From Streptomyces sp. SN-593 (lineage in GTDB: Bacteria; Actinomycetota; Actinomycetes; Streptomycetales; Streptomycetaceae), in assembly GCF_016756395.1 (NCBI RefSeq), contig NZ_AP018365.1, positions 7,506,001-7,570,000 on the forward strand: DNA of 64,000 bases. The letters run 5' to 3'. Position numbers and translations under genes: made by a program. The notes under the pieces are model-generated. The model did no database searches, had not been told where the DNA came from, and saw only the letters and a program-made list of their open reading frames with translations. Shown one piece after another: positions 1 to 64,000 of the stretch. How positions within the stretch are numbered: position 1 is the first letter of the stretch; every line of letters starts with the position of its first letter.

Positions 1-1
1 C

Positions 2-394
2 ACGCGCACCGTGCACACCGGAGTACCGGACGGCGACGTCGGCGCGGCGTTCAGGTGCGTGCAGCGGGTCCTCGACGCTTCACTGGCGCTCATCAGGCCC
101 GGTACCGCGGCCTCGGAGGTCGAACGGGGAGCGAGAGAGACGTTCGCCGCCGAGGGCCTCGGATCACACGTCAAGCACCGCATCGGGCACGGCATCGGGC
201 TGGAACTGCACGAGGGACCGCACCTCGACGCCGGCAGCGACACGATCCTCGCCGAGGGCATGGCCTTCAGCCTGCAACCCGGAATCTACGTCGACGGGCG
301 GTTCGGCATCCGGACGGAAGCCGTCGTCGTCGTGACCCGCACCGGCTGCCGCCTCCTCAACGAGGTGGCCGCCGAACCGTGGACCGTCACATGA
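2..394 (+). CDS. M24 family metallopeptidase (Xaa-Pro aminopeptidase/creatinase type), 3' part only
   Basis: The reading frame enters from the left edge, so only the last ~130 residues are visible. They carry the C-terminal half of the pita-bread fold of M24 peptidases. The stretch GHGIGLELHEGPHL supplies a metal-ligand His, and EGMAFSLQPGIY followed by GIRTEAVVVV supplies the two Glu metal ligands that end the family's active site. The family cleaves Xaa-Pro dipeptides or, in creatinase-type members, hydrolyses C-N bonds of small substrates. The visible part does not separate these. A GTG at position 11 is in frame but lies inside the domain, so it is not a plausible start. The gene converges on a GntR regulator about 90 bp downstream. 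Confidence 0.85.
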   Translation, partial: TRTVHTGVPDGDVGAAFRCVQRVLDASLALIRPGTAASEVERGARETFAAEGLGSHVKHRIGHGIGLELHEGPHLDAGSDTILAEGMAFSLQPGIYVDGRFGIRTEAVVVVTRTGCRLLNEVAAEPWTVT

Positions 395-480
395 GCGCTC
401 CGGCGCCGCCGAGGCGGCACGGGTCAGACCGGCCGTCCCGGCGGCGCCTGACGCCCGCGGTCGCGGCCGGCGGGGCGCGC

Positions 481-1158
481 CTAGCCGCCGTCCTCCTGCT
501 CCTCCAGCAACGACACGATGCGCAGGTCGCGCACCCGGTTCAGGTGCGCCTCCATGTGTGCCCTGGCGGCCACGGCATCCCGGTCGGCGATCGCCTCGAC
601 GATCCGCTCGTGCTCGGACCGGGTGATCTGGGCGCCCTCCGCGCGACGGCGGACGTACGGGCCGTGAATCGTGACCTGGGCGTCGAGCCGTTCGAGCACC
701 TCGGCGATCACGTCGTTGTGCGCAGCCGCCCGCAGAGCATGGTGGAACTCGGTGTCATTGAGCCACAGGGCTTCTGGATCGTCGGTCGAGCGGGCGAGGG
801 CGAGGACGCTGCGCAGCTTCGCCAGGTCGAGCGGGGTGTGGCGCACCACGGCTGTGGCAGCGGCGTGGGACTCCAGGATGATCCGCGCCTCGTAGATGTC
901 CAGCACCTCGTTGGCGGTGCGGTGGCGTACCCGGTATCCGCGCGGGGCGCGGGAGAGCAGCCCGTCCTGCTCCAGCCTCGCGAGCGCCTCACGCACAGGG
1001 GTCCGGGAGACGTTGCGCTTCGCGCTCAGCGCTGTCTCCCGAAGCAGCGTCCCGGGCGGGTAGTGACCCACCAACAGCTCGTGGCGGATGAGCGTGTACT
1101 GCTCGGCCGCCGTGTCGCGCGGGCTGGATTCACGCTCGTTCGCCGATTCGGTCTGCAT
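481..1158 (-). CDS. GntR family transcriptional regulator, FCD subfamily
   Basis: A 225-residue protein of normal family length. An N-terminal winged helix-turn-helix (about residues 18-85, containing VSRTPVREALARLEQDGLL) is followed by an all-helical FCD ligand-binding domain (about residues 95-215) whose His and Asp residues would bind a metal and a small carboxylate. It starts at ATG 1158 behind a purine-rich site (GAAGGGGG). It is divergent from the flavin monooxygenase operon, and the space between them holds a perfect inverted repeat (1233-1268). Regulation of that operon and of itself is therefore the obvious guess. The ligand cannot be read from sequence. Confidence 0.92.
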   Translation of the reverse strand: MQTESANERESSPRDTAAEQYTLIRHELLVGHYPPGTLLRETALSAKRNVSRTPVREALARLEQDGLLSRAPRGYRVRHRTANEVLDIYEARIILESHAAATAVVRHTPLDLAKLRSVLALARSTDDPEALWLNDTEFHHALRAAAHNDVIAEVLERLDAQVTIHGPYVRRRAEGAQITRSEHERIVEAIADRDAVAARAHMEAHLNRVRDLRIVSLLEEQEDGG

Positions 1159-1232
1159 GCTGGGCGACCCCCTTCGTGGCCCTCACTGTCGCACAGCGCC
1201 GGGTGGCCCCGGAAACGGACACACTCATGACG

Positions 1233-1268
1233 TTAATGGATACATACACGAGGTATCGTATCCATTAA
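1233..1268. promoter_or_regulatory. Inverted repeat, probable GntR operator
   Basis: Arms TTAATGGATAC (1233-1243) and GTATCCATTAA (1258-1268) are perfect complements separated by 14 bases. The left arm contains ATGGATACAT, which resembles the palindromic sites of FCD-type GntR proteins. The stretch is far richer in A and T than its surroundings and lies between the divergent regulator and monooxygenase genes. Confidence 0.7.
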
Positions 1269-1364
1269 GTCGGAAGATGGCCCATCAGTGTCGGCCCCCG
1301 CGTGCCGACCCGACGGATCCGCCAGCCACCCGGCACACAGCGCGGATCGGAAAGAGTCCTCCCC

Positions 1365-2762
1365 TTGTCTCGTTCACCTCACATGCGGCTCATGCTGCTG
1401 CTGCGCCCCGGGGGTTACCACCGGGCGTCCTGGCGGATCCCGGGCAGTCCGGCCGAACAGGCCGCCGACCTGGAGCCCTACGTCGACATGGCCCGGGCCG
1501 CCGAGCGCGCGAAGTTCGACGCGGTCTTCATGGCCGACTCGCCGACGCTGCTCGGCGATCCCTGGGACTACCTCGCCCAGCCCCTGGAGCCCTTGACCCT
1601 GCTCTCCGCGGTTGCGGCGCTGACCGAGCGGATCGGGCTGGTGGCCACGGTCTCCACCACTTACTACGAGCCTCTCAACCTCGCGCGCCTGCTCGGCTCG
1701 CTCGACCGGGTCAGCAAGGGCCGCGTGGGGTGGAACGTGGTCACCACGGCGGACCCGCGTGCCCCGTTGCTGTTCGGCGGCACCGCTCAGGTCGACCATG
1801 CCCTGCGCTACCAGCGCGCGGCCGAGTTCGTCCAGACCGTCTGCGAACTGTGGGACGGATGGGAGGACGACGCGGTCGTGGTCGACCGTGCGGCCGGCAT
1901 CCTCACCGACCCGGAGAAGATCCACCGCATCGAGCACCACGGGCGATTCTTCGACGTCTCCGGGCCGTTCAACATCCCGCGGTCCGCCCAGGGGAGGCCG
2001 GTACTGGCCCACGCGGGGCAGTCCCCCGACGGCCTCAGCGTGGCCCCGCGCTACGCGGAGGTCCTCTTCGGGGTCGCCCACGACCTCGCCGACGCCCGAC
2101 GGGTCTACGCCGACGTCAAGTCCCGTGTCCGGCAGGTCGGCCGCGACCCCGAGCACCTGAGCGTGCTGCCCGGGCTCCTTCCCGTGATCGGCAGCACCGA
2201 CGAGGAGGCCCGGCGCCTCGACGAGGAACTGCGGCTGCTGGGCGGAGCGGACACGATCGCCGACGACCTCGCCCTGCAACTCGGCCTCGACCGTGCCCGG
2301 ATGGACCCCACCCGACGCATCCCCGTCGACACCGTCAACCATCCTGACGCCATCAACGGTCCGCAGAGCTGGTACCGGCAGATCTACGCCGACGTGGAGC
2401 GCGGAGCGAGCTTCGAGGACCTGGTCGACAAGTACTCCCGCATCGGCCGCTCCGGCCACCTACAGGTCATCGGCAGCCCGGAGACCGTCGCCGACGTGGT
2501 CGAGGAGTGGTTCACCGCACGAGGCTGCGACGGCTTCGTCGTGCAGGGCACCACTGTCCCCGGCAGCACCGACGCGTTCATGGAGCACGTGGTGCCGCTG
2601 CTCCAGCGGCGCGGTCTGTTCCGGACCGAGTACGAGGGCCGCACCCTGCGCGACCACCTCGGTCTGCCCCTCCCGGCGAACCGCTTCGCGGACGCGCCCA
2701 ACCCCGTCACCCATGAGTCCGCCTTCCAGGGAGTCGCCCTCCCGTCCCGGTCCGCCCGATGA
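1365..2762 (+). CDS. FMN-dependent monooxygenase, NtaA/SnaA/DszA family
   Basis: A luciferase-fold (TIM barrel) enzyme of about 465 residues that uses reduced flavin and O2 to oxidise a small organic substrate. Family features include the N-terminal strand MRLMLLLRPGGYHRASWR, FDAVFMADSP, a GRVGWNVVTT loop that helps bind flavin, GRPVLAHAGQSPDG, and a C-terminal barrel strand with GSPETVADVVEEWF. The TTG at 1365 has GGAAAGAG eight bases upstream and is preferred; ATG at 1383 is the alternative. The stop overlaps ATGA leading into two AhpD/CMD-like genes. Similar neighbourhoods contain luciferase-like monooxygenases with the same two partners. The substrate is unknown; related enzymes act on chelators, antibiotics and sulfur compounds. 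Confidence 0.88.
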   Translation: MSRSPHMRLMLLLRPGGYHRASWRIPGSPAEQAADLEPYVDMARAAERAKFDAVFMADSPTLLGDPWDYLAQPLEPLTLLSAVAALTERIGLVATVSTTYYEPLNLARLLGSLDRVSKGRVGWNVVTTADPRAPLLFGGTAQVDHALRYQRAAEFVQTVCELWDGWEDDAVVVDRAAGILTDPEKIHRIEHHGRFFDVSGPFNIPRSAQGRPVLAHAGQSPDGLSVAPRYAEVLFGVAHDLADARRVYADVKSRVRQVGRDPEHLSVLPGLLPVIGSTDEEARRLDEELRLLGGADTIADDLALQLGLDRARMDPTRRIPVDTVNHPDAINGPQSWYRQIYADVERGASFEDLVDKYSRIGRSGHLQVIGSPETVADVVEEWFTARGCDGFVVQGTTVPGSTDAFMEHVVPLLQRRGLFRTEYEGRTLRDHLGLPLPANRFADAPNPVTHESAFQGVALPSRSAR

Positions 2763-2773
2763 AGGAGAAACCC

Positions 2774-3364
2774 GTGACTTCCACCGGCCCTGCCGCCGGG
2801 GCCGAGGCCCTGCGCGCACAGCGCCCGCAGACCTCGGCACTGATCGACCGCCTCGACGGCCTGCTCTTCGCGCCCGCCGACGACCTCGGGGTGACCCGCG
2901 CGGAACGCCTCGCCCTGGCCACGTATGCGGCCGCTCTGCACTCCGAAGAGGCGGCCGACGACTTCGCCGACCGCCTCGTCCGGCTGGGCACGCCCGCCGC
3001 TGTCGTCGACGGTGTCAGAGCTGCGGCGCGACGCGACCTCGCGCCGGGCCCCTACGGCGTGCACAAGGGCGGCGGCGCCCTCGCCGCCGAGAGCAGGCCC
3101 GGCCCCTACCTCTCCGTGACGCCGGAACTGAGAGACCTGGTAGGAACGCGCACCGCCCACGCTCTCCGGTACGCGCACCTGTTGGTGCTGCACCCGCGCG
3201 ACATCCGCCCAGGCGACCTGCAGGACATGTTCGACGCCGGATGGACACAGCGCCAACTGATCCTGATCGCCCAACTGGTGTCCGCCCTCACCCTCGTCCT
3301 GCGGGTACGGCAGGGCGCCGCCGTCGCCGCTTCCTGGCAGCACACGAACGGAGTGCAGGCATGA
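2774..3364 (+). CDS. CMD domain protein (Avi_7170-like)
   Basis: About 196 residues of mostly helical sequence resembling the carboxymuconolactone-decarboxylase/AhpD fold of the Avi_7170 family. It lacks a CxxC motif, so it probably has no peroxidase activity of its own. GTG 2774 has AAGGAG at the right distance (2762-2767) and is preferred over the ATG at 2759 that overlaps the monooxygenase stop. The stop overlaps the next gene by ATGA, so the two are translationally coupled. It probably acts with the neighbouring AhpD-like protein and the flavin enzyme. The assignment rests on resemblance and context. Confidence 0.75.
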   Translation: MTSTGPAAGAEALRAQRPQTSALIDRLDGLLFAPADDLGVTRAERLALATYAAALHSEEAADDFADRLVRLGTPAAVVDGVRAAARRDLAPGPYGVHKGGGALAAESRPGPYLSVTPELRDLVGTRTAHALRYAHLLVLHPRDIRPGDLQDMFDAGWTQRQLILIAQLVSALTLVLRVRQGAAVAASWQHTNGVQA

Positions 3365-3996
3365 CCGACCACGTGATCGACCCCGGTCCGATCGAGCGGC
3401 CCGATCGCTTCGCCCGCGGCTACGGCGGGTGGGTCGCCTGGCTGGCCGAGGAACCCGACGACGAGACGGACTGGGCCGCCGAGGTGGGGGAGAGCCGAGC
3501 CGCTCGGCCGACCTTTCGGCTCACCTCAAGCGACCGCACGGTGGCCGGCACGATGGCGGCGATCGAGGACGGGATCATCGACCACGTTCCCGACGGCGAG
3601 GGCGAGGGGCTGCCTCGCCGAGATCGGGAGTTCGCCGCGTTCGTCACCTCGCGGCTCAACGGGTGCATGGACTGCACCACCTTCCACGCCCTGCGCTTCG
3701 GGCAGTACAGCGGGGACCGCGACTCGGTCCGGCGTGTGCTCGACGACGGCACGAGCGCCGAACTGTCCTCCCGGCTGCGCGTGCTGGCCGACTGCGCTGC
3801 CGCCCTCACCGCGACCCCGATCACGTTCGGCCCCGAGCACGCCGCCGCCTTGGCCGAACACGGACTCGACGCACCGGCCATGCTGGACTTCATCCACAAC
3901 GTCGCCTACTTCAGCTACGCCAACCGAGTGATGCTGACCGTCGGAGAACCCACCGTGCACCGCACGAGCGCCGCCCCCGCACAGAGCGCGACCTAG
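3361..3996 (+). CDS. Alkylhydroperoxidase-like protein with CxxC motif (Avi_7169-like)
   Basis: A 211-residue helical protein with CMDCTTFH (C-x2-C-x3-H) at about residues 103-110, the redox-active signature of AhpD-type peroxidases. Proteins of this kind reduce organic peroxides with the two cysteines. Next to a flavin monooxygenase it may remove a peroxide by-product or process the oxidised product. It starts at ATG 3361, inside the stop of the upstream CMD gene, and is the last gene of the three-gene operon. Downstream begins a degenerate mobile-element region. Confidence 0.83.
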   Translation: MTDHVIDPGPIERPDRFARGYGGWVAWLAEEPDDETDWAAEVGESRAARPTFRLTSSDRTVAGTMAAIEDGIIDHVPDGEGEGLPRRDREFAAFVTSRLNGCMDCTTFHALRFGQYSGDRDSVRRVLDDGTSAELSSRLRVLADCAAALTATPITFGPEHAAALAEHGLDAPAMLDFIHNVAYFSYANRVMLTVGEPTVHRTSAAPAQSAT

Positions 3997-4049
3997 GCGG
4001 GTAGTTCCGATGTCTCGGGATCCGCGGTTTCGGCCCCGGGTAGCAGGGA

Positions 4050-4935
4050 GGGTGTTCAGCATCGGGTTGTGACGACCGAAGAAACTGAACACCCTTCGGA
4101 CGGCACTGTAGGTGCTGGTCGATGATCATCTGCCGAAAACTCGGTGGCTGGGCCGTCCTCCACTGTCCACGCAGAGTCTGGCGGCACGTACGGGGCTCGC
4201 CGGATCACCCGCGTGCTCGCACGCAGGGGCCACCGGGTGGCCCGCTGCACCGCGGCTGATGGCCGAGTTGGGCCTGGAGGGCGTGATCCGTGGCCGGCGA
4301 CGCCGCACCACGGTTGCGGAGCCGTCGGCGCCCCGGCCGCCGGACCTGGTCGACCGCGACTTCACCGCCTCCCGGCCGGATCAGCTGTGGGTCGCGGACA
4401 TGACGTGTGTCCGCACCTGGTCGGGCTGGGCGTACGTGGTGTTCGTCCTGGACGTGTACTTCCGGGTGATCGTCGGCTGGCAGGTCGCGACCCACATGCG
4501 GACCGAACTTCCTCTGGACGCATGGGAGATGGCCCTGTGGAGGCGGAGGATCAAGAAGGACTCCGGCCTGGTCCATCACAGCGACAGGGATTCGCAATAT
4601 GTATCAATTCGGCATACCGACCGGCTCGCCGACATCGGCGCCTCCGCCTCCGTCGGGTCCGTCGCGGACGGCTATGACAATGCGATGGCCGAGGCGCTGA
4701 ACGGCACGTTCAAGGCCGAGCTGATCGAGATGCAGGGCCCCTGGAAGGATGTCGAGCAGGTCGAACGGGCGATCTTCCAGTGGGTGACCTGGTACAACGA
4801 AGAACGACTCCACCCCGCACTCGACTACGTGCCACCCGCCGAGTACGAACACGACGACTGGCGAAGCCAGGAACCAGCCCCACGGTCCGCCTGAAACAAG
4901 ATCACCGGACTCCACAAAACTCGGGGCAGCTCACC
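4050..4935 (+). mobile_element. Decayed IS3-family insertion sequence and fragments
   Basis: The block holds an inverted pair GGGTGTTCAG (4050-4059) and CTGAACACCC (4085-4094), an 18-codon reading frame from GTG 4067 that stops at once, a short palindrome GATGATCATC (4121-4130), and the frameshifted remnant of an IS3 transposase. The last ~35 bases before 4935 resemble the right end of IS3-type elements, and integrase sequence resumes directly after. No left terminal repeat matching that right end was found by eye, so the element looks truncated and possibly a mosaic of two insertion sequences. Confidence 0.6.
4156..4894 (+). pseudogene. IS3-family transposase (OrfB) remnant, frameshifted
   Basis: The integrase-core (rve/DDE) part is clear: DQLWVADMTCVRTWSGWAYV with the first catalytic Asp, VHHSDRDSQYVS with the second, then the GSVADGYDNAMAEALNGTFKAELI stretch with the catalytic Glu region, and WYNEERLHPALDYVPPAEYE at the end. 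Upstream, the HTH_21 helix (SGGTYGARRITRVLARRGHRVAR) is in another frame. The two meet near 4247-4252, where about four bases seem to be missing. The N-terminal third and the OrfA gene are absent, so it cannot make an active transposase. Confidence 0.8.
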
Positions 4936-4946
4936 TGGTCCGCGTC

Positions 4947-5717
4947 ATGGAACAGGCCGTCCGGGACGGACTGATCACCGCCAACCCGGCCCGCGTCAAA
5001 GGCTGGCAGCGGCAGTACCAACAGGCCGAGGACGAACTCGACGACCCCCGCGCCCTGGCCCTGCGCGACTGGGCGGCGCTGCAAGAACTCACCACGGCGC
5101 TCGTGGCCCGCTCCGCCGACCAGTACCCGGGCTGGGGCGACGCCGTCGTCTTCGCCGCCTCCACGGCGGCCCGGATCGGCGAGGTCTCCGGCGTCCGCGT
5201 GAAGGACATCGACCTGAACCACTGGATCTGGACGGTGCGCCGCCAGACCACCCCCTCCCCCGGAGGACTGGCCGACAAGAACACCAAAGGAAAGGTCGCC
5301 CGCCGGGTTCCCCTCATCGAGGAAGTCCGGCCGATGATCGCCCGGCGCGTCCTCGCCGCCGGCAGCCGGCCCGACGCCAGCCTCTTCACCGGACCTCGCG
5401 GAGGACGCATCACCACCGCCGTGCTGCGCGACGCCACCCACTGGGACGAAGTCGTCGCCACGCTCGGCTACGACCATCTGCGCCGCCGCGACCTGCGCCA
5501 CACCGGCCTGACCTGGATGGCCGACGCGGGGGTTCCCCTGCACGGGCTGCGGTTGATCGCCGGACACGGCTCGCTGTCGACGACCCAGCGCTATCTCCAC
5601 CCCGACCTGCAATCCGTCGCCCGTGCCGGCCGCACCCTCAGCGCGCACCTGACGGCCGGCCCCGACCTGCCGCCGCCTTCCGCTCCATCACCGTCGGCGC
5701 GGCCGCCGGGGCTGTAG
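4947..5717 (+). pseudogene. Tyrosine site-specific integrase, N-terminally truncated
   Basis: The ~256 residues cover only the catalytic domain of a phage/AICE-type tyrosine recombinase. The arm-binding and core-binding domains are missing, cut off by the insertion sequence to the left; reading-frame similarity continues a few codons upstream of the ATG. Catalytic Arg76 (ARIGEV), Arg184 (DLRHT), the His of AGHGS and the nucleophilic Tyr of QRYLHP are present. The His expected in the HxxR box is Arg (RDLR, residue 181), so activity is doubtful even apart from truncation. The gene points at tRNA-Pro 200 bp away, the usual position of an integrase beside its attachment site. Confidence 0.8.
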
Positions 5718-5862
5718 GAAGCGGACAACCGCTTACCGCGCGAGTGGGGCCGTGGATCATGCCGAAAACGGCCTGGACCGACGCGTTTCCCCGGCCGTGG
5801 TCCCCAGTTGGTCCCCAGGCCGCGGACGGGCCGTCAGGTGAAAACGGTTGCCGACAACGCGG

Positions 5863-5905
5863 AAGGGCCCGCTGACCTGGAGAAACTCCAGTCCAACGGG
5901 CCCTT
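5863..5905 (-). terminator. Hairpin terminator after tRNA-Pro
   Basis: Arms AAGGGCCCG (5863-5871) and CGGGCCCTT (5897-5905) pair perfectly, with a second inner stem CTGGAG/CTCCAG. It begins about 10 bases past the 3' end of the tRNA gene on the minus strand and could also stop the integrase transcript on the plus strand. Confidence 0.75.
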
Positions 5906-5914
5906 CGTGCACCG

Positions 5915-5988
5915 TCGGGACGACAGGATTTGAACCTGCGACCCCCTGACCCCCAGTCAGGTGCGCTACCAAGCTGCGCCACGTCCCG
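5915..5988 (-). tRNA. tRNA-Pro (anticodon GGG)
   Basis: A 74-base cloverleaf: acceptor CGGGACG paired with CGTCCCG and discriminator A; D arm GCGCAGCTTGGTAGCGC; anticodon arm CCTGA-CTGGGGG-TCAGG giving anticodon GGG; T arm with GGTTCAAATCC. CCA is not encoded. Its 3' half faces a truncated integrase gene, which fits use as an attachment site; pSAM2 is a known actinomycete element that inserts in a tRNA-Pro gene. No second copy of the 3' end was seen in the window. Confidence 0.95.
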
Positions 5989-6142
5989 ATGCCCGATCTT
6001 CCGGGGCGGGGCCCGTGTTGATCGCGCAAGAGAACAATACCGCACTTGGGGAGGTGGTCGCTCGCACCTTGGGGGCGGGGCGGGTACCCGGTGAGTAGGT
6101 GTACTCATGTGGGTTTTGCCGGTCCCGGGGATCGTGGAGGGC

Positions 6143-6436
6143 ATGACCAAGGTGATTCCGCAGCAGCAGACGACTGCCGCATATGCCGCGCAGGCCGCGA
6201 TCTCGTTCGCGCTCGCGCTGGGGGCGATGGTGGTGGGGGTGGCGTACCTGCCGGTGGACGCGTGGGTGAGGGCGTTCCTGGCGGTGGGGCTGCTCTACGT
6301 GGTGACGGCGACCTTCACCCTCGCGAAGGTGGTCCGGGACCGCCAGGAGGAGGGGCAGGTGACCAGCCGGGTGGACCAGGCCCGGCTGGACAAGCTGCTC
6401 GCCGAGCACGACCCGTTCAAGGTGGAGGGGATCTAG
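6143..6436 (+). CDS. YiaA/YiaB family small inner membrane protein
   Basis: About 97 residues: a short polar N-terminus, two hydrophobic helices (roughly residues 13-33 and 41-62) joined by YLPVDAWVRAF, then a charged tail with TFTLAKVVRDRQE and DKLLAEHDPFK. This is the YiaAB two-helix domain, of unknown biochemical role. Start ATG 6143 gives the family's usual N-terminus (polar, then TAAYAAQ) with GGAGG close upstream; an in-frame ATG at 6107 would add 12 unlikely residues. It converges on soxR, with a repeat block and a hairpin between. Confidence 0.82.
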   Translation: MTKVIPQQQTTAAYAAQAAISFALALGAMVVGVAYLPVDAWVRAFLAVGLLYVVTATFTLAKVVRDRQEEGQVTSRVDQARLDKLLAEHDPFKVEGI

Positions 6437-6449
6437 CACCCGGGGAGAC

Positions 6450-6517
6450 GGGCGGTACGGGGGAGAACGGGCGGTACGGGCGGTACGGGGGAGAACCGGC
6501 GGTACGGGGGAGGGCGG
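6450..6517. repeat. GCGGTACGGG short tandem repeats
   Basis: Four near-identical copies of the ten-base core, some separated by GGAGAAC, lie just after the YiaAB stop codon. No coding role is visible. Confidence 0.7.
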
Positions 6518-6539
6518 CAGGGCCCGGGCCCGGAGACGA

Positions 6540-6570
6540 GGGCGCCCCGGAGGAGGGGGCCGGGGCGCCC
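6540..6570. terminator. Bidirectional hairpin between yiaAB-like gene and soxR
   Basis: Arms GGGCGCCCCGG (6540-6550) and CCGGGGCGCCC (6560-6570) are perfectly complementary with a nine-base loop, between two convergent genes. Confidence 0.65.
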
Positions 6571-6575
6571 CGGGA

Positions 6576-7040
6576 TCAGCGCGCCGGGGGACGGTCGCCC
6601 AGCAGGTAGCGGGGGCCGGGCCCCTGGCGCGCTGCCGCGTCCTCGGGGTTGTACAGCCCGCAGCGGGTCAGCGACAGGCAGCCGCAGCCGACGCAGCCGG
6701 ACAACTGCTCCTTGAGCCGCTCCAGCTCGGCGATCTGCGCGTCGATCCGCCGCTGCCACGCGCGGGCGACCCGGCTCCAGTCCGCGGAGCTGGGGACGTG
6801 GTCGACGGGCAGGTGCGCGAGGGCGTCGCGCACCTCCTCCAGGCTCAGGCCGATCCGCTGGGCGGCCCGGACGAAGGCGAGGCGGCGCAGCGTGGCACGG
6901 CGGTAGCGGCGCTGGCCGCCCGGGGTGCGCTCGGCCTGGATGAGGCCGAGCTCCTCGTAGTAGCGCAGCGCGGACGTGGCGTTGCCGCTGCGGGCGGCCA
7001 GCTCGCCGATGGTCAGGCGGTCGCGGGTGGAGAGGCTCAC
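6576..7040 (-). CDS. soxR: Redox-sensitive transcriptional activator SoxR
   Basis: A 154-residue MerR-family regulator. The N-terminal winged helix (LTIGELAARSGNATSALRYYEELGLI) is followed by a dimerisation helix and the exact SoxR iron-sulfur motif C-x2-C-x-C-x5-C (CVGCGCLSLTRC), which binds a [2Fe-2S] cluster. Oxidation of the cluster by redox-cycling compounds switches the protein on. In streptomycetes SoxR typically answers to the cell's own redox-active pigments rather than running a general superoxide response. Starts at GTG 7040. A perfect 20-base palindrome 20 bp upstream lies in the promoter shared with the divergent transketolase gene. Confidence 0.95.
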   Translation of the reverse strand: MSLSTRDRLTIGELAARSGNATSALRYYEELGLIQAERTPGGQRRYRRATLRRLAFVRAAQRIGLSLEEVRDALAHLPVDHVPSSADWSRVARAWQRRIDAQIAELERLKEQLSGCVGCGCLSLTRCGLYNPEDAAARQGPGPRYLLGDRPPAR

Positions 7041-7059
7041 GCCCCCACGGTAGCGCTTG

Positions 7060-7079
7060 ACTTCAAGCGCGCTTGAAGT
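7060..7079. promoter_or_regulatory. SoxR box
   Basis: ACTTCAAGCGCGCTTGAAGT is a perfect 20-base palindrome with the CTTCAAG/CTTGAAG halves typical of SoxR sites. It sits between soxR and the transketolase N-subunit gene. TTGACT at 7057-7062 and CACAGT at 7082-7087 could be -35 and -10 hexamers 19 bp apart, the overlong spacing of MerR-type promoters. Confidence 0.82.
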
Positions 7080-7093
7080 TGCACAGTCGGGAC

Positions 7094-7825
7094 ATGACGA
7101 CGACGCGAGCAGCCGCGCCCATCACGGCGGGCCACCCGGACGGGCGGCCGTACGGCTACCAGGACCTCCAACCGCTGATGTCGCTGATGAGCGGCGACGA
7201 GAAGCACGACCCCGCGGCCACCTCCACCCTCGACGTGCTGTGGGTGCTGTACGACCGGGTGCTGCGGGTCGCCCCAGACACCGCGGACGACCCGGAGCGG
7301 GACCGGTTCCTGCTGTCGAAGGGGCACGGTCCGATGGCGTACTACGCGGTGCTCGCCGCGAAGGGCTTCGTTCCGCGCGCGTGGCTGCCGGGCTTCGGGG
7401 CGTACGACTCGCGGCTCGGGTACCACCCGGACCGGACGCTGGTGCCCGGCGTGGAGATCGGCTCGGGCTCGCTGGGGCACGGGCTGCCGCTGGCGGTCGG
7501 CAGCGCGCTCGGGCTGCGCGCGCAGGGGCTGGCCGGCCCGGCGGTGTGGGCCCTGGTCGGCGACGCGGAGATGGACGAGGGCAGTAACCACGAGGCGGTG
7601 CAGTTCGCCGGGGCGGTCGGCCTGGACCGGCTGCACGTGGTGGCCGTGGACAACCAGTCCGCGACCTACGGCTGGCCCGGCGGCCTCGCGGCCCGCTTCG
7701 CGATGGAGGGCTGGTCCGCGGTGACCGTCGACGGGCGCGACCACGACGCGCTGTACGAGGCGTTCACCGCGCCGCATCCGGGCCGCCCGCACGCGGTGGT
7801 CGCCCGGGTGGAGCCGAAGTACTGA
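7094..7825 (+). CDS. Transketolase N-terminal subunit (thiamine pyrophosphate-binding half)
   Basis: A 243-residue protein equal to the first third of a transketolase. It has the SKGHGPMAYYAVLAAKG and GSLGHGLPLAVGSALG stretches and the TPP/metal motif GDAEMDEGSNHEA (Gly156, Asp157 onward). With its partner it would move two-carbon ketol units between sugar phosphates, or act on a related substrate as other split transketolases do. ATG 7094 lies only 6-7 bases after the proposed -10 hexamer, so the message is probably leaderless. The partner subunit follows after 177 bp. The SoxR palindrome immediately upstream suggests induction by redox-active compounds. Confidence 0.88.
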   Translation: MTTTRAAAPITAGHPDGRPYGYQDLQPLMSLMSGDEKHDPAATSTLDVLWVLYDRVLRVAPDTADDPERDRFLLSKGHGPMAYYAVLAAKGFVPRAWLPGFGAYDSRLGYHPDRTLVPGVEIGSGSLGHGLPLAVGSALGLRAQGLAGPAVWALVGDAEMDEGSNHEAVQFAGAVGLDRLHVVAVDNQSATYGWPGGLAARFAMEGWSAVTVDGRDHDALYEAFTAPHPGRPHAVVARVEPKY

Positions 7826-7862
7826 GCCGCCGCGCGTTCGCTCCCCGCCGGGGTACGGGTCC

Positions 7863-7962
7863 GCACCCCGGCCCGCGCCCGGCCCCGTAGCCCGGCCCGC
7901 ACCGAGCCCTGCGCCCGGCCCCCCGTACCCCGGCCCGCACCGAGCCCGCGCCCGGCCCCGTA
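7863..7962. repeat. GC-rich direct repeats between the transketolase genes
   Basis: Three degenerate copies of a 35-38 base unit built on CCCGGCCCGCACCGAGCC and GCGCCCGGCCCCGTA fill most of the 177-base gap between the two subunit genes. No reading frame or terminator is evident. Confidence 0.65.
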
Positions 7963-8002
7963 CGGCCCCATCCCACCCACCTCCCGCTTCTCGGAGTACC
8001 CC

Positions 8003-8905
8003 ATGGACACCATGCGTGACCGCTTCTGCACGGTCGCCGGCGGCCTTCTCGACGAGGACCCGCGCCTCGCGGTCGTGCTCGCCGTGATCTCCGGCGACCG
8101 CTTCCAGGACGCCGCCAAGGCGCACCCCGACCGCGTGATCGACGTCGGCATCAGGGAACAACTGCTGGTCAGCGTGGCCGGCGGGCTGGCGCTCACCGGG
8201 CTGCGCCCGATCGTGCACACCTTCGCGAGCTTCCTGGTCGAGCGCCCCTTCGAGCAGGTCAAGCTCGACCTGAACCACCAGGGCGTCGGCGCCGTGCTGG
8301 TGAGCGCGGGCGCGTCGTACGACATCGCCTCCGGCGGGCGCACCCACCAGGGCCCCGGCGACGTGGCGCTGCTGGACACCCTCGACGGGTGGACCGTGCA
8401 CGTGCCCGGGCACCCCGACGAGGCCGAGGCGCTGCTGCGGCACGCCGCGGCCGACGGGGACAACCTCGTCTACCTGCGCCTCGGCGACCAGGTGAACCGC
8501 GTGCCGCAGCCGGTCTCGCCGGGCCGCTTCCAGGTGGTGCGCGAGGGCCGCACCGGTGTGGTGCTGGCGGTCGGGCCGATGCTGGACGCGGTGCTGGAGG
8601 CGACCAGCGGCCGCGACGTCACGGTGCTGTACGCCTCGACGGTACGGCCCTTCGACGCGGCCACGGTGCGCGCCGCGGTGGGGCGCGCGGCCGCCGCCGA
8701 CCTGGTGCTGGTCGAGCCGTACCTCGCCGGGACGTCGGCGGACTTCGCGAACGGCGCGCTGGCCGACGTGCCGCACCGGGTGCTGTCGCTCGGCACGCGG
8801 CGCGAGGAACTGCGGCGCTACGGTTCCGCGCGGGACCACGTCGCCGCCCACGGCCTGGACCCGGCCGGCCTGCGCGAGCGGATCGACGGTTTCCTCCAGC
8901 CGTAG
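8003..8905 (+). CDS. Transketolase C-terminal subunit
   Basis: A 300-residue protein matching the pyrimidine-binding and C-terminal domains of transketolase/DXS-like enzymes. RVIDVGIREQLLVSVAGGLALTG contains the conserved Glu that activates the thiamine ring. FASFLVERPFEQVKLDL and GGRTHQGPGDVALL follow, and the C-terminal domain starts near residue 180. It pairs with the N-subunit encoded upstream. The start ATG 8003 has only GGAGTACCCC upstream as a possible ribosome site. The stop TAG lies inside a run of six AGCCGT repeats, giving several in-frame stops in series. Confidence 0.88.
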   Translation: MDTMRDRFCTVAGGLLDEDPRLAVVLAVISGDRFQDAAKAHPDRVIDVGIREQLLVSVAGGLALTGLRPIVHTFASFLVERPFEQVKLDLNHQGVGAVLVSAGASYDIASGGRTHQGPGDVALLDTLDGWTVHVPGHPDEAEALLRHAAADGDNLVYLRLGDQVNRVPQPVSPGRFQVVREGRTGVVLAVGPMLDAVLEATSGRDVTVLYASTVRPFDAATVRAAVGRAAAADLVLVEPYLAGTSADFANGALADVPHRVLSLGTRREELRRYGSARDHVAAHGLDPAGLRERIDGFLQP

Positions 8906-8933
8906 CCGTAGCCGTAGCCGTAGCCGTAGCCGT
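8898..8933. repeat. (AGCCGT)6 microsatellite over the stop codon
   Basis: Six exact copies of AGCCGT begin in the last sense codons of the transketolase C-subunit gene and include its TAG stop (8903-8905). Because the unit is two codons long, TAG recurs in frame every six bases. Confidence 0.9.
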
Positions 8934-9114
8934 GCCGTGAGCCGGGCCGCGGCGGGGCGGGGCGGGGCGACCGGACGTGACGGCGGGGCCGCGCGGACAG
9001 GCCGAGTCGTACGTCCACGTCGTACGCCCGCGCGGAAAGTGCCGAGCCGTGCGTCCGGCCGCCGGGCCGTAAACCGGTGGCGTCCCGGCGGCCGGACCGG
9101 TGAGGGTGGGCCGG

Positions 9115-9708
9115 GTGACCACCCCCCGACAGCAGATACGCGCCCTGCACACGGCCTCGACCGTGACCGTCTACCAGGCGTACCCGCCCCGGATCGGCGG
9201 TCCCGCGGCCCGCGACGGGCGCTTCCCCGCCGCCTGGAAGCGGGACCGCATGACGTGGATCAAGCCGTCCTTCCTGTGGATGATGTACCGCTGCGGGTGG
9301 GGCGCCAAGCAGGACCAGGAGACCGTCCTCGCGGTCGAGATCACCCGGCAGGGTTTCGCCTGGGCTCTGGAGCACGCCTGCCTGGCGCACTACGACCCCG
9401 CGCTGCACGCCGACCGCGACAGTTGGCGGCGCGCCCTCCGGCAGGCGCCGGCGCGGGTCCAGTGGGACCCCGAACGGGACCTGTTCGCACGGCCGTTGCC
9501 GCACCGCTCGCTCCAACTCGGGCTCGTCGGCGAGGCCGCGCGCAGGTACGCGGACGAGTGGACGGTCGCGGTCAGCGACGTCACCGGACTCGCCCACGAG
9601 GTCCACGCCCGGGTGCGGGCGGGGGAGTTGGCGGCCGCCCGGCGCCTGCTGCCGGCGGAACGGCCGTATCCCGAGGACGAACGGCTCCTGGCGCACCTGC
9701 GCGGCTGA
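9115..9708 (+). CDS. DUF4291 domain protein
   Basis: A 197-residue cytosolic protein with the hallmarks of DUF4291: VTVYQAYPPRIGGPA near the start, then the highly conserved RMTWIKPSFLWMMYRCGWG (about residues 45-63) and ILAVEI-like EITRQGF. The family's function is unknown. GTG 9115 gives the usual start (TTPRQQIRA); an earlier in-frame GTG at 9100 would add five residues. It stands alone between the transketolase pair and a small His-rich frame. Confidence 0.85.
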   Translation: MTTPRQQIRALHTASTVTVYQAYPPRIGGPAARDGRFPAAWKRDRMTWIKPSFLWMMYRCGWGAKQDQETVLAVEITRQGFAWALEHACLAHYDPALHADRDSWRRALRQAPARVQWDPERDLFARPLPHRSLQLGLVGEAARRYADEWTVAVSDVTGLAHEVHARVRAGELAAARRLLPAERPYPEDERLLAHLRG

Positions 9709-9774
9709 GCCCCGCACGGCGCCCGCGTCCGGATGTTTATGCCATCGTGACCGGACGGATGTCAGGGTGTGTCC

Positions 9775-9945
9775 ATGAGCATGAGACATGCGGAGGACCA
9801 CAGACACGCGCACGGACACCTCGCGGGCGCGCCGGACGGCTGCGGCGAGGGCTTCGGCCGCGGGACCGACGGCCCCTCGGGCGGGCCGCCCGCCGGCGCG
9901 GGGCTCATCGCCCGGGTGCAGGCACTGAACAGACGATGCCGGTGA
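9775..9945 (+). CDS. Possible small His-rich protein
   Basis: A 56-codon frame (ATG 9775, or ATG 9781) with a His-rich N-terminus (RHAEDHRHAHGH), a Gly-rich middle with one Cys, and an amphipathic end (GLIARVQALNRRCR). Its GC third-position bias looks coding, but the upstream AGGGTG is a weak ribosome site, and no family is recognised. It lies between the DUF4291 and DUF309 genes in otherwise empty sequence. It could be a metal-binding peptide or chance. Confidence 0.3.
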   Translation: MSMRHAEDHRHAHGHLAGAPDGCGEGFGRGTDGPSGGPPAGAGLIARVQALNRRCR

Positions 9946-9993
9946 GCACCCGCCGCCCGCCGCCCACCGGCCGCCACGCGGCACAATCGACAC

Positions 9994-10746
9994 ATGAACG
10001 ACACGTCGCAGGACGGAGCCCGGGCGGACCGGACGCGGGGCCACGACGGCGAACGGGCCCGGGACAGTGAACGGGGCCACGAGGGCGAACAGGCCCACGA
10101 CGGCGAACGGGCCCGTGACAGTGAACAGGCCCACGACGGCGAACAGGTCCGTGACGGTGAAAGGGCCCGGGATCGGGACCGGGGTCCCGGCCGGGACGGC
10201 GACAGCGGCCCGATCCGCGAGGACGGGCCCGAGCGGGACCGGGACGCCGACGGCAGGGCCCGCAACAGCCGCCCCCGCGACGGCCTCGGCCGCCCGCTGC
10301 CCTACGGCGAGCAGGGCGTCGAGCGCCAGCCCGAGGGCATCGTCCGCACCGCCGACCAGACCCTGGAGGAGGCCCAGCGCCTCCTCGACGACGGAAAACC
10401 CTTCCACGCCCACGAGGTGCTGGAGGACCGGTGGAAGACCGCGCCCGCCGACGAGCGCGCCCTGTGGCGGGCACTCGCGCAGTTCGCGGTCGGACTGACC
10501 CACGCCGCCCGGGGCAACGCCCGCGGCGCCGCGACCCTCCTGGAGCGCGCGGCCCGCGGACTGGCCCCGTACCGCGACCGGGCGCCGTACGGCATCGACG
10601 CGGCCGGGCTGGCGGGATGGGCCGCCGCACGCGCCGCCGCCCCCGGGGCCGGCGGGAGCACCACCGCGCACACCCCGGCCGACGGCCCTGCCGCCGCCGC
10701 GTCCGGGGCGCCCCCGGCCCTGCGCACCGGTGGACCCGCCGCCTGA
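9994..10746 (+). CDS. DUF309 domain protein with charged repeat N-terminus
   Basis: A 250-residue protein. The C-terminal half carries DUF309 (about residues 120-195): LEEAQRLLDDGKPFHAHEVLEDRWK, WRALAQFAVGLTHAARGN, a helical bundle with a conserved His-Glu pair whose function is unknown. The first ~75 residues are about eight hexapeptides of the type [AGQR]-[HR]-D-G-E-[RQ], encoded by an 18-base minisatellite (10030-10170). Typical DUF309 proteins lack this, so it is probably a recent expansion. The C-terminal ~40 residues are Ala/Pro-rich. It converges on a NUDIX gene across a hairpin. Confidence 0.82.
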   Translation: MNDTSQDGARADRTRGHDGERARDSERGHEGEQAHDGERARDSEQAHDGEQVRDGERARDRDRGPGRDGDSGPIREDGPERDRDADGRARNSRPRDGLGRPLPYGEQGVERQPEGIVRTADQTLEEAQRLLDDGKPFHAHEVLEDRWKTAPADERALWRALAQFAVGLTHAARGNARGAATLLERAARGLAPYRDRAPYGIDAAGLAGWAAARAAAPGAGGSTTAHTPADGPAAAASGAPPALRTGGPAA

Positions 10747-10772
10747 CGCCGGTCCGGCTCCGCCTCGGGTGT

Positions 10773-10811
10773 GCCGGGCCGCGCGCGGGAACCGCCGGCG
10801 CGCGACCCGGC
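10773..10811. terminator. Hairpin between convergent DUF309 and NUDIX genes
   Basis: Arms 10773-10786 (GCCGGGCCGCGCGC) and 10798-10811 (GCGCGCGACCCGGC) pair with one mismatch and an 11-base loop. Confidence 0.6.
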
Positions 10812-10819
10812 GCGTGCGG

Positions 10820-11356
10820 TCAGGCCAGACGGCCGACGTGGGCGAGCGCCTGCCTCAGCAGGGTGCCGCGCCCGCCCGGCATCTCCTCCTGGAGCTGCGG
10901 CGAGGACGCCTCCTCCGGGGTGAACCAGACCAGGTCCAGCGCGTCCTGGCGCGGCCGGCAGTCGCCGGCCACCGGCACGACGTACGCGAGCGAGACCGCG
11001 TGCTGCCGCGGGTCGTGGTACGCCGTGACGCCCTCGGTCGGGAAGAACTCCGCGACGGTGAACGGCTGGAGCGAGGCCGGCACCCGCGGCAGCGCGACCG
11101 GCCCGAGGTCCTTCTCCAGGTGGCGGACGAGGGCGTCCCGGACCCGTTCGTGGTGCAGCACCCGGCCGGAGACGAGGCTGCGGCTGACGGTGCCGTCCGG
11201 TCCGATGCGCAACAGCAGGCCGATGTGGGTGACTTCTCCGTTGTCGTCGACCCGCACCGGGACGGCGTCGACGTAGAGGATCGGCATACGAGCGCGGGTC
11301 AGCTCCAGGTCCTCGGGAGCCAGCCAGCCGGGCGTGGTGTCGGTCATGTCAGCCAT
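10820..11356 (-). CDS. NUDIX hydrolase family protein (DUF4916 type)
   Basis: A 178-residue protein resembling the DUF4916 group of NUDIX-like proteins common in streptomycetes: GWLAPEDLELTRARMPILYVDAVPVRVD at the start, then HIGLLLRIGPDGTVSRSLVSGRVLHHERVRDALVRHLEKDLG in place of a canonical Nudix box. The strict GX5EX7REUXEEXGU pattern is not met, so hydrolase activity is uncertain. HAVSLAYVVPVAGDCRPRQDALDLVWFTPEEA closes the fold. Start ATG 11356; an ATG four codons later is possible. Confidence 0.78.
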   Translation of the reverse strand: MADMTDTTPGWLAPEDLELTRARMPILYVDAVPVRVDDNGEVTHIGLLLRIGPDGTVSRSLVSGRVLHHERVRDALVRHLEKDLGPVALPRVPASLQPFTVAEFFPTEGVTAYHDPRQHAVSLAYVVPVAGDCRPRQDALDLVWFTPEEASSPQLQEEMPGGRGTLLRQALAHVGRLA

Positions 11357-11389
11357 TGCGTGATCGTACGTGGCGCGGCGGGCTCTTCA

Positions 11390-14300
11390 CTATGACCTGG
11401 GAGACTCCGGGGCATCCGCCCGACCGCGCAGCCGGGCGGACCCGCCGGCCGCGGTGGCGTCGAGCGCGCTGATCCGCTGCGCGCCCGCGGACGTGCCGGG
11501 CGCCGCGCTGGTCAGGTCCAGCCGCAGCCGCGCGGTGCGGGTGGCGGGGAAGGTGACGAGCGTGGGCTCGTCACTGCCGGTCGCCCAGGTGACGGCCTGG
11601 CCCGGTACCGGCGTCCACCGTTCGCCGTCCCACCCGGACACCACGACCTCGGCCGGCAGCGAGTGCGCGGCGTCCACGGTGAAGTGGACGGAGACGGTGT
11701 CGACCGTGCGCGGCCGTTCCCAGGCCACCGAGACCCAGTCCGACCGGCGGGCGCCGTCGAAGGCGGGGAGCAGCCCGGTGGCGGCCTTGGTGAACGCGTT
11801 GGACCACCCGGTGTCCGGGTCGCCGTCGAGCATGGCCGCGGGAAGCGTGGTGGGCGCGCCGGAGTAACTGGCGTCGGCCAGCGGGTAGCCGGGCGCGCCG
11901 GGTCCGGGGTCGGGGAGGAAGACCTGCGGCGGCGTGGTGGCGACCGGGCCGTCCGCGGGGGTGGTGGCGATCGAGGCGGTGCCGTCGAGCAGCCCGGGTG
12001 CGCTCGCGGTCACCTCCAGTTCTCCCGCCCGCGTGCCCGAGCGCACGATGGCCAGGGCCTTGCCGTGGAAGGCGGTGCGGGTGGTGGCCTGGTAGCGCTC
12101 GCCGTTGTCCTGCTGGCCGTTGTCGAGGCCGGCCAGCGACCCGCCGGTCACCGCGAAGGTGAGCAGGTGGCCCGCGGACGGCACCGTGACCCCCGCGGAG
12201 TCGACCACGTCGGCGGTGACGTGGACGAGGCTGTCGCCGTCGGCCGGCACCGAGGGGCGGTCCGGGGTCAGCCGCACCGCGTGCGGCCGGCCGGCGGTGC
12301 GCAGCACGTCGGTGGTGACCACCTCGCCGCCCCTCAGGGCGAGGGCCGTCAGCTCGCCCGGTGCGAACGGCACCCGCCAGGTCAGGTGCAGCTTGCCCGC
12401 GCCGCCGTGGGGGCTGGTGTAGCTGCCCGGGTAGGGGCCGGCGGTGACCGTCTTGTCGTCGCCGGTCGGCTCGGTGGTCTCCAGGTACCCGCGCCCGTCC
12501 GCGGTCTTCTTGGCGTCGAACCGCCGCACGCCCAGCGAGCGGCCGTTCAGGCGCAGTTCGACGGTGTCCACGGTGGAGTAGGCCCACACCTCGACCGTCT
12601 CGCCGGGTTCGTGGTCCGTCCAGTCCATCGGCACCAGGTGCACCATCGGCCCGGTGGTCCACTGGCTGCGGTAAAGGTGGTACATGTCCTTCGGGAAGCC
12701 GGCGGTGTCGACCGCGCCGAAGAACGACGCCTTCACCGGGAACGCCGCCTTGTACGGGGTGGGTTCGCCGATGTAGTCGATGCCGGCCCAGAGGAACTGG
12801 CCGGCGAAGAAGGCCCGGTCGCGGTCCTTCTTCAGGGCGTACTCGCCGCTCATCGTCCACCGCGCGAGGTTGTTGTCGAAGGACGAGGCGGCGCGCCGGC
12901 CGGGGGTGTGGTTCTCGCCGGTGTTCAGGTGCTGCGGGTCCTGGTAGGTGCCGCGGGTGGCGGTGGCCGACGACGACTCGGACTCGAACAGGAAGAGGTG
13001 CGGGTGGCGGGCGTGCAACTCGTCGACGGTGGCGGCGCTGTTGTAGTTGAGGCCGAGGCCGTCGAGCTTGGCCAGGAGCAGGTCGGCGGGGGAGCCGACC
13101 GGCGGTGGCTGCTGGTACTTGTCGGAGCCCACGACGATCGGGCGGGTGGTGTCGTGCGCGCGGACCGCCGCGATCAGCCCGTCGGCCATGGCCAGCCCCT
13201 CGGTCGCCGTGGTGTCGGGGATCTCGTTGCCGATCGACCACATCAGCACCGCGGGGGAGTTGCGGGCCGCGCGCACCATCTCCGCGACGTCCTCGACGTG
13301 GTGGGCGTCGAAGAACCTCCCGTAGTCGTAGGCGCACTTGCCGGTGCGCCAGCAGTCGAACGCCTCGATCACCAGCATCAGGCCCAGTTCCTCGCAGAGC
13401 CGGACCAGCACCGGCGCGGGCGGGTTGTGGGCAGTGCGGACCGCGTTGGCGCCCATGGACTTCATCAGGGTCAACTGGCGCAGCAGCGCGTCGTGGTGGG
13501 TCACCGCGCCCAGGGCGCCCTGGTCGTGGTGGAGGTTGACGCCCTGGAGCTTGGCGGGCTCCCCGTTGACGAACAGGCCGCGGTCGGGGTCGAGGGTGAA
13601 GTGCCGCAGGCCGAAGCGGGTGCTGACGGTGTCCACCGCCGTGTCCCCGACGTGGATCGCGGTCTCCAGGGTGTAGCGGTGCCCGGGAGTGGCGGGCGCC
13701 CACAACTCGGGTTGGTCCAGCAGCAGTTCGGCGGTCGCCTGCTGCGGTCGCGCGGACGCCGTGAGCGCCAGCGGGGTTCGTGCCCGCGCCACCGGACGGC
13801 CGTGCCGGTCGCGGACGGTGCTGACCACGGTGGCGGCGACGGCGGTGCCGGTCTCGTTGACCACCTCGACCTGGGCGCGCACGGTGGCGGGGCGGGCGGC
13901 GCGCAGCGCGTCCGCCAGGTCGGGTGTGGTGACGTGGACGCCGTGCCGGGCCACGTGTACCGGGTCGGTGAGGACCAGCCGGGCGTGGCGGTTGATGCCG
14001 CTGCCGGAGTACCAGCGGCTGCTGGGCAGCCGGTTGCGGACCTGCACGGCGACCACGTCCGCGGTGCGGCCGTCGGTGTGCACCAGGTCGGTGATGTCGT
14101 ACGCGAACCCGGTGTAGCCGTAGGGGTGGTTGCCGACCAGGACGCCGTTGCAGTGGACGTCGCTGTCCATGTACACGCCGTCGAACTCGATCGAGACGCG
14201 GCGGCCCGCGGCCGCCTCGGGCAGGGTGAAGGCGGTCCGGTACCAGCCGAGCCCGCCGGGCAGGAACCCGCCGCCGGCGGTGGTGTGGTGGTCGGTGGTG

Positions 14301-14497
14301 GGAGTCTGCTCGATGCTCCAGTCATGCGGCACACGCACGGCCCGCCATCCGGAGTCGTCGTAGTCCGGGTCGGCGGCGCGCGCGTACGCGCCCGTGGGGT
14401 CGGTGACGTCGCAGAGGTCCACCAGGGCGAAGCGCCAGCCGTCCGCCAGCTCGACCGTCCTGGGCAGCGCGGTGGATGACCTGCGGTCGGCCGCCAT
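11390..14497 (-). CDS. Glycoside hydrolase family 2 (beta-galactosidase-like)
   Basis: A 1035-residue enzyme without signal peptide, hence cytoplasmic. Domain order: jelly-roll sugar-binding domain (about 1-190), Ig-like domain (200-300), TIM barrel (300-600) with acid/base Glu425 in WSIGNEIPD and nucleophile Glu505 in FLFESES, a GH2 domain-5/DUF4982-type beta region (620-830), and a discoidin-like C-terminal module (about 890-1010). Retaining GH2 enzymes cleave beta-galactosides, glucuronides or mannosides; AFDCWRTGKCAYDYGRFF resembles the DUF4982 beta-galactosidase group. ATG 14497 has GAGAGGGG eight bases upstream. It is divergent from two exported carbohydrate enzymes, with LacI-like sites between, which suggests that imported oligosaccharides are finished here. 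Confidence 0.92.
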   Translation of the reverse strand: MAADRRSSTALPRTVELADGWRFALVDLCDVTDPTGAYARAADPDYDDSGWRAVRVPHDWSIEQTPTTDHHTTAGGGFLPGGLGWYRTAFTLPEAAAGRRVSIEFDGVYMDSDVHCNGVLVGNHPYGYTGFAYDITDLVHTDGRTADVVAVQVRNRLPSSRWYSGSGINRHARLVLTDPVHVARHGVHVTTPDLADALRAARPATVRAQVEVVNETGTAVAATVVSTVRDRHGRPVARARTPLALTASARPQQATAELLLDQPELWAPATPGHRYTLETAIHVGDTAVDTVSTRFGLRHFTLDPDRGLFVNGEPAKLQGVNLHHDQGALGAVTHHDALLRQLTLMKSMGANAVRTAHNPPAPVLVRLCEELGLMLVIEAFDCWRTGKCAYDYGRFFDAHHVEDVAEMVRAARNSPAVLMWSIGNEIPDTTATEGLAMADGLIAAVRAHDTTRPIVVGSDKYQQPPPVGSPADLLLAKLDGLGLNYNSAATVDELHARHPHLFLFESESSSATATRGTYQDPQHLNTGENHTPGRRAASSFDNNLARWTMSGEYALKKDRDRAFFAGQFLWAGIDYIGEPTPYKAAFPVKASFFGAVDTAGFPKDMYHLYRSQWTTGPMVHLVPMDWTDHEPGETVEVWAYSTVDTVELRLNGRSLGVRRFDAKKTADGRGYLETTEPTGDDKTVTAGPYPGSYTSPHGGAGKLHLTWRVPFAPGELTALALRGGEVVTTDVLRTAGRPHAVRLTPDRPSVPADGDSLVHVTADVVDSAGVTVPSAGHLLTFAVTGGSLAGLDNGQQDNGERYQATTRTAFHGKALAIVRSGTRAGELEVTASAPGLLDGTASIATTPADGPVATTPPQVFLPDPGPGAPGYPLADASYSGAPTTLPAAMLDGDPDTGWSNAFTKAATGLLPAFDGARRSDWVSVAWERPRTVDTVSVHFTVDAAHSLPAEVVVSGWDGERWTPVPGQAVTWATGSDEPTLVTFPATRTARLRLDLTSAAPGTSAGAQRISALDATAAGGSARLRGRADAPESPRS

Positions 14498-14693
14498 GGC
14501 GGGGACCCCTCTCGTTGACGCGTGCGGCCGGCGTCCCCCGCCCGGAGGCGCCAGAACTCACCAGTTCTGAACAAGACCGACCATGAACCCACGGATTCTC
14601 GCACTGCGGCACTGCCGCGGGTCAAGGGGTGCGCCGACCTTTCCCGGCCGCCGACCGCAGGTCGCGGCCGGTGCGTCGGGGTGGTCGCCGTTC

Positions 14694-14711
14694 TTTACAA
14701 CGATGGAAAAA
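14694..14711. promoter_or_regulatory. LacI-like operator half-palindrome, GH2 side
   Basis: TTTACAACGATGGAAAAA has a central CG flanked by ACA/TGG as in LacI-family sites. It is closely related to the site at 14996 and lies about 200 bases upstream of the GH2 start. Confidence 0.55.
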
Positions 14712-14995
14712 TCGGCCGTCCGAAACATCAACATCGGACACGAGCCCGCCGCTCCCGTCGGCTGATGGGGACTTGTGGGGCCTTGTTGCCCCGCCCTCCG
14801 GTCGGTCGGGGAGCCGGTCGCCCCGGCCGGTCCGCAGCGCTCGGAGTCGGACTCAAACCTGCTGCTGGGTACGGGTTTTCCGCCATCGCGACGGTGCGGC
14901 GCGCGGTGGCGCGACGGCGCGAAACACGGCGGAAACCCGTCGAGTGCGAGGGATGGACATGACATCGGGGCTGTGCTGTCATCATCCTGCCGCTC

Positions 14996-15013
14996 TTTAC
15001 ATCGTTGTAGGAA
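14996..15013. promoter_or_regulatory. LacI-like operator, DUF5127 side
   Basis: TTTACATCGTTGTAGGAA contains the near-palindrome TACATCGTTGTA (TACAACG-type half-sites around CG). It lies 113 bases upstream of the exported DUF5127 gene. No LacI-family regulator gene is present in the window. Confidence 0.6.
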
Positions 15014-15125
15014 CCTCTTCCGGCGGGCCTACCGCCACCTGCTCGCTCCGGCCTGCCGCCGCACCCGCCGGAGCGCATGCCCCTGCCATCCCGCTCCGTT
15101 CGGGAGCGGTCCCAGGAGGAAACCG

Positions 15126-17411
15126 ATGACACACAGGAACAACGACGTCGCACCACCCGTGGCCGGATCGGACGGCCCGCCGACGACCGCCGCGGCCGGT
15201 CCCGAGCCGGGCATGAGCCGGCGCGGCCTGATCCGCTGGACGGGCGCGGCGGGCGTCGTCGGGCTCGGTGCGGCGGGCGCCGGCATGCTGCCGGGCGTCG
15301 CGGGCAGCGCGCAGGCCGCCTCCGCGGACGCGGCGGCGGCCGCGGGGTCCACCGGCGCGAAGGGGGGCACGTCCGGCGGCGCGGCCGCGCCGCACCCGGC
15401 GGCCACCGTGTTCGACCCGATCCGGCCCCCGTCGGTGCCGCTGGCGGTGCGCTCGCCGTACCTGAGCGCCTGGCTGCCGTCGAGCAACTCCGCCGGCACC
15501 TGGCCGACGTTCTGGACCGGCCGCATCATGGCGATGACCGGCATCGCGCAGATCGACGGGGTGCCCTTCCTCTTCCTCGGGTCGCCCAACATCGACGGGC
15601 AGGTGCTGCGCGGCATGGCGCAGCGCTCGCTGACCACCACCGCGACCCGCTCGGTGTTCCTCTTCGAGGCGGCCGGCGTGGAGCTGACGGTGACCTTCCT
15701 GTCCCCGGTGGAGCCGGGCGACCTGCGCCGCCAGTCGGTCCCGCTGTCCTACCTCACCGCGGACGTGCGCAGCGCGGACGGTGCCGCGCACGACGTGAAG
15801 CTGTACTTCGACATCTCCGGCGAGTGGGCGCACGCCGACTCCGGCACCAGCATCGGTTGGGCGGCGGAGCAGGTGAGCGGCGCCGGCGGCGGCTCGCTCA
15901 CCTCGCTGTCGTTCTCGCCGGACGGCACCAAGACGCTGGCGGAGAACGGCGACATGGCGACCTGGGGCACCGTGGTGTGGTCCGCCACCAACCGCTCCGG
16001 GCTGACCTGGCAGATCGGCGCCGACACCGCGGTGCGGCCGGCCGCGCTCACCGACGGCAAGCTCGCCGGCAGCGTCGACAGCCGCCAGCCGCGGGCGATC
16101 AACGACGCCTGGCCGGTCTTCGCCTTCCACTTCGACCTCGGCCGGGTCCGCGCGTCCGCGCAGCAGGCGGTGCTCTCCGTCGGCCACGTGCGCGAACCCG
16201 CGGTCAGCTACCTCGGCACGCCGCTGCCGCCGCTGTGGAAGTCGTACTGGGCGAGCTGGCAGAAGATGGCGGCGTTCTTCCACGGCGACCTCACGACCGC
16301 CGCCACCCGCACCGCCGCGCTGGACCGCAAGGTGCGGACGGAGGCGACCGCGGCCGGCGGGGCGAAGTACGCGGCGCTGTGCGCGCTGGCGCTGCGGCAG
16401 GCGTACGGCGCCACCGAGCTGGTCAGCAGGGACGGCGCGCCCTGGGCGCTGCTCAAGGAGATCTCCTCCGACGGCAACGTCTCCTCGATCGACGTCACCT
16501 ACCCGGCCATGCCGGTCTTCGCCTGGGCCGACCCCGGCTACCTCGCGCTGCTGCTCGCGCCGATGCTGGAGTACGCCGAACACGGCGGCTGGCCCAAGGA
16601 GTTCGCCGAGCACGACCTCGGCTCCTCCTACCCGAACGCCGCCGGCCACAACGACGGCAACGAGGAGGACATGCCCGTCGAGGAGTCGGCGAACATGCTG
16701 CTGATGACGGCCGCCTACCTCAAGGGCGCCTCCGCCTCGGACGCCAAGGCGTTCGCCACCACCCACTACACGATCCTCAAGCAGTGGGCGGACTACCTCG
16801 TCGCCAACGCCCTCGACCCCGGCTTCCAGAATCAGACCGACGACTTCACCGGGTTCATCGGGCACAGCGCCAACCTCGCGCTGAAGGGCATCCTCGCCCT
16901 CGGCGCGATGAGCCAGGTGGCCGCCGCGGCCGGCAACGCCGCCGACCGCACCCGCTACCTCGGCGTGGCCAAGGACTACATCGGGCAGTGGGTCGGCAAG
17001 GCCCAGGACACCACCCCCGACCACCTGAAGCTCGCCTACGACCAGCCCGGCACCTGGAGCCTGAAGTACAACGGCTACCCGGACACACTGCTCGGCCTGG
17101 GACTGGTGCCCGCATCGGTCGCCGCCGAGGAGGCGGCCTGGTACCTCACCCAGGCCAACCCGTACGGCATCCCGCTGGACGTGCGGCACGCCTACACCAA
17201 GGGCGACTGGGAGATGTGGACCGCGGCGTGGCTGCGCGACCACCCGGTGAGCGGCTACCTCATCGACTCCCTCTACGAGTTCGCGCACACCACGCCGACA
17301 CGGGTGCCGTTCACCGACTGGTACGACACGGTCAACGACAAGCCGAGCGGCGGCTTCCAGGCCCGGCCCGTGGTCGGCGGCATCTTCGCCCTGCTGAGCG
17401 TGGCCCGGTGA
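15126..17411 (+). CDS. Tat-exported DUF5127/DUF4965/DUF1793 protein (annotated glutaminase-like; probably glycan-active)
   Basis: A 761-residue protein with an extended Tat signal (SRRGLIRW at about residues 31-38, hydrophobic run, AQA cleavage near 65). The mature part has the N-terminal beta domain (PPSVPLAVRSPYLSAWLP) and the helical toroid of the six-hairpin type with NEEDMPVEESANMLLMTAAYLKG and GDWEMWTAAWL. The family is named for fungal glutaminase A. The alpha/alpha barrel and placement between GH2 and GH31 genes argue for a carbohydrate substrate here, which is inference. ATG 15126 has AGGAGGAAACC upstream. Its stop overlaps the GTG of the GH31 gene, so the two form one operon. Confidence 0.85.
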   Translation: MTHRNNDVAPPVAGSDGPPTTAAAGPEPGMSRRGLIRWTGAAGVVGLGAAGAGMLPGVAGSAQAASADAAAAAGSTGAKGGTSGGAAAPHPAATVFDPIRPPSVPLAVRSPYLSAWLPSSNSAGTWPTFWTGRIMAMTGIAQIDGVPFLFLGSPNIDGQVLRGMAQRSLTTTATRSVFLFEAAGVELTVTFLSPVEPGDLRRQSVPLSYLTADVRSADGAAHDVKLYFDISGEWAHADSGTSIGWAAEQVSGAGGGSLTSLSFSPDGTKTLAENGDMATWGTVVWSATNRSGLTWQIGADTAVRPAALTDGKLAGSVDSRQPRAINDAWPVFAFHFDLGRVRASAQQAVLSVGHVREPAVSYLGTPLPPLWKSYWASWQKMAAFFHGDLTTAATRTAALDRKVRTEATAAGGAKYAALCALALRQAYGATELVSRDGAPWALLKEISSDGNVSSIDVTYPAMPVFAWADPGYLALLLAPMLEYAEHGGWPKEFAEHDLGSSYPNAAGHNDGNEEDMPVEESANMLLMTAAYLKGASASDAKAFATTHYTILKQWADYLVANALDPGFQNQTDDFTGFIGHSANLALKGILALGAMSQVAAAAGNAADRTRYLGVAKDYIGQWVGKAQDTTPDHLKLAYDQPGTWSLKYNGYPDTLLGLGLVPASVAAEEAAWYLTQANPYGIPLDVRHAYTKGDWEMWTAAWLRDHPVSGYLIDSLYEFAHTTPTRVPFTDWYDTVNDKPSGGFQARPVVGGIFALLSVAR

Positions 17412-20400
17412 GCCCGGCACGAGCGCGCCGGCGCTCCCTCACCGTACGGCGCCGGCTGGCCGTCCTGGCGGCCGCGGCCACCGTGGCGACGGTGCTGACC
17501 GGCACCGGCCAGGCGGCCTCCGCGCACAGCGGCGTCAGCCCGCGCATCCCCACCGTCAACGCCGGCGACGCCCGCTTCGAGGTGCTGTCGCCGACGCTGA
17601 TCCGCACGGAGTACGCCGGTGACGGCCAGTTCACCGACAGCCCGACCTTCAACGCCATCGGCCGGGACTCCTTCACCAGCACGCCCTACACCTCCTCCAC
17701 CTCCGACGGCTGGCTCACCGTCAGGACCAGCAAGGTGACGCTGCGCTACAAGCTGGACTCGGGCGCCTTCACCGCGCAGAACCTGACGGTGCAGCAGAAC
17801 GCGGGCACCACCCCGGTCACGGCCACCCCCTGGAACGGCCTGACCTGCACCGTGGGCGCGCTGTGCGAGGCGGAGAGCCTGTCCGCCTCCGGTGTCAGCA
17901 CCGCCGGCGACCACACCGGGGCCACCGGCACCGGATTCCTCGCTGGCTTCACCGCGACCGGCAACGCCGTCACCGCCGACGTGGACGCCGCCTCGGCGGG
18001 CGGCTACGAGTTCGACGCCCGCTACGCCAACGCGGTCGGCGGCGACGGCAAGGACGTCACCCGCACCCTGTCGCTGTCGGTCGACGGCGGCAAGGCGACC
18101 ACCGTCAGCCTGCCGGTGACCGCCGACTGGAACACCTGGGCCGTGGCCAAGGTGCCGCTGACCCTGACCGCCGGCCACCACACGGTGACGCTGTCGCACG
18201 CCGCGGCGGACTCCGGCAACGTCAACCTCGACAGCATCGCGGTCGTCACGCCCGGCGCGTCCTACCCGTCGACGTCGGCCACCGCCATCACCGACTGCCG
18301 CTTCGGCGTCAGCTGCGAGTCCGAGGCGGGCCGCGCCACCGGCTCGGCGAAGGTCGCCACCGACCACGCCGGCTACTCCGGCTCCGGCTTCGTCGCGGAA
18401 CTCAACCAGGGCGCGGGGCTGACCCACCGCGTCGTCGGAGTGCCCGCCGCCGGCACCTACCTGCTGCGGCTGCGCTACGCCAACGGCACCGGCGGCGACA
18501 ACCTGCACCAGACCCGCACCATGACGGTGACGGCCGGCGGCACCACCAGCACGCTCAGCCTGCCGGCCACCGCCGACTGGGACACCTGGAGCACCGCCTC
18601 GATCCCGGTCACCCTGGCCGCCGGCAGCGACGACATCACCCTGGGCTGCCCGGACGCGACGAGCTGCCACGTCAACGCCGACACCGTCTCCGTCACCGCC
18701 CAGAACGCGACCGCGCCCCCGCCGCACACCGCCCTGGGCGGCTACCGCCGCGGCCTGGACGGGGTCAACGGCGACAACGGCGACCCGGCCATCACCCCCG
18801 GCCTGCTCTACCGGGACGGCTGGTACCTGCTCGACGACACCTCCTCGGCGCTGTACTCCACCGCGACCGGCACCGCCTCCGCGCGGCCCGGCCACGGCGG
18901 CGCGCCCTACCAGGACGGCTACCTCTTCGGCTACGGGCACGACTACCAGCAGGCGCTGAAGGACCTGGCCACGCTCACCGGCCCGTCCGAGCTGCTGCCC
19001 GAGTGGGCCTACGGCGTCTGGTACTCGGAGTACATGGACCGCAGCGCGGCCGACTACGAGAACACCATCCTGCCCGCGTTCCGCTCCGAGGACGTGCCGC
19101 TGGACGTGCTGGTCACCGACACCGACTTCAAGTCGCCCGCCACCTGGGACGGCTGGGAGATGGACCCGTCGAAGTTCCCCGACGAGAAGGCATTCTTCGC
19201 CTGGGCGCAGAGCCAGGGGCTGCACAACACGCTGAACATCCACCCGAGCATCGTCAGCACCGACCCGCAGTTCGCGCAGGCCGAGGCCACCGCGAAGAAC
19301 AAGCTCGCCAAGAGCGGCTGCGACGGCACCGTGTGCACGTACACCTTCGACTTCGGCGACCCCGACCAGCTCAAGGCGTACCTCGGCCTGCACCAGACGA
19401 TGGAGCAGGACGGCGCGGACTTCTGGTGGCTGGACTGGTGCTGCGACAACTCGCAGTCCACGCTGGCCGGCGTCACCCCCGACGCCTGGATCAACCAGCA
19501 GTACGCCACCGACGCGGACAAGACCGTCGGCCGCGGGTTCGTGCTCTCCCGGGCCTTCGGCTCGCTCCAGTCCGGCGGCTACAGCAGCCCGACCGGTCTG
19601 CCGACCGGGCCCTGGGCGGACAAGCGCACCACCGTCCACTTCACCGGGGACACCTCCTCAAGCTGGGGCACCCTGAAGTACGAGGTCGGCTACACCCCGG
19701 GCGAGTCCGCGTCCACCGGACTGTCGGCGGTCAGCCACGACATCGGCGGCTTCAACGACACCACCGGCCTCAAGGGCGCCGAGACGTACACCGACGGCGG
19801 CCAGCAGAAGTCCACCACCAAGCTGCCGGACGACCTGTACGCGCGCTGGGTCCAGCTCGGCACCTTCCAGCCGGTGGACCGGCTGCACGGCAACCACAGC
19901 GACCGGCTGCCCTGGCAGTACGGCACCGCCGCCCGCACCAGCGCGGACAAGTTCCTCAACCTGCGCGAGGACCTGCTGCCGTACACCTACACCCTCGCCC
20001 AGCAGGCGAACGCCACCGGCATCCCGGTGGTGCGGCCGATGTACCTCCAGTACCCCGAGGAGGACAGCGCCTACACCACGGCCGACAGCGAGTACATGTA
20101 CGGGCCGGACATGCTGGTCGCACCGGTCACCACGCCCGGCACCACCGCCACCACCTCGGTGTGGCTGCCGCCGGGCACCACCTGGACCGACTACTTCACC
20201 GGGAAGACCTACCCCGGCGGCACCACCCAGACCGTCACCACCGGGCTCGACACGATGCCGGTGTTCGTCCGGGCCGGCGCGGTCGTGCCGACCAGGACCG
20301 ACCACGTCGCCGACGACGCGAACAACCCGCTGGACAAGGTGACGCTCACCGTCACCACCGGCGCGTCGGGCTCCTTCTCGCTCTACGAGGACGACGGCAC

Positions 20401-20686
20401 CTCCGCGGTGCCGGCCAGGTCCGCGACCACGTCCGTGCACTACACCGAGAACAAGGGCGGCGTGCACACCCTGCGGATCGGCGCGGCGGACGGCTCCTTC
20501 CACGGCCAGGTCGCCGACCGGCAGTGGACGGTGACCTTCCGCGGGGTCGACACCGCGACCGCGGTGGCCGCCAGCGGCACCCGGCTGCCCAGGACCGCCT
20601 GGCACTACAGCTCGGCGGACCACTCGCTGACCGTCACGCTGCCGGCCCGCAGCGTCCGCACCGCCACCACCGTCACCTTCCACTGA
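17408..20686 (+). CDS. Secreted glycoside hydrolase family 31 with two CBM35-like modules
   Basis: A 1092-residue enzyme with a Sec signal (RRRLAVLAAAATVATVL, ASA cleavage near residue 39). An N-terminal beta domain is interrupted by two CBM35-like modules (about 150-285 and 300-435) that each begin with CEAES/CESEA. The barrel (from about 490) carries the nucleophile Asp676 in WWLDWC and acid/base Asp748 in HFTGD. C-terminal beta domains follow. GH31 members are mostly alpha-glucosidases and alpha-xylosidases. The modules nested before the barrel suggest binding of a plant polysaccharide. Starts at GTG 17408 over the upstream stop. A strong hairpin ends the operon. Confidence 0.92.
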   Translation: MSPARARRRSLTVRRRLAVLAAAATVATVLTGTGQAASAHSGVSPRIPTVNAGDARFEVLSPTLIRTEYAGDGQFTDSPTFNAIGRDSFTSTPYTSSTSDGWLTVRTSKVTLRYKLDSGAFTAQNLTVQQNAGTTPVTATPWNGLTCTVGALCEAESLSASGVSTAGDHTGATGTGFLAGFTATGNAVTADVDAASAGGYEFDARYANAVGGDGKDVTRTLSLSVDGGKATTVSLPVTADWNTWAVAKVPLTLTAGHHTVTLSHAAADSGNVNLDSIAVVTPGASYPSTSATAITDCRFGVSCESEAGRATGSAKVATDHAGYSGSGFVAELNQGAGLTHRVVGVPAAGTYLLRLRYANGTGGDNLHQTRTMTVTAGGTTSTLSLPATADWDTWSTASIPVTLAAGSDDITLGCPDATSCHVNADTVSVTAQNATAPPPHTALGGYRRGLDGVNGDNGDPAITPGLLYRDGWYLLDDTSSALYSTATGTASARPGHGGAPYQDGYLFGYGHDYQQALKDLATLTGPSELLPEWAYGVWYSEYMDRSAADYENTILPAFRSEDVPLDVLVTDTDFKSPATWDGWEMDPSKFPDEKAFFAWAQSQGLHNTLNIHPSIVSTDPQFAQAEATAKNKLAKSGCDGTVCTYTFDFGDPDQLKAYLGLHQTMEQDGADFWWLDWCCDNSQSTLAGVTPDAWINQQYATDADKTVGRGFVLSRAFGSLQSGGYSSPTGLPTGPWADKRTTVHFTGDTSSSWGTLKYEVGYTPGESASTGLSAVSHDIGGFNDTTGLKGAETYTDGGQQKSTTKLPDDLYARWVQLGTFQPVDRLHGNHSDRLPWQYGTAARTSADKFLNLREDLLPYTYTLAQQANATGIPVVRPMYLQYPEEDSAYTTADSEYMYGPDMLVAPVTTPGTTATTSVWLPPGTTWTDYFTGKTYPGGTTQTVTTGLDTMPVFVRAGAVVPTRTDHVADDANNPLDKVTLTVTTGASGSFSLYEDDGTSAVPARSATTSVHYTENKGGVHTLRIGAADGSFHGQVADRQWTVTFRGVDTATAVAASGTRLPRTAWHYSSADHSLTVTLPARSVRTATTVTFH

Positions 20687-20713
20687 CCCCACCGGGGGAG
20701 GACCTGGGACAAG

Positions 20714-20758
20714 GCCCCGGGGCGGGGTCCGGCAGCCGGCCGGACCCCGCCCCGGGGC
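20714..20758. terminator. Bidirectional terminator between GH31 and rhaI
   Basis: A perfect 20-base stem (20714-20733 with 20739-20758) around a five-base loop lies between two convergent operons. Confidence 0.88.
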
Positions 20759-20782
20759 TGTTGGTGCGCGCGGCGCGGGCGG

Positions 20783-21949
20783 TCAGGCGCCCCAGCCGGC
20801 CTGGTTGCCGCCGACCCGGTCGGCGACGATCCGCTCGGCGTAGCCGGAGCGCGCGTACGCGGCCATCGGGTCCGGGTCGAGCCCCATCTCCTCGCGCAAC
20901 TCGGCGAGCAGCGGCCGCACGTCGGTGTTGAAGGCGTCCATCAGGACGCCGTTGGCCCCCAGCACGTCACCGGCCGCCTGGGCCGCCGACAGCGCCTCGG
21001 TGTCGACCAGCAGCGCCTTCGCGGTGGCCTCCTGGACGTTCATCACCGAGCGGATCTGGCCGGGGATCTTCGGCTCGATGTTGTGGCACTGGTCGAGCAT
21101 GAAGGCGATCCCGGAGTCCGCTGCCAGCCCGCCGGCCTGCTTGACCTCGAAGAGGATGCGGAAGAGCTGGAAGGGGTCGGCGGCGCCCACGATGAGGTCG
21201 TCGTCGGCGTAGAAGCGCGAGTTGAAGTCGAACGCGCCGAGCTTCCCCTCGCGCAGCAGGAACGCCACGATGAACTCGATGTTGGTGCCCGGCGCGTGGT
21301 GGCCGGTGTCGACGCACACCTGCGCCCGCTCGCCCAGCCGCAGGCAGTGCGCGTAGGAGGTGCCCCAGTCCGGCACGTCGGTGGTGTAGAAGGCCGGCTC
21401 GAACAGCTTGTACTCCAGGATCAGCCGCTGGTCGGCCGACAGCCGCGCGTACACCGCCTCCAGCGCCTCCGCCAGCCGGTCCTGCCGGGCGCGGATGTCG
21501 TCCTGGCCGGGGTAGTTGGTGCCGTCGGAGAACCACAGCTTCAGGTCGCGCGAACCGGTCCGGTCCATCACGTCGATGCACGCGAAGAGGTGGTCCAGCG
21601 CCTTGCGCCGCACGGCCGGGTCGGGGTTGGTGACACTGCCGAGCTTGTAGTCGTCGTCCTGGAAGACGTTCGCGTTCACCGTGCCCAGGGTGATCCCGGC
21701 GTCGGCCGCGGCGCGGCCCAGCGCGCCGTAGTCCTCGACCTCGTCCCAGGGGATGTGCAGGGCGACGGTCGGGGCGACCCCGGTGAACGCGTGCACCTGG
21801 GCGGCGTCGGCGACCTTCTCGAACGGGTCCCTGGGCACGCCCTGCTGGGCGAAGACCTTGAACCTGGTGCCGGAGTTGCCGAACGCCCACGACGGCAACT
21901 CGATGCGCTGCGCGCGCAGAACGTTCTTGGCTGCCTCACGACCGGCCAT
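20783..21949 (-). CDS. rhaI: L-rhamnose isomerase
   Basis: A 388-residue TIM-barrel isomerase like the Pseudomonas stutzeri-type enzyme, converting L-rhamnose to L-rhamnulose. Metal and substrate residues are in HIPWDEVEDYG, LILEYKLFEPAFYTTDVPDWG (metal Glu), VCVDTGHHAPGTNIEFI (Asp, His) and GAFDFNSRFYADDDLIVGAADPFQLFRI (Asp residues near the second metal). The last gene of the seven-gene rha operon; its start overlaps the upstream AraA-like gene by 14 bases. No rhamnulose kinase or aldolase is found nearby. Confidence 0.93.
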   Translation of the reverse strand: MAGREAAKNVLRAQRIELPSWAFGNSGTRFKVFAQQGVPRDPFEKVADAAQVHAFTGVAPTVALHIPWDEVEDYGALGRAAADAGITLGTVNANVFQDDDYKLGSVTNPDPAVRRKALDHLFACIDVMDRTGSRDLKLWFSDGTNYPGQDDIRARQDRLAEALEAVYARLSADQRLILEYKLFEPAFYTTDVPDWGTSYAHCLRLGERAQVCVDTGHHAPGTNIEFIVAFLLREGKLGAFDFNSRFYADDDLIVGAADPFQLFRILFEVKQAGGLAADSGIAFMLDQCHNIEPKIPGQIRSVMNVQEATAKALLVDTEALSAAQAAGDVLGANGVLMDAFNTDVRPLLAELREEMGLDPDPMAAYARSGYAERIVADRVGGNQAGWGA

Positions 21950-23489
21950 GGGCGGACCTGCTTTCCAGTGCTGAGAGTTCCTGACGGTTCGTACGGGGGC
22001 CGGCGAGCGCGACCTCGGTCAGCTCGACGCCGAGCAGGTCGGCGGTCGCCCGCAGGTGCGGCAGCAGGTCGCCGACGCCCAGCGCCCAGTGGTGCGAGAT
22101 GCCCGTGGCGCTCCAGGCGTCCGTCCACTCGCCCGGGTCGCAGCCGAAGTCGACCCGCGAGGTGGTGTTGCCGATCTCCAGCAGCGGGCCGGGGACCACC
22201 TCGCCGGCGGACGCGACGAACCGGAAGGCTCCGTCGCGCTGCTGGGCGATGCCGAACGTGGTGACCGGGCCGTGCGCCACGTCGAACTCGACGGACACCC
22301 CCCAGCCGCGCTTGCCGTGGTAGACGCCCAGGCCGCGCAGCAGCGGGCGGCGCCGGCTGATCGCCAGGTGGGCCGGGCCGTCGTGGCCCATCTCCACCAC
22401 GTTGTCGCGGAAGTTCAGCGCCTGCAGCTCGGTGAACGAGCCCCCGCCGCCGAGCCGGTCCACCACGAGCATGGCGAGCGAGGTGCGCAGTTCGTACTCG
22501 CCGGTGGTGGGCACCCCGCGGGCGGTCAGCAGGGACGCGCCGAGGATCATGCCGGCGCCGAGCCGCTCGTGCTGCTCGCCCTCCAGGCCGCGGTGGTAGT
22601 AGGCGAGGCTGTCCAGCGCGAAGTCGTCCACCAGCCGGTCGAGGCCGACCGACACCTTCGCCGCCCAGCGGAAGTCCTCCTCCTGGACGGTGGGGTCCAG
22701 GTCGAAGACCTCCCGGGCCAGCGCGATCCGCTCCTCCACCTGGGCGTCGGTGACGGCGGCGACCCGCACCCGCAGGTCGTCGAACTCCAGTACTTCCATG
22801 TGGCCGCCGAAGTTCGCCGGGACCAGGGTGAGGTCGGTGGACACGTCGAGCATGCCCGGGTAGAGGTGCCCCATCAGGCCGTGCCGGCCGTGCCGCAGCG
22901 CGCCGCGCACCCCGGCCGCCCGGATCCACCGGCCGATCCGGGCCCAGGCCCGCTCGTCCTCCAGGTAGCCGGACACCGAGCGGAAGTCGATGCCGCAGCG
23001 CAGGAAGGCGTTGGCCATCTCCGGCAGCGGGCAGGCCCCGCAGTACGCCAGCCACTGGCCGGTGTCGAAGGACGCGTGGTCCATCGCCTCGGTGGGCTGG
23101 AGGTTGATCAGCAGCACCGGCGCTCCGCTGCGCTGCGCGATCGGCACCAGCATCGAGGCGGTCATGTAGGTGGTCAGGAAGCCGACGATGATGTCGCAGC
23201 CGGCCACCCGCAGCGTCTCGGCGGCGCGTGCGGCGTCCTGCGCGTCGGAGACGAAGCCGGCGTCCACGACGTCGCAGTCCAGCGCCCGCACCCGCTCCGA
23301 CACCCGGTCGGCGGAGCGCTGGAGCTGGGGGAGCAGGTCGGGGAACTGCGGCCAGTAGGCACCGAGCCCGCCGGCCACCAGGCCCACCCTGGTGCGCCGG
23401 GCGGTGATGCGGTGCAGGCCGGGCGGCGGCGCCGCGCCCGGCGGCCGGGCCGGCTCGTCGGGCCGGGAGGTGTCGAACGTCGTGGTCAT
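21936..23489 (-). CDS. L-fucose/L-arabinose isomerase family protein (AraA-like)
   Basis: A 517-residue protein with the three-domain layout of AraA/FucI-type isomerases: TRVGLVAGGLGAYWPQFP and CDIIVGFLTTYMTASML in the first domain, PVLLINLQPTEAMDH and CPLPEMANAFLRC in the second, GHMEVLEFDDLRV onward, and a C-terminal beta domain with GHDGPAHLAISRR. It probably isomerises an aldose to a ketose. In this operon it may widen the range beyond L-rhamnose, for example to L-arabinose or L-fucose. ATG 23489 overlaps the rhaM stop (ATGA). The exact substrate cannot be read from sequence. Confidence 0.82.
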   Translation of the reverse strand: MTTTFDTSRPDEPARPPGAAPPPGLHRITARRTRVGLVAGGLGAYWPQFPDLLPQLQRSADRVSERVRALDCDVVDAGFVSDAQDAARAAETLRVAGCDIIVGFLTTYMTASMLVPIAQRSGAPVLLINLQPTEAMDHASFDTGQWLAYCGACPLPEMANAFLRCGIDFRSVSGYLEDERAWARIGRWIRAAGVRGALRHGRHGLMGHLYPGMLDVSTDLTLVPANFGGHMEVLEFDDLRVRVAAVTDAQVEERIALAREVFDLDPTVQEEDFRWAAKVSVGLDRLVDDFALDSLAYYHRGLEGEQHERLGAGMILGASLLTARGVPTTGEYELRTSLAMLVVDRLGGGGSFTELQALNFRDNVVEMGHDGPAHLAISRRRPLLRGLGVYHGKRGWGVSVEFDVAHGPVTTFGIAQQRDGAFRFVASAGEVVPGPLLEIGNTTSRVDFGCDPGEWTDAWSATGISHHWALGVGDLLPHLRATADLLGVELTEVALAGPRTNRQELSALESRSAHGRS

Positions 23490-23842
23490 CGGCCGGTTCC
23501 CCCTTCGGATGCGTGCAGTTGGTCGTCGAGGTTGAAGATCTCCCGGAGCAGCAGGAACCCCTCGTCCGGGCGCTGCCCGTCCAGGCCGGTGAAGAAGGGG
23601 GCCATCTCGGCCTGCCAGCGCGCGTTGACGTCGGTGCGGGCCATCGCGGCCTGGGCGGCGGCGAGGTCGTCGGCCTCGACGTAGCCCACGAGCAGACCGT
23701 CGTCGGCGGCGAAGATCGAGTAGTTGCGCCAGCCCGCCGCGGCCAGGGCGCGCAGCATGTCCGGCCAGACGTGCGCGTGCCGCTCGCGGTACTCGCCGAG
23801 CCGGTCGGGCCTGACCCGCAGCAGGAAGCAGTAGCGGTTCAT
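23486..23842 (-). CDS. rhaM: L-rhamnose mutarotase
   Basis: A 118-residue alpha/beta-barrel monomer of exact family length that interconverts alpha and beta L-rhamnopyranose. Family marks include MNRYCFLLRVRPDRLGEYRERHAHVWPDML with the active-site Tyr/His, GWRNYSIFAADDGLLVGYVE, and WQAEMAPFF near the C-terminus. Encoded after a hairpin downstream of rhaS and translationally coupled to the AraA-like isomerase. It identifies the sugar of the operon as L-rhamnose with good confidence. Confidence 0.94.
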   Translation of the reverse strand: MNRYCFLLRVRPDRLGEYRERHAHVWPDMLRALAAAGWRNYSIFAADDGLLVGYVEADDLAAAQAAMARTDVNARWQAEMAPFFTGLDGQRPDEGFLLLREIFNLDDQLHASEGGTGR

Positions 23843-23901
23843 CCGTTCGTCGTTCCCTCGTGCTCACCGGGTGCCGTGGGGCGTCCCGGGTGCCGCCGGC
23901 G

Positions 23902-23930
23902 CCGGCCGGCCCCGCGGTGGGGCCGGCCGG
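23902..23930 (-). terminator. Intra-operon hairpin between rhaS and rhaM
   Basis: A perfect 12-base stem (CCGGCCGGCCCC with GGGGCCGGCCGG) around GCGGT. It lies 14 bases past the rhaS stop. It probably stabilises or partly ends the upstream transcript, so the binding protein is made in excess over the isomerases. Confidence 0.65.
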
Positions 23931-23943
23931 TCGCCCCGCGGCC

Positions 23944-25020
23944 TCAGAAGTCGAACTTGTCGACGTTGGTGGAGTCGAAGACGGTCGGCGGGCCGAGCAC
24001 CACCGACGGGCCGACCCCGCCGGCCGAGCCGAGCACCTTGTAGGAGCCGAGCGTGCCCGCCTTGAAGGTGGAACCGGCCTGGAGGCTGGCGCTGCCGGAC
24101 GCGAGCGACGCGGCCGCGTAGCCGGCGAGGTAGCCCAGCTTGTTGGGGTCCCACAGCTCGAAGGACTTCACGGTGCCGTCCTTGACGTAGGACTTCATCT
24201 GCGAGGGCAGCCCGAGCCCGGTGAGCGTGACCTTCTTCGCCACGTCCTTGTGGTTGGACAGGTACTGCGCCGCGGTCGAGATGCCCACGGTGGTCGGCGA
24301 GATGATGCCCTTGAGGTTCGGGTACGCCGACAGCAGGCCCTGGAGCACCGTCAGCGAGGTGGCCGGGTCGTCGTTGCCGTAGACGGTGCTGACCAGCTTC
24401 ATGTTCGGGTACTTGGTGAGCTGCTGCTTCATGTACTTGATCCAGGCGTTCTGGTTGGTCGCGCTGGCCGCCGCGGACAGGATCGCGACCTGCCCGGTGC
24501 TGCCGATCTGCTTGGCCAGCAGGTCCACCTCGGAGGTGCCGATGACCTGGGTGTCCGCCTGGTTGATGAACAGGTGGTTCGGGCTGGTGCCGCAGGAGAT
24601 GTCGGAGTCGAACGAGACGATCTTGATCCCGGCGGCCGCGGCCTGGTTGAGCGACGGGCACAGCGCGGACGGGTCGTTGCCGGCGATCACGATCGCGTCG
24701 GCGTGCTTCTGGATCGCGGTCTGGATCGAGGGGATCTGGGCGGCCGCGGTGTCGGCGGTGCCGCTGCTGACCACGACCTTGCCGCCCAGCTCCTCCAGGG
24801 CCTTCTTGCCGCCGGCGTCGGCGAGCACCTCGTAGGGGTTCTGGGTGTCCTTCGGGATGAAGTAGACCGTCAGGCCCTTCTTGACGCCGGTCGCGGTCGG
24901 TTTGCCGGTCGGGTCGGCGCCGGCGTTGGAGGAGGAGCCGCACGCCGCGAGCACGAGGCCGGCCACGGAGAGGGAGAGGATCGCGGTCGCCCTGCGACGC
25001 GCCGTTCTGCTGATGGTCAC
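23944..25020 (-). CDS. rhaS: Rhamnose ABC transporter substrate-binding lipoprotein
   Basis: A 358-residue periplasmic-binding-protein type I fold. The lipobox LAAC at about residues 23-26 indicates membrane anchoring outside the cell. LTVYFIPKDTQNPYEVLADAGGKKALEELGG and IVIAGNDPSALCPSLNQAAAAGIKIVSFDSD form the first lobe and hinge. It resembles RhaS of the RhaSTPQ uptake system and would deliver L-rhamnose to the RhaP/RhaQ pore. A 118-base gap separates it from rhaQ, with GGACT repeats and a small hairpin. Confidence 0.9.
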   Translation of the reverse strand: MTISRTARRRATAILSLSVAGLVLAACGSSSNAGADPTGKPTATGVKKGLTVYFIPKDTQNPYEVLADAGGKKALEELGGKVVVSSGTADTAAAQIPSIQTAIQKHADAIVIAGNDPSALCPSLNQAAAAGIKIVSFDSDISCGTSPNHLFINQADTQVIGTSEVDLLAKQIGSTGQVAILSAAASATNQNAWIKYMKQQLTKYPNMKLVSTVYGNDDPATSLTVLQGLLSAYPNLKGIISPTTVGISTAAQYLSNHKDVAKKVTLTGLGLPSQMKSYVKDGTVKSFELWDPNKLGYLAGYAAASLASGSASLQAGSTFKAGTLGSYKVLGSAGGVGPSVVLGPPTVFDSTNVDKFDF

Positions 25021-25138
25021 GTGAGTGTCTTTCTTCAGTGGACTGGACTGGACAAGACGGCCGGCGCCGCCGGTGCCGGCGAAGGAGGTGCGGTGCGGGA
25101 CCGCGGGACGGACGTGACGCGGGGGGAGGGACGGGCCG

Positions 25139-26197
25139 TCAGGCGGCCGGCACCGCCCCGCGCCTGGTGCGGGCCCTGGCCCGGCGCAGCAGCTCGCCGC
25201 CGTTCGGCACGACGACGCTCACCAGCAGCAGCGCGCCGGTGACGATGTTCTGCACCTCCGGCTGGACACCCATCTGGGTCAGCGCCTGCTGGAGGCAGCC
25301 GACGATGGCCACCGCGAGCACCACGCCGATCACGGTGCCCCGGCCGCCGAAGATCGACACCCCGCCGAGCAGCACGATGGCCACCACGTTGAGTTCGAGT
25401 CCGGTGCCGGCGTCGTAGCTGACGGAGGAGTTCTTCAGGGTGAACAGGATCCCGGCGAGGGCGCAGAACAGGCCGGAGACCACGTAGAGCCCGAACTTGA
25501 TCCGGTCCACCCGCACCCCGGAGAAGCGGGCGGCCTCCGGCTGGAGGCCGATCGCCACGATGGAGCGGCCCATCGACGTGGCGTGCAGGACCACGCCGAA
25601 GACCACCGCCAGCACCAGGAAGATCAGCGCGGACCAGGCGATCTGCGTGCCCTGCACCGGCATCACGCCGATCTTGGTCAGCGAGATCGGGAATCCGGTG
25701 ATGGTGCGCGGCGCGAGCACGATCTCGGAGAGGCCGCGGAAGAGCGTCAGGGTGCCGATGGTCACCGCGATCGACGGCAGGCCCATCTTGGCCACGAGCA
25801 GTCCGTTGAGCGCGCCGCCGGCCGCGCCGACCGCCAGCGCCGCGGCCATCGCGGCCCACACCGACCATCCGTCGTGGAAGAGCGAGCCCATCACGGTGCC
25901 GGACAGGCCGAGCATCGAGGCCACCGACAGGTCGATCTCGCCGGTCATCACGATCAGCGTCAGCGGCAGCGCCATGATGGCGATCTCGCCCATGTTCAGG
26001 CTGATGTAGAAGAAGTTGGAGCCGTTCAGGAAGTCCGAGGACTGCGCGGAGCCGAAGATCAGCACCGCGATCAGGACGAACACCAGCGCGGTCTCCCAGC
26101 GCACCAGGCCGCGCCAGAGCGGCTGCCCGCCGTCGTCGACGCCCTGGTAGGAGGCGGTGGCCGGCGGCTTGGTGGTGGTGGTGCTGTCAGGCGTCAC
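25139..26197 (-). CDS. rhaQ: Rhamnose ABC transporter permease
   Basis: A 352-residue integral membrane protein of the ribose/xylose (BPD_transp_2) type with about nine or ten hydrophobic helices. It contains the EIDLSVASMLGLSGTVMGSLF loop and the ATPase-coupling ARFSGVRVDRIKFGLYVVSGL segment, and GGVSIFGGRGTVIGVVLA near the end. Forms the pore with RhaP. Its start overlaps the end of rhaP by 11 bases. Confidence 0.9.
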   Translation of the reverse strand: MTPDSTTTTKPPATASYQGVDDGGQPLWRGLVRWETALVFVLIAVLIFGSAQSSDFLNGSNFFYISLNMGEIAIMALPLTLIVMTGEIDLSVASMLGLSGTVMGSLFHDGWSVWAAMAAALAVGAAGGALNGLLVAKMGLPSIAVTIGTLTLFRGLSEIVLAPRTITGFPISLTKIGVMPVQGTQIAWSALIFLVLAVVFGVVLHATSMGRSIVAIGLQPEAARFSGVRVDRIKFGLYVVSGLFCALAGILFTLKNSSVSYDAGTGLELNVVAIVLLGGVSIFGGRGTVIGVVLAVAIVGCLQQALTQMGVQPEVQNIVTGALLLVSVVVPNGGELLRRARARTRRGAVPAA

Positions 26198-27230
26198 GGT
26201 GGGCTCCCTGTGCGGACTGGAGGCTGCGGGCCACCCGCAGGCCCAGCCAGCGGTCGAAGGCGATGGCCGCCAGCAGCAGGCCGCCGGCGATCGCCTCGTT
26301 CCAGAAGGACGAGATCTTGGCGGCGACCAGCGCCTGGTTGATCGTGTTGAGCAGCAGCGCGCCGAGGGCGGCGCCCAGCACGGTGCCGCTGCCGCCGAAG
26401 ATGGCCACGCCGCCGACCACGACCGCGGAGACCACGGTCAGCTCGTAGCCGTTGCCGCCGGTGACGTCGATCTGGGCGTGCAGGGCGAGGAACAGCGATC
26501 CGGCGAGGCCGGCGAGCGCTCCGCTGATCACGAACGCGCTGAACACTCGTCGCCCGGCGGGGATACCGGCCAGCGCGGCCGCCTCCGGGTTGGAGCCGAT
26601 CGCGTACAGGTCGCGGCTGGCCCGGAAGGAGCGCATCGCGTAGCCGACGACCGCGACCACCACCGCAACGATGATGGCCAGCCACGGCACCCCGAGGAAG
26701 GTGCGGTACCCCACCTCGGTGAAGGACTTGGGGATCGCGGCCGGGTCGATCGTCTTGCCGTCCACGATCACCCCGTCCACACCGCGGACGATGTAGAGCA
26801 TCGCGAGCGTCACCACCAGGCTCGGCACCCGCGTCACGACCGTGATCAGGCCGTTGATCGAGCCGACCAGGACGCCGACCGCGATGCCCAGCAGGTAGCC
26901 GAGCAGCACCGGGAACCCGGAGTGGTGCTTGAAGACGTCGCCGACGACGTAGGCGGACAGGCCGACCACCGAGCCGACCGACAGGTCGACGTTGCGGGTG
27001 ACGATGACCATGGTCTCGCCGACGCCGAGCAGCGCGATCAGGGAGGCGCCGGTCAGCAACTGCTGGACGCTGTGCGCGTTGGCGAAGGCGTGGTTGCTGA
27101 TCGTGGTGGCGACGAAGACCAGCACGATCGCGACGCCGATGCCCAGTTCCCGGGCCCGCAGCAGCGCGGCCCCGCGGGCGAAGCGCTGGGTGTCGGGCGC
27201 CGGGGCGGGCGCGGTGAGCTGTGCGGTCAT
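26187..27230 (-). CDS. rhaP: Rhamnose ABC transporter permease
   Basis: A 347-residue membrane protein paralogous to RhaQ, with [23 protein letters not shown] and the coupling helix [23 protein letters not shown], then [18 protein letters not shown]. Start ATG 27230 lies within the end of rhaT (ATGA overlap), giving coupled translation; an upstream extension of the frame is antisense-like and was rejected. Confidence 0.9.
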
Positions 27231-28744
27231 GACGCCACCGCCGCGTAACCCGTGGCGGCGCGCATGATCGAGTCCTCGTCGGCCTCGGCGCGGCTCAGCT
27301 CCGCGGTGATCCGGCCCTCGTGCAGGACCAGCACCCGGTCGGCCATGCCCAGCACCTCGGGCAGTTCGGAGGAGATCATCAGTACCGCCATCCCGCCGGC
27401 CACCAGGCCGTCGAGGATGCGGTGCACCTCGGCCTTGGTCCCGACGTCGATTCCTCGGGTCGGTTCGTCGATGATCAGCAGGGAGGGGTCGCGGGCCAGC
27501 CACTTGCCCAGCACCACCTTCTGCTGATTGCCGCCCGACAGGGTGGAGACCGGGTTCTTCATCCGGCCGAACTTCAACTGCAGGCGCTCCGCCCAGTTCG
27601 AGGCCAGCTCGCGCTCGGATCCGCGCCGGATCAGGCCGAGCCGGCCCAGCCGCGCCAGCGAGGCGAGCGCGACGTTCCGGTCGATGCCCATGTCCATCAC
27701 CAGGCCCTGCTGGCGGCGGTCCTCGGGGACCAGCGCCACGCCGGCGGCCATCGCGTCGGCCGGGACGCCGTTGCGCAGCCGCCGGCCGTTCACCTTGACC
27801 GTGCCCGACGTCCACCGGTCGATGCCGAAGACGGCGCGGGCCACCTCGCTGCGGCCGGCGCCGACCAGCCCGGCCAGCCCCACGATCTCGCCCCTGCGCA
27901 CGGTGAGGCTCACGTCGTGGAAGACGCCCTCACGGGTGAGGTGTTCGACCTCCAGCACGGTCTCGCCCGGGTCGGTGTGCGTCTTCGGGAAGAGCGCGCC
28001 CAACTCCCGGCCGACCATCGACCGGATGATGGAGTCGGCGGTCACCTCCTCGATCGGCGCGGTGCTCACGAACCGTCCGTCGCGCATGATGGTGACGCGC
28101 TGGCAGCTCGCCAGCACCTCCTCGATCCGGTGCGAGATGAACAGCACCGCGGCGCCCTGCTCGCGCAGCGTGCGCATCACGTCGAAGAGGCGCTCCACCT
28201 CCACCGAGGTCAGGGCGGCGGTCGGCTCGTCCATGACCAGCACCTTGGCGTCCAGCGACAGCGCCTTGGCGATCTCGACGATCTGCTGGTCGGCGACGGA
28301 CAGGCCGCGGGCCTGCCGCTGCGGGTCAAGCTGCACGCCCAGCCGCTCGAAGACCGCCACGGCCGCCTTGTTCATCGCGGTCCGGTCGATCCGGCGGCCC
28401 GCGCGCCGCGGCTGACGGCCCATGAAGATGTTCTCCGCGACGGTGAGGTCGGGGAAGAGGGTGGGCTCCTGGTAGATGATCGACACCCCGGCGGCGCGGG
28501 AGGCCGCGGGCCCGGACAGCACGACCGGGGTGCCGTCGATCAGCAGCCGGCCGCTGTCGGGCTGGTGTACGCCGGCGAGGATCTTCACGAGCGTGGACTT
28601 GCCCGCGCCGTTCTCGCCCAACAGGGCGTGTGCCTCGCCTGGGTAGAGGGTGACCGACCCGTCCTCGAGCGCGCGCACGGCGCCGAAGCGCTTCGTGGCC
28701 TGCTCGAGGACCAGGAGCGGGTCCTTGCCTACGGGATCTTTCAT
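27227..28744 (-). CDS. rhaT: Rhamnose ABC transporter ATP-binding protein
   Basis: A 505-residue tandem ATPase of the sugar type (like RbsA/XylG). The first domain has Walker [10 protein letters not shown], a Q-loop in [19 protein letters not shown], the signature [15 protein letters not shown] and Walker [11 protein letters not shown]. The second lacks a canonical Walker A (GLVGAGRSE) but has [16 protein letters not shown] and [14 protein letters not shown], as usual in this group. ATG 28744 is preferred; the frame stays open 21 codons upstream. First gene of the rha operon, about 140 bp downstream of a perfect palindrome. Confidence 0.92.
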
Positions 28745-28881
28745 CGTGCCAGGTCCTCGTCTTGGTGTGGTGCGCTTCCGCGGCGGGCTCGCCACATGTG
28801 TGCCCACCCCCTCCCCGGAACGCCGTCCGGGACTCGTCGTGCCCTCCGTCCGAACGTCGGGCCACCGGTAAATTGGAACGT

Positions 28882-28895
28882 TTCACCATGGTGAA
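28882..28895. promoter_or_regulatory. Palindromic operator upstream of the rha operon
   Basis: TTCACCATGGTGAA is a perfect 14-base palindrome within a longer near-symmetric region (AACGTTTCACCATGGTGAACG). CATAGT on the minus strand about 20 bases upstream could be a -10 hexamer, placing the site just after the transcription start. No rha regulator is encoded in the window. Confidence 0.65.
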
Positions 28896-29383
28896 CGACG
28901 CGAGACTATGTCCTGCGTCACCCGACGTCTAGGGTCCCGCACGTAATATTCACCGGCGGGGAAGAGTGCTGGTGGGCGCGTCGCCCCGGCGGGGCCGTCG
29001 GAGGGGCCCGCGCCGGGCGCCGCCGGAGCGCTCCCGGGCGGCCCCGCGCCGCCGCCGAGCCCGGCCGTCCGCGCGGGGCGTACGACCGGAAACGGCTGTT
29101 CGCCGCGGTCGACGGCCCTGGTCGGGGCGGCCTCCCGGCCGGGCGCCGCGGGTCGTATACGGTGGCGCCGCCGAGGCTGCGGCGGCGGGCCGGGCGGCGG
29201 GTCCGGCATCTTCTCCGAATCGTGCCGGTACGCCCCATTGCGGAGCCCGGCCCGCGCCGTTATTCTGTGCACTTTTGAAACGACTCAGGTCCTCAAGGGC
29301 GATCTGGGACACGGTAGTTGAGAACCAGGGCGGACTCGGCCGCGGGGGAGGGGCGGCCCGCCGCGGACGGGGAGAATGCGCGC
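28896..29383. other. Intergenic region between rha operon and GNAT gene
   Basis: The left part belongs to the rha promoter. The middle (about 28970-29160) is very GC-rich with no credible gene. The right part holds a plus-strand promoter-like pair (29238-29266) for the acetyltransferase. Confidence 0.55.
29238..29266 (+). promoter_or_regulatory. Sigma-70-type promoter for the GNAT gene
   Basis: TTGCGG (29238-29243) and TATTCT (29261-29266) are separated by exactly 17 bases, in the most AT-rich part of the gap and about 115 bases before ATG 29384. Confidence 0.6.
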
Positions 29384-29965
29384 ATGCCTTCCCTGTCCTC
29401 TCCCGCGATGGCCGCCGGCGTCCTCGGCTCGACCGGTCAGCCGGTGCTGCCAGCGGCTGGTGGCCGGTCGCTCCGGCCCTGGCACCCGGACGACGCGCCG
29501 GCCGTCCACGCCGCCTACCAGGACGCCGGAATCCAGCGCTGGCACGTGCGCAGGTCCGACTCCGTCGCGGAGGCGGGGGAGTGGATCGAGCGGTGGCGCG
29601 GCTGCTGGGCCGCCGAGACCGGCGGCCACTGGGCGGTGGTCGACGCGGTGACCGACGCGCTGCTGGGACGGGTCGCGTTGAAGGCGTTCGCGCTGCCCGA
29701 CGCGACGGCGGAGGTCGCCTACTGGACGGCACCGGCGGCGCGCGGCACCGGCGTCTGCTCCGGCGCGGTGCTCGCGCTCGCCGCCTGGGCCCTGGGGGAC
29801 GGCGGCTTCCACCGGCTCGAACTGGCGCACTCGGCCGCCAACGCGGCGTCCTGCCGGGTGGCTCTGAGGACCGGCTTCGCGCAGGAGGGCGTGCGCCGCA
29901 AGGCGGCACTGCACGCGGACGGCTGGCACGACATGCACCTGCACGCCCGGGTGCGCGGGGACTGA
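29384..29965 (+). CDS. GNAT family N-acetyltransferase (RimJ/RimL type)
   Basis: A 193-residue acetyl-CoA-dependent acyltransferase. LRPWHPDDAPAVHAAYQDAGIQRW opens the fold, and AEVAYWTAPAARGTGVCSGAVLALAAWAL carries the pantetheine-binding loop (R-G-T-G-V). LAHSAANAASCRVALRTGFAQEGVRRKAALHADGWHDMHLHARV is the RimJ/RimL C-terminal pattern. ATG 29384 has GGGGAGA nine bases upstream. The substrate is unknown (protein N-terminus or small amine). Confidence 0.88.
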   Translation: MPSLSSPAMAAGVLGSTGQPVLPAAGGRSLRPWHPDDAPAVHAAYQDAGIQRWHVRRSDSVAEAGEWIERWRGCWAAETGGHWAVVDAVTDALLGRVALKAFALPDATAEVAYWTAPAARGTGVCSGAVLALAAWALGDGGFHRLELAHSAANAASCRVALRTGFAQEGVRRKAALHADGWHDMHLHARVRGD

Positions 29966-30195
29966 CCGGAGGGCGGGGCGGCGCGCGGGACCGGGGCGGC
30001 GGCGGTGGGCCGGTCCGGGTCGCAGCGGCGGGTGGGCCGGGCCGCGGGACCGGGGTCGGCAGCGGTGGGCGGTCGGTGGTCGGTGGTCGGTCGGCGGGTG
30101 GGCCGGGGCGGTCCGGCGGGCGTGCGGGAGGGCCCGGGGGATCGGCGTCGCCGGGCCGGGGATTGGGGGTGGCGGCGCGGGGCACGCGCTGAGGC
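29966..30195. other. G-rich gap with G-quadruplex motif before the patatin gene
   Basis: On the plus strand four G-runs separated by loops of two to four bases (30034-30055) satisfy the canonical quadruplex pattern. GGTCGGTGGTCGGTGGTCGG repeats follow near 30070-30095. No gene or clear promoter is seen. Confidence 0.6.
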
Positions 30196-31074
30196 ATGGG
30201 CGGCGGTGCGGAAGACGAGGGCGGGCGGGCGTTCGTGCTCGGCGGCGGCGGGGCGCTGGGCGCCCACGAAGTGGGCATGCTCAAGGCGCTGTTCGCGGCC
30301 GGGCTGACCCCCGACATGGTGCTGGGCACCTCGGTGGGGGCCATCAACGGCGCGGCCGTCGCGGCGGACCCGTCGCAGGCGTCGGTGGAGCGGCTGGAGG
30401 AGCTGTGGACCGGGCTGGGCCGGGCGGGGGTCTTCACGGGTTCGCTGGTGGGACGGCTGTCGACGGTGGTCCGCAGCGGCACCCACCTCTACGCGTCCGC
30501 CCCGCTGCGGTCGTTGCTGCGCACCCACCTCCCGGTCACCCGGATCGAGGAGCTGGCCGTGCCGTTCCAGTGCGTCGCCGCGCGGATCGAGGACGCGGCC
30601 GAACACTGGTTCGCGGACGGGCCGCTGGTCGACGCGGTGCTCGCGTCCTGCTCGGTGCCGGGGCTGTTGCCGCCGGTCCGGCTGGGCGAGGCGCACTTCG
30701 TGGACGGCGGGCTCGTCAACAGCATCCCGGTCGGCCGCGCGGTCGCGCTCGGCGCCCGCGAGGTCTTCGTGCTCCAGGTCGGGCGGATCGAGCACGCGCT
30801 CGCCCCGCCCCGGCTGCCGTGGGAAGTGGCCACGGTCGCCTTCGAGATCGCCCGCAGGCACCGCTTCGCCCGGGACATGGCCGACCTGCCGCCGCACGTC
30901 ACCGTGCACGTGCTGCCCAGCGCGTCCACCCGCGACGAGACGGGCGGCGCGCTGCGCCAACTGCGCCACCGCGCCGCGTTCGGACAGACTGCCGAACGCA
31001 TCGAGCGCGCCTACGCGGCTACCTCGCGCTACCTCGACACCGCGCTCGCGGCGAAGGGCGGTGGGGACGCGTGA
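30196..31074 (+). CDS. Patatin-like phospholipase
   Basis: A 292-residue cytosolic lipid acyl hydrolase with all catalytic marks near the N-terminus: oxyanion loop LGGGGALGAHEVG, nucleophile elbow GTSVGAING with the active Ser, and DGGLVNSIPV with the partner Asp. ASCSVPGLLPPV matches the conserved ASxxxP block. Bacterial members release fatty acids from phospholipids or neutral lipids. Its TGA overlaps the GTG of a lipid acyltransferase-like gene, so the pair may remove and add acyl chains on the same lipid. Confidence 0.92.
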   Translation: MGGGAEDEGGRAFVLGGGGALGAHEVGMLKALFAAGLTPDMVLGTSVGAINGAAVAADPSQASVERLEELWTGLGRAGVFTGSLVGRLSTVVRSGTHLYASAPLRSLLRTHLPVTRIEELAVPFQCVAARIEDAAEHWFADGPLVDAVLASCSVPGLLPPVRLGEAHFVDGGLVNSIPVGRAVALGAREVFVLQVGRIEHALAPPRLPWEVATVAFEIARRHRFARDMADLPPHVTVHVLPSASTRDETGGALRQLRHRAAFGQTAERIERAYAATSRYLDTALAAKGGGDA

Positions 31075-32696
31075 CGGTGCCCGCGCCCAGGTCCCCGTCA
31101 CCGGGCCGCCCGGGCCCTCCGTCGGAGCCGTCCGGGCCCTCCGGACCGGCAGACGCCGCCTCCCCTTCCGCGCCGGCCGTCCTCCTGCCGCTGGCGTCGG
31201 CGCTGACGCTGGCCCGGCGGGTGGCGACCATCGCGCTCGTGGTCGCGCTCGTCCCGGCGACGGCAGCCCTGCTGGTGGCCGTGACGGTCCTCGGCGCGCC
31301 CGTCTCCGTCGCCACGCGCGGGCCGTGGCGGCAGACCCGGGTCACGGGCTTCGCGCTCCTGTACCTGCTCGCGGACCTGGCCGGACTGCTGGTGGCGGCC
31401 GCGCTGTTCCTGCGCGACCCGTCCCCGGGGCCCGCCGCCCGGCGCCGGCGCCAGGACAGCGCGTTCCGCGCCCTCGCCGGCCTGCTGGCCCTGCTCCGCC
31501 GCGCCGCCGCCCACGTCTTCCGCGTGCGGGTCGAGATCACCCCGCCGCTCCCCGCCGGGCGCGTCGTCCCGCGACCGGCGGTCCGGTCCGCGGCGGACGC
31601 GGACGCGCCGACGGACGCGCCGGCGGACGCGCGGGGCGCTGCTGTGCCGGGGCAGGACGCGCCGGCCTCCCCCGCGCCGGAGGGCTTCGGGCGGGAAGGC
31701 TTGAGGCGGGAAGGCCTCGGGCCGGAGGGCGGGGAGGCCCGGTGGGCGGGCGCTCCGGCCGGTGACGGCCCGCCGCTCGGTGCTCCGTCCGGTGCGGCCG
31801 GGGGCGGGGGCCTGCCGCCCGGACCGGTCTTGCCGGGAGCCGTCGCACCGGGCGGCGCCGCACCGGTGGGTGCTCCGGCCGAGGCTGCCGCGCCGGTGGG
31901 TGCTCCGCCCGGTGCCGTCGCACCGGTGGCGGACGTTGCCGACTCGGCCGACCTGCCGGACGGCGCCGCGCCGGGCTCGGCCGCCCGGGAGGGCGCCGTG
32001 CCGACGGCCGGCCCCCTCGGGGACCGCCCGGACGGGAGCGGGCCGGACCGGACGGGCCGGGTGCCGTTGATCGTGCTGGTCCGGCACGCCGGGCTGGGGG
32101 ACTCCTTCCTGCTGCTCCAGATCCTGCTCACCGAGGCCGGGTTGCGTCCGCACACCGTGCTGAAGCGGACGCTGCGGGTGGACCCCTGCCTGGACGTGCT
32201 GCTCGGCCGGGTGCCGCACTGCTTCGTGCCGCCCGCCTCGGGCACGGCCGTCGACGGCATCGCCCGCCTCGCGGCGGGGCTGGGCCCCGGCGACGCGCTC
32301 GTGCTCTTCCCCGAGGGCGGCAACTTCACCCCGCGCCGCCACCGCCGCGGGATCGAGATGCTGCGGCGCCGCGGCCTGTACCGGCGCGCGGCCCGGGCGT
32401 CCCGGCTGCACTACGTGCTGCCGCCGCGCGACGGTGGCGCGCTGGCCGCCCTGGCCGCGGCCCCCACCGCGGACGTCGTCTTCGTCACCCACGCGGGGCT
32501 CGACGTGATCGACTCCCCGCGCACCGCCTGGTCCTCGCTCCCGCTCGAACGCGTCGTACGGGCGCACTGGTGGCGGATACCGGCTGCCGAGATCCCCCGG
32601 AGCGAGGAGGCCCGCAGCGACTGGCTGCTCACCCAGTGGGAGCGCGTCGACCGCTGGACCGCCGCGCACGCCGTCGCGCAGACCCCGCACGTGTGA
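31071..32696 (+). CDS. PlsC-like acyltransferase with low-complexity insert
   Basis: A 541-residue membrane protein. Two hydrophobic helices (about residues 40-75 and 88-112) precede an amphipathic region ending VFRVRVEITPPLPAG. About 165 residues of Ala/Pro/Gly-rich sequence follow (roughly 165-325). The acyltransferase core then resumes as VPLIVLVRHAGLGDSFLL, with the H-x4-D catalytic motif, and LVLFPEGGNFTPRR. In usual enzymes the strand before the insert joins the HxxxxD strand directly, so the insert splits the fold at its edge. Starts at GTG 31071 over the patatin stop. Probable role: acylation of lysophospholipid or a related lipid. Confidence 0.82.
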   Translation: MTVPAPRSPSPGRPGPPSEPSGPSGPADAASPSAPAVLLPLASALTLARRVATIALVVALVPATAALLVAVTVLGAPVSVATRGPWRQTRVTGFALLYLLADLAGLLVAAALFLRDPSPGPAARRRRQDSAFRALAGLLALLRRAAAHVFRVRVEITPPLPAGRVVPRPAVRSAADADAPTDAPADARGAAVPGQDAPASPAPEGFGREGLRREGLGPEGGEARWAGAPAGDGPPLGAPSGAAGGGGLPPGPVLPGAVAPGGAAPVGAPAEAAAPVGAPPGAVAPVADVADSADLPDGAAPGSAAREGAVPTAGPLGDRPDGSGPDRTGRVPLIVLVRHAGLGDSFLLLQILLTEAGLRPHTVLKRTLRVDPCLDVLLGRVPHCFVPPASGTAVDGIARLAAGLGPGDALVLFPEGGNFTPRRHRRGIEMLRRRGLYRRAARASRLHYVLPPRDGGALAALAAAPTADVVFVTHAGLDVIDSPRTAWSSLPLERVVRAHWWRIPAAEIPRSEEARSDWLLTQWERVDRWTAAHAVAQTPHV

Positions 32697-32826
32697 GCGC
32701 CCCGGCCGACCTCGCCCGACGTACCGTCGGAGCCGTCGCGTCACCCCGCGCCGAACCGGCCCGGCGGACGGCCCCGAGGGCTCCCGCGCATCCTGGTGAC
32801 AGGAGGGGCGGGCGTTGCTTGAATGC

Positions 32827-32840
32827 GGCAAGCGCTTTCC
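32827..32840. promoter_or_regulatory. LacI-type operator upstream of the PL8 gene
   Basis: GGCAAGCGCTTTCC centres on the palindrome AAGCGCTT, the classic LacI/CcpA-like pattern. It lies 27 bases before the GTG start of the lyase. Confidence 0.6.
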
Positions 32841-32866
32841 GTCGTCCGGCCCCTGGAGGGTCCGCC

Positions 32867-35488
32867 GTGCAGATCTCCCGCCGTACCCTGATCGCCGCGC
32901 TGCCCGCGACCGCCCTGCCCGCCGCGGCGCGGCCGTCCCGTGCCGGGGCCGCCGGCGTGCCCCCGGCAGCCGCGCCCGCGCCCGTCCCGGCCGGCACCCC
33001 CGCCGACCGCGCGACCGTCCTGGCCAACACCGTGGCCGTGTTCGCGGGCACCGACCGGTCCAACGCCCGTCCCGAGACCGCCGCCAAGCTCGCCGCGATG
33101 GCCGCGACCGCCCGGACCCGGCTGGCCGCGATGGACGCGGCGGGCAGCGGCGAGCTGTTCGCCGGCCTCGCCCTGGGCACCAGCGACACCGCCCTCACCT
33201 CCTGCTACCAGTACCTGTACGAGATCGCGCTGGCCACCCGCGTGCCCGGCGGCGCGTCCGACCTCACCGGCGACCCCGCCCTCCGGCAGCGCGTCGTGGA
33301 CGGCCTCCAGTGGCTCCACGACCGCTTCTTCGGCGACCAGGAGAGCGGTTACTACGGCAACTGGTTCAACTGGGAGATCGCGATCCCGCAGTACGCCACC
33401 AAGACCCTGGTCCTCCTGAAGGACACCGCCGCCGCCTCCCGGCCCGAACTGGCCGCGACCTACGTCGCCACCATGGACGGCTACCTGCGCAACGGGAAGG
33501 ACGGCGACGTCGACCTCGACTCCCGCTTCCACACCGGCGCCAACCTCGCGGACATCACCACCGACCGGATCATGCAGGGCGCCCTCCTCGACGACGACGC
33601 CCGGATCACCAAGGCGGTCGCGGACCAGTCGACGGTGCTCGCCACCATCGACCCCTACGCCCTGCGGCACGGCGTCACCGACGGCTTCTACGCCGACGGG
33701 TCCTACCTCCAGCACGCCTCCGTCGCCTACACCGGCTCCTACGGCACCGGGTTGCTCACCCGGATCGTGCAGACCGTCAAACTCCTGGACGGCACCGGCT
33801 ACCCGGCGGCCGTGGACCTGGTGGGGGCGGCACGAGGCTGGGTGACGCGCAGCTTCGCGCCGCTCGTCTTCGAGGGCTGGATGATGGAGGCGGTCAAGGG
33901 CCGCGCGGTCTCCCGCACCACCACCGGCTACGCCGACGTCGGCGCCGTCGTGGAGTCCGTGGCGGACCTGTCGGCCCACGCCGCCGGAGCGGACGCGACC
34001 GCCCTCGCCGGCTACGTGAAGTTCGTCCGGCAGGAGTCGCGGGCGCCGGTCGACCCGGTGTCGTTCGTCTCGCCGGTCAGTGTCGCCCGCTACGCCGACA
34101 TCCTCGCCGACGCCTCGGTGCCCGCCGCCGACCTCAACGCGCCCGCCCAGCACTCCGCGTTCGCCGCGATGGACCGCGTCGTGCACCGCCGCCCCGGCTG
34201 GGCGTTCACCCTCGCCCGCAGCTCCACCCGGATCAGCGGCTACGAGTACATGAGCGGCGAGAACCTGATGCCCTGGTTCCAGGGCGCGGGCGCGCACTAC
34301 CTCTACCTGTCCGGCCAGGACCAGCGGCAGGCGTTCGGCGTCGACCACTTCACCGCCGTGTCGCCCTACGCGCTGGCCGGAGTGACCGCGCCGGTCGAGA
34401 CCCGCCGGACCGTACCGGAGCTGTACGGCACGGCCTGGTACGACAACCCGGCCGCCGGGTTCACCTCGTCGTCCGAGTCGCAGAACACCTACGTGTACTT
34501 CCCGCTGTCCACCAACCCCCACTCCGGAGGCGCGTGTTCGGGCGCGTACGGCACCTGCGGCATGGTGCTGTCCGACGACGCCGCCCGCGCCGCCGCACGG
34601 GCCGGCCTGCTGCCCGCGGACTTCGTCACGTACCGCGACGCGCGCGCCACCAAGTCCTGGTACCTGTTCGACGACGAGGTCGTGGTGCTCGCCGCCGGCG
34701 TCGGCGACGGCGCCGGCCGCGCGGTGACCACGACCTTCGACACCCGGATCGCCGCCCCCGGGGACGCGGTCACCGCCACCGGAGCACTGCGCGACGGCAC
34801 GCCGTTCACCGGTCCGGGCACCGCCCCGCTCGCCTGGCTGCGCTACGCCGACCCCGGGCAGGGCACCGCGATCGGCTACGTCCTGCTGGACGGCCCCGGC
34901 CCCGGCCCCGGCCGCGACCGGCCGCCGCGGGTACGGGTGGGCCTGGAGAGCGTGACACGCAGCCGGCGCGCGATCCGCACGGCCAACCCCGACACCGCCG
35001 TCACCAAGCAGGTCTTCTCGGTCGGCTGCGACCAGCCGGCCGGCGCCGGACCCGCCTCCTTCGCGTACGCTCTCGTGCCGGGCGCGACGGAGGACGCGCT
35101 GCGCGGGTACGGGCGGCCCGGCCCCGCGGGCCCGCGCGGGCCGCTGGCGGTCCTCGCCAACTCGACCGCCCTCCAGGCCGTCCGCCACGCGGGGCTGGGC
35201 ATCACGGCCGCGAACGCCTTCGCCGCCGGGCCGCACCGGACCGGCGGGCTGGAGGTCGACGGCCCCGCCTCCGTGCTGGTGCGCGAGCACGGCGACGGCA
35301 CCACCACCGTCGGCGTCGCCGACCCGACCACCGCGCGGGACACGGTCACGGTGCTGCTGCGCGGGCGCCGGCTGCGGGCGGTGTCCCCGGCGGACGGGGT
35401 GCGCGTCACCCGTTCCCGCGGCGCCACCCGGATCGAGGCCGCCACCCGTCACGCCTACGGCGCCACGCTGGAGGTGACGCTGCGCTGA
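32867..35488 (+). CDS. Tat-exported polysaccharide lyase family 8 (hyaluronate/chondroitin/xanthan lyase type)
   Basis: An 873-residue secreted enzyme with the Tat signal MQISRRTLIAALPATALPAA. The alpha/alpha toroid has GYYGNWFNWEIAIPQ, Asn226 in HTGANLADIT, His283 in YLQHASVAYTG and Tyr292 nine residues later, the same His-Tyr spacing as known PL8 catalytic residues. The beta-sandwich domains start near residue 430 with SGYEYMSGENLMPWFQGAGAHYLYLSG. PL8 enzymes cut uronic-acid polysaccharides by elimination. Whether the substrate is hyaluronan, xanthan or other cannot be told. GTG 32867 has GGAGGG upstream. Confidence 0.92.
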   Translation: MQISRRTLIAALPATALPAAARPSRAGAAGVPPAAAPAPVPAGTPADRATVLANTVAVFAGTDRSNARPETAAKLAAMAATARTRLAAMDAAGSGELFAGLALGTSDTALTSCYQYLYEIALATRVPGGASDLTGDPALRQRVVDGLQWLHDRFFGDQESGYYGNWFNWEIAIPQYATKTLVLLKDTAAASRPELAATYVATMDGYLRNGKDGDVDLDSRFHTGANLADITTDRIMQGALLDDDARITKAVADQSTVLATIDPYALRHGVTDGFYADGSYLQHASVAYTGSYGTGLLTRIVQTVKLLDGTGYPAAVDLVGAARGWVTRSFAPLVFEGWMMEAVKGRAVSRTTTGYADVGAVVESVADLSAHAAGADATALAGYVKFVRQESRAPVDPVSFVSPVSVARYADILADASVPAADLNAPAQHSAFAAMDRVVHRRPGWAFTLARSSTRISGYEYMSGENLMPWFQGAGAHYLYLSGQDQRQAFGVDHFTAVSPYALAGVTAPVETRRTVPELYGTAWYDNPAAGFTSSSESQNTYVYFPLSTNPHSGGACSGAYGTCGMVLSDDAARAAARAGLLPADFVTYRDARATKSWYLFDDEVVVLAAGVGDGAGRAVTTTFDTRIAAPGDAVTATGALRDGTPFTGPGTAPLAWLRYADPGQGTAIGYVLLDGPGPGPGRDRPPRVRVGLESVTRSRRAIRTANPDTAVTKQVFSVGCDQPAGAGPASFAYALVPGATEDALRGYGRPGPAGPRGPLAVLANSTALQAVRHAGLGITAANAFAAGPHRTGGLEVDGPASVLVREHGDGTTTVGVADPTTARDTVTVLLRGRRLRAVSPADGVRVTRSRGATRIEAATRHAYGATLEVTLR

Positions 35489-35650
35489 ACCGGGCCGGGC
35501 GCACCGGTTCCGCCCGCGCCGGGCGGCCGGGGCGCACCGGTCCGCGGCGGGGCGGCCCGGTTTCCGCCCGGTCCGGGGCGGCCGGGGGCGTACCGGTCCG
35601 CGCGGTTCGGGGCCGCCCCGAGCGGCCTGCCCGGGTCGTAGGGTGGGGCC
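35489..35650. other. Gap of degenerate GC repeats
   Basis: Two decayed copies of a ~60-base unit ending in GC(A/G)CCGGTCCGCG occupy most of the 162 bases. No gene seen. Confidence 0.4.
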
Positions 35651-36127
35651 GTGCATCTGTGCTTCGTCTGCAGCGGGAACATCTGCCGGTCGCCGTCCGC
35701 CGCGCTCGTGGTCGCCGAACACCTGCGCCGGGAGGGCCTCGCCGGGCAGGTGCGGGTCACCAGCGCGGGCATCGGCCCCTGGCACGCCGGCGAGCCGATC
35801 GACCCGCGCGCCGGGGAGGTGCTGGAGCGGCACGGCTACCCCGTGGACCACGTCGCCGCGCAGGTGGGTGCCGAGCACCTGGACGCCGACCTGTTCCTGG
35901 CGATGGACCGCGGCCATGAGAAGGCCCTGCGCAAGCTCGTGGGCGAGCCCTCCCGGGTGCGGATGCTGCGGTCGTTCGACCCGGCGGCGGCCGGCGGCGA
36001 CCTCGACGTGCCCGACCCGTATTACGGCGGTCCAGACGGGTTCGACGAGGTGCTGGGGATGGTCGAGGCGGCCACGCCCGGCCTGCTCGCCTGGGTGCGC
36101 GAGCGCCTCGACGCGCTCGACGCGTGA
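35651..36127 (+). CDS. Low-molecular-weight protein tyrosine phosphatase
   Basis: A 158-residue cysteine phosphatase. The P-loop CSGNICRS (Cys7 to Arg13) is at the N-terminus and the general-acid Asp is in VPDPYYG (about residue 120). The GTG start at 35651 gives the usual N-terminus (MHLCFVCSGN). Its TGA overlaps the GTG of a fructosamine-kinase-like gene. In other bacteria such pairs have been linked to protein deglycation, the phosphatase acting on phosphorylated sugar adducts; tyrosine phosphatase activity is the alternative. Confidence 0.93.
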   Translation: MHLCFVCSGNICRSPSAALVVAEHLRREGLAGQVRVTSAGIGPWHAGEPIDPRAGEVLERHGYPVDHVAAQVGAEHLDADLFLAMDRGHEKALRKLVGEPSRVRMLRSFDPAAAGGDLDVPDPYYGGPDGFDEVLGMVEAATPGLLAWVRERLDALDA

Positions 36128-36993
36128 GCGGCGCCACCGAGCCGGCCCCGGCCGCCGCGGCCCGGCTGACCGGGCAGCCGGCGGCGGTGGTGGCCGGGCG
36201 GTCGGGCGCGCCCGCCGAACTCCGCCTGGGCGACGGCACCGTGGTGGTGGCCAAGCGCGCCGACCGCCCCGGCGCGGCGCGCGCCGAGGCGGCCGGGCTG
36301 CGCTGGCTGGCCGCCGCGGGCACGGTGCGCGTCCCGGCGGTACGGGGCGCCGACGAGTCCTGGATCGTCGTCGACCTGGTGCCGACCGGCCCCGCGGACG
36401 CCGGCGCGGCCGAGCGGTTCGGGCGCGACCTCGCGGCGCTGCACGCCGCCGGCGCCCCCGCGTTCGGCGCGCCCCCGCCCGGCGGGCCCGAGGACGCGTC
36501 CATCGGCGGCGCCCCGATGCGCAACGCGACCGGCCCCGACTGGCCCCGCTGGTACGCCGAACACCGCGTGCTGCCCTACCTCCGGATCGCCGTCGACCAC
36601 GGCACCGTGCGGCCCGCCGAGGCCGCGGTGGTGGAGCGCGTCTGCGACCGGCTGCCCGCACTCGCCGGGCCGGCCGAGCCCCCGGCGCGGCTGCACGGCG
36701 ACCTGTGGAACGGCAACGTCCTGTGGGGCGCCGACGGCGACGTCCGGCTGATCGACCCGGCCGCGCACGGCGGCCACCGCGAGACCGACCTCGCGATGCT
36801 GCGGCTCTTCGGCTGCCCCCACCTGGAGCGCGTGCTGCGCGCCTACGACGAGGCCGCCCCGCTCGCCCCCGGCTGGCGCGCCCGCGTGCCCCTCCACCAG
36901 CTCTTCCCCCTCCTCGTCCACACGGTCCTCTTCGGCCCCGGCTACGCCGCCCAGGCCGTCTCCGCCGCCCGCGCGTGCCTGTCCGCCATGTGA
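36124..36993 (+). CDS. Fructosamine kinase family protein
   Basis: A 289-residue kinase of the protein-kinase/APH fold. RLHGDLWNGNVLWGADGDVRLIDPAAHGGHRETDLAMLRLFG gives the catalytic Asp, the metal Asp and the family-specific GHRE(T)DLAM block. The ATP-binding Lys is in VVVAKRADRPG. Bacterial members phosphorylate ribulosamine- or erythrulosamine-type adducts on proteins so that they fall off or are repaired. Coupled to the upstream phosphatase by a 4-base overlap. Confidence 0.92.
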   Translation: MSGATEPAPAAAARLTGQPAAVVAGRSGAPAELRLGDGTVVVAKRADRPGAARAEAAGLRWLAAAGTVRVPAVRGADESWIVVDLVPTGPADAGAAERFGRDLAALHAAGAPAFGAPPPGGPEDASIGGAPMRNATGPDWPRWYAEHRVLPYLRIAVDHGTVRPAEAAVVERVCDRLPALAGPAEPPARLHGDLWNGNVLWGADGDVRLIDPAAHGGHRETDLAMLRLFGCPHLERVLRAYDEAAPLAPGWRARVPLHQLFPLLVHTVLFGPGYAAQAVSAARACLSAM

Positions 36994-37085
36994 CGGCGCA
37001 TCGCGCGGTCGGTGGAGGACCGGCCGGGCGGGGTGGGGGAGACTCGGGGAATCGGCAGCGAACGCGAGGAGAGGCGGAACCGGGG

Positions 37086-37589
37086 ATGAGCGGTGGGATG
37101 TGGGCGGCCGTGCTCGCGGTGGCGGCGCTGGCACTGGTCGCGGCGCTGGTCGACGGGCGGGCCCGGTCGCGCCGGCCCCCTCGGCGCTCCCGCCGGCAGC
37201 CGCCGTCCCCGCGGCCGCGGGCGGGCACCGGACCGGGCCGCACCCGGGCGCCGCACCCGGGACGGGGCGGCCGGACCGGTGGGCGGCGCCCCCGCAGGGG
37301 CGAGGTGTGGTGGGCGGAGGTGCCCTTCGAGGACGGCCCCGGCGCGAAGGACCGGCCCTGCCTGGTGCTGTCCGTCCGCGGCGACTTCGTCCGGGTCGCC
37401 AAGATCACCACGAAGCACCACGCCGGCCTCCCCGGTGTGCTGGCGCTGCCCGCGGGCACGGTCGACGACGCGGCGGACCGGCAGAGCTACCTGGAGACCG
37501 GCGAGTTGAGGGACGTCCCGCTCCCGTCGTTCCGCCGCCACGCCGGCGCGCTGGACCCCGCCTTCATGAAGAGGCTCGGGCTGCGCTGA
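37086..37589 (+). CDS. Membrane-anchored PemK/MazF-like protein
   Basis: A 167-residue protein. One transmembrane helix (about residues 5-22) is followed by an Arg/Pro-rich linker (24-72) and a PemK/MazF-like beta barrel: RRGEVWWAEVPFEDGPGAKDRPCLVLSVRGDFVRVAKITTKHH. MazF toxins are RNases. Here no antitoxin gene is adjacent and the barrel is tied to the membrane, so a classical toxin role is doubtful. ATG 37086 follows GAGGAGAGGCGGAACCGGGG. Confidence 0.82.
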   Translation: MSGGMWAAVLAVAALALVAALVDGRARSRRPPRRSRRQPPSPRPRAGTGPGRTRAPHPGRGGRTGGRRPRRGEVWWAEVPFEDGPGAKDRPCLVLSVRGDFVRVAKITTKHHAGLPGVLALPAGTVDDAADRQSYLETGELRDVPLPSFRRHAGALDPAFMKRLGLR

Positions 37590-37780
37590 CCGCCCGCCGC
37601 GGTCGCGTGCCCGGCGGTCTCCGTGGGGCCGCCGTCCGCCCGGAGTACCCGTGGCGTGCCGGTTGACGCGCGCGCAGCCGGCTGCGCCGTCACACCGCCC
37701 GCGCGTGCGCGGAAACGCTAGCCTTGCGTGCGTTGCGGCCGTTCCGGCCACCGGAGGGTCGTCACGAGCCGGGGGAGCTC

Positions 37781-39412
37781 ATGCGGAGAGCTGGGGGCGC
37801 CGCCGACGGTGCCGTCGCCCGCGGTGAGGGCGCCCGCGGTGAGGGCGCCCGCGGTGAGGGCACCCGCCCGGAGGGGCTGCCCGTCCTCCCCGGCGGCGGG
37901 TCGCGGTGCCGAGGCGGGCCCGTCCACCGCTTCGGCCGCCGCCTCCGCGTCCCGTTCGGCCGCGTCGCGTTCGGCCGTGTGCCGTTCAGCCGCGCCCCGG
38001 GCGTGCCCGACCGCCGCAACACCGAGCTGGCGCTGCTGGTCCTCGCGGTCGCGGTGCCGGTCTACGCGTACGCCGAGACCGGCCTGGCGCTGCACGGCGA
38101 GGTGCCCGCCGGTCTGTGGGCACCCGCCCTCGGCCTCGGGCTGCTCGCGGGACTGGGGCATCTGGTGGTGCGCCGGTTCGCCCGGCACGCGGACCCGCTG
38201 CTGCTGCCGATCGCGACCCTGCTCAACGGCCTCGGGCTGGTCCTCGTCTGGCGGCTGGACCAGTCGCCGCGCCTGCGCTTCTCCGCCGGTTTCGAGGTGG
38301 CCGCGCCGCGCCAACTGCTGTACTCCGCGCTGGGGATGGTGCTGTTCGGCGCGGTGCTCGTGGTGCTGCGGGATCACCGCACCCTCCAGCGGTACACCTA
38401 CCGCTCGATGGCCGTCGCGCTGGTGCTGCTGCTCCTGCCGCTGGTGCCGGGCCTCGGGTCGGAGGTGCACGGCGCCCGGATCTGGATCGCCCTGGCCGGC
38501 CACAGCATGCAGCCCGCCGAGTTCGCGAAGATCGTGATCGCCGTCTTCTTCGCGGGCTACCTGGTGGCGAAGCGGGACGCGCTGGCGTCGGCCGGCCGCC
38601 GGCTCGCCGGGCTGCCGCTGCCGCGTGCCCGGGACCTGGGACCGATCCTGGCGGTGTGGGCGCTGTCGGTGCTGATCCTGGTCTTCGAGACCGACCTCGG
38701 CACCTCGCTGCTGTTCTTCGGCCTGTTCGTGGTGATGCTGTACACGGCCACCGAGCGCATGAGCTGGATCGTCTGCGGCCTGCTGATGGCGGCGGCCGGC
38801 GCGGCGGGCGTCGGCTCCTTCGAGCCCCACGTCCGGCAGCGGGTGCGGGCGTGGCTGCACCCCATGGGCGAGTACCTCAAGGGCCGGCAGGGACTGCCCG
38901 GCCACTCCGAGCAGTCCATGCAGGCGCTGTGGGCGTTCGGCTCCGGCGGCCTGGCCGGCACCGGCCTCGGGCGGGGCGACTCCGACCTGATCGGCTTCGC
39001 CGCGAACTCCGACTTCATCCTCGCCACGGTCGGCGAGGAGCTGGGGATGGCCGGGCTGGTGGCGGTGCTGCTGCTGTACGCGCTCGTCGTGGAGCGCGGC
39101 ATGCGGACCGCCCTGGCCACCCGCGACCCGTTCGGCAAGCTGCTCGCCGGCGGGCTCTCCGCCGCGTTCGCGCTCCAGGTGTTCGTGGTGGCGGGCGGTG
39201 TCCTGGGGCTCATCCCGCTGACCGGCATGACGCTGCCGTTCGTCGCGTACGGCGGCTCGTCGGTGGCCGCGAACTGGGCGCTGGTCGGGATCCTGGTCCG
39301 GATCAGCGACACCGCGCGGCGGCCGGTGCCGCGCGAGGACGGGGCGGGGGTGAGGGCGGAGCCGCACGAGGACGGGGCGGGGGTGAGGCCGGTGCCGCGC
39401 GAGGACGGGTGA
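37781..39412 (+). CDS. FtsW/RodA/SpoVE family peptidoglycan polymerase
   Basis: A 543-residue integral membrane protein with about ten helices after an 85-residue soluble N-terminus. It contains the SEDS landmarks VHGARIWIALAGHSMQPAEFAKIVIAVFFAGYL, FETDLGTSLLFFGLFVVMLY, GHSEQSMQALWAFGSGGLAGTGLGRG and the C-terminal TGMTLPFVAYGGSSVAANWALVGILVRISD. Such proteins link lipid II into glycan strands with a partner transpeptidase, which is not encoded nearby. The N-terminus holds a 15-base repeat (ARGEG peptides) and the C-terminus two and a half copies of P-[RH]-EDGAGV. ATG 37781 follows GGGGGAG. Confidence 0.92.
   Translation: MRRAGGAADGAVARGEGARGEGARGEGTRPEGLPVLPGGGSRCRGGPVHRFGRRLRVPFGRVAFGRVPFSRAPGVPDRRNTELALLVLAVAVPVYAYAETGLALHGEVPAGLWAPALGLGLLAGLGHLVVRRFARHADPLLLPIATLLNGLGLVLVWRLDQSPRLRFSAGFEVAAPRQLLYSALGMVLFGAVLVVLRDHRTLQRYTYRSMAVALVLLLLPLVPGLGSEVHGARIWIALAGHSMQPAEFAKIVIAVFFAGYLVAKRDALASAGRRLAGLPLPRARDLGPILAVWALSVLILVFETDLGTSLLFFGLFVVMLYTATERMSWIVCGLLMAAAGAAGVGSFEPHVRQRVRAWLHPMGEYLKGRQGLPGHSEQSMQALWAFGSGGLAGTGLGRGDSDLIGFAANSDFILATVGEELGMAGLVAVLLLYALVVERGMRTALATRDPFGKLLAGGLSAAFALQVFVVAGGVLGLIPLTGMTLPFVAYGGSSVAANWALVGILVRISDTARRPVPREDGAGVRAEPHEDGAGVRPVPREDG
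37817..37861 (+). repeat. 15-base minisatellite in the FtsW-like gene
   Basis: Three exact copies of GCCCGCGGTGAGGGC plus a degenerate fourth encode ARGEG repeats in the cytoplasmic N-terminus. Confidence 0.9.
39329..39412 (+). repeat. 33-base repeat at the 3' end of the FtsW-like gene
   Basis: Two and a half copies of a unit containing GAGGACGGGGCGGGGGTGAG encode P-R/H-E-D-G-A-G-V-R tail repeats; the last unit contains the stop. Confidence 0.85.
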
Positions 39413-39518
39413 GGCCGAGCGCGGAGCCCGGTGCGGGCCCGCCCGGTGTGCGGGCCCGCCCCGCGGCGACCGGCCCCCGGTGTGCGGGCGGTCGGAGGGC
39501 GAGGGGTACCGTCGCCCT

Positions 39519-40553
39519 GTGCTTCGCGTCGTGTTCACCCGCCGCTGGATCCTGCTGACCCTCCTGTTCGTGGCCCTGATACTGGTCATGGGCCGGCTGG
39601 GCCTGTGGCAGTACCACCGCTGGGAGCAGACCAAGCGCAGCAACCACCACATCTCGCTGGCGGTCCACGCGAAGCCGGTCCCGATCCAGACCCTCACCCA
39701 CCCGGGCGCGGACGTCTCCTCCTCCCTGCGGTACCGCCCGGTGACCGCCACCGGGCACTACGACCCGGCGCACCAGTTCGTGGTCAGGCGCCGTACCAAC
39801 GCCGACGGTGACCAGGGCTTCTTCCTGATCACCCCGCTGGTCACCGCCGACGGCGACGCGGTGCTGGTCAACCGGGGCTGGGTCGCGCCCGCCGACGACA
39901 CCGCGACGTTCCCCCCGGTGCCGAAGACCCCGACCGGGACGGTCACCCTCACCGGCCGGCTCCAACTGGACGAGACCTCCCGGCTCAGCGGCATCCGGGA
40001 CGTGGGCGGCCTCCCGCCCCGCCAGTTCATGCTGATCAACAGCACCGAGCAGGCGAAGAAGCTGCCCGAGCCGGTGCTCAGCGGCTACCTCGAACTGGTG
40101 AGGACCAGCCCGCCGCTCACCAAGGACGAGTCCGCCGAGCAGGTCGGCGCCCCGGGCAGCGACAACACCGGTACCGACATGGCGGTCGTCGGGCAGGGCG
40201 TGCACCTGCCGTACGCGATCCAGTGGTGGCTGTTCGCGCTCATGGTCCCGGTCGGCTGGTGGATCCTGCTGCGTCAGGACCTGAAGGAGCGCCGCCGGAA
40301 GGCGGCCGCCGGGCCCGCGGGAGCGGCGCCTCCCGCGCAGCCGGGGTCGGGCGAGGCCCCGGCCGCAGCGGCGGGCGGCGGCTCCTCCGCGGGCCGGCCC
40401 GCCGGAGGAACGGCGGAAGGCGCCGCCCCGGAGCCCGCCTCCGAGACCGCGCCCGCCTCCGAGACCGTGCCCGCGCCCGAGCCGGACCCGGCGGACGGCG
40501 CCGCGCCGGACGTCACGGCCGGTGCCGGGTCGGAAGCAGCCGGCCGGACCTGA
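39519..40553 (+). CDS. SURF1 family cytochrome oxidase assembly protein
   Basis: A 344-residue protein with two membrane helices, RRWILLTLLFVALILVMGRLGLWQYHRWEQ at the N-terminus and IQWWLFALMVPVGWWILLRQDL near residue 245, flanking an extracytoplasmic domain with YRPVTATGHYD, LITPLVTADGDAVLVNRGWV and TLTGRLQ. This is the Surf1/Shy1 layout; members help insert heme in the aa3-type oxidase. GTG 39519 is preferred. The last ~80 residues are Ala/Pro/Glu-rich and unusual for the family. The 3' end overlaps the convergent YczE gene by 41 bases. Confidence 0.9.
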   Translation: MLRVVFTRRWILLTLLFVALILVMGRLGLWQYHRWEQTKRSNHHISLAVHAKPVPIQTLTHPGADVSSSLRYRPVTATGHYDPAHQFVVRRRTNADGDQGFFLITPLVTADGDAVLVNRGWVAPADDTATFPPVPKTPTGTVTLTGRLQLDETSRLSGIRDVGGLPPRQFMLINSTEQAKKLPEPVLSGYLELVRTSPPLTKDESAEQVGAPGSDNTGTDMAVVGQGVHLPYAIQWWLFALMVPVGWWILLRQDLKERRRKAAAGPAGAAPPAQPGSGEAPAAAAGGGSSAGRPAGGTAEGAAPEPASETAPASETVPAPEPDPADGAAPDVTAGAGSEAAGRT

Positions 40554-41361
40554 CCGGGACCCCCTCCCACCTGCCCGCGCCCCTGCCGCCCTTCCCGCCG
40601 GCGCCGGCGCCGGCGGCGGGGCCACCGCGGTCGCGTGCGTCCTGCTCACGGCGGCGGTCCTCGGCCGTCCGGTACGCGAAGCGCGGCAGCAGTGCCTGGG
40701 CGATCGGACCGATCGAGACCGCGTACAGCACCGTGCCCGGGCCGACGCCGCCGCCGAGCAGGACGCCCACGACGAGCACCGTGACCTCCATCAGGGTCCG
40801 GACGAACCGGATGGAGCGGCTGGTGGCCGCCGAGGCGCCGGTCATCAGGCCGTCCCGCGGGCCCGGCCCGAACCGCGCGCCGACGTAGACCGCCAGGGAC
40901 ATCCCGTTCACCAGGACGCCCCCGCACAGCAGGCAGACCCGGGCCGGCGGCCCGGGGTGCGCGGGCAGCAGGGCGAGGCCGAGGTCGGAGGCGAACGACA
41001 GGACCAGGACGTTCGCCACCGTGCCGAGCGTCGGCCGCTGCCGCAGCGGCACCCACAACAGCAGCACGAACGCCCCGACCAGCCCGTTGACCGTGCCGAA
41101 GCTCAGCGGACAGTGCCGCTGCACCCCCTCGTACAGCACGCTCCACGGATTGACCCCCAGGGAAGCCCGCACCATGGCGGACAGCCCGAACCCGTAAAGC
41201 CCCAGCCCGACCAGGAGTTGGGGCAGCCGCCGCCACGGGTGGCACCGCAGCGGGACGTATCCCAGCGCCGGCGCCGGACGTGCGCGACCCGCCTCCCGCC
41301 GCCACGGCCGGCGCGGTGACCGTACGGCTCCGGGTGCCGGCTCCGGTGCCTCACCGGGCAC
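40513..41361 (-). CDS. YczE/YitT-like membrane protein
   Basis: A 282-residue protein with about five hydrophobic helices and the YczE signature LVGLGLYGFGLSAMVRASLGVNPWSVLYEGV, then GTVNGLVGAFVLLLWVPLRQRPTLGTVANVLVL and ARFGPGPRDGLMTG. YczE proteins are of unknown transport or biosynthetic role and are often controlled by a MocR-type regulator (YczR); one such regulator lies two genes away, divergent. The start overlaps the racemase stop. The Gly/Arg-rich tail overlaps the convergent SURF1 gene. Confidence 0.85.
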   Translation of the reverse strand: MPGEAPEPAPGAVRSPRRPWRREAGRARPAPALGYVPLRCHPWRRLPQLLVGLGLYGFGLSAMVRASLGVNPWSVLYEGVQRHCPLSFGTVNGLVGAFVLLLWVPLRQRPTLGTVANVLVLSFASDLGLALLPAHPGPPARVCLLCGGVLVNGMSLAVYVGARFGPGPRDGLMTGASAATSRSIRFVRTLMEVTVLVVGVLLGGGVGPGTVLYAVSIGPIAQALLPRFAYRTAEDRRREQDARDRGGPAAGAGAGGKGGRGAGRWEGVPVRSGRLLPTRHRP

Positions 41362-42330
41362 GACCGGCTCCTTCTCCGGTCGCCCGCGCGGCGGTGACGG
41401 CGGCGCCCGCGTGGACCGCGCGGCCCTCGGCGTACGCGAGCGCGGCGGCCGGCAGGGCGGCGGGGCGCCCGCTGTGCACCACGCGCAGACCGCCCACGGC
41501 GGGGGAGTCAGGCACCGGCCGCGCGCCGATCCTGCGCAGCGCCTGGGCGGCGACGGCCGCAGCGGTGCCGTACGGCACGACCGGAGGCCGACCGGAACGC
41601 CGGAACGCCGCGCACACGCGGTCGGCGACCAGTTCGTAGTGGGTGCATCCCAGGACGACGGCCCTTACCTCGGCGGGGGTCCGTCCCACCGCGGCGGCGA
41701 CCGCCCGCCCGACGGCCTCCTCGTCCGCGCGCTCCACGGCCTCGGACAGCCCGGGGCAGGACACCTCGGTCACGGCCACGTCGGCCGCGAACGTGTCGAT
41801 CAGCGCGCGTTGGTAGCGGCTGCCGGTGGTCGCGGGGGTCGCCCACACCGCGACCGGGCCGCCGCCCGCCGCGGCCGGCCTGACCGCGGGCACGGTGCCG
41901 ATCACCGGCAACTCCGGCTCGAAGCGGGCGCGCAGTGCGGGGAGGGCGTGCACCGTGGCGGTGTTGCAGGCCACGACCAGCGCGTCCGGGCGGTGCGCGG
42001 CCGCGGCCTCGGCGACGTCCATGGCACGCGCGGCGAGGTCGGCGGGGGTGCGCGGGCCCACGGCATCCCGTCCGGGTCGGAGGCGAGCACGAGGTCGGCG
42101 TCGGGGCGCAGCCGCCGGAGCGCCGCGGCGGCCGCGAGCAGCCCGATCCCGGCGTCCAGGAGGGCGATCCGGGGGCGGCCCGCGGCGCGGCGGGAGGTGC
42201 GGGGCATGGCGCGGCGGAAGGTGCGGGGCGCGGTGCGGGGCACGGGCGCGGGCGCGGGCGGCGCGGCGGAGGCGGGCGGGGTGAGAGCCGCGGGCGCTTG
42301 CGTGGGCTGGGGCGAGCCGGGCGCGGACAT
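41351..42330 (-). pseudogene. Glutamate/aspartate racemase family gene with one-base frameshift
   Basis: Two frames join into one MurI-like enzyme. The first (from ATG 42330, with GGAGG four bases upstream) encodes an Ala/Pro-rich leader and RIALLDAGIGLLAAAAALRRLRPDADLVLASDPDGMPW. The second continues with GPRTPADLAARAMDVAEAAAAHRPDALVVACNTATVHAL (first active-site Cys) and VVLGCTHYELV (second Cys). The frames meet at 42054-42059, where one base is missing; restoring it gives an intact 326-residue protein. MurI makes D-glutamate for peptidoglycan; the leader and divergent DAGIG motif suggest a second, non-essential racemase. It is either a recent mutation or a sequencing error in a GGGCCC run. 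Confidence 0.82.
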
Positions 42331-42386
42331 GTGGCCTCCAGGGGGTGCGGGTGGCAGCGGGGTCGCTGGAGGCGAGTCTGTAGAGT

Positions 42387-42412
42387 GATTGGCCTGGAAG
42401 ACATGGCCAATC
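42387..42412. promoter_or_regulatory. Inverted repeat between racemase and MocR genes
   Basis: GATTGGCC (42387-42394) and GGCCAATC (42405-42412) are perfect complements with a ten-base spacer. TAGAGT (42381-42386) just upstream could be a -10 hexamer for the MocR gene. A likely binding site for the MocR regulator. Confidence 0.6.
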
Positions 42413-42425
42413 GGGGGGAAATGGT

Positions 42426-43916
42426 ATGGGAAGCCCGGAGGCGTCCCGAGCGGTGGACGGCGCGGGGCGCGGCGGGAGCACCCTGGGAAGCCGGCAACTG
42501 GCCGCGATGCTGCCCGATCCGGCGGGCTCCCGGCCGGCCTACCGGCACCTCGCACGGGCCATCGGCGCACTGATCCTCGACGGGCGGATCGCCCTCCATG
42601 TGCGGCTTCCCGCCGAGCGCGAAATGGCCGCGGCGCTCGGCACGAGCCGCGCCACCATCACGGCCGTGTACGACCTGCTGCGGGAGAGCGGCCACGCGCG
42701 CAGCCGGCAGGGCGCGGGCACCTGGACCGCGCTGCCCGAGGGCCGCGCCCCGAGCGGGGTCACCCGGGCCCTCGGGCTCCCCGGCGCCGCGATCGACCTG
42801 GCCAGAGCCTCCCTCGGGCTGCCCGAGCAGACCCTGGCGGACGCCCTCGCCCGGGTCGCGCCGCGGCTGGCCGAGCACGCCCACACCCCTGGCTACCACC
42901 CCTACGGCCTGCCGGAGTTGCGGGCCGTCGTCGCCGAGCGCTTCACCCGGCGCGGCCTGCCGACCGTCCCGGACCAGGTCCTGGTGACCTCCGGCGCCCA
43001 GCACGCCCTGACCCTGGTGCTCGGGCTGCTGGCCGCGCCCGGCGACCGGATCGCGGTCGAGAACCCGTCCTACCCGAACGCGCTGGAGGCGATCCGCCGC
43101 GCCCGGCTGCGCACCGTCGCCGTCCCGGTGGCGGACACCGGCTGGGACACCGGGATCGTGGCGTCCACGCTGCGCCAGGCGGTTCCCCGACTGGCCTACC
43201 TGATCCCGGACTTCCACAACCCCACCGGGTGCCTGATGCCCGCCGGAGAGCGGGCCCGCGTGCTGCGGGCCGCCCAACACGCCGGCACCTGGCTGGTCGT
43301 GGACGAGACGCTCACCGAACTCGCCCTGGACGTCCCGGCCCCCGCGCCGTTCGCCTCACACGCCCCGGCCGGCGGCACCGGCCAGGTCGTCACCATCGGC
43401 TCGATGAGCAAGACGCACTGGGCCGGGCTGCGCGTCGGGTGGCTGCGCGCCCCCTCGCGGCTGGTCACCGAACTGGCCGCGCAGCGCGTCGCGTCCGACA
43501 TGGGCGGCTCGGTGCTCGACCAACTCCTCGCGCTCGACCTGCTGTCCGCCGCGGACGGCGGCCCGCTGCCGGACCGGCTCGTCCGGCTGCGCGGGCAGCG
43601 TGCCGCCCTCACCGCCGCCCTGGCCGCGGAGCTTCCGCACTGGAGGTGGCAACTGCCCCCCGGCGGGCTGTCGTTGTGGGTGGACCTCGGCGCGCCGGTC
43701 GCCTCGGCGCTGGCCGAACGCGTCCTCGACCACGGCGTGCGGATCGAGGGCGGCGCCCACTTCGCCACCGACCCCGGCATCTTCGAGCAGCGCCTGCGCA
43801 TCCCCTACACCGCGCCGCCCGACACCCTGCGTGAGGCGGTGCGGCGGTTGGCCGCCGCCCTTGCCGACGGCCTTCCCCCGCCCGCCGCGGCCGGCCGCCA
43901 GCACTGGATCGCCTGA
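42426..43916 (+). CDS. MocR-type GntR regulator with aminotransferase domain (YczR-like)
   Basis: A 496-residue fusion. An N-terminal winged helix (about residues 30-95: YRHLARAIGALILDGRIALHVRLPAEREMAAALGTSRATI) joins a fold-type I aminotransferase-like domain with YHPYGLPELR, LVTSGAQHALTLVL, VENPSYPNALEAI, DFHNPTGCLMP and the PLP Lys in GSMSKTHWAGLRVGWLR. MocR proteins sense PLP plus an amine and control nearby genes. The divergent racemase-YczE pair matches the YczR/YczE arrangement known in other bacteria. ATG 42426 follows GGGGGGAA. Confidence 0.9.
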   Translation: MGSPEASRAVDGAGRGGSTLGSRQLAAMLPDPAGSRPAYRHLARAIGALILDGRIALHVRLPAEREMAAALGTSRATITAVYDLLRESGHARSRQGAGTWTALPEGRAPSGVTRALGLPGAAIDLARASLGLPEQTLADALARVAPRLAEHAHTPGYHPYGLPELRAVVAERFTRRGLPTVPDQVLVTSGAQHALTLVLGLLAAPGDRIAVENPSYPNALEAIRRARLRTVAVPVADTGWDTGIVASTLRQAVPRLAYLIPDFHNPTGCLMPAGERARVLRAAQHAGTWLVVDETLTELALDVPAPAPFASHAPAGGTGQVVTIGSMSKTHWAGLRVGWLRAPSRLVTELAAQRVASDMGGSVLDQLLALDLLSAADGGPLPDRLVRLRGQRAALTAALAAELPHWRWQLPPGGLSLWVDLGAPVASALAERVLDHGVRIEGGAHFATDPGIFEQRLRIPYTAPPDTLREAVRRLAAALADGLPPPAAAGRQHWIA

Positions 43917-43999
43917 CCGCGCGAAGGCATCTCCGGCCCGCGCGCCCGGCTCCGCGGTCCGGGGCGGGCGGGAGGAGCGGGGGTGAGCGTGCGTGCGGA

Positions 44000-45484
44000 T
44001 CAGCGGGGGGTCGACGTGGGGGTGACCTGGCGGCGGGCCGCTTCGAGGACGGCGAGGCTGTCGGCGGGGGACATCGCGCGGCTCTCCGCGGTGTCGAGGA
44101 GGCCGGGATACGGCCCGGGGGAGCAGGCGGCGCGGTAGAGGGCGCCGGAGAAGTCGTCGAACTCCTCGGCGAAGAGGTGGTGCCGGCCGCCCGCGCGGAC
44201 GAGTTCGGTCAGCATCGCGGCGTCGGTGGGCTGGGCGTGCATGCCGACCATCCGGACGGTCAGGCTCCCCCGCGCCACCAGGCCGAGCACGTGGTCGAGT
44301 TGGGCGGCGGCCACGGCGGGGTCGAGCCCCACGTTCCAGAGGTGGCAGAGCACCATCTCGTCCAGGATCGCGGTCACCGGCACGCCGTCGGGCACCCGGG
44401 CCGACGGCGTGAAGCGGTCGGCCGGCAGGTGGTGGGCGGTGCGCAGCGCGTGGGCGTAGCCGGCCGTCCACAGCACGCGCGGGAACACCGTCAGGGCGTA
44501 GGTGCGCACCCGCCCGGCGCTGCCGACGCAGGCCGCGAGCCGGTGCGGCCAGCCGGCCGCGCCGTCGTGGAGCACCGCCGGATCGGGCGCGTGCGGCAGC
44601 AGCGCGGTCGCGTCGCGGGCGCCGGGATCGGCCATGCCGTAGCGCGCGAGCAGGGAGCGGCGGCCGTCCGCGTCCACGCCGTGGCCGTCGAGCGCGCCCT
44701 CCAGCCGGGTGATGGCGCGCGGGCTGACGCCGACGGACCGCGCCGCGTCGGCCCGGCTGCGCACCGGTTCGGCGCCGGACGGCAGGCCGCGGCGCAACGA
44801 CCGGAGGACCAGGCCGAGGACGACGGCACCGACCGCCGGCCGTACGGCTCCGTGCGTACCGCCGTCCGCGTCCGGCACCCGCACCTCCGCCTCGCCCGCC
44901 CCGCCCGCCGCGCCGGCCCTGTCCGCCGCTCCGGCCCCGCAGGGCATCGCGTGCGATCCGGGCGCGCCGCCCGCCGCGCCTGCTCCGGGCGAGCCGGTGC
45001 CCTGGTCGGCGGACCGGGGAGCGGCGCGTCCGCTGTCCGGCCCGGGCGCGCCGGGTCCGTCCTCCACCCCGGTCCCGGTGCCGGGGGTCCGGCGGGTGCC
45101 GGGCGCCTCGCGTACACCGGGCAGTCCGCGGAGCCCGCCCGGGTCGGGCACGCCGGGCAGCCCGGCCGCGCCGGGAACCCCGCCTGGGCCGGGCCCCGCC
45201 CGGAGCCCGGCTGCCGGGGCGGCCGTCGGCTCGCCCCCGGCGCAGGCGGGGGGAGGGCAGGACGGTGCCGGGGCGGGCTGCTCCGGGGGGAGCCGACGAG
45301 ACGGTGGCGCGCCGGGGTCGGTCCGCTCCCGCGGCTCGCCGCGGACGCAGGAGCCGTGCGCGTCCTCCGGGCCGCGGGGTGCGGGCGGGTTCGGCCCGGA
45401 GGGGCGGCCGAGGAGGTCGCGCCGCTCGGCGGACACGCGCAGCACCCGCAGGCCCGGGCCGCCCGCCCGGCGCGGCTCCGTCAT
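44000..45484 (-). CDS. XRE-type regulator with DUF5753-like domain and long low-complexity N-terminus
   Basis: A 494-residue protein of which the first ~210 residues are Gly/Pro/Ala-rich, collagen-like in places (GVPGAAGLPGVPDPGGLRGLPG). Then come a helix-turn-helix (about 235-280, ADAARSVGVSPRAITRLEG) and a divergent DUF5753-like sensor: RVLWTAGYAHALRTAHHL and AILDEMVLCHLWNVGLDPAVAAAQLDHVLGLV align with the LLQTPAY and VVDE... blocks of the Scr1 protein at 46236. ATG 45484 overlaps the stop of a roadblock protein gene. Such sensors in streptomycetes act in development and antibiotic control; no ligand is known. Confidence 0.7.
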   Translation of the reverse strand: MTEPRRAGGPGLRVLRVSAERRDLLGRPSGPNPPAPRGPEDAHGSCVRGEPRERTDPGAPPSRRLPPEQPAPAPSCPPPACAGGEPTAAPAAGLRAGPGPGGVPGAAGLPGVPDPGGLRGLPGVREAPGTRRTPGTGTGVEDGPGAPGPDSGRAAPRSADQGTGSPGAGAAGGAPGSHAMPCGAGAADRAGAAGGAGEAEVRVPDADGGTHGAVRPAVGAVVLGLVLRSLRRGLPSGAEPVRSRADAARSVGVSPRAITRLEGALDGHGVDADGRRSLLARYGMADPGARDATALLPHAPDPAVLHDGAAGWPHRLAACVGSAGRVRTYALTVFPRVLWTAGYAHALRTAHHLPADRFTPSARVPDGVPVTAILDEMVLCHLWNVGLDPAVAAAQLDHVLGLVARGSLTVRMVGMHAQPTDAAMLTELVRAGGRHHLFAEEFDDFSGALYRAACSPGPYPGLLDTAESRAMSPADSLAVLEAARRQVTPTSTPR

Positions 45485-45963
45485 GAGGGGGCGTCCGCGC
45501 CGGCCCCCGACGCGCCCGCCCCGGCACCCGTGTTCGCCCCGGCACCGGTACCCGTATCCGCGCCGGCACCCGTGCCCGTATCCGCGCCGGTGCCGAGAAT
45601 CTTCGTCAACTCCTCGCCGAGCACTTCGAGTTCCGTTCCGTCGGGCTCAAGTGCGCAGTCCGCCGCGGCTATCACCAGCAGCACGCTGTCCGAACCGGTC
45701 TCGGCGAGCACGATCCGCCCGTCGTGCATGTCGACCACCAGCGTCCGGATGCCGCCGCCCGCGGCGTGCTCGGCGGCCCGCCGGGCGACGCCCATCATCG
45801 TGGCGCCCATGGCCGCCCAGTACTCGACGCGCTTGTCGTCCAGTTCGTAGGCGCACAGCGCCTGCCCGTCGGCCGCGACGACCAGGGCGCCGCGCACCCC
45901 CGTGACCTGTTCGAGGTGTTGCTCGACGGTCTTCTGCACTTCGGGGTGGACGGTGGGGATCAT
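45481..45963 (-). CDS. Roadblock/LC7 domain protein
   Basis: A 160-residue protein. Residues 1-125 form a roadblock fold: VTGVRGALVVAADGQALCAYELDD, YWAAMGATMMGVARRAAEHAAGGGIRTLVVDMHDGRIVLAETGSDSVLLVIAAADC. Such proteins bind small Ras/MglA-like GTPases or act in the actinomycete cvn (conservon) operons. No GTPase gene is in the window. The last ~35 residues are Gly-Thr-Ala-Asp repeats (GADTGTGA) from an expanded DNA repeat. The next gene, a DUF5753-like regulator, overlaps by ATGA, so the pair probably works together. Confidence 0.82.
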   Translation of the reverse strand: MIPTVHPEVQKTVEQHLEQVTGVRGALVVAADGQALCAYELDDKRVEYWAAMGATMMGVARRAAEHAAGGGIRTLVVDMHDGRIVLAETGSDSVLLVIAAADCALEPDGTELEVLGEELTKILGTGADTGTGAGADTGTGAGANTGAGAGASGAGADAPS

Positions 45964-46235
45964 GGTGTCTCCGGATCGCTGTGGGAGTGCCCCGCCGGCA
46001 CGGCCCCTGCGCCGCCCGTCGGCTGGGCGCCGCACGCCGCGCGGGCCGCGCGCGGCGATCTGAGGGGGCGTCACGGCAAGGGTCACGGCTTCACTATGCG
46101 CGTGCGTCCAATCACTCCGCAAGGGGCAATGTGCATGATGCAGGGTGCTCGATGCCCGGACGCGTGGCACACTGCGGGAACGGTCGGCACTCGCCGGCGG
46201 GGCCGGTGCACGTTCGAAGAGGAAGGCGCATCGCG
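45964..46235. promoter_or_regulatory. Divergent promoter region, roadblock and Scr1 units
   Basis: This 272-base gap is less GC-rich in its middle. It contains TGCATGATGCA (46132-46142), a palindrome with a central base. GAGGAAGG precedes the GTG of the Scr1 gene. No precise promoter could be fixed. Confidence 0.45.
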
Positions 46236-47102
46236 GTGAGTGAACGGCGGGCTGCTCCCACGGTGTTGCAGATCTCGCTCGGCCGCAGGCTGCGGGACCT
46301 GCGCGAGGTCGCCGGGCTGTCGGCGGCGCAGGCCGGCGAGCGCATCAGGGTCGCGCAGTCCACCGTCACCCGGCTGGAGGGTGCGAGGACGTCGCTCAAC
46401 TACACCACCGTCAAGGCGCTGCTGGAGCTGTACGGCGTGACCGGGTCCGAGGCCCGGGACTTCCTGACACTGGTCGACAAGGCCAACGAGTCCGGCTGGT
46501 GGCAGGGTTACAGCGACGTGCTGCCCGGCCGGTTCGGCGTCTACGTCAGCCTGGAGAGCGCCGCCTCCCAGATCCGCAGCTACGAACCGCAGGTGGTGCC
46601 CGGGCTGCTGCAGACCCCGGCCTACTGCGAGGCGGTCATCCGGCTCGGCTTCCCGCGCGAGTCCGACGAGTCGGTGCGCCGCCGGGTCGCGCTGCGGCTC
46701 CAGCGGCAGAACGTGCTGAACCGCCCGGACGGCGCGCCGTTCCTGTGGGCGGTCGTCGACGAGACCGCGGTCCGGCGGCCGGCCGGCAGCCGCGCGGTGA
46801 TGGCCGAGCAGATCGAGCGGCTGATGCAGACCGCGGACCTGCCGAACGTGGCACTCCAGGTGCACCCGTTCGCGGCCGGCCTGCACCGGGGCGCGTTCGG
46901 GCCGTTCACGCTCTTCCGCTTCCCGATCCCGGACTTCCCCGACATCGCGTGCGTCGACAGCCTGCGGGGCACCGCGTACCGGGACGAGAGCGCCGAAGTC
47001 GAGCTGTACCGCTCGACGTTCGAGCACCTGATGACCGGAGCACTGGCACGGCGACGCACCAAGGGCTTCCTGGAGGCCCTGCGCAAGGAGTACCTGCGAT
47101 GA
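46236..47102 (+). CDS. Scr1-type transcriptional regulator (XRE HTH plus DUF5753)
   Basis: A 288-residue regulator. The helix-turn-helix (about 13-68: LGRRLRDLREVAGLSAAQAGERIRVAQSTVTRLEGARTSL) is followed by DUF5753 (about 95-275) with IRSYEPQVVPGLLQTPAYCEAVI, LWAVVDETAVRRPAGSRAVMAEQIERLM and NVALQVHPFAAGLHRGAFGPFTLFRF. These form a large streptomycete family that normally pairs with a DUF397 protein, encoded next with ATGA overlap. GTG 46236 follows GAGGAAGG. Confidence 0.92.
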   Translation: MSERRAAPTVLQISLGRRLRDLREVAGLSAAQAGERIRVAQSTVTRLEGARTSLNYTTVKALLELYGVTGSEARDFLTLVDKANESGWWQGYSDVLPGRFGVYVSLESAASQIRSYEPQVVPGLLQTPAYCEAVIRLGFPRESDESVRRRVALRLQRQNVLNRPDGAPFLWAVVDETAVRRPAGSRAVMAEQIERLMQTADLPNVALQVHPFAAGLHRGAFGPFTLFRFPIPDFPDIACVDSLRGTAYRDESAEVELYRSTFEHLMTGALARRRTKGFLEALRKEYLR

Positions 47103-47347
47103 ACCCGACACACGTCGACCACGCCCCCGCCGCGCTGGGGGCCGATGGCTGGGTCCGCCCGTGGAGCGGCACCAACGGCGAGGCATGCGTGGAGGTCAAG
47201 GTGCTGACCGGCCGCCGGGTCGCGGTCCGCCAGTCGACCGACCCGAACGGTCCGGCGCTGATCTTCCCGGCGGAGGCGGTGGCGGAGTTCGTGGCCGCGG
47301 CCAAGGAGGGCGGCGCGGACTTCCTGGTCCGCGCCGACGTGCCCTGA
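47099..47347 (+). CDS. DUF397 domain protein
   Basis: An 82-residue protein with the DUF397 pattern: PWSGTNGEACVEVKVLTGRRVAVRQSTDPNGPALIFPAEAVAEFVAAAKEG. DUF397 proteins are the usual partners of DUF5753 regulators and may act as their antagonists, in an arrangement reminiscent of toxin-antitoxin or sigma/anti-sigma pairs. Translationally coupled to the regulator upstream. Confidence 0.9.
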   Translation: MNPTHVDHAPAALGADGWVRPWSGTNGEACVEVKVLTGRRVAVRQSTDPNGPALIFPAEAVAEFVAAAKEGGADFLVRADVP

Positions 47348-47413
47348 CCCACGGCCCCCCCGACCGCCCCGACTTCCCCCTCGTCCGTACCGACACCCAT
47401 CCGGGAGACAGCA

Positions 47414-48241
47414 GTGAACGATCCGGCGACCGGCGCCAGCACCGCGGACGACGCGGAGAACGTACCGAGTTCGGCCCGTATGTACGACTACATCCTCGGC
47501 GGCAAGGACAACTACGAGATCGACCGGGAGCGGGTGGACGCGGCCGAGCGCGCCTACCCGGGCATCAAGGAGGCGGCCCGGATCAACCGGATGCTGCTGC
47601 TGCGGATGGCCCGCTACTTCGGCGAGCTGACGGACGTCGACCAGTTCATCGACGTGGGCACGGGCATCCCGACCGAGCCCAACTACCACCAGGTCATCCG
47701 GGCGGCCCGGCCCGAGGCCCGCATCCTGTGCACGGACTTCAGCAAGACGGTGCTGCGCTACACCGAGAGCCTCGCCGAGCAGGACCCCGAGGGCCGGATC
47801 TCCTACGTGCACGCCGACGTCCGGGAGCCGGAGAGGATCCTCCAGGCGGCCCGCGCCCACCTGGACCTGAGCCGGCCGGTCGCCATGACGATGGTGGCGC
47901 TGCTGCACTTCATATCCGACGAGTTCGACCCGCACGGGATCGTCAGGACGCTCACCGACGCGCTGGCGCCGGGGAGTTACCTCGCCATCAGCCAGGTCAC
48001 CGGCGACTTCGACTCCGAGGGGGGCGAAGGGGTGGTCAAGGTCTACCGCGCCGGCGGCACCCCGGCGCAGGTGCGCTCGCACGCGGAGGTGGCGCGGTTC
48101 TTCGACGGCTTCGACCTCGTGGAGCCCGGACTGGTCGTCGCGCCCCGCTGGCACCCGGAGCTCGCGGTGCCGATGCCCTGGCCGGAGCCGGCCGGCCACG
48201 ACCGCACCCCGGTGTACGCGGCCATCGGCCGCAAGCCGTAG
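47414..48241 (+). CDS. SAM-dependent methyltransferase (PF04672/DUF574)
   Basis: A 275-residue protein of the actinomycete PF04672 family. It has SSARMYDYILGGKDNYEIDRE at the start, AARINRMLLLRMARYF, then the SAM-binding QFIDVGTGIPTEPNYHQV and ILCTDFSKTVLRY, ISYVHADVREPERIL, and MTMVALLHFISD. Methyl acceptors are unknown. Members often follow Scr1/DUF397 pairs as here, with 66 bases between. GTG 47414 is preceded by GGGAG. The stop TAG opens into a CCCCGTAG repeat region. Confidence 0.88.
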   Translation: MNDPATGASTADDAENVPSSARMYDYILGGKDNYEIDRERVDAAERAYPGIKEAARINRMLLLRMARYFGELTDVDQFIDVGTGIPTEPNYHQVIRAARPEARILCTDFSKTVLRYTESLAEQDPEGRISYVHADVREPERILQAARAHLDLSRPVAMTMVALLHFISDEFDPHGIVRTLTDALAPGSYLAISQVTGDFDSEGGEGVVKVYRAGGTPAQVRSHAEVARFFDGFDLVEPGLVVAPRWHPELAVPMPWPEPAGHDRTPVYAAIGRKP

Positions 48242-48257
48242 CCGCGCATCCGCTCGG

Positions 48258-48289
48258 CCCCGTAGCCCCGTAGCCCCGTAGCCCCGTGG
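48258..48289. repeat. CCCCGTAG tandem repeats
   Basis: Three exact eight-base units and a fourth variant (CCCCGTGG), followed by a duplicated GGCCACCTGGGCC segment, shortly after a TAG stop codon. Confidence 0.85.
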
Positions 48290-48346
48290 CCACCTGGGCC
48301 CGTGGCCCCGTAGCCACCTGGGCCTGTGGGCCGGGGGCCCGCCCCG

Positions 48347-48391
48347 CGCGCACCGGCCCGGACGGGATCACCCCGTCCGGGCCGGTGCGCG
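48347..48391. terminator. Strong bidirectional terminator
   Basis: A perfect 20-base stem (48347-48366 with 48372-48391) around loop ATCAC, between the convergent methyltransferase and protease genes. Confidence 0.9.
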
Positions 48392-48415
48392 GTCACGGCC
48401 CGAGGGGCCGTCGGA

Positions 48416-50038
48416 TCACTGGTTCAGCAGCGTGGTGGAGAGGGTGCCCGCGTTGTACGAACCCCAGCCCGTCACGAAGTCCCAGCCCTTGGCGGCGGAG
48501 TAGGCGCCGTTGCTGCCGCTGGTGATGTCGTGGAAGCCGCTGCCGGCCGCCGCGTAGAGCGCCGGGTTGGCGAAGCCGAGCTTGGCCTTGCCGGCCGCCG
48601 TGGCCTGCTGGTTGTAGAGCGCCGCGAACGCCGCCCACTCGGGCGCGGCCGTGCTGGTGCCGCCGACCTGGCCCCAGCTTCCCTGCGAGTAGATGGACAC
48701 ACCCGGGCTCGGGTTGGCCAGCGCCGAGACGTCCGGCACCTGGCGCTTGCCGCCGCCCGCGCTCTGCTGGACCGAGGTCTGCCAGCTCGGGATGGCGAAC
48801 TTGGTGGACACGCCACCGCCGCCGCCGGACCAGGCGGTCTCCTTGCTCCAGGCGTTGGCGGAGGTGACCGTCAGCGTGGTGCCGCCGACGCCGGTGACGT
48901 AGGGGTCGCTCGCCGGGTAGTCGACCGACTTGCCGCCGGTGCCCGCGTCGTCGGAGCCGTCGTCGCCGGAGGCCGCGAAGAAGCCCAGGCCCTCGGCCGC
49001 ACCCTGCTTGAAGACGGCGTCCACGGCGTTGATGTTGGAGGCGGTGCGCTGCGACTCGGCGGCGCCCCAGCTGATCGAGGTGACGGGGATGCCGCTGTCC
49101 ACGATCGCCTGGTAGGTGTCGACCTCGCCCGCGTCGGAGTTCGGGCCCTCGAAGACGGTGACGTTGGCGGCCGGGGCCACCGCGTTCAGCACCTCGATGT
49201 CGAGTTCGACCTCGACCTGCCCGCCGCCCAGCGAGCCGGAGCCGCCGTCCACCTTGCTGACGGTGGGCGCGGTCGAGCTGAGGCCGTAGTAGCTGTCGTA
49301 CTTGGTGATGTTGGCCTGCTGGAAGCCGTCGAACTCCAGCAGCGCGACCTTCTGGCCGCTGCCGGTGGCGCCGGAGACGTTGTAACCGCCCTTGATCTGC
49401 GCGGGGGTGTAGCCGCCGCCCGGGCCGGCGTGCGGGGTCACCGACGCGGCCTGGTGGTGCAGCAGCGCGCGGTTGTTGAGGCCGGAGACGTCGCCGACGA
49501 TCGAGGCGATCGACAAGGGCACCGACGGCGCGGCGGTGTTGGCGTAGAAGGTGCGGCCGGTGGAGCCGTCCTGGTAGTTCGCCAGCGTGGTGCCGAACGC
49601 CTTCTGAAGCTGGGCGGCGGTGCCGGTCGCGTCGACCAGCAGGTTGCCGGAGTGCACCTTGCCGACCTTCAGGCCCTGGGCGCGCAGGTAGTCGGTGACC
49701 TTCTTGACGTCGGCGTCGCTGCGGCCGTACTGCGCGGCGAACTGGGCCTTGGTCAGGTAGTGGCCGTAGGACGACGAGTGGGGGTCGCTGACCTTGGCGA
49801 TGAAGGTGTCGAGCGCCGCCTCGTTCCGGGTGGTGAGGCTCACGGCCACGGATATCTGCTTTCCGGCCGCGACGTCGCCGGTGCGCACCGCGTGCGAGGA
49901 CAGGCCCGGCACGACGTCGCCGGACAGGGAGGTACGGGCCGAGTCCGCTTGCGGGGCGGCGGCGTACGCGGCCGGGACGGCCGCTGCCAGCAGCGCCGGC
50001 GTCGCGGCGGCGACCAGCAGTTTCAGACGGAGCGTCAC
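48416..50038 (-). CDS. Secreted S53 (sedolisin) serine peptidase
   Basis: A 540-residue preproenzyme. A signal peptide (VTLRLKLLVAAATPALLAAAVPAAYA) precedes a pro-domain (about 30-190, with SSYGHYLTKAQFAAQYG) and the catalytic domain. The latter has Glu276 and Asp280 in VEVELD, the oxyanion Asp in SGDDGSDDAG, and nucleophile Ser462 in GGTSTAAPEWAA. Sedolisins are acid-acting endopeptidases. GTG 50038 has GGAGGA upstream. It is downstream of, and co-oriented with, the LuxR-type regulator gene. Confidence 0.93.
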   Translation of the reverse strand: MTLRLKLLVAAATPALLAAAVPAAYAAAPQADSARTSLSGDVVPGLSSHAVRTGDVAAGKQISVAVSLTTRNEAALDTFIAKVSDPHSSSYGHYLTKAQFAAQYGRSDADVKKVTDYLRAQGLKVGKVHSGNLLVDATGTAAQLQKAFGTTLANYQDGSTGRTFYANTAAPSVPLSIASIVGDVSGLNNRALLHHQAASVTPHAGPGGGYTPAQIKGGYNVSGATGSGQKVALLEFDGFQQANITKYDSYYGLSSTAPTVSKVDGGSGSLGGGQVEVELDIEVLNAVAPAANVTVFEGPNSDAGEVDTYQAIVDSGIPVTSISWGAAESQRTASNINAVDAVFKQGAAEGLGFFAASGDDGSDDAGTGGKSVDYPASDPYVTGVGGTTLTVTSANAWSKETAWSGGGGGVSTKFAIPSWQTSVQQSAGGGKRQVPDVSALANPSPGVSIYSQGSWGQVGGTSTAAPEWAAFAALYNQQATAAGKAKLGFANPALYAAAGSGFHDITSGSNGAYSAAKGWDFVTGWGSYNAGTLSTTLLNQ

Positions 50039-50338
50039 GAAGATCCTCCAGGAGGGGGGATGGTGCCCGGATCGGGACGACCACCACGCTAGGTGCGGCT
50101 GGGACGCGCGCATAAGCGTGGGAACCCTTGCGACGACTGTGAACGATGTGTTTCCCGTGGCGGAAGTGAGGAATCGGTGAATGCCGCGTGCCGGCGGTGT
50201 GCGGGCGGCCGCGGGCGCGCGTGGGGGCGGCGGCCGGGCGCCGCCGCGCCGGGCCGCGTGGGACCACCAGGCCGGAGCGGGTGCGGCGGGCAGGCGCACC
50301 CGGGGCGCGGTGCCAAGCGGAGCGACCCGCGGCGGCGC
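50039..50338. other. Gap between the LuxR-type regulator and the sedolisin gene
   Basis: The part nearer the protease has moderate AT content and would hold its promoter on the minus strand; no hexamers could be fixed. The remainder is GC-rich without structure that stood out. Confidence 0.4.
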
Positions 50339-53197
50339 CTACTGCGGCCGCGCCGCCGTGGACGCCATCACATGGGCCAGTTCCGTCCTGGACCGGACGC
50401 CGAACTTCCGGTAAAGCCGCGACAGCGTGCCTTCGACCGTCTTGACGCTGATGAACAGCTCCGCGGCCACCTCGCGGTTCGTGGCGCCGCCGCGGACGAG
50501 TTCGGCGACCCGCGTCTCGGCCGGCGTCAGGCTCACCCCGCTCGCCGCGCCGCGCGCCACCGCGCCCACCCGGGCGAGTTCGTCCCCGGCGCGCGCGGCC
50601 AGTGGCACCGCGCCGGTGCGCTCCGCCCACTCCAGCGCCTCGGTGAGCGCCGCCCGGGCCGCGGTCCGGTGCCGGGCCCTGCGCTCCACCGCGCCCAGCG
50701 CGGTCAGCGTCCGGACCAGCTCCACCGGCAGCTCCAGCCGGCGCAGCCGCTGCGCCGACGAACGCAGGCGCACCGCCCCCTCCTTGGCGTGCCCGGTGGC
50801 GGCCGCCAGCAGCCCCTCGGTGCGCTCCAGCGACGCCAGCACGCTGCCGGGCACCGGTCCGGTCACGCACGCGCGTGCCTGCCCGAGCACCGTCGCGGCC
50901 GCGTCGGTCTCACCCGCGGTCACCAGGGCCTCGGCGAGGTCGGCGTGCCAGCACAGCAGCGGCGGGTCCGCGGCGCCCATCGCCGCGCCGATCTCCAGCG
51001 CCCGGCGCAGCGGCTCGACGGCCCGGGCGGCGCGCCGGCGGTCGCCCGCGAAGAGTTCGGCCTGCCCGAGCGCCGCGAGGGCGCGCAGCAGGAAGAGCTG
51101 GTCGCCGTCGGCCTCGGAGGCGGCCACGGCCTCCCTCGCGAGCCGGCACGCGTCCTGCGTGTCGCCGCCGAACGTCGCGGCGAGCGCCGCCGCGTAGAGC
51201 GCCGGCGCCGACACCAGCCCGGCCTCGGCGACCACCCGGGCGCAGTGCTCCGCGGTGCGCAGCGCCTCCCGGCACTCGCCGGCCCGCACCTGGACCCGGG
51301 TGAGGGCGACCAGCGACGCCACGTCCTGCTCCACGTCGGCCGCGCCGCCGGTGGCGTCCAGCAGCGCGAGCACCTGCTCCCGCGCGGAGGCGACCCGGTC
51401 GGAGTCGAGGGTCAGGATCGCCCGCATCCGCTGGATGCCCCAGCTACGCGGCCCGTGGTCGGCGCGGGCCAGCGCCTGGTCCAACGCGGCCTCGGCGGCG
51501 GCCGGTTCGCCGGTCAGCGCGCGCACCCGGGCCAGGGTGGACAGCGCGTCGACCTCGGTGCCGGTGTCGCCGACGGCCGCGGCGCGGCCGGCCGCGAGCA
51601 GCGCGTGCTCGGCCGCCTGCGCCAACTCGCCGCACAGCAGCCCGCGCAGGGCGGCCCAGTCGTAGAGCTTCGCCTCCAGAGCCCGGTCCCCGGCCGCCTC
51701 CCGCAACCCGTCGGTGATCAGCGGGCCCTTGGCGCGCAGCGCCTGGCCGGCGTTGCGCAGCAGCACCAGCCGGGCCGCGACCCGCCCGGGCGCCGACGCG
51801 GAGGTGTCCAGGACGCTCTGCGCGATCCGTTCGGACTCCTCGCGGTGGCCGGCGTCGCACGCGAACCCGGCCGCGGCCAGCAGGCGCCGGTCGTGCGCCT
51901 CGACGCGGTCGGCGGGGGTCCGGCCGGCGGCGAGCGCGGCCAGTTCGGCGGCGGTGGCGGCGTCGCCGCGCTCCCGCGCGGTGCGCGCGGCGGCCATCAC
52001 CCCGCGGGCGGTGGCCTCGTCCTCCTGCGGGTGGGCCAGCGCCAGGTGGCGTGCGGCGTCCACGGGATCGCCGACCGTGCCGGCCAGCAGCGCGTGGGCG
52101 CGGCGCCGGGCGGGCCCCGAGGCGTCCGCGCACAGCGCGGCCGGCAGCAGCGGGTGGCAGAAGCGCACCGTGCCGGACGCGTCGCAGGACACCGCCCCGC
52201 ACCGCTCCGCCGCGTCGAGCGCCGCCGCGGTGGCGTCGGTGCCGGCCGCCGACCGCAGCAGGGCGAGGGTGGGCCGGGCGGCCGACGCGGCGAGCAGCAG
52301 GACGGAGCGGTCCGGCTCGGGCAGCGCGCGGACCCGGTCGAGAACCAGCGCGCGCAGCTCAGGTGGCACCGGCAGGTGGCCGTCGGACACCGGGGGACCG
52401 CCCGCTCGCAGCGCGTCGCGGCCCAACGCCAATGCGTACAGCGGGTTTCCGGCGGCGGCGTGCAGCACCCCGCGCAGCGCGGACGGCGGGAGGGTCACCC
52501 CCGCGGCGAGCAGCAGCAGCGTGACGTCGTCGTCGTCCAGCGGGGGCACGGGGACCTGGGCGGCCCCGGCCGGGCAGCAGCGGGCGCGGGCCGGCGGTCC
52601 GTCCCCGGCCACCCGCTCGGTCGCGGCGATCCGCACGTCGGCGCCGTCCAGCCGCCGCGCGGCGAACGCCAGCACCTCCGTGCTCGGCGCGTCCAGCCAC
52701 TGCAGGCCGTCCACCACCAGCACGACCGGTGCCCGCGCGGCGAGCAGCCGCAGCGCCTCCAGGACGGCCAGCCGCACCGCGAGCCCGCCGTACGGACCGA
52801 CCGGGCCGTGGCCGCGCAGCAGGGCGGTGCGCAGCGCGGTGCGCGGCCCGGACGGCAGGGCCCGCACCACGTCCTCCGGTACCCGGGCGAAGAGGTCGAT
52901 CACGCCCAGGTAGGGCAGGGCGGTGTCCGCGGGGGCGGGGGAGCAGCGCAGGACGGTGGCGCCGGCGTCGGCGGCACGCGCGGCGAGCGCGTCGAGCACC
53001 ACCGACTTGCCGATCCCGGCCGGGCCGTGCAGCAGCAACCCGCCGTCCAGCCCGAGGCGTTGCCACCCCTCCTCCAGCAGCGCCTCGCGTCCGGTCGGTG
53101 CGGCGCGGGGGCGCCGCACCGGGCCGCCGCCGGTGCGGGCGGGCAGGGCCGGGCACGGGCGGTAGGCCGGCGGGGCGCCTGCGGCTTCGTGTGCCAC
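50339..53197 (-). CDS. LuxR family regulator with AAA ATPase domain (LAL type)
   Basis: A 952-residue regulator. The N-terminal ATPase has Walker A HGPAGIGKSVV (about residues 55-65) and Walker B VVLVVDGLQWLD. A long helical-repeat middle rich in Ala and Arg follows, then a C-terminal LuxR helix-turn-helix: VSLTPAETRVAELVRGGATNREVAAELFISVKTVEGTLSRLYRKFGVRSRTEL. LAL proteins activate antibiotic or catabolic genes on ATP and ligand binding. GTG 53197 has GGAGG about 12 bases upstream; upstream extension looks spurious. Possible targets are the sedolisin gene downstream or the divergent GH87-like gene. Confidence 0.9.
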   Translation of the reverse strand: MAHEAAGAPPAYRPCPALPARTGGGPVRRPRAAPTGREALLEEGWQRLGLDGGLLLHGPAGIGKSVVLDALAARAADAGATVLRCSPAPADTALPYLGVIDLFARVPEDVVRALPSGPRTALRTALLRGHGPVGPYGGLAVRLAVLEALRLLAARAPVVLVVDGLQWLDAPSTEVLAFAARRLDGADVRIAATERVAGDGPPARARCCPAGAAQVPVPPLDDDDVTLLLLAAGVTLPPSALRGVLHAAAGNPLYALALGRDALRAGGPPVSDGHLPVPPELRALVLDRVRALPEPDRSVLLLAASAARPTLALLRSAAGTDATAAALDAAERCGAVSCDASGTVRFCHPLLPAALCADASGPARRRAHALLAGTVGDPVDAARHLALAHPQEDEATARGVMAAARTARERGDAATAAELAALAAGRTPADRVEAHDRRLLAAAGFACDAGHREESERIAQSVLDTSASAPGRVAARLVLLRNAGQALRAKGPLITDGLREAAGDRALEAKLYDWAALRGLLCGELAQAAEHALLAAGRAAAVGDTGTEVDALSTLARVRALTGEPAAAEAALDQALARADHGPRSWGIQRMRAILTLDSDRVASAREQVLALLDATGGAADVEQDVASLVALTRVQVRAGECREALRTAEHCARVVAEAGLVSAPALYAAALAATFGGDTQDACRLAREAVAASEADGDQLFLLRALAALGQAELFAGDRRRAARAVEPLRRALEIGAAMGAADPPLLCWHADLAEALVTAGETDAAATVLGQARACVTGPVPGSVLASLERTEGLLAAATGHAKEGAVRLRSSAQRLRRLELPVELVRTLTALGAVERRARHRTAARAALTEALEWAERTGAVPLAARAGDELARVGAVARGAASGVSLTPAETRVAELVRGGATNREVAAELFISVKTVEGTLSRLYRKFGVRSRTELAHVMASTAARPQ

Positions 53198-53670
53198 GGT
53201 GCGAACTGACCTCCTCGTCCGGGACCGCGGACACGCCCTGGGAGCACGGTCTCGATTGGTGTCCATGACAATCACTGCGATGCCGCCTGTCAATGGCGCG
53301 AACCGCTCCGGCCTGGCTGTTTTCACGTGAACGTGACGCCGGGCAAGCGGGCGAAACGCTCCCGGCACGCCGTCGGCACGCCGCCGCCGCGCACCCCGCC
53401 GACCGCGGTGCCGCGGACGGGAGTTGCTCAAATGATCACACTCAATCTTGCAAGTAAAAGTCGAGATTCAACGAAAACAGATCTGGATATTGCGGCGATG
53501 TGTCGGAGGGGTTACGGTCCCCTGCGTCGCCACCGAACTGCGGTGGCGCGCGGGCGTCTTTCCCCCCTGCCCACCCCCTCGTCCCAGCTCGTTCACGCCC
53601 CCGGCCCCCACCCGGCAGTGCTCGCGCCGTGGTGTGCCGGTCCGGCTGCACGTGTCGAAAGGAACAAGAC
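53198..53670. promoter_or_regulatory. Divergent regulatory region with AT-rich island
   Basis: Contains palindrome TTCACGTGAA (53322-53331) and a strongly AT-rich stretch at about 53430-53510, much less GC-rich than the surrounding DNA, about 160-240 bases before the GH87-like gene. GAAAGGAAC lies before GTG 53671. Probably the promoter of the secreted glucanase. Confidence 0.55.
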
Positions 53671-56600
53671 GTGTTCAGACGGTTGCGAAGTCTCAGACGC
53701 GTGGTCGCGGTCGGAGGCACCACCGCGGTGCTCGCCGCGGGCGGCGTGCTCGGTCTCGCCTTCCAGCCCGCGGTCGCGGCCACGGCGGCCGCCGCCACCG
53801 GCGGCAGTGGCGCGAACCTCCCCTACACCGAGGTGCAGGCGGAGAACTCCGCCACCAACGGCACCGTGATCGGCCCGAGTTACGCCGCGGGCAACCTCGC
53901 CGACGAGGCGTCGCAGCGCAAGGCGGTGACGCTCCAGGGCTCCGGGAAGTACGTCACCTTCACCACGCCGGTGGCGACGAACTCCATCGACTTCCGCTAC
54001 AGCATCCCCGACACCGCGAGCGGTTCGGTGTACACCGCGCCGCTGTCGCTGTACGTCAACGGCACGAAGCAGCCGGACTTCACGCTGACGAACGCCTACT
54101 CCTGGTACTACGGCAGCTACCCGTTCACCAACTCGCCGGGCACCAACCAGCACCACTTCTACGACGAGGCGCACCGGCTGTTCGGCCAGACCTACCCGGC
54201 CGGTACGACCTTCAAGTTCCAGGTCGACGCCGGCGACACCGCCTCCTCCTACACCCTGGACTTCGCCGACTTCGAGCAGGTCGGCGCCGCGCTCCCGCAG
54301 CCGGCCGGCTCCGTCTCGGTGACCAGCACGGGCGCCGACTCCAGCGGCGCGGCCGACTCCACAGCCGCGTTCAACGCCGCGATCGCCGCGGCCGGTTCGG
54401 GCGGCACCGTGTGGATCCCGTCGGGCACGTACAAGATCCCGGGCCACATCAGCGTCAACAACGTCACCATCGCGGGCGCGGGCATGTGGTACTCCACCGT
54501 CACCGGTGCCGCCCCCGGCTTCTACGGCACCTACGGGACCGGCGGGGCGCCGAGCACGAACGTCCACCTGAAGGACTTCGCGATCTTCGGCGACGTGCAG
54601 GAGCGGGACGACAACGCGCAGGTGAACGGGATCGGCGGCGCGATGAGCAACTCGTCGGTCGCGGACGTCTGGATCGACCACATGAAGGTCGGGGCCTGGA
54701 TGGACGGCCCGATGGACAAGCTGACCTTCAGCGGGATGCGCATCCGCGACACCACCGCCGACGGCATCAACTTCCACGGCGGGGTGACCAACTCGACCGT
54801 GACCGGCAGCGACATCCGCAACACCGGTGACGACGGCATCGCCACCTGGGCGGACTCCGCGCTCGGCGCCGACGCGAACGACACGATCTCGAACAACACC
54901 GTCCAGTTCCAGACGCTGGCCAACGGCATCGCGATCTACGGCGGCCACGACAACACCGTCACCGGCAACCTGGTCCAGGACACCGGACTCGCCCAGGGCG
55001 GCGGCATCCACGTCGGCCAGCGCTTCACCTCCACGCCGGTCGGCACCACCACGATCAGCAACAACACCATGATCCGCGACGGCAGCCTCGACCCGAACTG
55101 GCAGTTCGGCGTGGGCGCGCTGTGGTTCGACGGCAGCCAGGGCGCCATCACCGGCCCGATCAACGTCTCCAACGCCCTGATCGAGCAGAGCCCGTACGAG
55201 GCCGTGCAGTGGGTCGAGGGCACGGTGAGCGGGGTCAACCTCAGCAACGTGACCATCGCCGGCACCGGCACCTTCGCGCTCCAGGAGCAGACCGGCGGCG
55301 CCGCGAAGTTCACGAACGTCACCGCCACCGGCGTCGGCGCCCCCTCGCCGGTCTACAGCTGCGAGGGCGGCAACTTCGCGGTCACCGACGGCGGCGGCAA
55401 CTCCGGCATCGACGGCACCCCTGTCTGCGGCCCGTGGCCGACCCCGGTCTTCCCGCCGTACCCGCCGTCCGGCGTCACCGCCAGCCCCAGCGCGCTGTCC
55501 TTCGGTTCGGTCGCCAACGGCGCCACCAGCGCCGCGCAGAGCGTGACCGTCTCCAACCCGACCGGCGCGGCCGCGGCGGTCTCCTCGATCGCCGCCTCCG
55601 GCGACTTCGCGCAGACCAACACCTGCGGCAGCTCCATCGCCGCGAACGGCTCGTGCACGGTCAGTGTCAAGTTCAGCCCGACCGCGACCGGTGCCCGCAC
55701 CGGAACGCTGACCGTCGCCGCCGGCGGTGTCACCAACACCGTCACCCTGACCGGCACCGGCACCGCGCCCGGCCCGGTGCTCGGCGCCACTCCGGGCGGT
55801 CTGTCCTTCGCGGGCACGGTCGTCGGCTCCACCACCGCCGCCCAGGCCGTCACCGTCACCAACTCCGGCACCACCGCCGCGACGGTCTCGGGCGTCACGG
55901 CCACCGGCGACTTCGCGCAGACCAACAACTGCGCCACCGTCGCCGTGGGCGCGTCCTGCACCGTCAACGTCACGTTCAAGCCGACCACGGGCGGCGCCCG
56001 CACCGGCACCCTGAGCGTGGCCAGCAACGCCAACAACAGCCCGACCACCGTCGCCCTGACCGGCACCGGCATCGACTCCACCACCAACATCGCGGCCGGC
56101 CGTCCCGCCACCGCGAGCAGCAGCAACGCCCCGTACGTCGCGGGGAACGTCACCGACGCCGACGCGTCCACCTACTGGGAGTCGGTCGCCGACTCCTTCC
56201 CGCAGTGGGCCCAGGTCGACCTCGGTGCGAACTACGGCGTCAACAAGGTCGTCCTCAAGCTCCCGCCGGCCACCGCGTGGGCGGCCCGCAGCGAGACCCT
56301 GTCCGTGCAGGGCTCCACGGACGGCTCCACCTTCTCCACGCTGGCCGCCTCGGCCGCGCACACCTTCGACCCCGCCACCGGCAACACGGTGACGATCACC
56401 TTCAACTCCGCCACCGCGCGCTACGTCCGGGTCAACGTCACCGCCAACACCGGGTGGAGCGCGGCGCAGCTCTCCGACCTGGAGGTCTTCCCCAGCGGCA
56501 GCGGCGGCACCACCCCGCCCGCCTCGGCGACCCTGGCGGCCAGCCCGGTCTCGCTGAGCTTCGGCAGCGTGGCCCCGGGCATCAGCAGCAGCCCGCAGAC

Positions 56601-57252
56601 CGTCACCCTCACCAACGGCGGCTCCGCGGCGGCGTCGGTCTCCTCGATCGCCGTCTCCGGTGACTTCGCGCAGACCAACACCTGCGGCAGCTCCATCGCC
56701 GCCGGCGCCAACTGCACCGTGAGCGTCACCTTCAAGCCGACCACGACCGGCGCCCGCACCGGCACCCTCACGGTGACCGGCAGCGCGTCCAACAGCCCGA
56801 CCACGGTCCCGCTGTCCGGCACCGGGACCGGCACGGTGAGCGCCAACCTGGCGCTGCACAAGACGGCCACCGAGTCCAGCCACACCGACGTGTACCCGGC
56901 GTCCAACGTGACGGACGGCAGCCAGGACACCTACTGGGAGAGCGCCAACAACGCCTTCCCGCAGTGGGTCCAGGTGGACCTCGGTTCGGCGCAGAGCGCC
57001 AGCCGGGTGGTGCTCCAGCTCCCGGCCTCCTGGGCCGCCCGCAGCCAGACGGTCTCGCTGACCGCGAGCACCGACGGCTCCACCTTCACCACCCTGAAGG
57101 CGTCGGCGAGCTACAGCTTCACGCCGACCTCGTCCAACACCGTCACCCTCTCGTTCCCCGCGACCAGCCAGCGCTACTTCCGGCTGAACTTCACGGCGAA
57201 CACCGGCTGGCCGGCCGGCCAGCTCTCGGAGTTCCAGGTCTGGAACATCTGA
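53671..57252 (+). CDS. Secreted modular GH87-like alpha-1,3-glucanase
   Basis: A 1193-residue secreted protein with signal peptide (residues 1-38, ending VAA). A CBM35/6-like module (about 48-215) precedes a right-handed beta-helix catalytic domain (220-590). Asp364 in TADGINFH and Asp387/Asp388 in TGDDGIA lie in the pattern of GH87 mycodextranase/mutanase enzymes, which cut alpha-1,3-glucan in fungal walls or dental-type glucans. Three choice-of-anchor-D-type beta domains and two F5/8 type C (CBM32-like) modules alternate after that (600-700, 705-805, 808-945, 955-1050, 1055-1193). Two of the beta domains share about 60 nearly identical bases. GTG 53671 follows GAAAGGAAC. Confidence 0.85.
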   Translation: MFRRLRSLRRVVAVGGTTAVLAAGGVLGLAFQPAVAATAAAATGGSGANLPYTEVQAENSATNGTVIGPSYAAGNLADEASQRKAVTLQGSGKYVTFTTPVATNSIDFRYSIPDTASGSVYTAPLSLYVNGTKQPDFTLTNAYSWYYGSYPFTNSPGTNQHHFYDEAHRLFGQTYPAGTTFKFQVDAGDTASSYTLDFADFEQVGAALPQPAGSVSVTSTGADSSGAADSTAAFNAAIAAAGSGGTVWIPSGTYKIPGHISVNNVTIAGAGMWYSTVTGAAPGFYGTYGTGGAPSTNVHLKDFAIFGDVQERDDNAQVNGIGGAMSNSSVADVWIDHMKVGAWMDGPMDKLTFSGMRIRDTTADGINFHGGVTNSTVTGSDIRNTGDDGIATWADSALGADANDTISNNTVQFQTLANGIAIYGGHDNTVTGNLVQDTGLAQGGGIHVGQRFTSTPVGTTTISNNTMIRDGSLDPNWQFGVGALWFDGSQGAITGPINVSNALIEQSPYEAVQWVEGTVSGVNLSNVTIAGTGTFALQEQTGGAAKFTNVTATGVGAPSPVYSCEGGNFAVTDGGGNSGIDGTPVCGPWPTPVFPPYPPSGVTASPSALSFGSVANGATSAAQSVTVSNPTGAAAAVSSIAASGDFAQTNTCGSSIAANGSCTVSVKFSPTATGARTGTLTVAAGGVTNTVTLTGTGTAPGPVLGATPGGLSFAGTVVGSTTAAQAVTVTNSGTTAATVSGVTATGDFAQTNNCATVAVGASCTVNVTFKPTTGGARTGTLSVASNANNSPTTVALTGTGIDSTTNIAAGRPATASSSNAPYVAGNVTDADASTYWESVADSFPQWAQVDLGANYGVNKVVLKLPPATAWAARSETLSVQGSTDGSTFSTLAASAAHTFDPATGNTVTITFNSATARYVRVNVTANTGWSAAQLSDLEVFPSGSGGTTPPASATLAASPVSLSFGSVAPGISSSPQTVTLTNGGSAAASVSSIAVSGDFAQTNTCGSSIAAGANCTVSVTFKPTTTGARTGTLTVTGSASNSPTTVPLSGTGTGTVSANLALHKTATESSHTDVYPASNVTDGSQDTYWESANNAFPQWVQVDLGSAQSASRVVLQLPASWAARSQTVSLTASTDGSTFTTLKASASYSFTPTSSNTVTLSFPATSQRYFRLNFTANTGWPAGQLSEFQVWNI

Positions 57253-57292
57253 TCCCGAACCGGGTCCGGACCACCTGACCCGGACCCCCACC

Positions 57293-57330
57293 GGCGGTGC
57301 CGCCGGGCGAACCCGCCCGGCGGCACCGCC
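57293..57330 (+). terminator. Terminator after the GH87-like gene
   Basis: A perfect 17-base stem (57293-57309 with 57314-57330) with loop AACC, 41 bases past the stop. Confidence 0.88.
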
Positions 57331-57458
57331 GCACGCTCGTGGCCCGCCCGCCCCCCGCCCGCCCCTGGCCGTATGACCCGGGCCCCGGCCGGCCGCGGTG
57401 ATCGACTTCGCCGATCCGTCGCAGACGCTTGACGCGGCCGAACCCCTGCCCGCATCTT

Positions 57459-57472
57459 GGAGAGCGCTCTCC
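57459..57472. promoter_or_regulatory. CebR/LacI-like palindromic operator upstream of GH3 gene
   Basis: GGAGAGCGCTCTCC is a perfect 14-base palindrome, close to the TGGGAGCGCTCCCA sites of the cellobiose regulator CebR. It lies about 180 bases before the GH3 start. Confidence 0.7.
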
Positions 57473-57653
57473 GAACTCCCCCACCCGCCTCGGAACCCCC
57501 CCACTCCACGGTTGACGGGACGGCGTTCGGCGCGTCGGGCCGCCTTCCGCGCCCCCTCGCGCCGCCGCGCCCCGGCCCGCCCACCGAGCCACCCGCCAAC
57601 CGGCCGAGCGGCACGGCACCGCCGAAGCGGAACAGGCAACTGAAGGGAACGCA

Positions 57654-60600
57654 ATGAGGCTCCTCCCGCTCCCGCGGCCACCGGAACCCGATCACGGCAG
57701 GTCGAGACGGCCGCGCCGCCGGCTGCTCCCGCGCCAGCGCTCCGCCCACCGACAGCCCCTGCGCCACAGGCCGTTCCGCCGGCCGCCGCACCGCAGCCCC
57801 ACCGCCCGCGCGCTGGTCGTGGTGATGGCCCTGCTCGGCCTGTCACTGGCCGGCGCCGGCGTGTTCACCTCGGCCCAGGCGGCCGGCAGCGGTGCCTTCG
57901 GCGGCACCCCGGCGGCCGTCCCCGGCACGGTCGAGGCCGCCAACTACGACACCGGCGGCGAGGGCGTCGCCTACCACGTGCTGTCCGCGAACGGCAGCGC
58001 CAACGGCTACCGCACCGACGGGGTGGACCTGGAGGCCACCCAGGACACGCAGGGCACCAGCGCGGCCGGCGGTGCCTACGACATGGGTTGGACCACGCCG
58101 GGCCAGTGGTTCCGGTACACCGTGGACGTCGCCACCGCCGGGAACTACACGATCGGGTTCCGGCTGGCCTCGCCGTACGGGATCACCGACGCGCTGCACG
58201 TCGCCGACGCCTCCGGCGCCGACCTGACCGGCAAGGTCGCCGCTCCGAACACCGGCGACTACGAGACCTGGACCACCGTCACCGCCGACGTCACCCTGCC
58301 GGCCGGCCGGCAGACGCTCACCGTCGACCAGGACACCAACGGGTGGAACTTCCACGCCATGACCTTCGCCCAGGGCGGCGACGGCGGGACCACCGGTGGG
58401 GGCACGGGTGGCACGGGTGGCACGGGTGGCTCGGGGGGGACCGGCGGCACCGGCCCCACCACCTACTGCGGCACCGACGACCTCGCCCTGGACCAGCCGA
58501 CCACGGCCTCCTCGACGCAGGACGCGACGGCCTACCCGGCGACCGGCGCCACCGACGGCAACCCCGGCACCCGGTGGTCCAGCGGTGCCGCCGACCCGCA
58601 GTGGCTGGAGGTCGACCTCGGCTCCGCGCAGCAGATCTGCGGCGCGGACCTGCTCTGGGAGGCCGCGTACGCCTCCGCCTACCAGGTCCAGGTCTCCGGC
58701 AACGGCACCGACTGGACCTCGGTCTACTCCACGACGTCCGGGGACGGCGGCACCGACGCGCTGACCTTCGCCACGACCTCCCGCTACATCCGGGTCTACG
58801 CCACGGCGCGCGCCACGCAGTTCGGCGACTCGATCTTCGAGTTCGACGTCTACGGCCTGACCACCACCCCGCCGGTCACCGGCGGCAACGGCAACGGCGG
58901 CAACGGGACCTGCCCGTGGGTCGGCTCCACCGCGCCGGTCGCCGATCGGGTGCAGCAGGTGCTCACCACCATGAACCGGGCCGAGGAGGTCACGCTGCTG
59001 TCCGGCGACGGCAGTTCGTCGTACATCGGCCAGGTCGGGGGCATCCCGAACCTGTGCATCCCGGCGCTGAACCTGGAGGACGGCCCGTCCGGGGTCGGTG
59101 ACGGGAACGGCGGCGTCACGGCCTTCCCCGACGGCGAGAACGCCGCCGCGACCTGGGACCCGGCGCTGATCCAGCAGGAGGGCGCGGCCAAGGGCGCCGA
59201 GTTCGCCGGCAAGGGCGCGAACGTCGCGCTCGGCCCGACGACGAACCTGGTGCGCGACCCGCGCTGGGGCCGGACCTACGAGACGTACGGCGAGGACCCG
59301 TACCTGGCGGGCCAGATCACCTCGGCGGAGGTCCGGGGCCTGCAGAGCCAGGGCGTGATGGCCGAGGTCAAGCACGCCGCCGCCTACGACCAGGAGCAGT
59401 ACCCCAACGGCGGGAACAACGAGACGGTCAGCCAGAAGGCGCTCGAAGAGCTGTACCTGGCGCCCTTCCAGGCCGCCGCCGAGCAGTCCGCGCCGGGCTC
59501 GATGATGTGCTCGTACGCCGTGGTCAACGGCGCGCCCTCCTGCGCGAGCGCGCAGATGCTCCAGCGCGGGCTCGACCAGCAGGCCGACTACGGCGGCTTC
59601 ATCGTCTCCGACTGGGGAGCCGCGGGCAACGCCGTCGCGGACGCCCAGGGCGGCATGGACGTGGCGATGCCGTTCTCCGACGCGAGCGACGTCTCCGCCG
59701 CCCTCGCGGCCGGGACGCTGAAGCAGGCGACCGTGAACGCCGTGGTGGCCCGCATCCTGACCCAGATGTTCGCCTTCGGCCTGTTCGACAACGCGCCGAG
59801 CGGGTCGCTCTCCGCCACCGTCACCACGCAGGCGCACCAGCAGACCGCGCTGAAGCTCGGTGAGGAGGGCACCGTGCTGCTGAAGAACAACGGCCTGCTG
59901 CCGCTCAACCCGAACATGACCGGGTCCGTCGCGGTCATCGGCACCGACGGCGGCGCCGCGGTCGAACTCGCCGGCGGCGGCAGCGGCGGGGTCACCAGCG
60001 CCAACACCGTCTGGCCGCTGACCGGCGTCCAGAACGCGGTGGGCCCGAACGTCAAGGTCACCTACACCGCCGGTGACGACAACGGGACCGCCAACATCCC
60101 GCAGGCCGTCGACGCGGCCAGGGCCGCCACCGACGCGATCGTCTACGTCAGCGCCCCGGAGGGCGAGGAGAGCGACCTGGCCACCCTCGACCTGTCCAGC
60201 GCGGACGAGACGATGATCAACGACGTGGCGGCGGTGAACCCGAACACCGTCGTGGTGATCAACAGCGGCTCGCCGGTGGTCATGCCGTGGCTGAACAAGG
60301 TCGCGGGCGTGTTCGAGAACTGGTACGGCGGAGGGGGGACCGGCGCCGCCACGGCCGCGCTGATCTTCGGTACCGCCAACCCCTCGGGCAAGCTGCCGGT
60401 CACCTTCCCGAGCAGCCTGGGACAGGTCCCGGCGCAGACCACCGCGCAGTGGCCGGGCACCCCGACCGGGCCGGTCTACAGCGAGGGCGTGGACATCGGC
60501 TACCGGTGGTACCAGTCGCAGAACATCACGCCCGCCTTCCCGTTCGGCTTCGGCCTGTCGTACACGAAGTTCTCCTTCTCCGACCTGAGCGTGGGGGGCT

Positions 60601-61283
60601 TCGGCGCCGACGGCACGGCCACGGCGACCGCGAAGATCACCAACACCGGGTCGGTGGCGGGCGCGGACGTGGCCCAGTTGTACGTGGGCGACCCGGCCGC
60701 GAGCCAGGACCCGCCGGAGCAACTGGCGGGCTTCCAGCGGGTCTCGCTGGACCCGGGGCAGAGCGCCACGGTCACCTTCCCGCTCACCGTCCACGACCTG
60801 GCGTCATGGTCGGCGGCGGACAACCAGTGGGAGGCGGCCGCGGGCACGTACACGATCAAGGTCGGGGACTCGTCCGCCAGCCTGCCGCTGTCCGGCTCGA
60901 CCAGCCTGGCGCACACGCTGACCGGGCAGGTCGCCGCGGGCGCCTCGGCCGCCGGCGTGTCGCTGGCCAACACCGCCGTCAGTGCGAACGTCACCCCCAA
61001 CTCGGGTGTGGCGGGTGCCGAGACGGTCGGCGTGGTCAACCCGCACGGCTACAGCAGCCCGAAGGGCAAGGCGGTGTCGTTCACCGTGCAGGGGGTCGAC
61101 TCCGACACCTCGCAGCCGCCCACCTTCACCGCGACCGGGCTGCCGCCCGGCGTCGGCATCGCGTCGAACGGCGCCGTCTCCGGCTCCGGCACCACCGCCG
61201 GGACCTACACGGTGACCGTGACGGCCAAGGACCCGAGAGGAGCGTCCGGTTCGGCCACCTTCGTGTGGTCCGTCACCCAGTGA
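57654..61283 (+). CDS. Secreted modular glycoside hydrolase family 3
   Basis: A 1209-residue enzyme with an unusually long Arg/Pro-rich leader (about 50 residues) before a signal helix (ALVVVMALLGLSLAGAGV, AQA). Then a CBM6-like module (85-240), a Gly/Thr linker, a CBM32-like module (275-405), and the GH3 domains: barrel with DPRWGRTYETYGEDPYLAG, VKHAAAYDQE and nucleophile Asp653 in IVSDWG, and an alpha/beta sandwich with VVVINSGSPVVMPW and SGKLPVTFP. Fibronectin III-like (990-1090) and Ig-like putative sugar-binding (1100-1209) ends follow. Likely a beta-glucosidase or beta-xylosidase. ATG 57654 follows GAAGGGAAC. A CebR-like palindrome upstream suggests induction by cello-oligosaccharides. 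Confidence 0.92.
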   Translation: MRLLPLPRPPEPDHGRSRRPRRRLLPRQRSAHRQPLRHRPFRRPPHRSPTARALVVVMALLGLSLAGAGVFTSAQAAGSGAFGGTPAAVPGTVEAANYDTGGEGVAYHVLSANGSANGYRTDGVDLEATQDTQGTSAAGGAYDMGWTTPGQWFRYTVDVATAGNYTIGFRLASPYGITDALHVADASGADLTGKVAAPNTGDYETWTTVTADVTLPAGRQTLTVDQDTNGWNFHAMTFAQGGDGGTTGGGTGGTGGTGGSGGTGGTGPTTYCGTDDLALDQPTTASSTQDATAYPATGATDGNPGTRWSSGAADPQWLEVDLGSAQQICGADLLWEAAYASAYQVQVSGNGTDWTSVYSTTSGDGGTDALTFATTSRYIRVYATARATQFGDSIFEFDVYGLTTTPPVTGGNGNGGNGTCPWVGSTAPVADRVQQVLTTMNRAEEVTLLSGDGSSSYIGQVGGIPNLCIPALNLEDGPSGVGDGNGGVTAFPDGENAAATWDPALIQQEGAAKGAEFAGKGANVALGPTTNLVRDPRWGRTYETYGEDPYLAGQITSAEVRGLQSQGVMAEVKHAAAYDQEQYPNGGNNETVSQKALEELYLAPFQAAAEQSAPGSMMCSYAVVNGAPSCASAQMLQRGLDQQADYGGFIVSDWGAAGNAVADAQGGMDVAMPFSDASDVSAALAAGTLKQATVNAVVARILTQMFAFGLFDNAPSGSLSATVTTQAHQQTALKLGEEGTVLLKNNGLLPLNPNMTGSVAVIGTDGGAAVELAGGGSGGVTSANTVWPLTGVQNAVGPNVKVTYTAGDDNGTANIPQAVDAARAATDAIVYVSAPEGEESDLATLDLSSADETMINDVAAVNPNTVVVINSGSPVVMPWLNKVAGVFENWYGGGGTGAATAALIFGTANPSGKLPVTFPSSLGQVPAQTTAQWPGTPTGPVYSEGVDIGYRWYQSQNITPAFPFGFGLSYTKFSFSDLSVGGFGADGTATATAKITNTGSVAGADVAQLYVGDPAASQDPPEQLAGFQRVSLDPGQSATVTFPLTVHDLASWSAADNQWEAAAGTYTIKVGDSSASLPLSGSTSLAHTLTGQVAAGASAAGVSLANTAVSANVTPNSGVAGAETVGVVNPHGYSSPKGKAVSFTVQGVDSDTSQPPTFTATGLPPGVGIASNGAVSGSGTTAGTYTVTVTAKDPRGASGSATFVWSVTQ

Positions 61284-61301
61284 TCCAGCGCCACCGCGCC
61301 G

Positions 61302-61338
61302 CCGTGCGGGCCGGGGCCTCCACCCCCGGTCCGCACGG
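61302..61338. terminator. Terminator between GH3 and photolyase genes
   Basis: Arms 61302-61316 and 61324-61338 form a 15-base stem with one G-T pair and a seven-base loop, between convergent genes. Confidence 0.75.
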
Positions 61339-61441
61339 CACCCGATCCAGTACGCCCGCACGCAACCCGGCATGCCCGCACGCCACCAGTACGCCCGCCC
61401 GCCGCTCCTCGCCGCGCCGCGGAGATCCGGACGGACAGGCC

Positions 61442-62863
61442 CTAATCCAGGTCGCGCGCCCGGCGGAAGCGGGCCAGCCCGTCGGCGAGCTGCACGATCG
61501 GCTCCGGGTAGTCCCCGCACGCCGCGCGCTCCCGCTCCGGCAGCTTCCACGGCTCGTGCACGGCCGCACCCGCCACCTTCGCCAGCTCCGGCACCCAGCG
61601 GCGCACGTAGTCGCCGTCCGGGTCGTAGCGCTTCGCCTGGAGCAGCGGGTTGAGCACGCGGTTGGGGCGCGAGTCGGTGCCGGTGCCCGCCACCCACTGC
61701 CAGTTCAACTGGTTGTTCGCGATGTCCCCGTCGACGAGCAGGTCGAGGAAGTGCCGCGCGCCGACCCGCCAGTCCACGTAGAGCGTCTTGGTGAGGAAGC
61801 TCGCCGTCAGCAGCCGGCCCCGGTTGTGCATCCACCCCTCGGCCCGCAACTGCCGCATCGCCGCGTCCACCACCGGGTAGCCGGTCCGGCCCTGCCGCCA
61901 CGCCTCCGCGTCGGCCTCCGCTCCCGCCCCGGTGCGCCAACGGTCCTGCCGCGTACGGTAGTCGGCCGATGCCACGGCCGGGCGGACCGCCAGCAACTGG
62001 TAGTTGAAGTCGCGCCAGCACACCTGGCGGACGAACGCCTCCGCGCCGTCCCCGCCCTTCGCCAGCGCCCGCCGTACCGCCTCGACCGGGGACAGCGTGC
62101 CGAAGTGCAGGTGCGGTGACAGCCGTGACGTCGCGTCGCCGGGCATGTCGTCGTGGCGCTCGTCGTACGCCTCGACGCCGCGCCGCAGCCACGCGGACAG
62201 CAGCCGCCGGGCCTCCTCCTCACCGCCCGCGGCCAGGTCCGGCGACACCCCGCGGACCGCCGAGCGCGGCTCGATCCGGGCCGAACGCACCGCCTCCGGC
62301 ACCCGCACGGTCCGCGGCGCCGGCAGCGGATCGCGCAGCCCCTCCTGCCGCCAGCGCCGGAAGTACGGGGTGAACACCGCGAAGTGCCCGGAGTTCTGCG
62401 GGGTGATCCGGCCCGGCGGGACCGCGGTGACCACCGCGTCGTGGACGTGCAGGGTCCGCCCGTCCTCGCCCAGCGCGTGCCGCAGCCGCTCCTCGCGGCG
62501 CAGCGCGAAGCCGCTGCAACCCGCCGCCACATGGACGTCGGCCGCCTCCGTCTCCCGTGCCACCGCGCGGACCTCGGCGACCGTCCCGCCCTCCCGCAGC
62601 ACCAGCCGCCCGCCGCGCTCGCGCAGCCCCGCGTCCAGCGCGGCCAGGCAGTCCGCCAGGAACGCCCGCCGGTTGGGCGCGGCGAACCCGGCCGCGTCCA
62701 CCGCCGGATCGCGCACGAACAGCGGCACCACCTCCTGCGCGCCCTCCAGCGCGGCCCGCAGCGGCGGGTGGTCGTGCACCCGGAGGTCCGAGGTGAACAG
62801 CACCACGGCGCGGCGCGGCGGCCGCGGACCCGACGCGGCGCCGGAGGCGGTGGACCGGCTCAT
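61442..62863 (-). CDS. phr: Deoxyribodipyrimidine photolyase
   Basis: A 473-residue DNA repair flavoprotein. The N-terminal alpha/beta domain (about 18-150: VVLFTSDLRVHDHPPLRAAL) binds the antenna, and the helical domain binds FAD: DATSRLSPHLHFGTLSPVEAVRRAL, VCWRDFNYQLL, GYPVVDAAMRQLRAEGWMHNRGRLLTASFLTKTLYVDWRVGARHFLDLLVDGDIANNQLNWQWVAGTGTD. The conserved Trp residues of the electron chain and the Asn near the flavin (NNQLNWQW) fit a class I CPD photolyase. ATG 62863 overlaps the stop of the upstream gene by four bases. Confidence 0.93.
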   Translation of the reverse strand: MSRSTASGAASGPRPPRRAVVLFTSDLRVHDHPPLRAALEGAQEVVPLFVRDPAVDAAGFAAPNRRAFLADCLAALDAGLRERGGRLVLREGGTVAEVRAVARETEAADVHVAAGCSGFALRREERLRHALGEDGRTLHVHDAVVTAVPPGRITPQNSGHFAVFTPYFRRWRQEGLRDPLPAPRTVRVPEAVRSARIEPRSAVRGVSPDLAAGGEEEARRLLSAWLRRGVEAYDERHDDMPGDATSRLSPHLHFGTLSPVEAVRRALAKGGDGAEAFVRQVCWRDFNYQLLAVRPAVASADYRTRQDRWRTGAGAEADAEAWRQGRTGYPVVDAAMRQLRAEGWMHNRGRLLTASFLTKTLYVDWRVGARHFLDLLVDGDIANNQLNWQWVAGTGTDSRPNRVLNPLLQAKRYDPDGDYVRRWVPELAKVAGAAVHEPWKLPERERAACGDYPEPIVQLADGLARFRRARDLD

Positions 62864-64000
62864 ACGGCGCGGCCTCCCTTCGGGGAGCGGCCGGTGCCCG
62901 CCGGTGCGGGGGAGCCGTCCCCGGCCCCTCCTCCGGACGCGTCCCCGGCCCCGTCCGCGCGGGCGGCCGCCCGCGCGATGTTGCGGGCCATCCCGCCGAA
63001 GACCACGGCGTGGAACGGCGAGACGGACCACCAGTACAGGTGCCCGAACAGGCCGTGCGGCTGGAAGACGGCGCGCTGGCGGTAGCGGGTGCGGCCCTCG
63101 GCGTCGGTGCCGGCGCACATCTCCAGCCAGGCCGGTCCGGGCAGCCGCATCTCGGCGCGCAGCCGCAGCAGCCGGCCCCGCTCGATCTCCTCGACGCGCC
63201 AGAAGTCCAGCGAGTCGCCGACCCGCAGCCGTTGCGCGTCGCGCCGGCCGCGCCGCAGCCCGACCCCGCCCACCAGCCGGTCAAGCCAGCCGCGTACCGC
63301 CCACGCCAGCGGGAAGGAGTACCAGCCGTGCTCGCCGCCGACGCCCTCGATCACCCGCCACAGGCCGGCCGGCGAGGCGTCCACCCGGGCCTCGCGCACG
63401 TCGGTGTAGAGGCTGCCGCCGGCCCAGTCGGGGTCGGTCGGCAGCGGGTCGCTCGGCGCGCCCGGCACCGAGGCCGACGACCAGCGCGTGGTCACCTCCG
63501 CGTCCCGCACCCGTTGCAGCGCCAGCCGCAGCGCGGAGTCGACGTCGAGCGGGCCGCCGGGCGGGTCGGGCACGTAGCGGGCGATGTCGTGCTCGTGGCA
63601 GACCACCTCGTGGCGCAGCGACTCCGCGAGCGGGCGCGCCACGCCGGCCGGGACCGGCGTGACCAGCCCGACCCAGTGGCTGGACAGCCGCGGTGTCAGC
63701 ACCGGCACCGGCACGATCACCCGCCGCGGCAGCCCGGCCACCTCCGCGTACCGCCGCATCATGTCCCGGTACGTCACCACGCCGGTGCCGCCGATGTCGA
63801 AGGCCCGGTTCACCTCGGGCGGCATGGCGGCGCTGCCCACCAGGTAGCGCAGCACGTCCCGGATGCCGATCGGTTGCAGCCGGGTGCGCACCCAGCTCGG
63901 CGTCACCATCGCCGGCAGCCGCTCGGTGAGGTAGCGCAGCATCTCGAACGACGCGGAGCCGGAGCCGAGGATCACCGCCGCGCGCAGCACCGTGGTCGGC
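62860..64000 (-). CDS. SDR family oxidoreductase with DUF2867 domain, 3' part
   Basis: The frame enters from the right edge, so the N-terminal nucleotide-binding motif is not visible. What remains: the end of an atypical short-chain reductase domain (AAVILGSGSASFEMLRYLTERLP, QPIGIRDVLRYLVG, AFDIGGTGVVTYRDMMRRYAEVAGL) and a DUF2867 domain (from about 200 residues before the end: WRVIEGVGGEHGWYSFPLAWAVRGWLDRLVGGVGLRRGRRD, GDSLDFWRVEEIERGRLLRLRAEMRLPGPAWLE). Such fusions commonly neighbour photolyase genes. Coupled to phr by ATGA overlap, so a light- or damage-response operon is likely. The catalytic role is unknown. Confidence 0.88.
   Translation of the reverse strand, partial: PTTVLRAAVILGSGSASFEMLRYLTERLPAMVTPSWVRTRLQPIGIRDVLRYLVGSAAMPPEVNRAFDIGGTGVVTYRDMMRRYAEVAGLPRRVIVPVPVLTPRLSSHWVGLVTPVPAGVARPLAESLRHEVVCHEHDIARYVPDPPGGPLDVDSALRLALQRVRDAEVTTRWSSASVPGAPSDPLPTDPDWAGGSLYTDVREARVDASPAGLWRVIEGVGGEHGWYSFPLAWAVRGWLDRLVGGVGLRRGRRDAQRLRVGDSLDFWRVEEIERGRLLRLRAEMRLPGPAWLEMCAGTDAEGRTRYRQRAVFQPHGLFGHLYWWSVSPFHAVVFGGMARNIARAAARADGAGDASGGGAGDGSPAPAGTGRSPKGGRAV

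Follow-up and report, generated by a model that had tools for sequence, protein, structure and literature searches.

Closest described systems

In Streptomyces, the SCO1979-type whiJ/bldB/abaA clusters (PMC4255298, PMC10364602) are composed of an XRE-DUF5753 regulator gene with a DUF397 gene behind it, a divergent gene in front and, often, a gene for a PF04672 methyltransferase. The SCO1979 family is one of the WhiJ paralogues. In S. coelicolor, SCO1980, which adjoins SCO1979, is also AbaA-like (PMC4255298). An AbaA-like HATPase is the usual occupant of the facing slot, but not an obligatory one, since it is present in five of the ten S. venezuelae clusters (PMC10294661). In that species, iosA sits in the abaA context next to whiJ9-bldB9 without being abaA, and WhiJ9 acts via intergenic direct repeats (PMC10294661). 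For SCO1979 itself, binding upstream of the SCO1979 gene has been reported, as cited in PMC12565409.

Roadblock proteins belong to other systems, namely the conservons (cvnABCD), including the Mycobacterium mfp conservon (MfpD/MfpB), and the GTPase-GAP pairs of the MglA/MglB type. For MfpD, the model of its authors puts Asp33-Gly34 at the GTPase interface (PMC13015309). Here we describe a locus, present in two soil actinobacteria, in which a switch made of a WhiJ-type regulator and a BldB-type partner faces a roadblock gene and a second, highly diverged regulator. It is probably a divergent regulatory locus of the WhiJ/BldB type with an exchanged output gene, that is, a new combination of known parts.

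Gene organization of the locus

The window (the whole 64-kb stretch of DNA that was analysed) holds all five genes that a sequence-only reading had placed in this region, as confirmed by open reading frames and Pfam matches. On the forward strand, the first gene (46236..47102, start codon corrected to GTG at 46236) encodes a WhiJ-like XRE-DUF5753 regulator of 288 residues, with matches to PF19054 (E=4.8e-54) and HTH_31 (2.7e-15). It falls in the SCO1979 family by NF058600, at 353.6 bits only just above the cut-off of 350; it had been read as a canonical Scr1, and orthology with Scr1 (SCO4441) is not supported. Homologues of this regulator at about 50% identity are widespread, being found in 108 of 200 Streptomycetaceae genomes (E<=1e-70), while a viral scan returned one weak, irrelevant match. 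Its single-sequence AlphaFold2 model, made without an alignment, reached a pLDDT of 35.3, too low to be of use. The second gene (47099..47347) is joined to the first by an ATGA overlap and encodes a BldB-like DUF397 protein of 82 residues (PF04149, E=3.4e-14). The third (47414..48241) encodes a PF04672 SAM-dependent methyltransferase of 275 residues (E=8.9e-87), which has a homologue of solved structure (3giw). These assignments show the predicted rightward operon to be a SCO1979-type whiJ-bldB-methyltransferase module.

Pairs of XRE and DUF397 genes have also been proposed as type II toxin-antitoxin systems, with the XRE protein as antitoxin and the DUF397 protein as toxin, a proposal taken up in the discussions of PMC10364602 and PMC6262351. 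That the present locus is such a system with extra genes is highly improbable: when 14 DUF397 proteins were overexpressed in S. coelicolor, no clear toxicity was seen (PMC10364602), the behaviour of the Scr1/Scr2 pair was not that of a toxin-antitoxin system (PMC6262351), and PADLOC assigned neither a toxin nor a defence function, apart from a weak match to the methyltransferase. A defence function was likewise dropped, that match being a generic one.

On the reverse strand, a roadblock/LC7 protein of 160 residues (45481..45963), similar to MglB, CvnB and MfpD, is followed by a protein of 494 residues (44000..45484), a very diverged WhiJ-like protein with an XRE-HTH and a DUF5753 domain, identified by PF19054, its orthologue and its place in a tree. 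Here too the two genes are joined by an ATGA overlap, in which the ATG of the second overlaps the stop codon of the first. The pairing of a roadblock protein with a DUF5753 regulator had been noted as unfamiliar; it is real, as the genes overlap and the arrangement is kept in a second species, and we found roadblock and DUF397 proteins mentioned together nowhere in the literature searched. No Rfam family was matched at 40–54 kb of the window.

The gene facing the regulator

The locus was compared with the best 28 homologous loci from Streptomycetaceae genomes, besides the window and G026, another Actinacidiphila species. A DUF397 gene follows the regulator in 27 of the 28, and a PF04672 methyltransferase gene lies downstream, within reach, in 18. 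In 25 of these loci the divergent gene encodes an AbaA-like HATPase, resembling an anti-sigma factor (a call backed by Pfam HATPase_c_2 for three example loci), and none of the 28 has a roadblock gene. The model that finds the HATPase in those 25 relatives gave no match at 40–54 kb of the window. The genome to which the window belongs has a canonical paralogue of its own (L101), with AbaA facing XRE-DUF397-methyltransferase. Since the facing gene is AbaA-like both in the relatives and in SCO1980, the roadblock and 494-residue genes occupy the AbaA slot. It is thus well supported by these gene comparisons that the abaA-like HATPase gene is absent from the window and that the roadblock and diverged XRE-DUF5753 genes stand in its place.

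The window locus therefore resembles the SCO1979-type clusters in having a regulator of the same family with DUF397 behind it, a divergent gene in front, a homologous promoter/operator and the methyltransferase, and differs from them in what fills the facing slot. It may also be likened to iosA-whiJ9-bldB9, where a whiJ-bldB pair likewise faces a gene other than abaA in the AbaA position and the intergenic region is controlled by a WhiJ protein; IosA, however, is small, basic and unrelated, and has no known fold. The sequence-only reading had proposed a candidate for an undescribed system. What we find is not a stand-alone system but a variant of a WhiJ/BldB-type locus, in which the roadblock/XRE-DUF5753 pairing is the part of that proposal that stands.

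Predicted divergent promoter and operator

The intergenic regions of the relatives have in common a block, ACTTGGCAAGTGTCACTCTGAAAATTGCAGAGTG, which is flanked on one side by a facing -10 (ATAGTG, on the other strand) and on the other by GTGGCACACTGC, probably the -10 of the regulator gene. The window and G026 carry a diverged version of this block, in register. A 66-nt profile was built from 25 family loci, with the window and G026 left out of training, and it places the divergent promoter/operator block of the window at 46082..46147. This site scores 25.4 and ranks first among 127,870 positions, against -19.3 for the runner-up, with the reservation that profile scores are over-confident because the training loci are related to one another. 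The operator half alone also ranks the site first (of 127,942), while the facing-promoter half alone ranks it only seventh of 127,942, so that support for this half comes from its position. The placement of the predicted promoter/operator, homologous to the abaA|whiJ intergenic regions, is not in doubt.

For the roadblock operon, the predicted -10 (CATAGT; 46093..46098, reverse strand) is identical in the window, in G026 and in A. yanglinensis (G033), and its position is that of ATAGT in many abaA loci. The predicted -35 (TTGCGG; 46117..46122, reverse strand) lies at a spacer of 18 nt and is overlapped by the putative WhiJ/SCO1979-family operator-like element (CGCAAGGGGCAATGTGCATGATGCAGGGTG; 46118..46147), which was located by the operator-only profile. 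The operator match is partial, since the identity of the WhiJ-like protein to its relatives is only about 50%. On the forward strand, the predicted -10 region of the whiJ-like gene (GTGGCACACTGC; 46164..46175) has a counterpart upstream of most family members. The repeat published for WhiJ9, CGNNCTCAAC, is absent from the intergenic region of the window, which is a further difference from the iosA locus.

A. yanglinensis, which lacks the regulator operon, has kept the promoter half (score 10.8, rank 1), and its operator half is eroded (-7.0 versus 17.3). This pattern fits the decay of a predicted operator after loss of the protein that would bind it.

Distribution and selection

The sequence-only reading had left the conservation of the five-gene divergent order to be searched for outside the strain. 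It is conserved in G026, where each of the five genes has an orthologue, with order and neighbours unchanged. In A. yanglinensis, the roadblock gene and its upstream region lie between the same flanking genes, and the locus lacks both the 494-residue protein and the rightward operon. In other congeners, the S53 peptidase and LuxR-type genes that flank the locus are present, but the set of five genes does not lie next to them. Altogether, the roadblock protein occurs in three of 35 Actinacidiphila genomes and the 494-residue protein in two, G007 having only a homologue of 34% identity. No further close relatives were found in 395 Streptomycetaceae genomes, where the top candidates per genome were scored. 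This narrow distribution limits the weight of the finding.

Between the window and G026, dN/dS is 0.19–0.30 for the right-hand genes and 0.42–0.51 for the left-hand genes; for the roadblock gene in comparisons with A. yanglinensis it is 0.22–0.34. All reading frames compared have values below 1. With the order shared by the window and G026 and a dN/dS of 0.19–0.51, the arrangement is more than chance.

These data bear on whether the left-hand genes are only leftovers or accidental neighbours, in that a stray roadblock gene of conservon origin and a decaying WhiJ paralogue came to lie beside a WhiJ locus and share no function. Presence in two to three of 35 species of one genus, the weak HTH and expanded linker of the 494-residue protein and the repeat in the roadblock tail would agree with this explanation. 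We nevertheless regard it as quite unlikely, because the reading frames are intact, dN/dS is below 1 in all comparisons (0.22–0.51), and both the overlap and the promoter are conserved.

The roadblock protein

The roadblock protein matches PF03259 (E=1.6e-16), and its closest solved structure is 9hef, Rv3364c/MfpD. Its Asp32-Gly33 aligns with the Asp-Gly of MfpD and is invariant in the roadblock orthologues. The C-terminal tail is encoded by a 24-bp tandem repeat of 3.3 copies (45511..45590, reverse strand), which is specific to the window and absent from both relatives, G026 and A. yanglinensis. A plasmid search with the roadblock protein gave no match.

A search of 394 genomes from the class gave 28 best matches other than orthologues, each of them next to conservon genes. 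DUF742 is present in every one of these loci and the kinase and GTPase in most, and one of the 28 is in the same genome as the window. The protein is thus of the CvnB/MfpD kind, with the Asp-Gly kept. Unlike in conservons, its operon partner and promoter are different, and no conservon histidine kinase, DUF742 or GTPase gene was detected in the 64-kb window (E<=1e-4). It differs in the same way from the MglA/MglB-type pair, as no GTPase gene adjoins it. Having conservon-type relatives and no conservon partner in the window, the protein is an orphan of the CvnB kind. The earlier remark that no GTPase accompanies it is correct across the 64 kb, yet at least eight conservon GTPases are encoded in the genome outside the window, and action of the roadblock protein in trans on a conservon GTPase is plausible.

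The 494-residue protein

The DUF5753 domain that had been suspected in this protein is borne out by PF19054 (residues 315–481, E=1.7e-14, 54.4 bits against a cut-off of 23.4). Its HTH is degenerate, with a sub-threshold match (E=0.032, 15 bits against a cut-off of 27), and the protein may not bind DNA. A single-sequence AlphaFold2 model of the core, built without an alignment, had a pLDDT of 39.5, likewise too low for use, and a sequence search for a solved DUF5753 structure matched only HTH domains. To our knowledge, no ligand of DUF5753 has been described, and a role as sensor for these proteins is an assumption.

The first 214 codons (44843..45484, reverse strand) encode a Gly/Pro/Ala-rich stretch with weak codon periodicity, which had been described as collagen-like. 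Its longest Gly-X-Y run is of five triplets, a length reached by 6.7% of shuffles (P=0.07), and the one relative with the gene, G026, has a Pro-rich linker of 65 residues at the same position. The N-terminus is not a collagen but a variable, non-conserved linker. The orthologue in G026 is 78% identical. No roadblock gene was detected near the most similar further relatives, in G007 and in G185, which belongs to another genus of the family.

The two left-hand proteins could form a self-contained module, the roadblock dimer being a dedicated cofactor of the XRE-DUF5753 protein, with no GTPase involved and the WhiJ locus giving only the promoter. Their ATGA overlap is kept in both species, no GTPase is encoded nearby, and the left-hand proteins evolve faster than the right-hand ones (dN/dS 0.42–0.51 versus 0.19–0.30), as co-evolving partners might. 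But A. yanglinensis keeps the roadblock gene under constraint without the 494-residue protein, so the pair is not obligatory, and the invariant Asp-Gly is the motif that faces the GTPase in MfpD; we consider this arrangement unlikely. As the probable output of the roadblock protein, we prefer GTPase modulation in trans over a partnership with the 494-residue protein.

Proposed regulation of the locus

By analogy with WhiJ9, BldB9 and iosA of S. venezuelae, the 288-residue protein would bind at 46118–46147, over the leftward -35 and upstream of its own promoter. In this way it would control the roadblock operon as well as the one in which it is encoded, and its activity would be set by the DUF397 protein. 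The roadblock operon would be either repressed or activated. Less certainly, the roadblock dimer would be the effector, its targets in trans being one or more of the small GTPases that conservons elsewhere in the genome encode, and the co-translated 494-residue protein would be a second regulator or a binding partner. The roadblock protein can work without the local regulator, given that its gene persists in A. yanglinensis, where the regulator is lacking. We tentatively suggest, as one possibility, that the facing slot is a swappable output position, filled here by a stand-alone roadblock protein instead of an anti-sigma-like HATPase, and that this protein acts in trans to modulate conservon GTPases.

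Most streptomycete genomes contain ten or more WhiJ/BldB loci. The locus indicates that one controlled gene can be replaced by another with the regulator, its partner and the divergent promoter all retained, which bears on what these loci control and why genomes hold so many of them. It offers a natural output swap, along with a related species without the regulator and with a half-decayed operator. Should conservon GTPases prove to be the target of the roadblock protein, this would link two actinobacterial regulatory families that are poorly understood, and WhiJ/BldB developmental switches would be wired directly to bacterial small-G-protein signalling.

Facing XRE-DUF5753 pairs in the same genome

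The genome containing the window has 8.97 Mb and belongs to the same genus, Actinacidiphila, as A. yanglinensis. Opposing sensors had been noted at the locus. We dropped them as the novelty, as the layout is recurrent: six other head-to-head XRE-DUF5753 pairs occur in this genome (L090-L095), with DUF397 on one side only, as in the window. Unlike the window locus, these pairs have no roadblock gene, and their solo partners fall in other WhiJ clades. The WhiJ-like proteins of this genome were placed in a tree, made by a quick method and with several deep forks weakly supported, and it gave no support for assigning the 494-residue protein to the clades of those solo partners; a branch of 2.67 changes per site separates the 494-residue protein from the other WhiJ-like proteins.

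Methyltransferase and transporter genes in related loci

In 18 of the 28 SCO1979-type loci examined (L021–L048), the whiJ and DUF397 genes are followed by a gene for a PF04672 methyltransferase, whose counterpart in the window lies at 47414–48241. The consulted passages of the WhiJ and BldB literature do not name this methyltransferase as a component of such loci. In the A. yanglinensis locus (L012), a putative APC-like transporter gene (8447–10022), assigned by eye, separates the roadblock gene from the PLP/GntR gene and occupies the site of the 494-residue gene in the window.

Roadblock and XRE-DUF5753 genes elsewhere in the genome

Contig C1 of the window genome carries two tandem conservons (6228500–6242500; L050), which are 83–87% identical to each other. 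Roadblock-like proteins that lack conservon partners form a second cluster on this contig (796500–806500; L057), which does not adjoin DUF5753 genes.

Six more head-to-head XRE-DUF5753 pairs (L090–L095) are located on C1, at 2.27, 2.78, 6.27, 6.76, 7.01, and 8.41 Mb. The DUF397 gene is confined to one side in every pair (6/6), and the solo partners belong to two clades; one (L092, at 6273871) contains an internal TAA.

Five very similar solo XRE-DUF5753 genes (L115–L119) are also present on C1, at 3.29, 3.88, 3.98, 4.31, and 4.68 Mb, four of them close to an AbaA-like gene. These genes are embedded in stretches of more than 2 kb that are 83–96% identical. They appear to be recent duplicates, perhaps carried on a mobile element.
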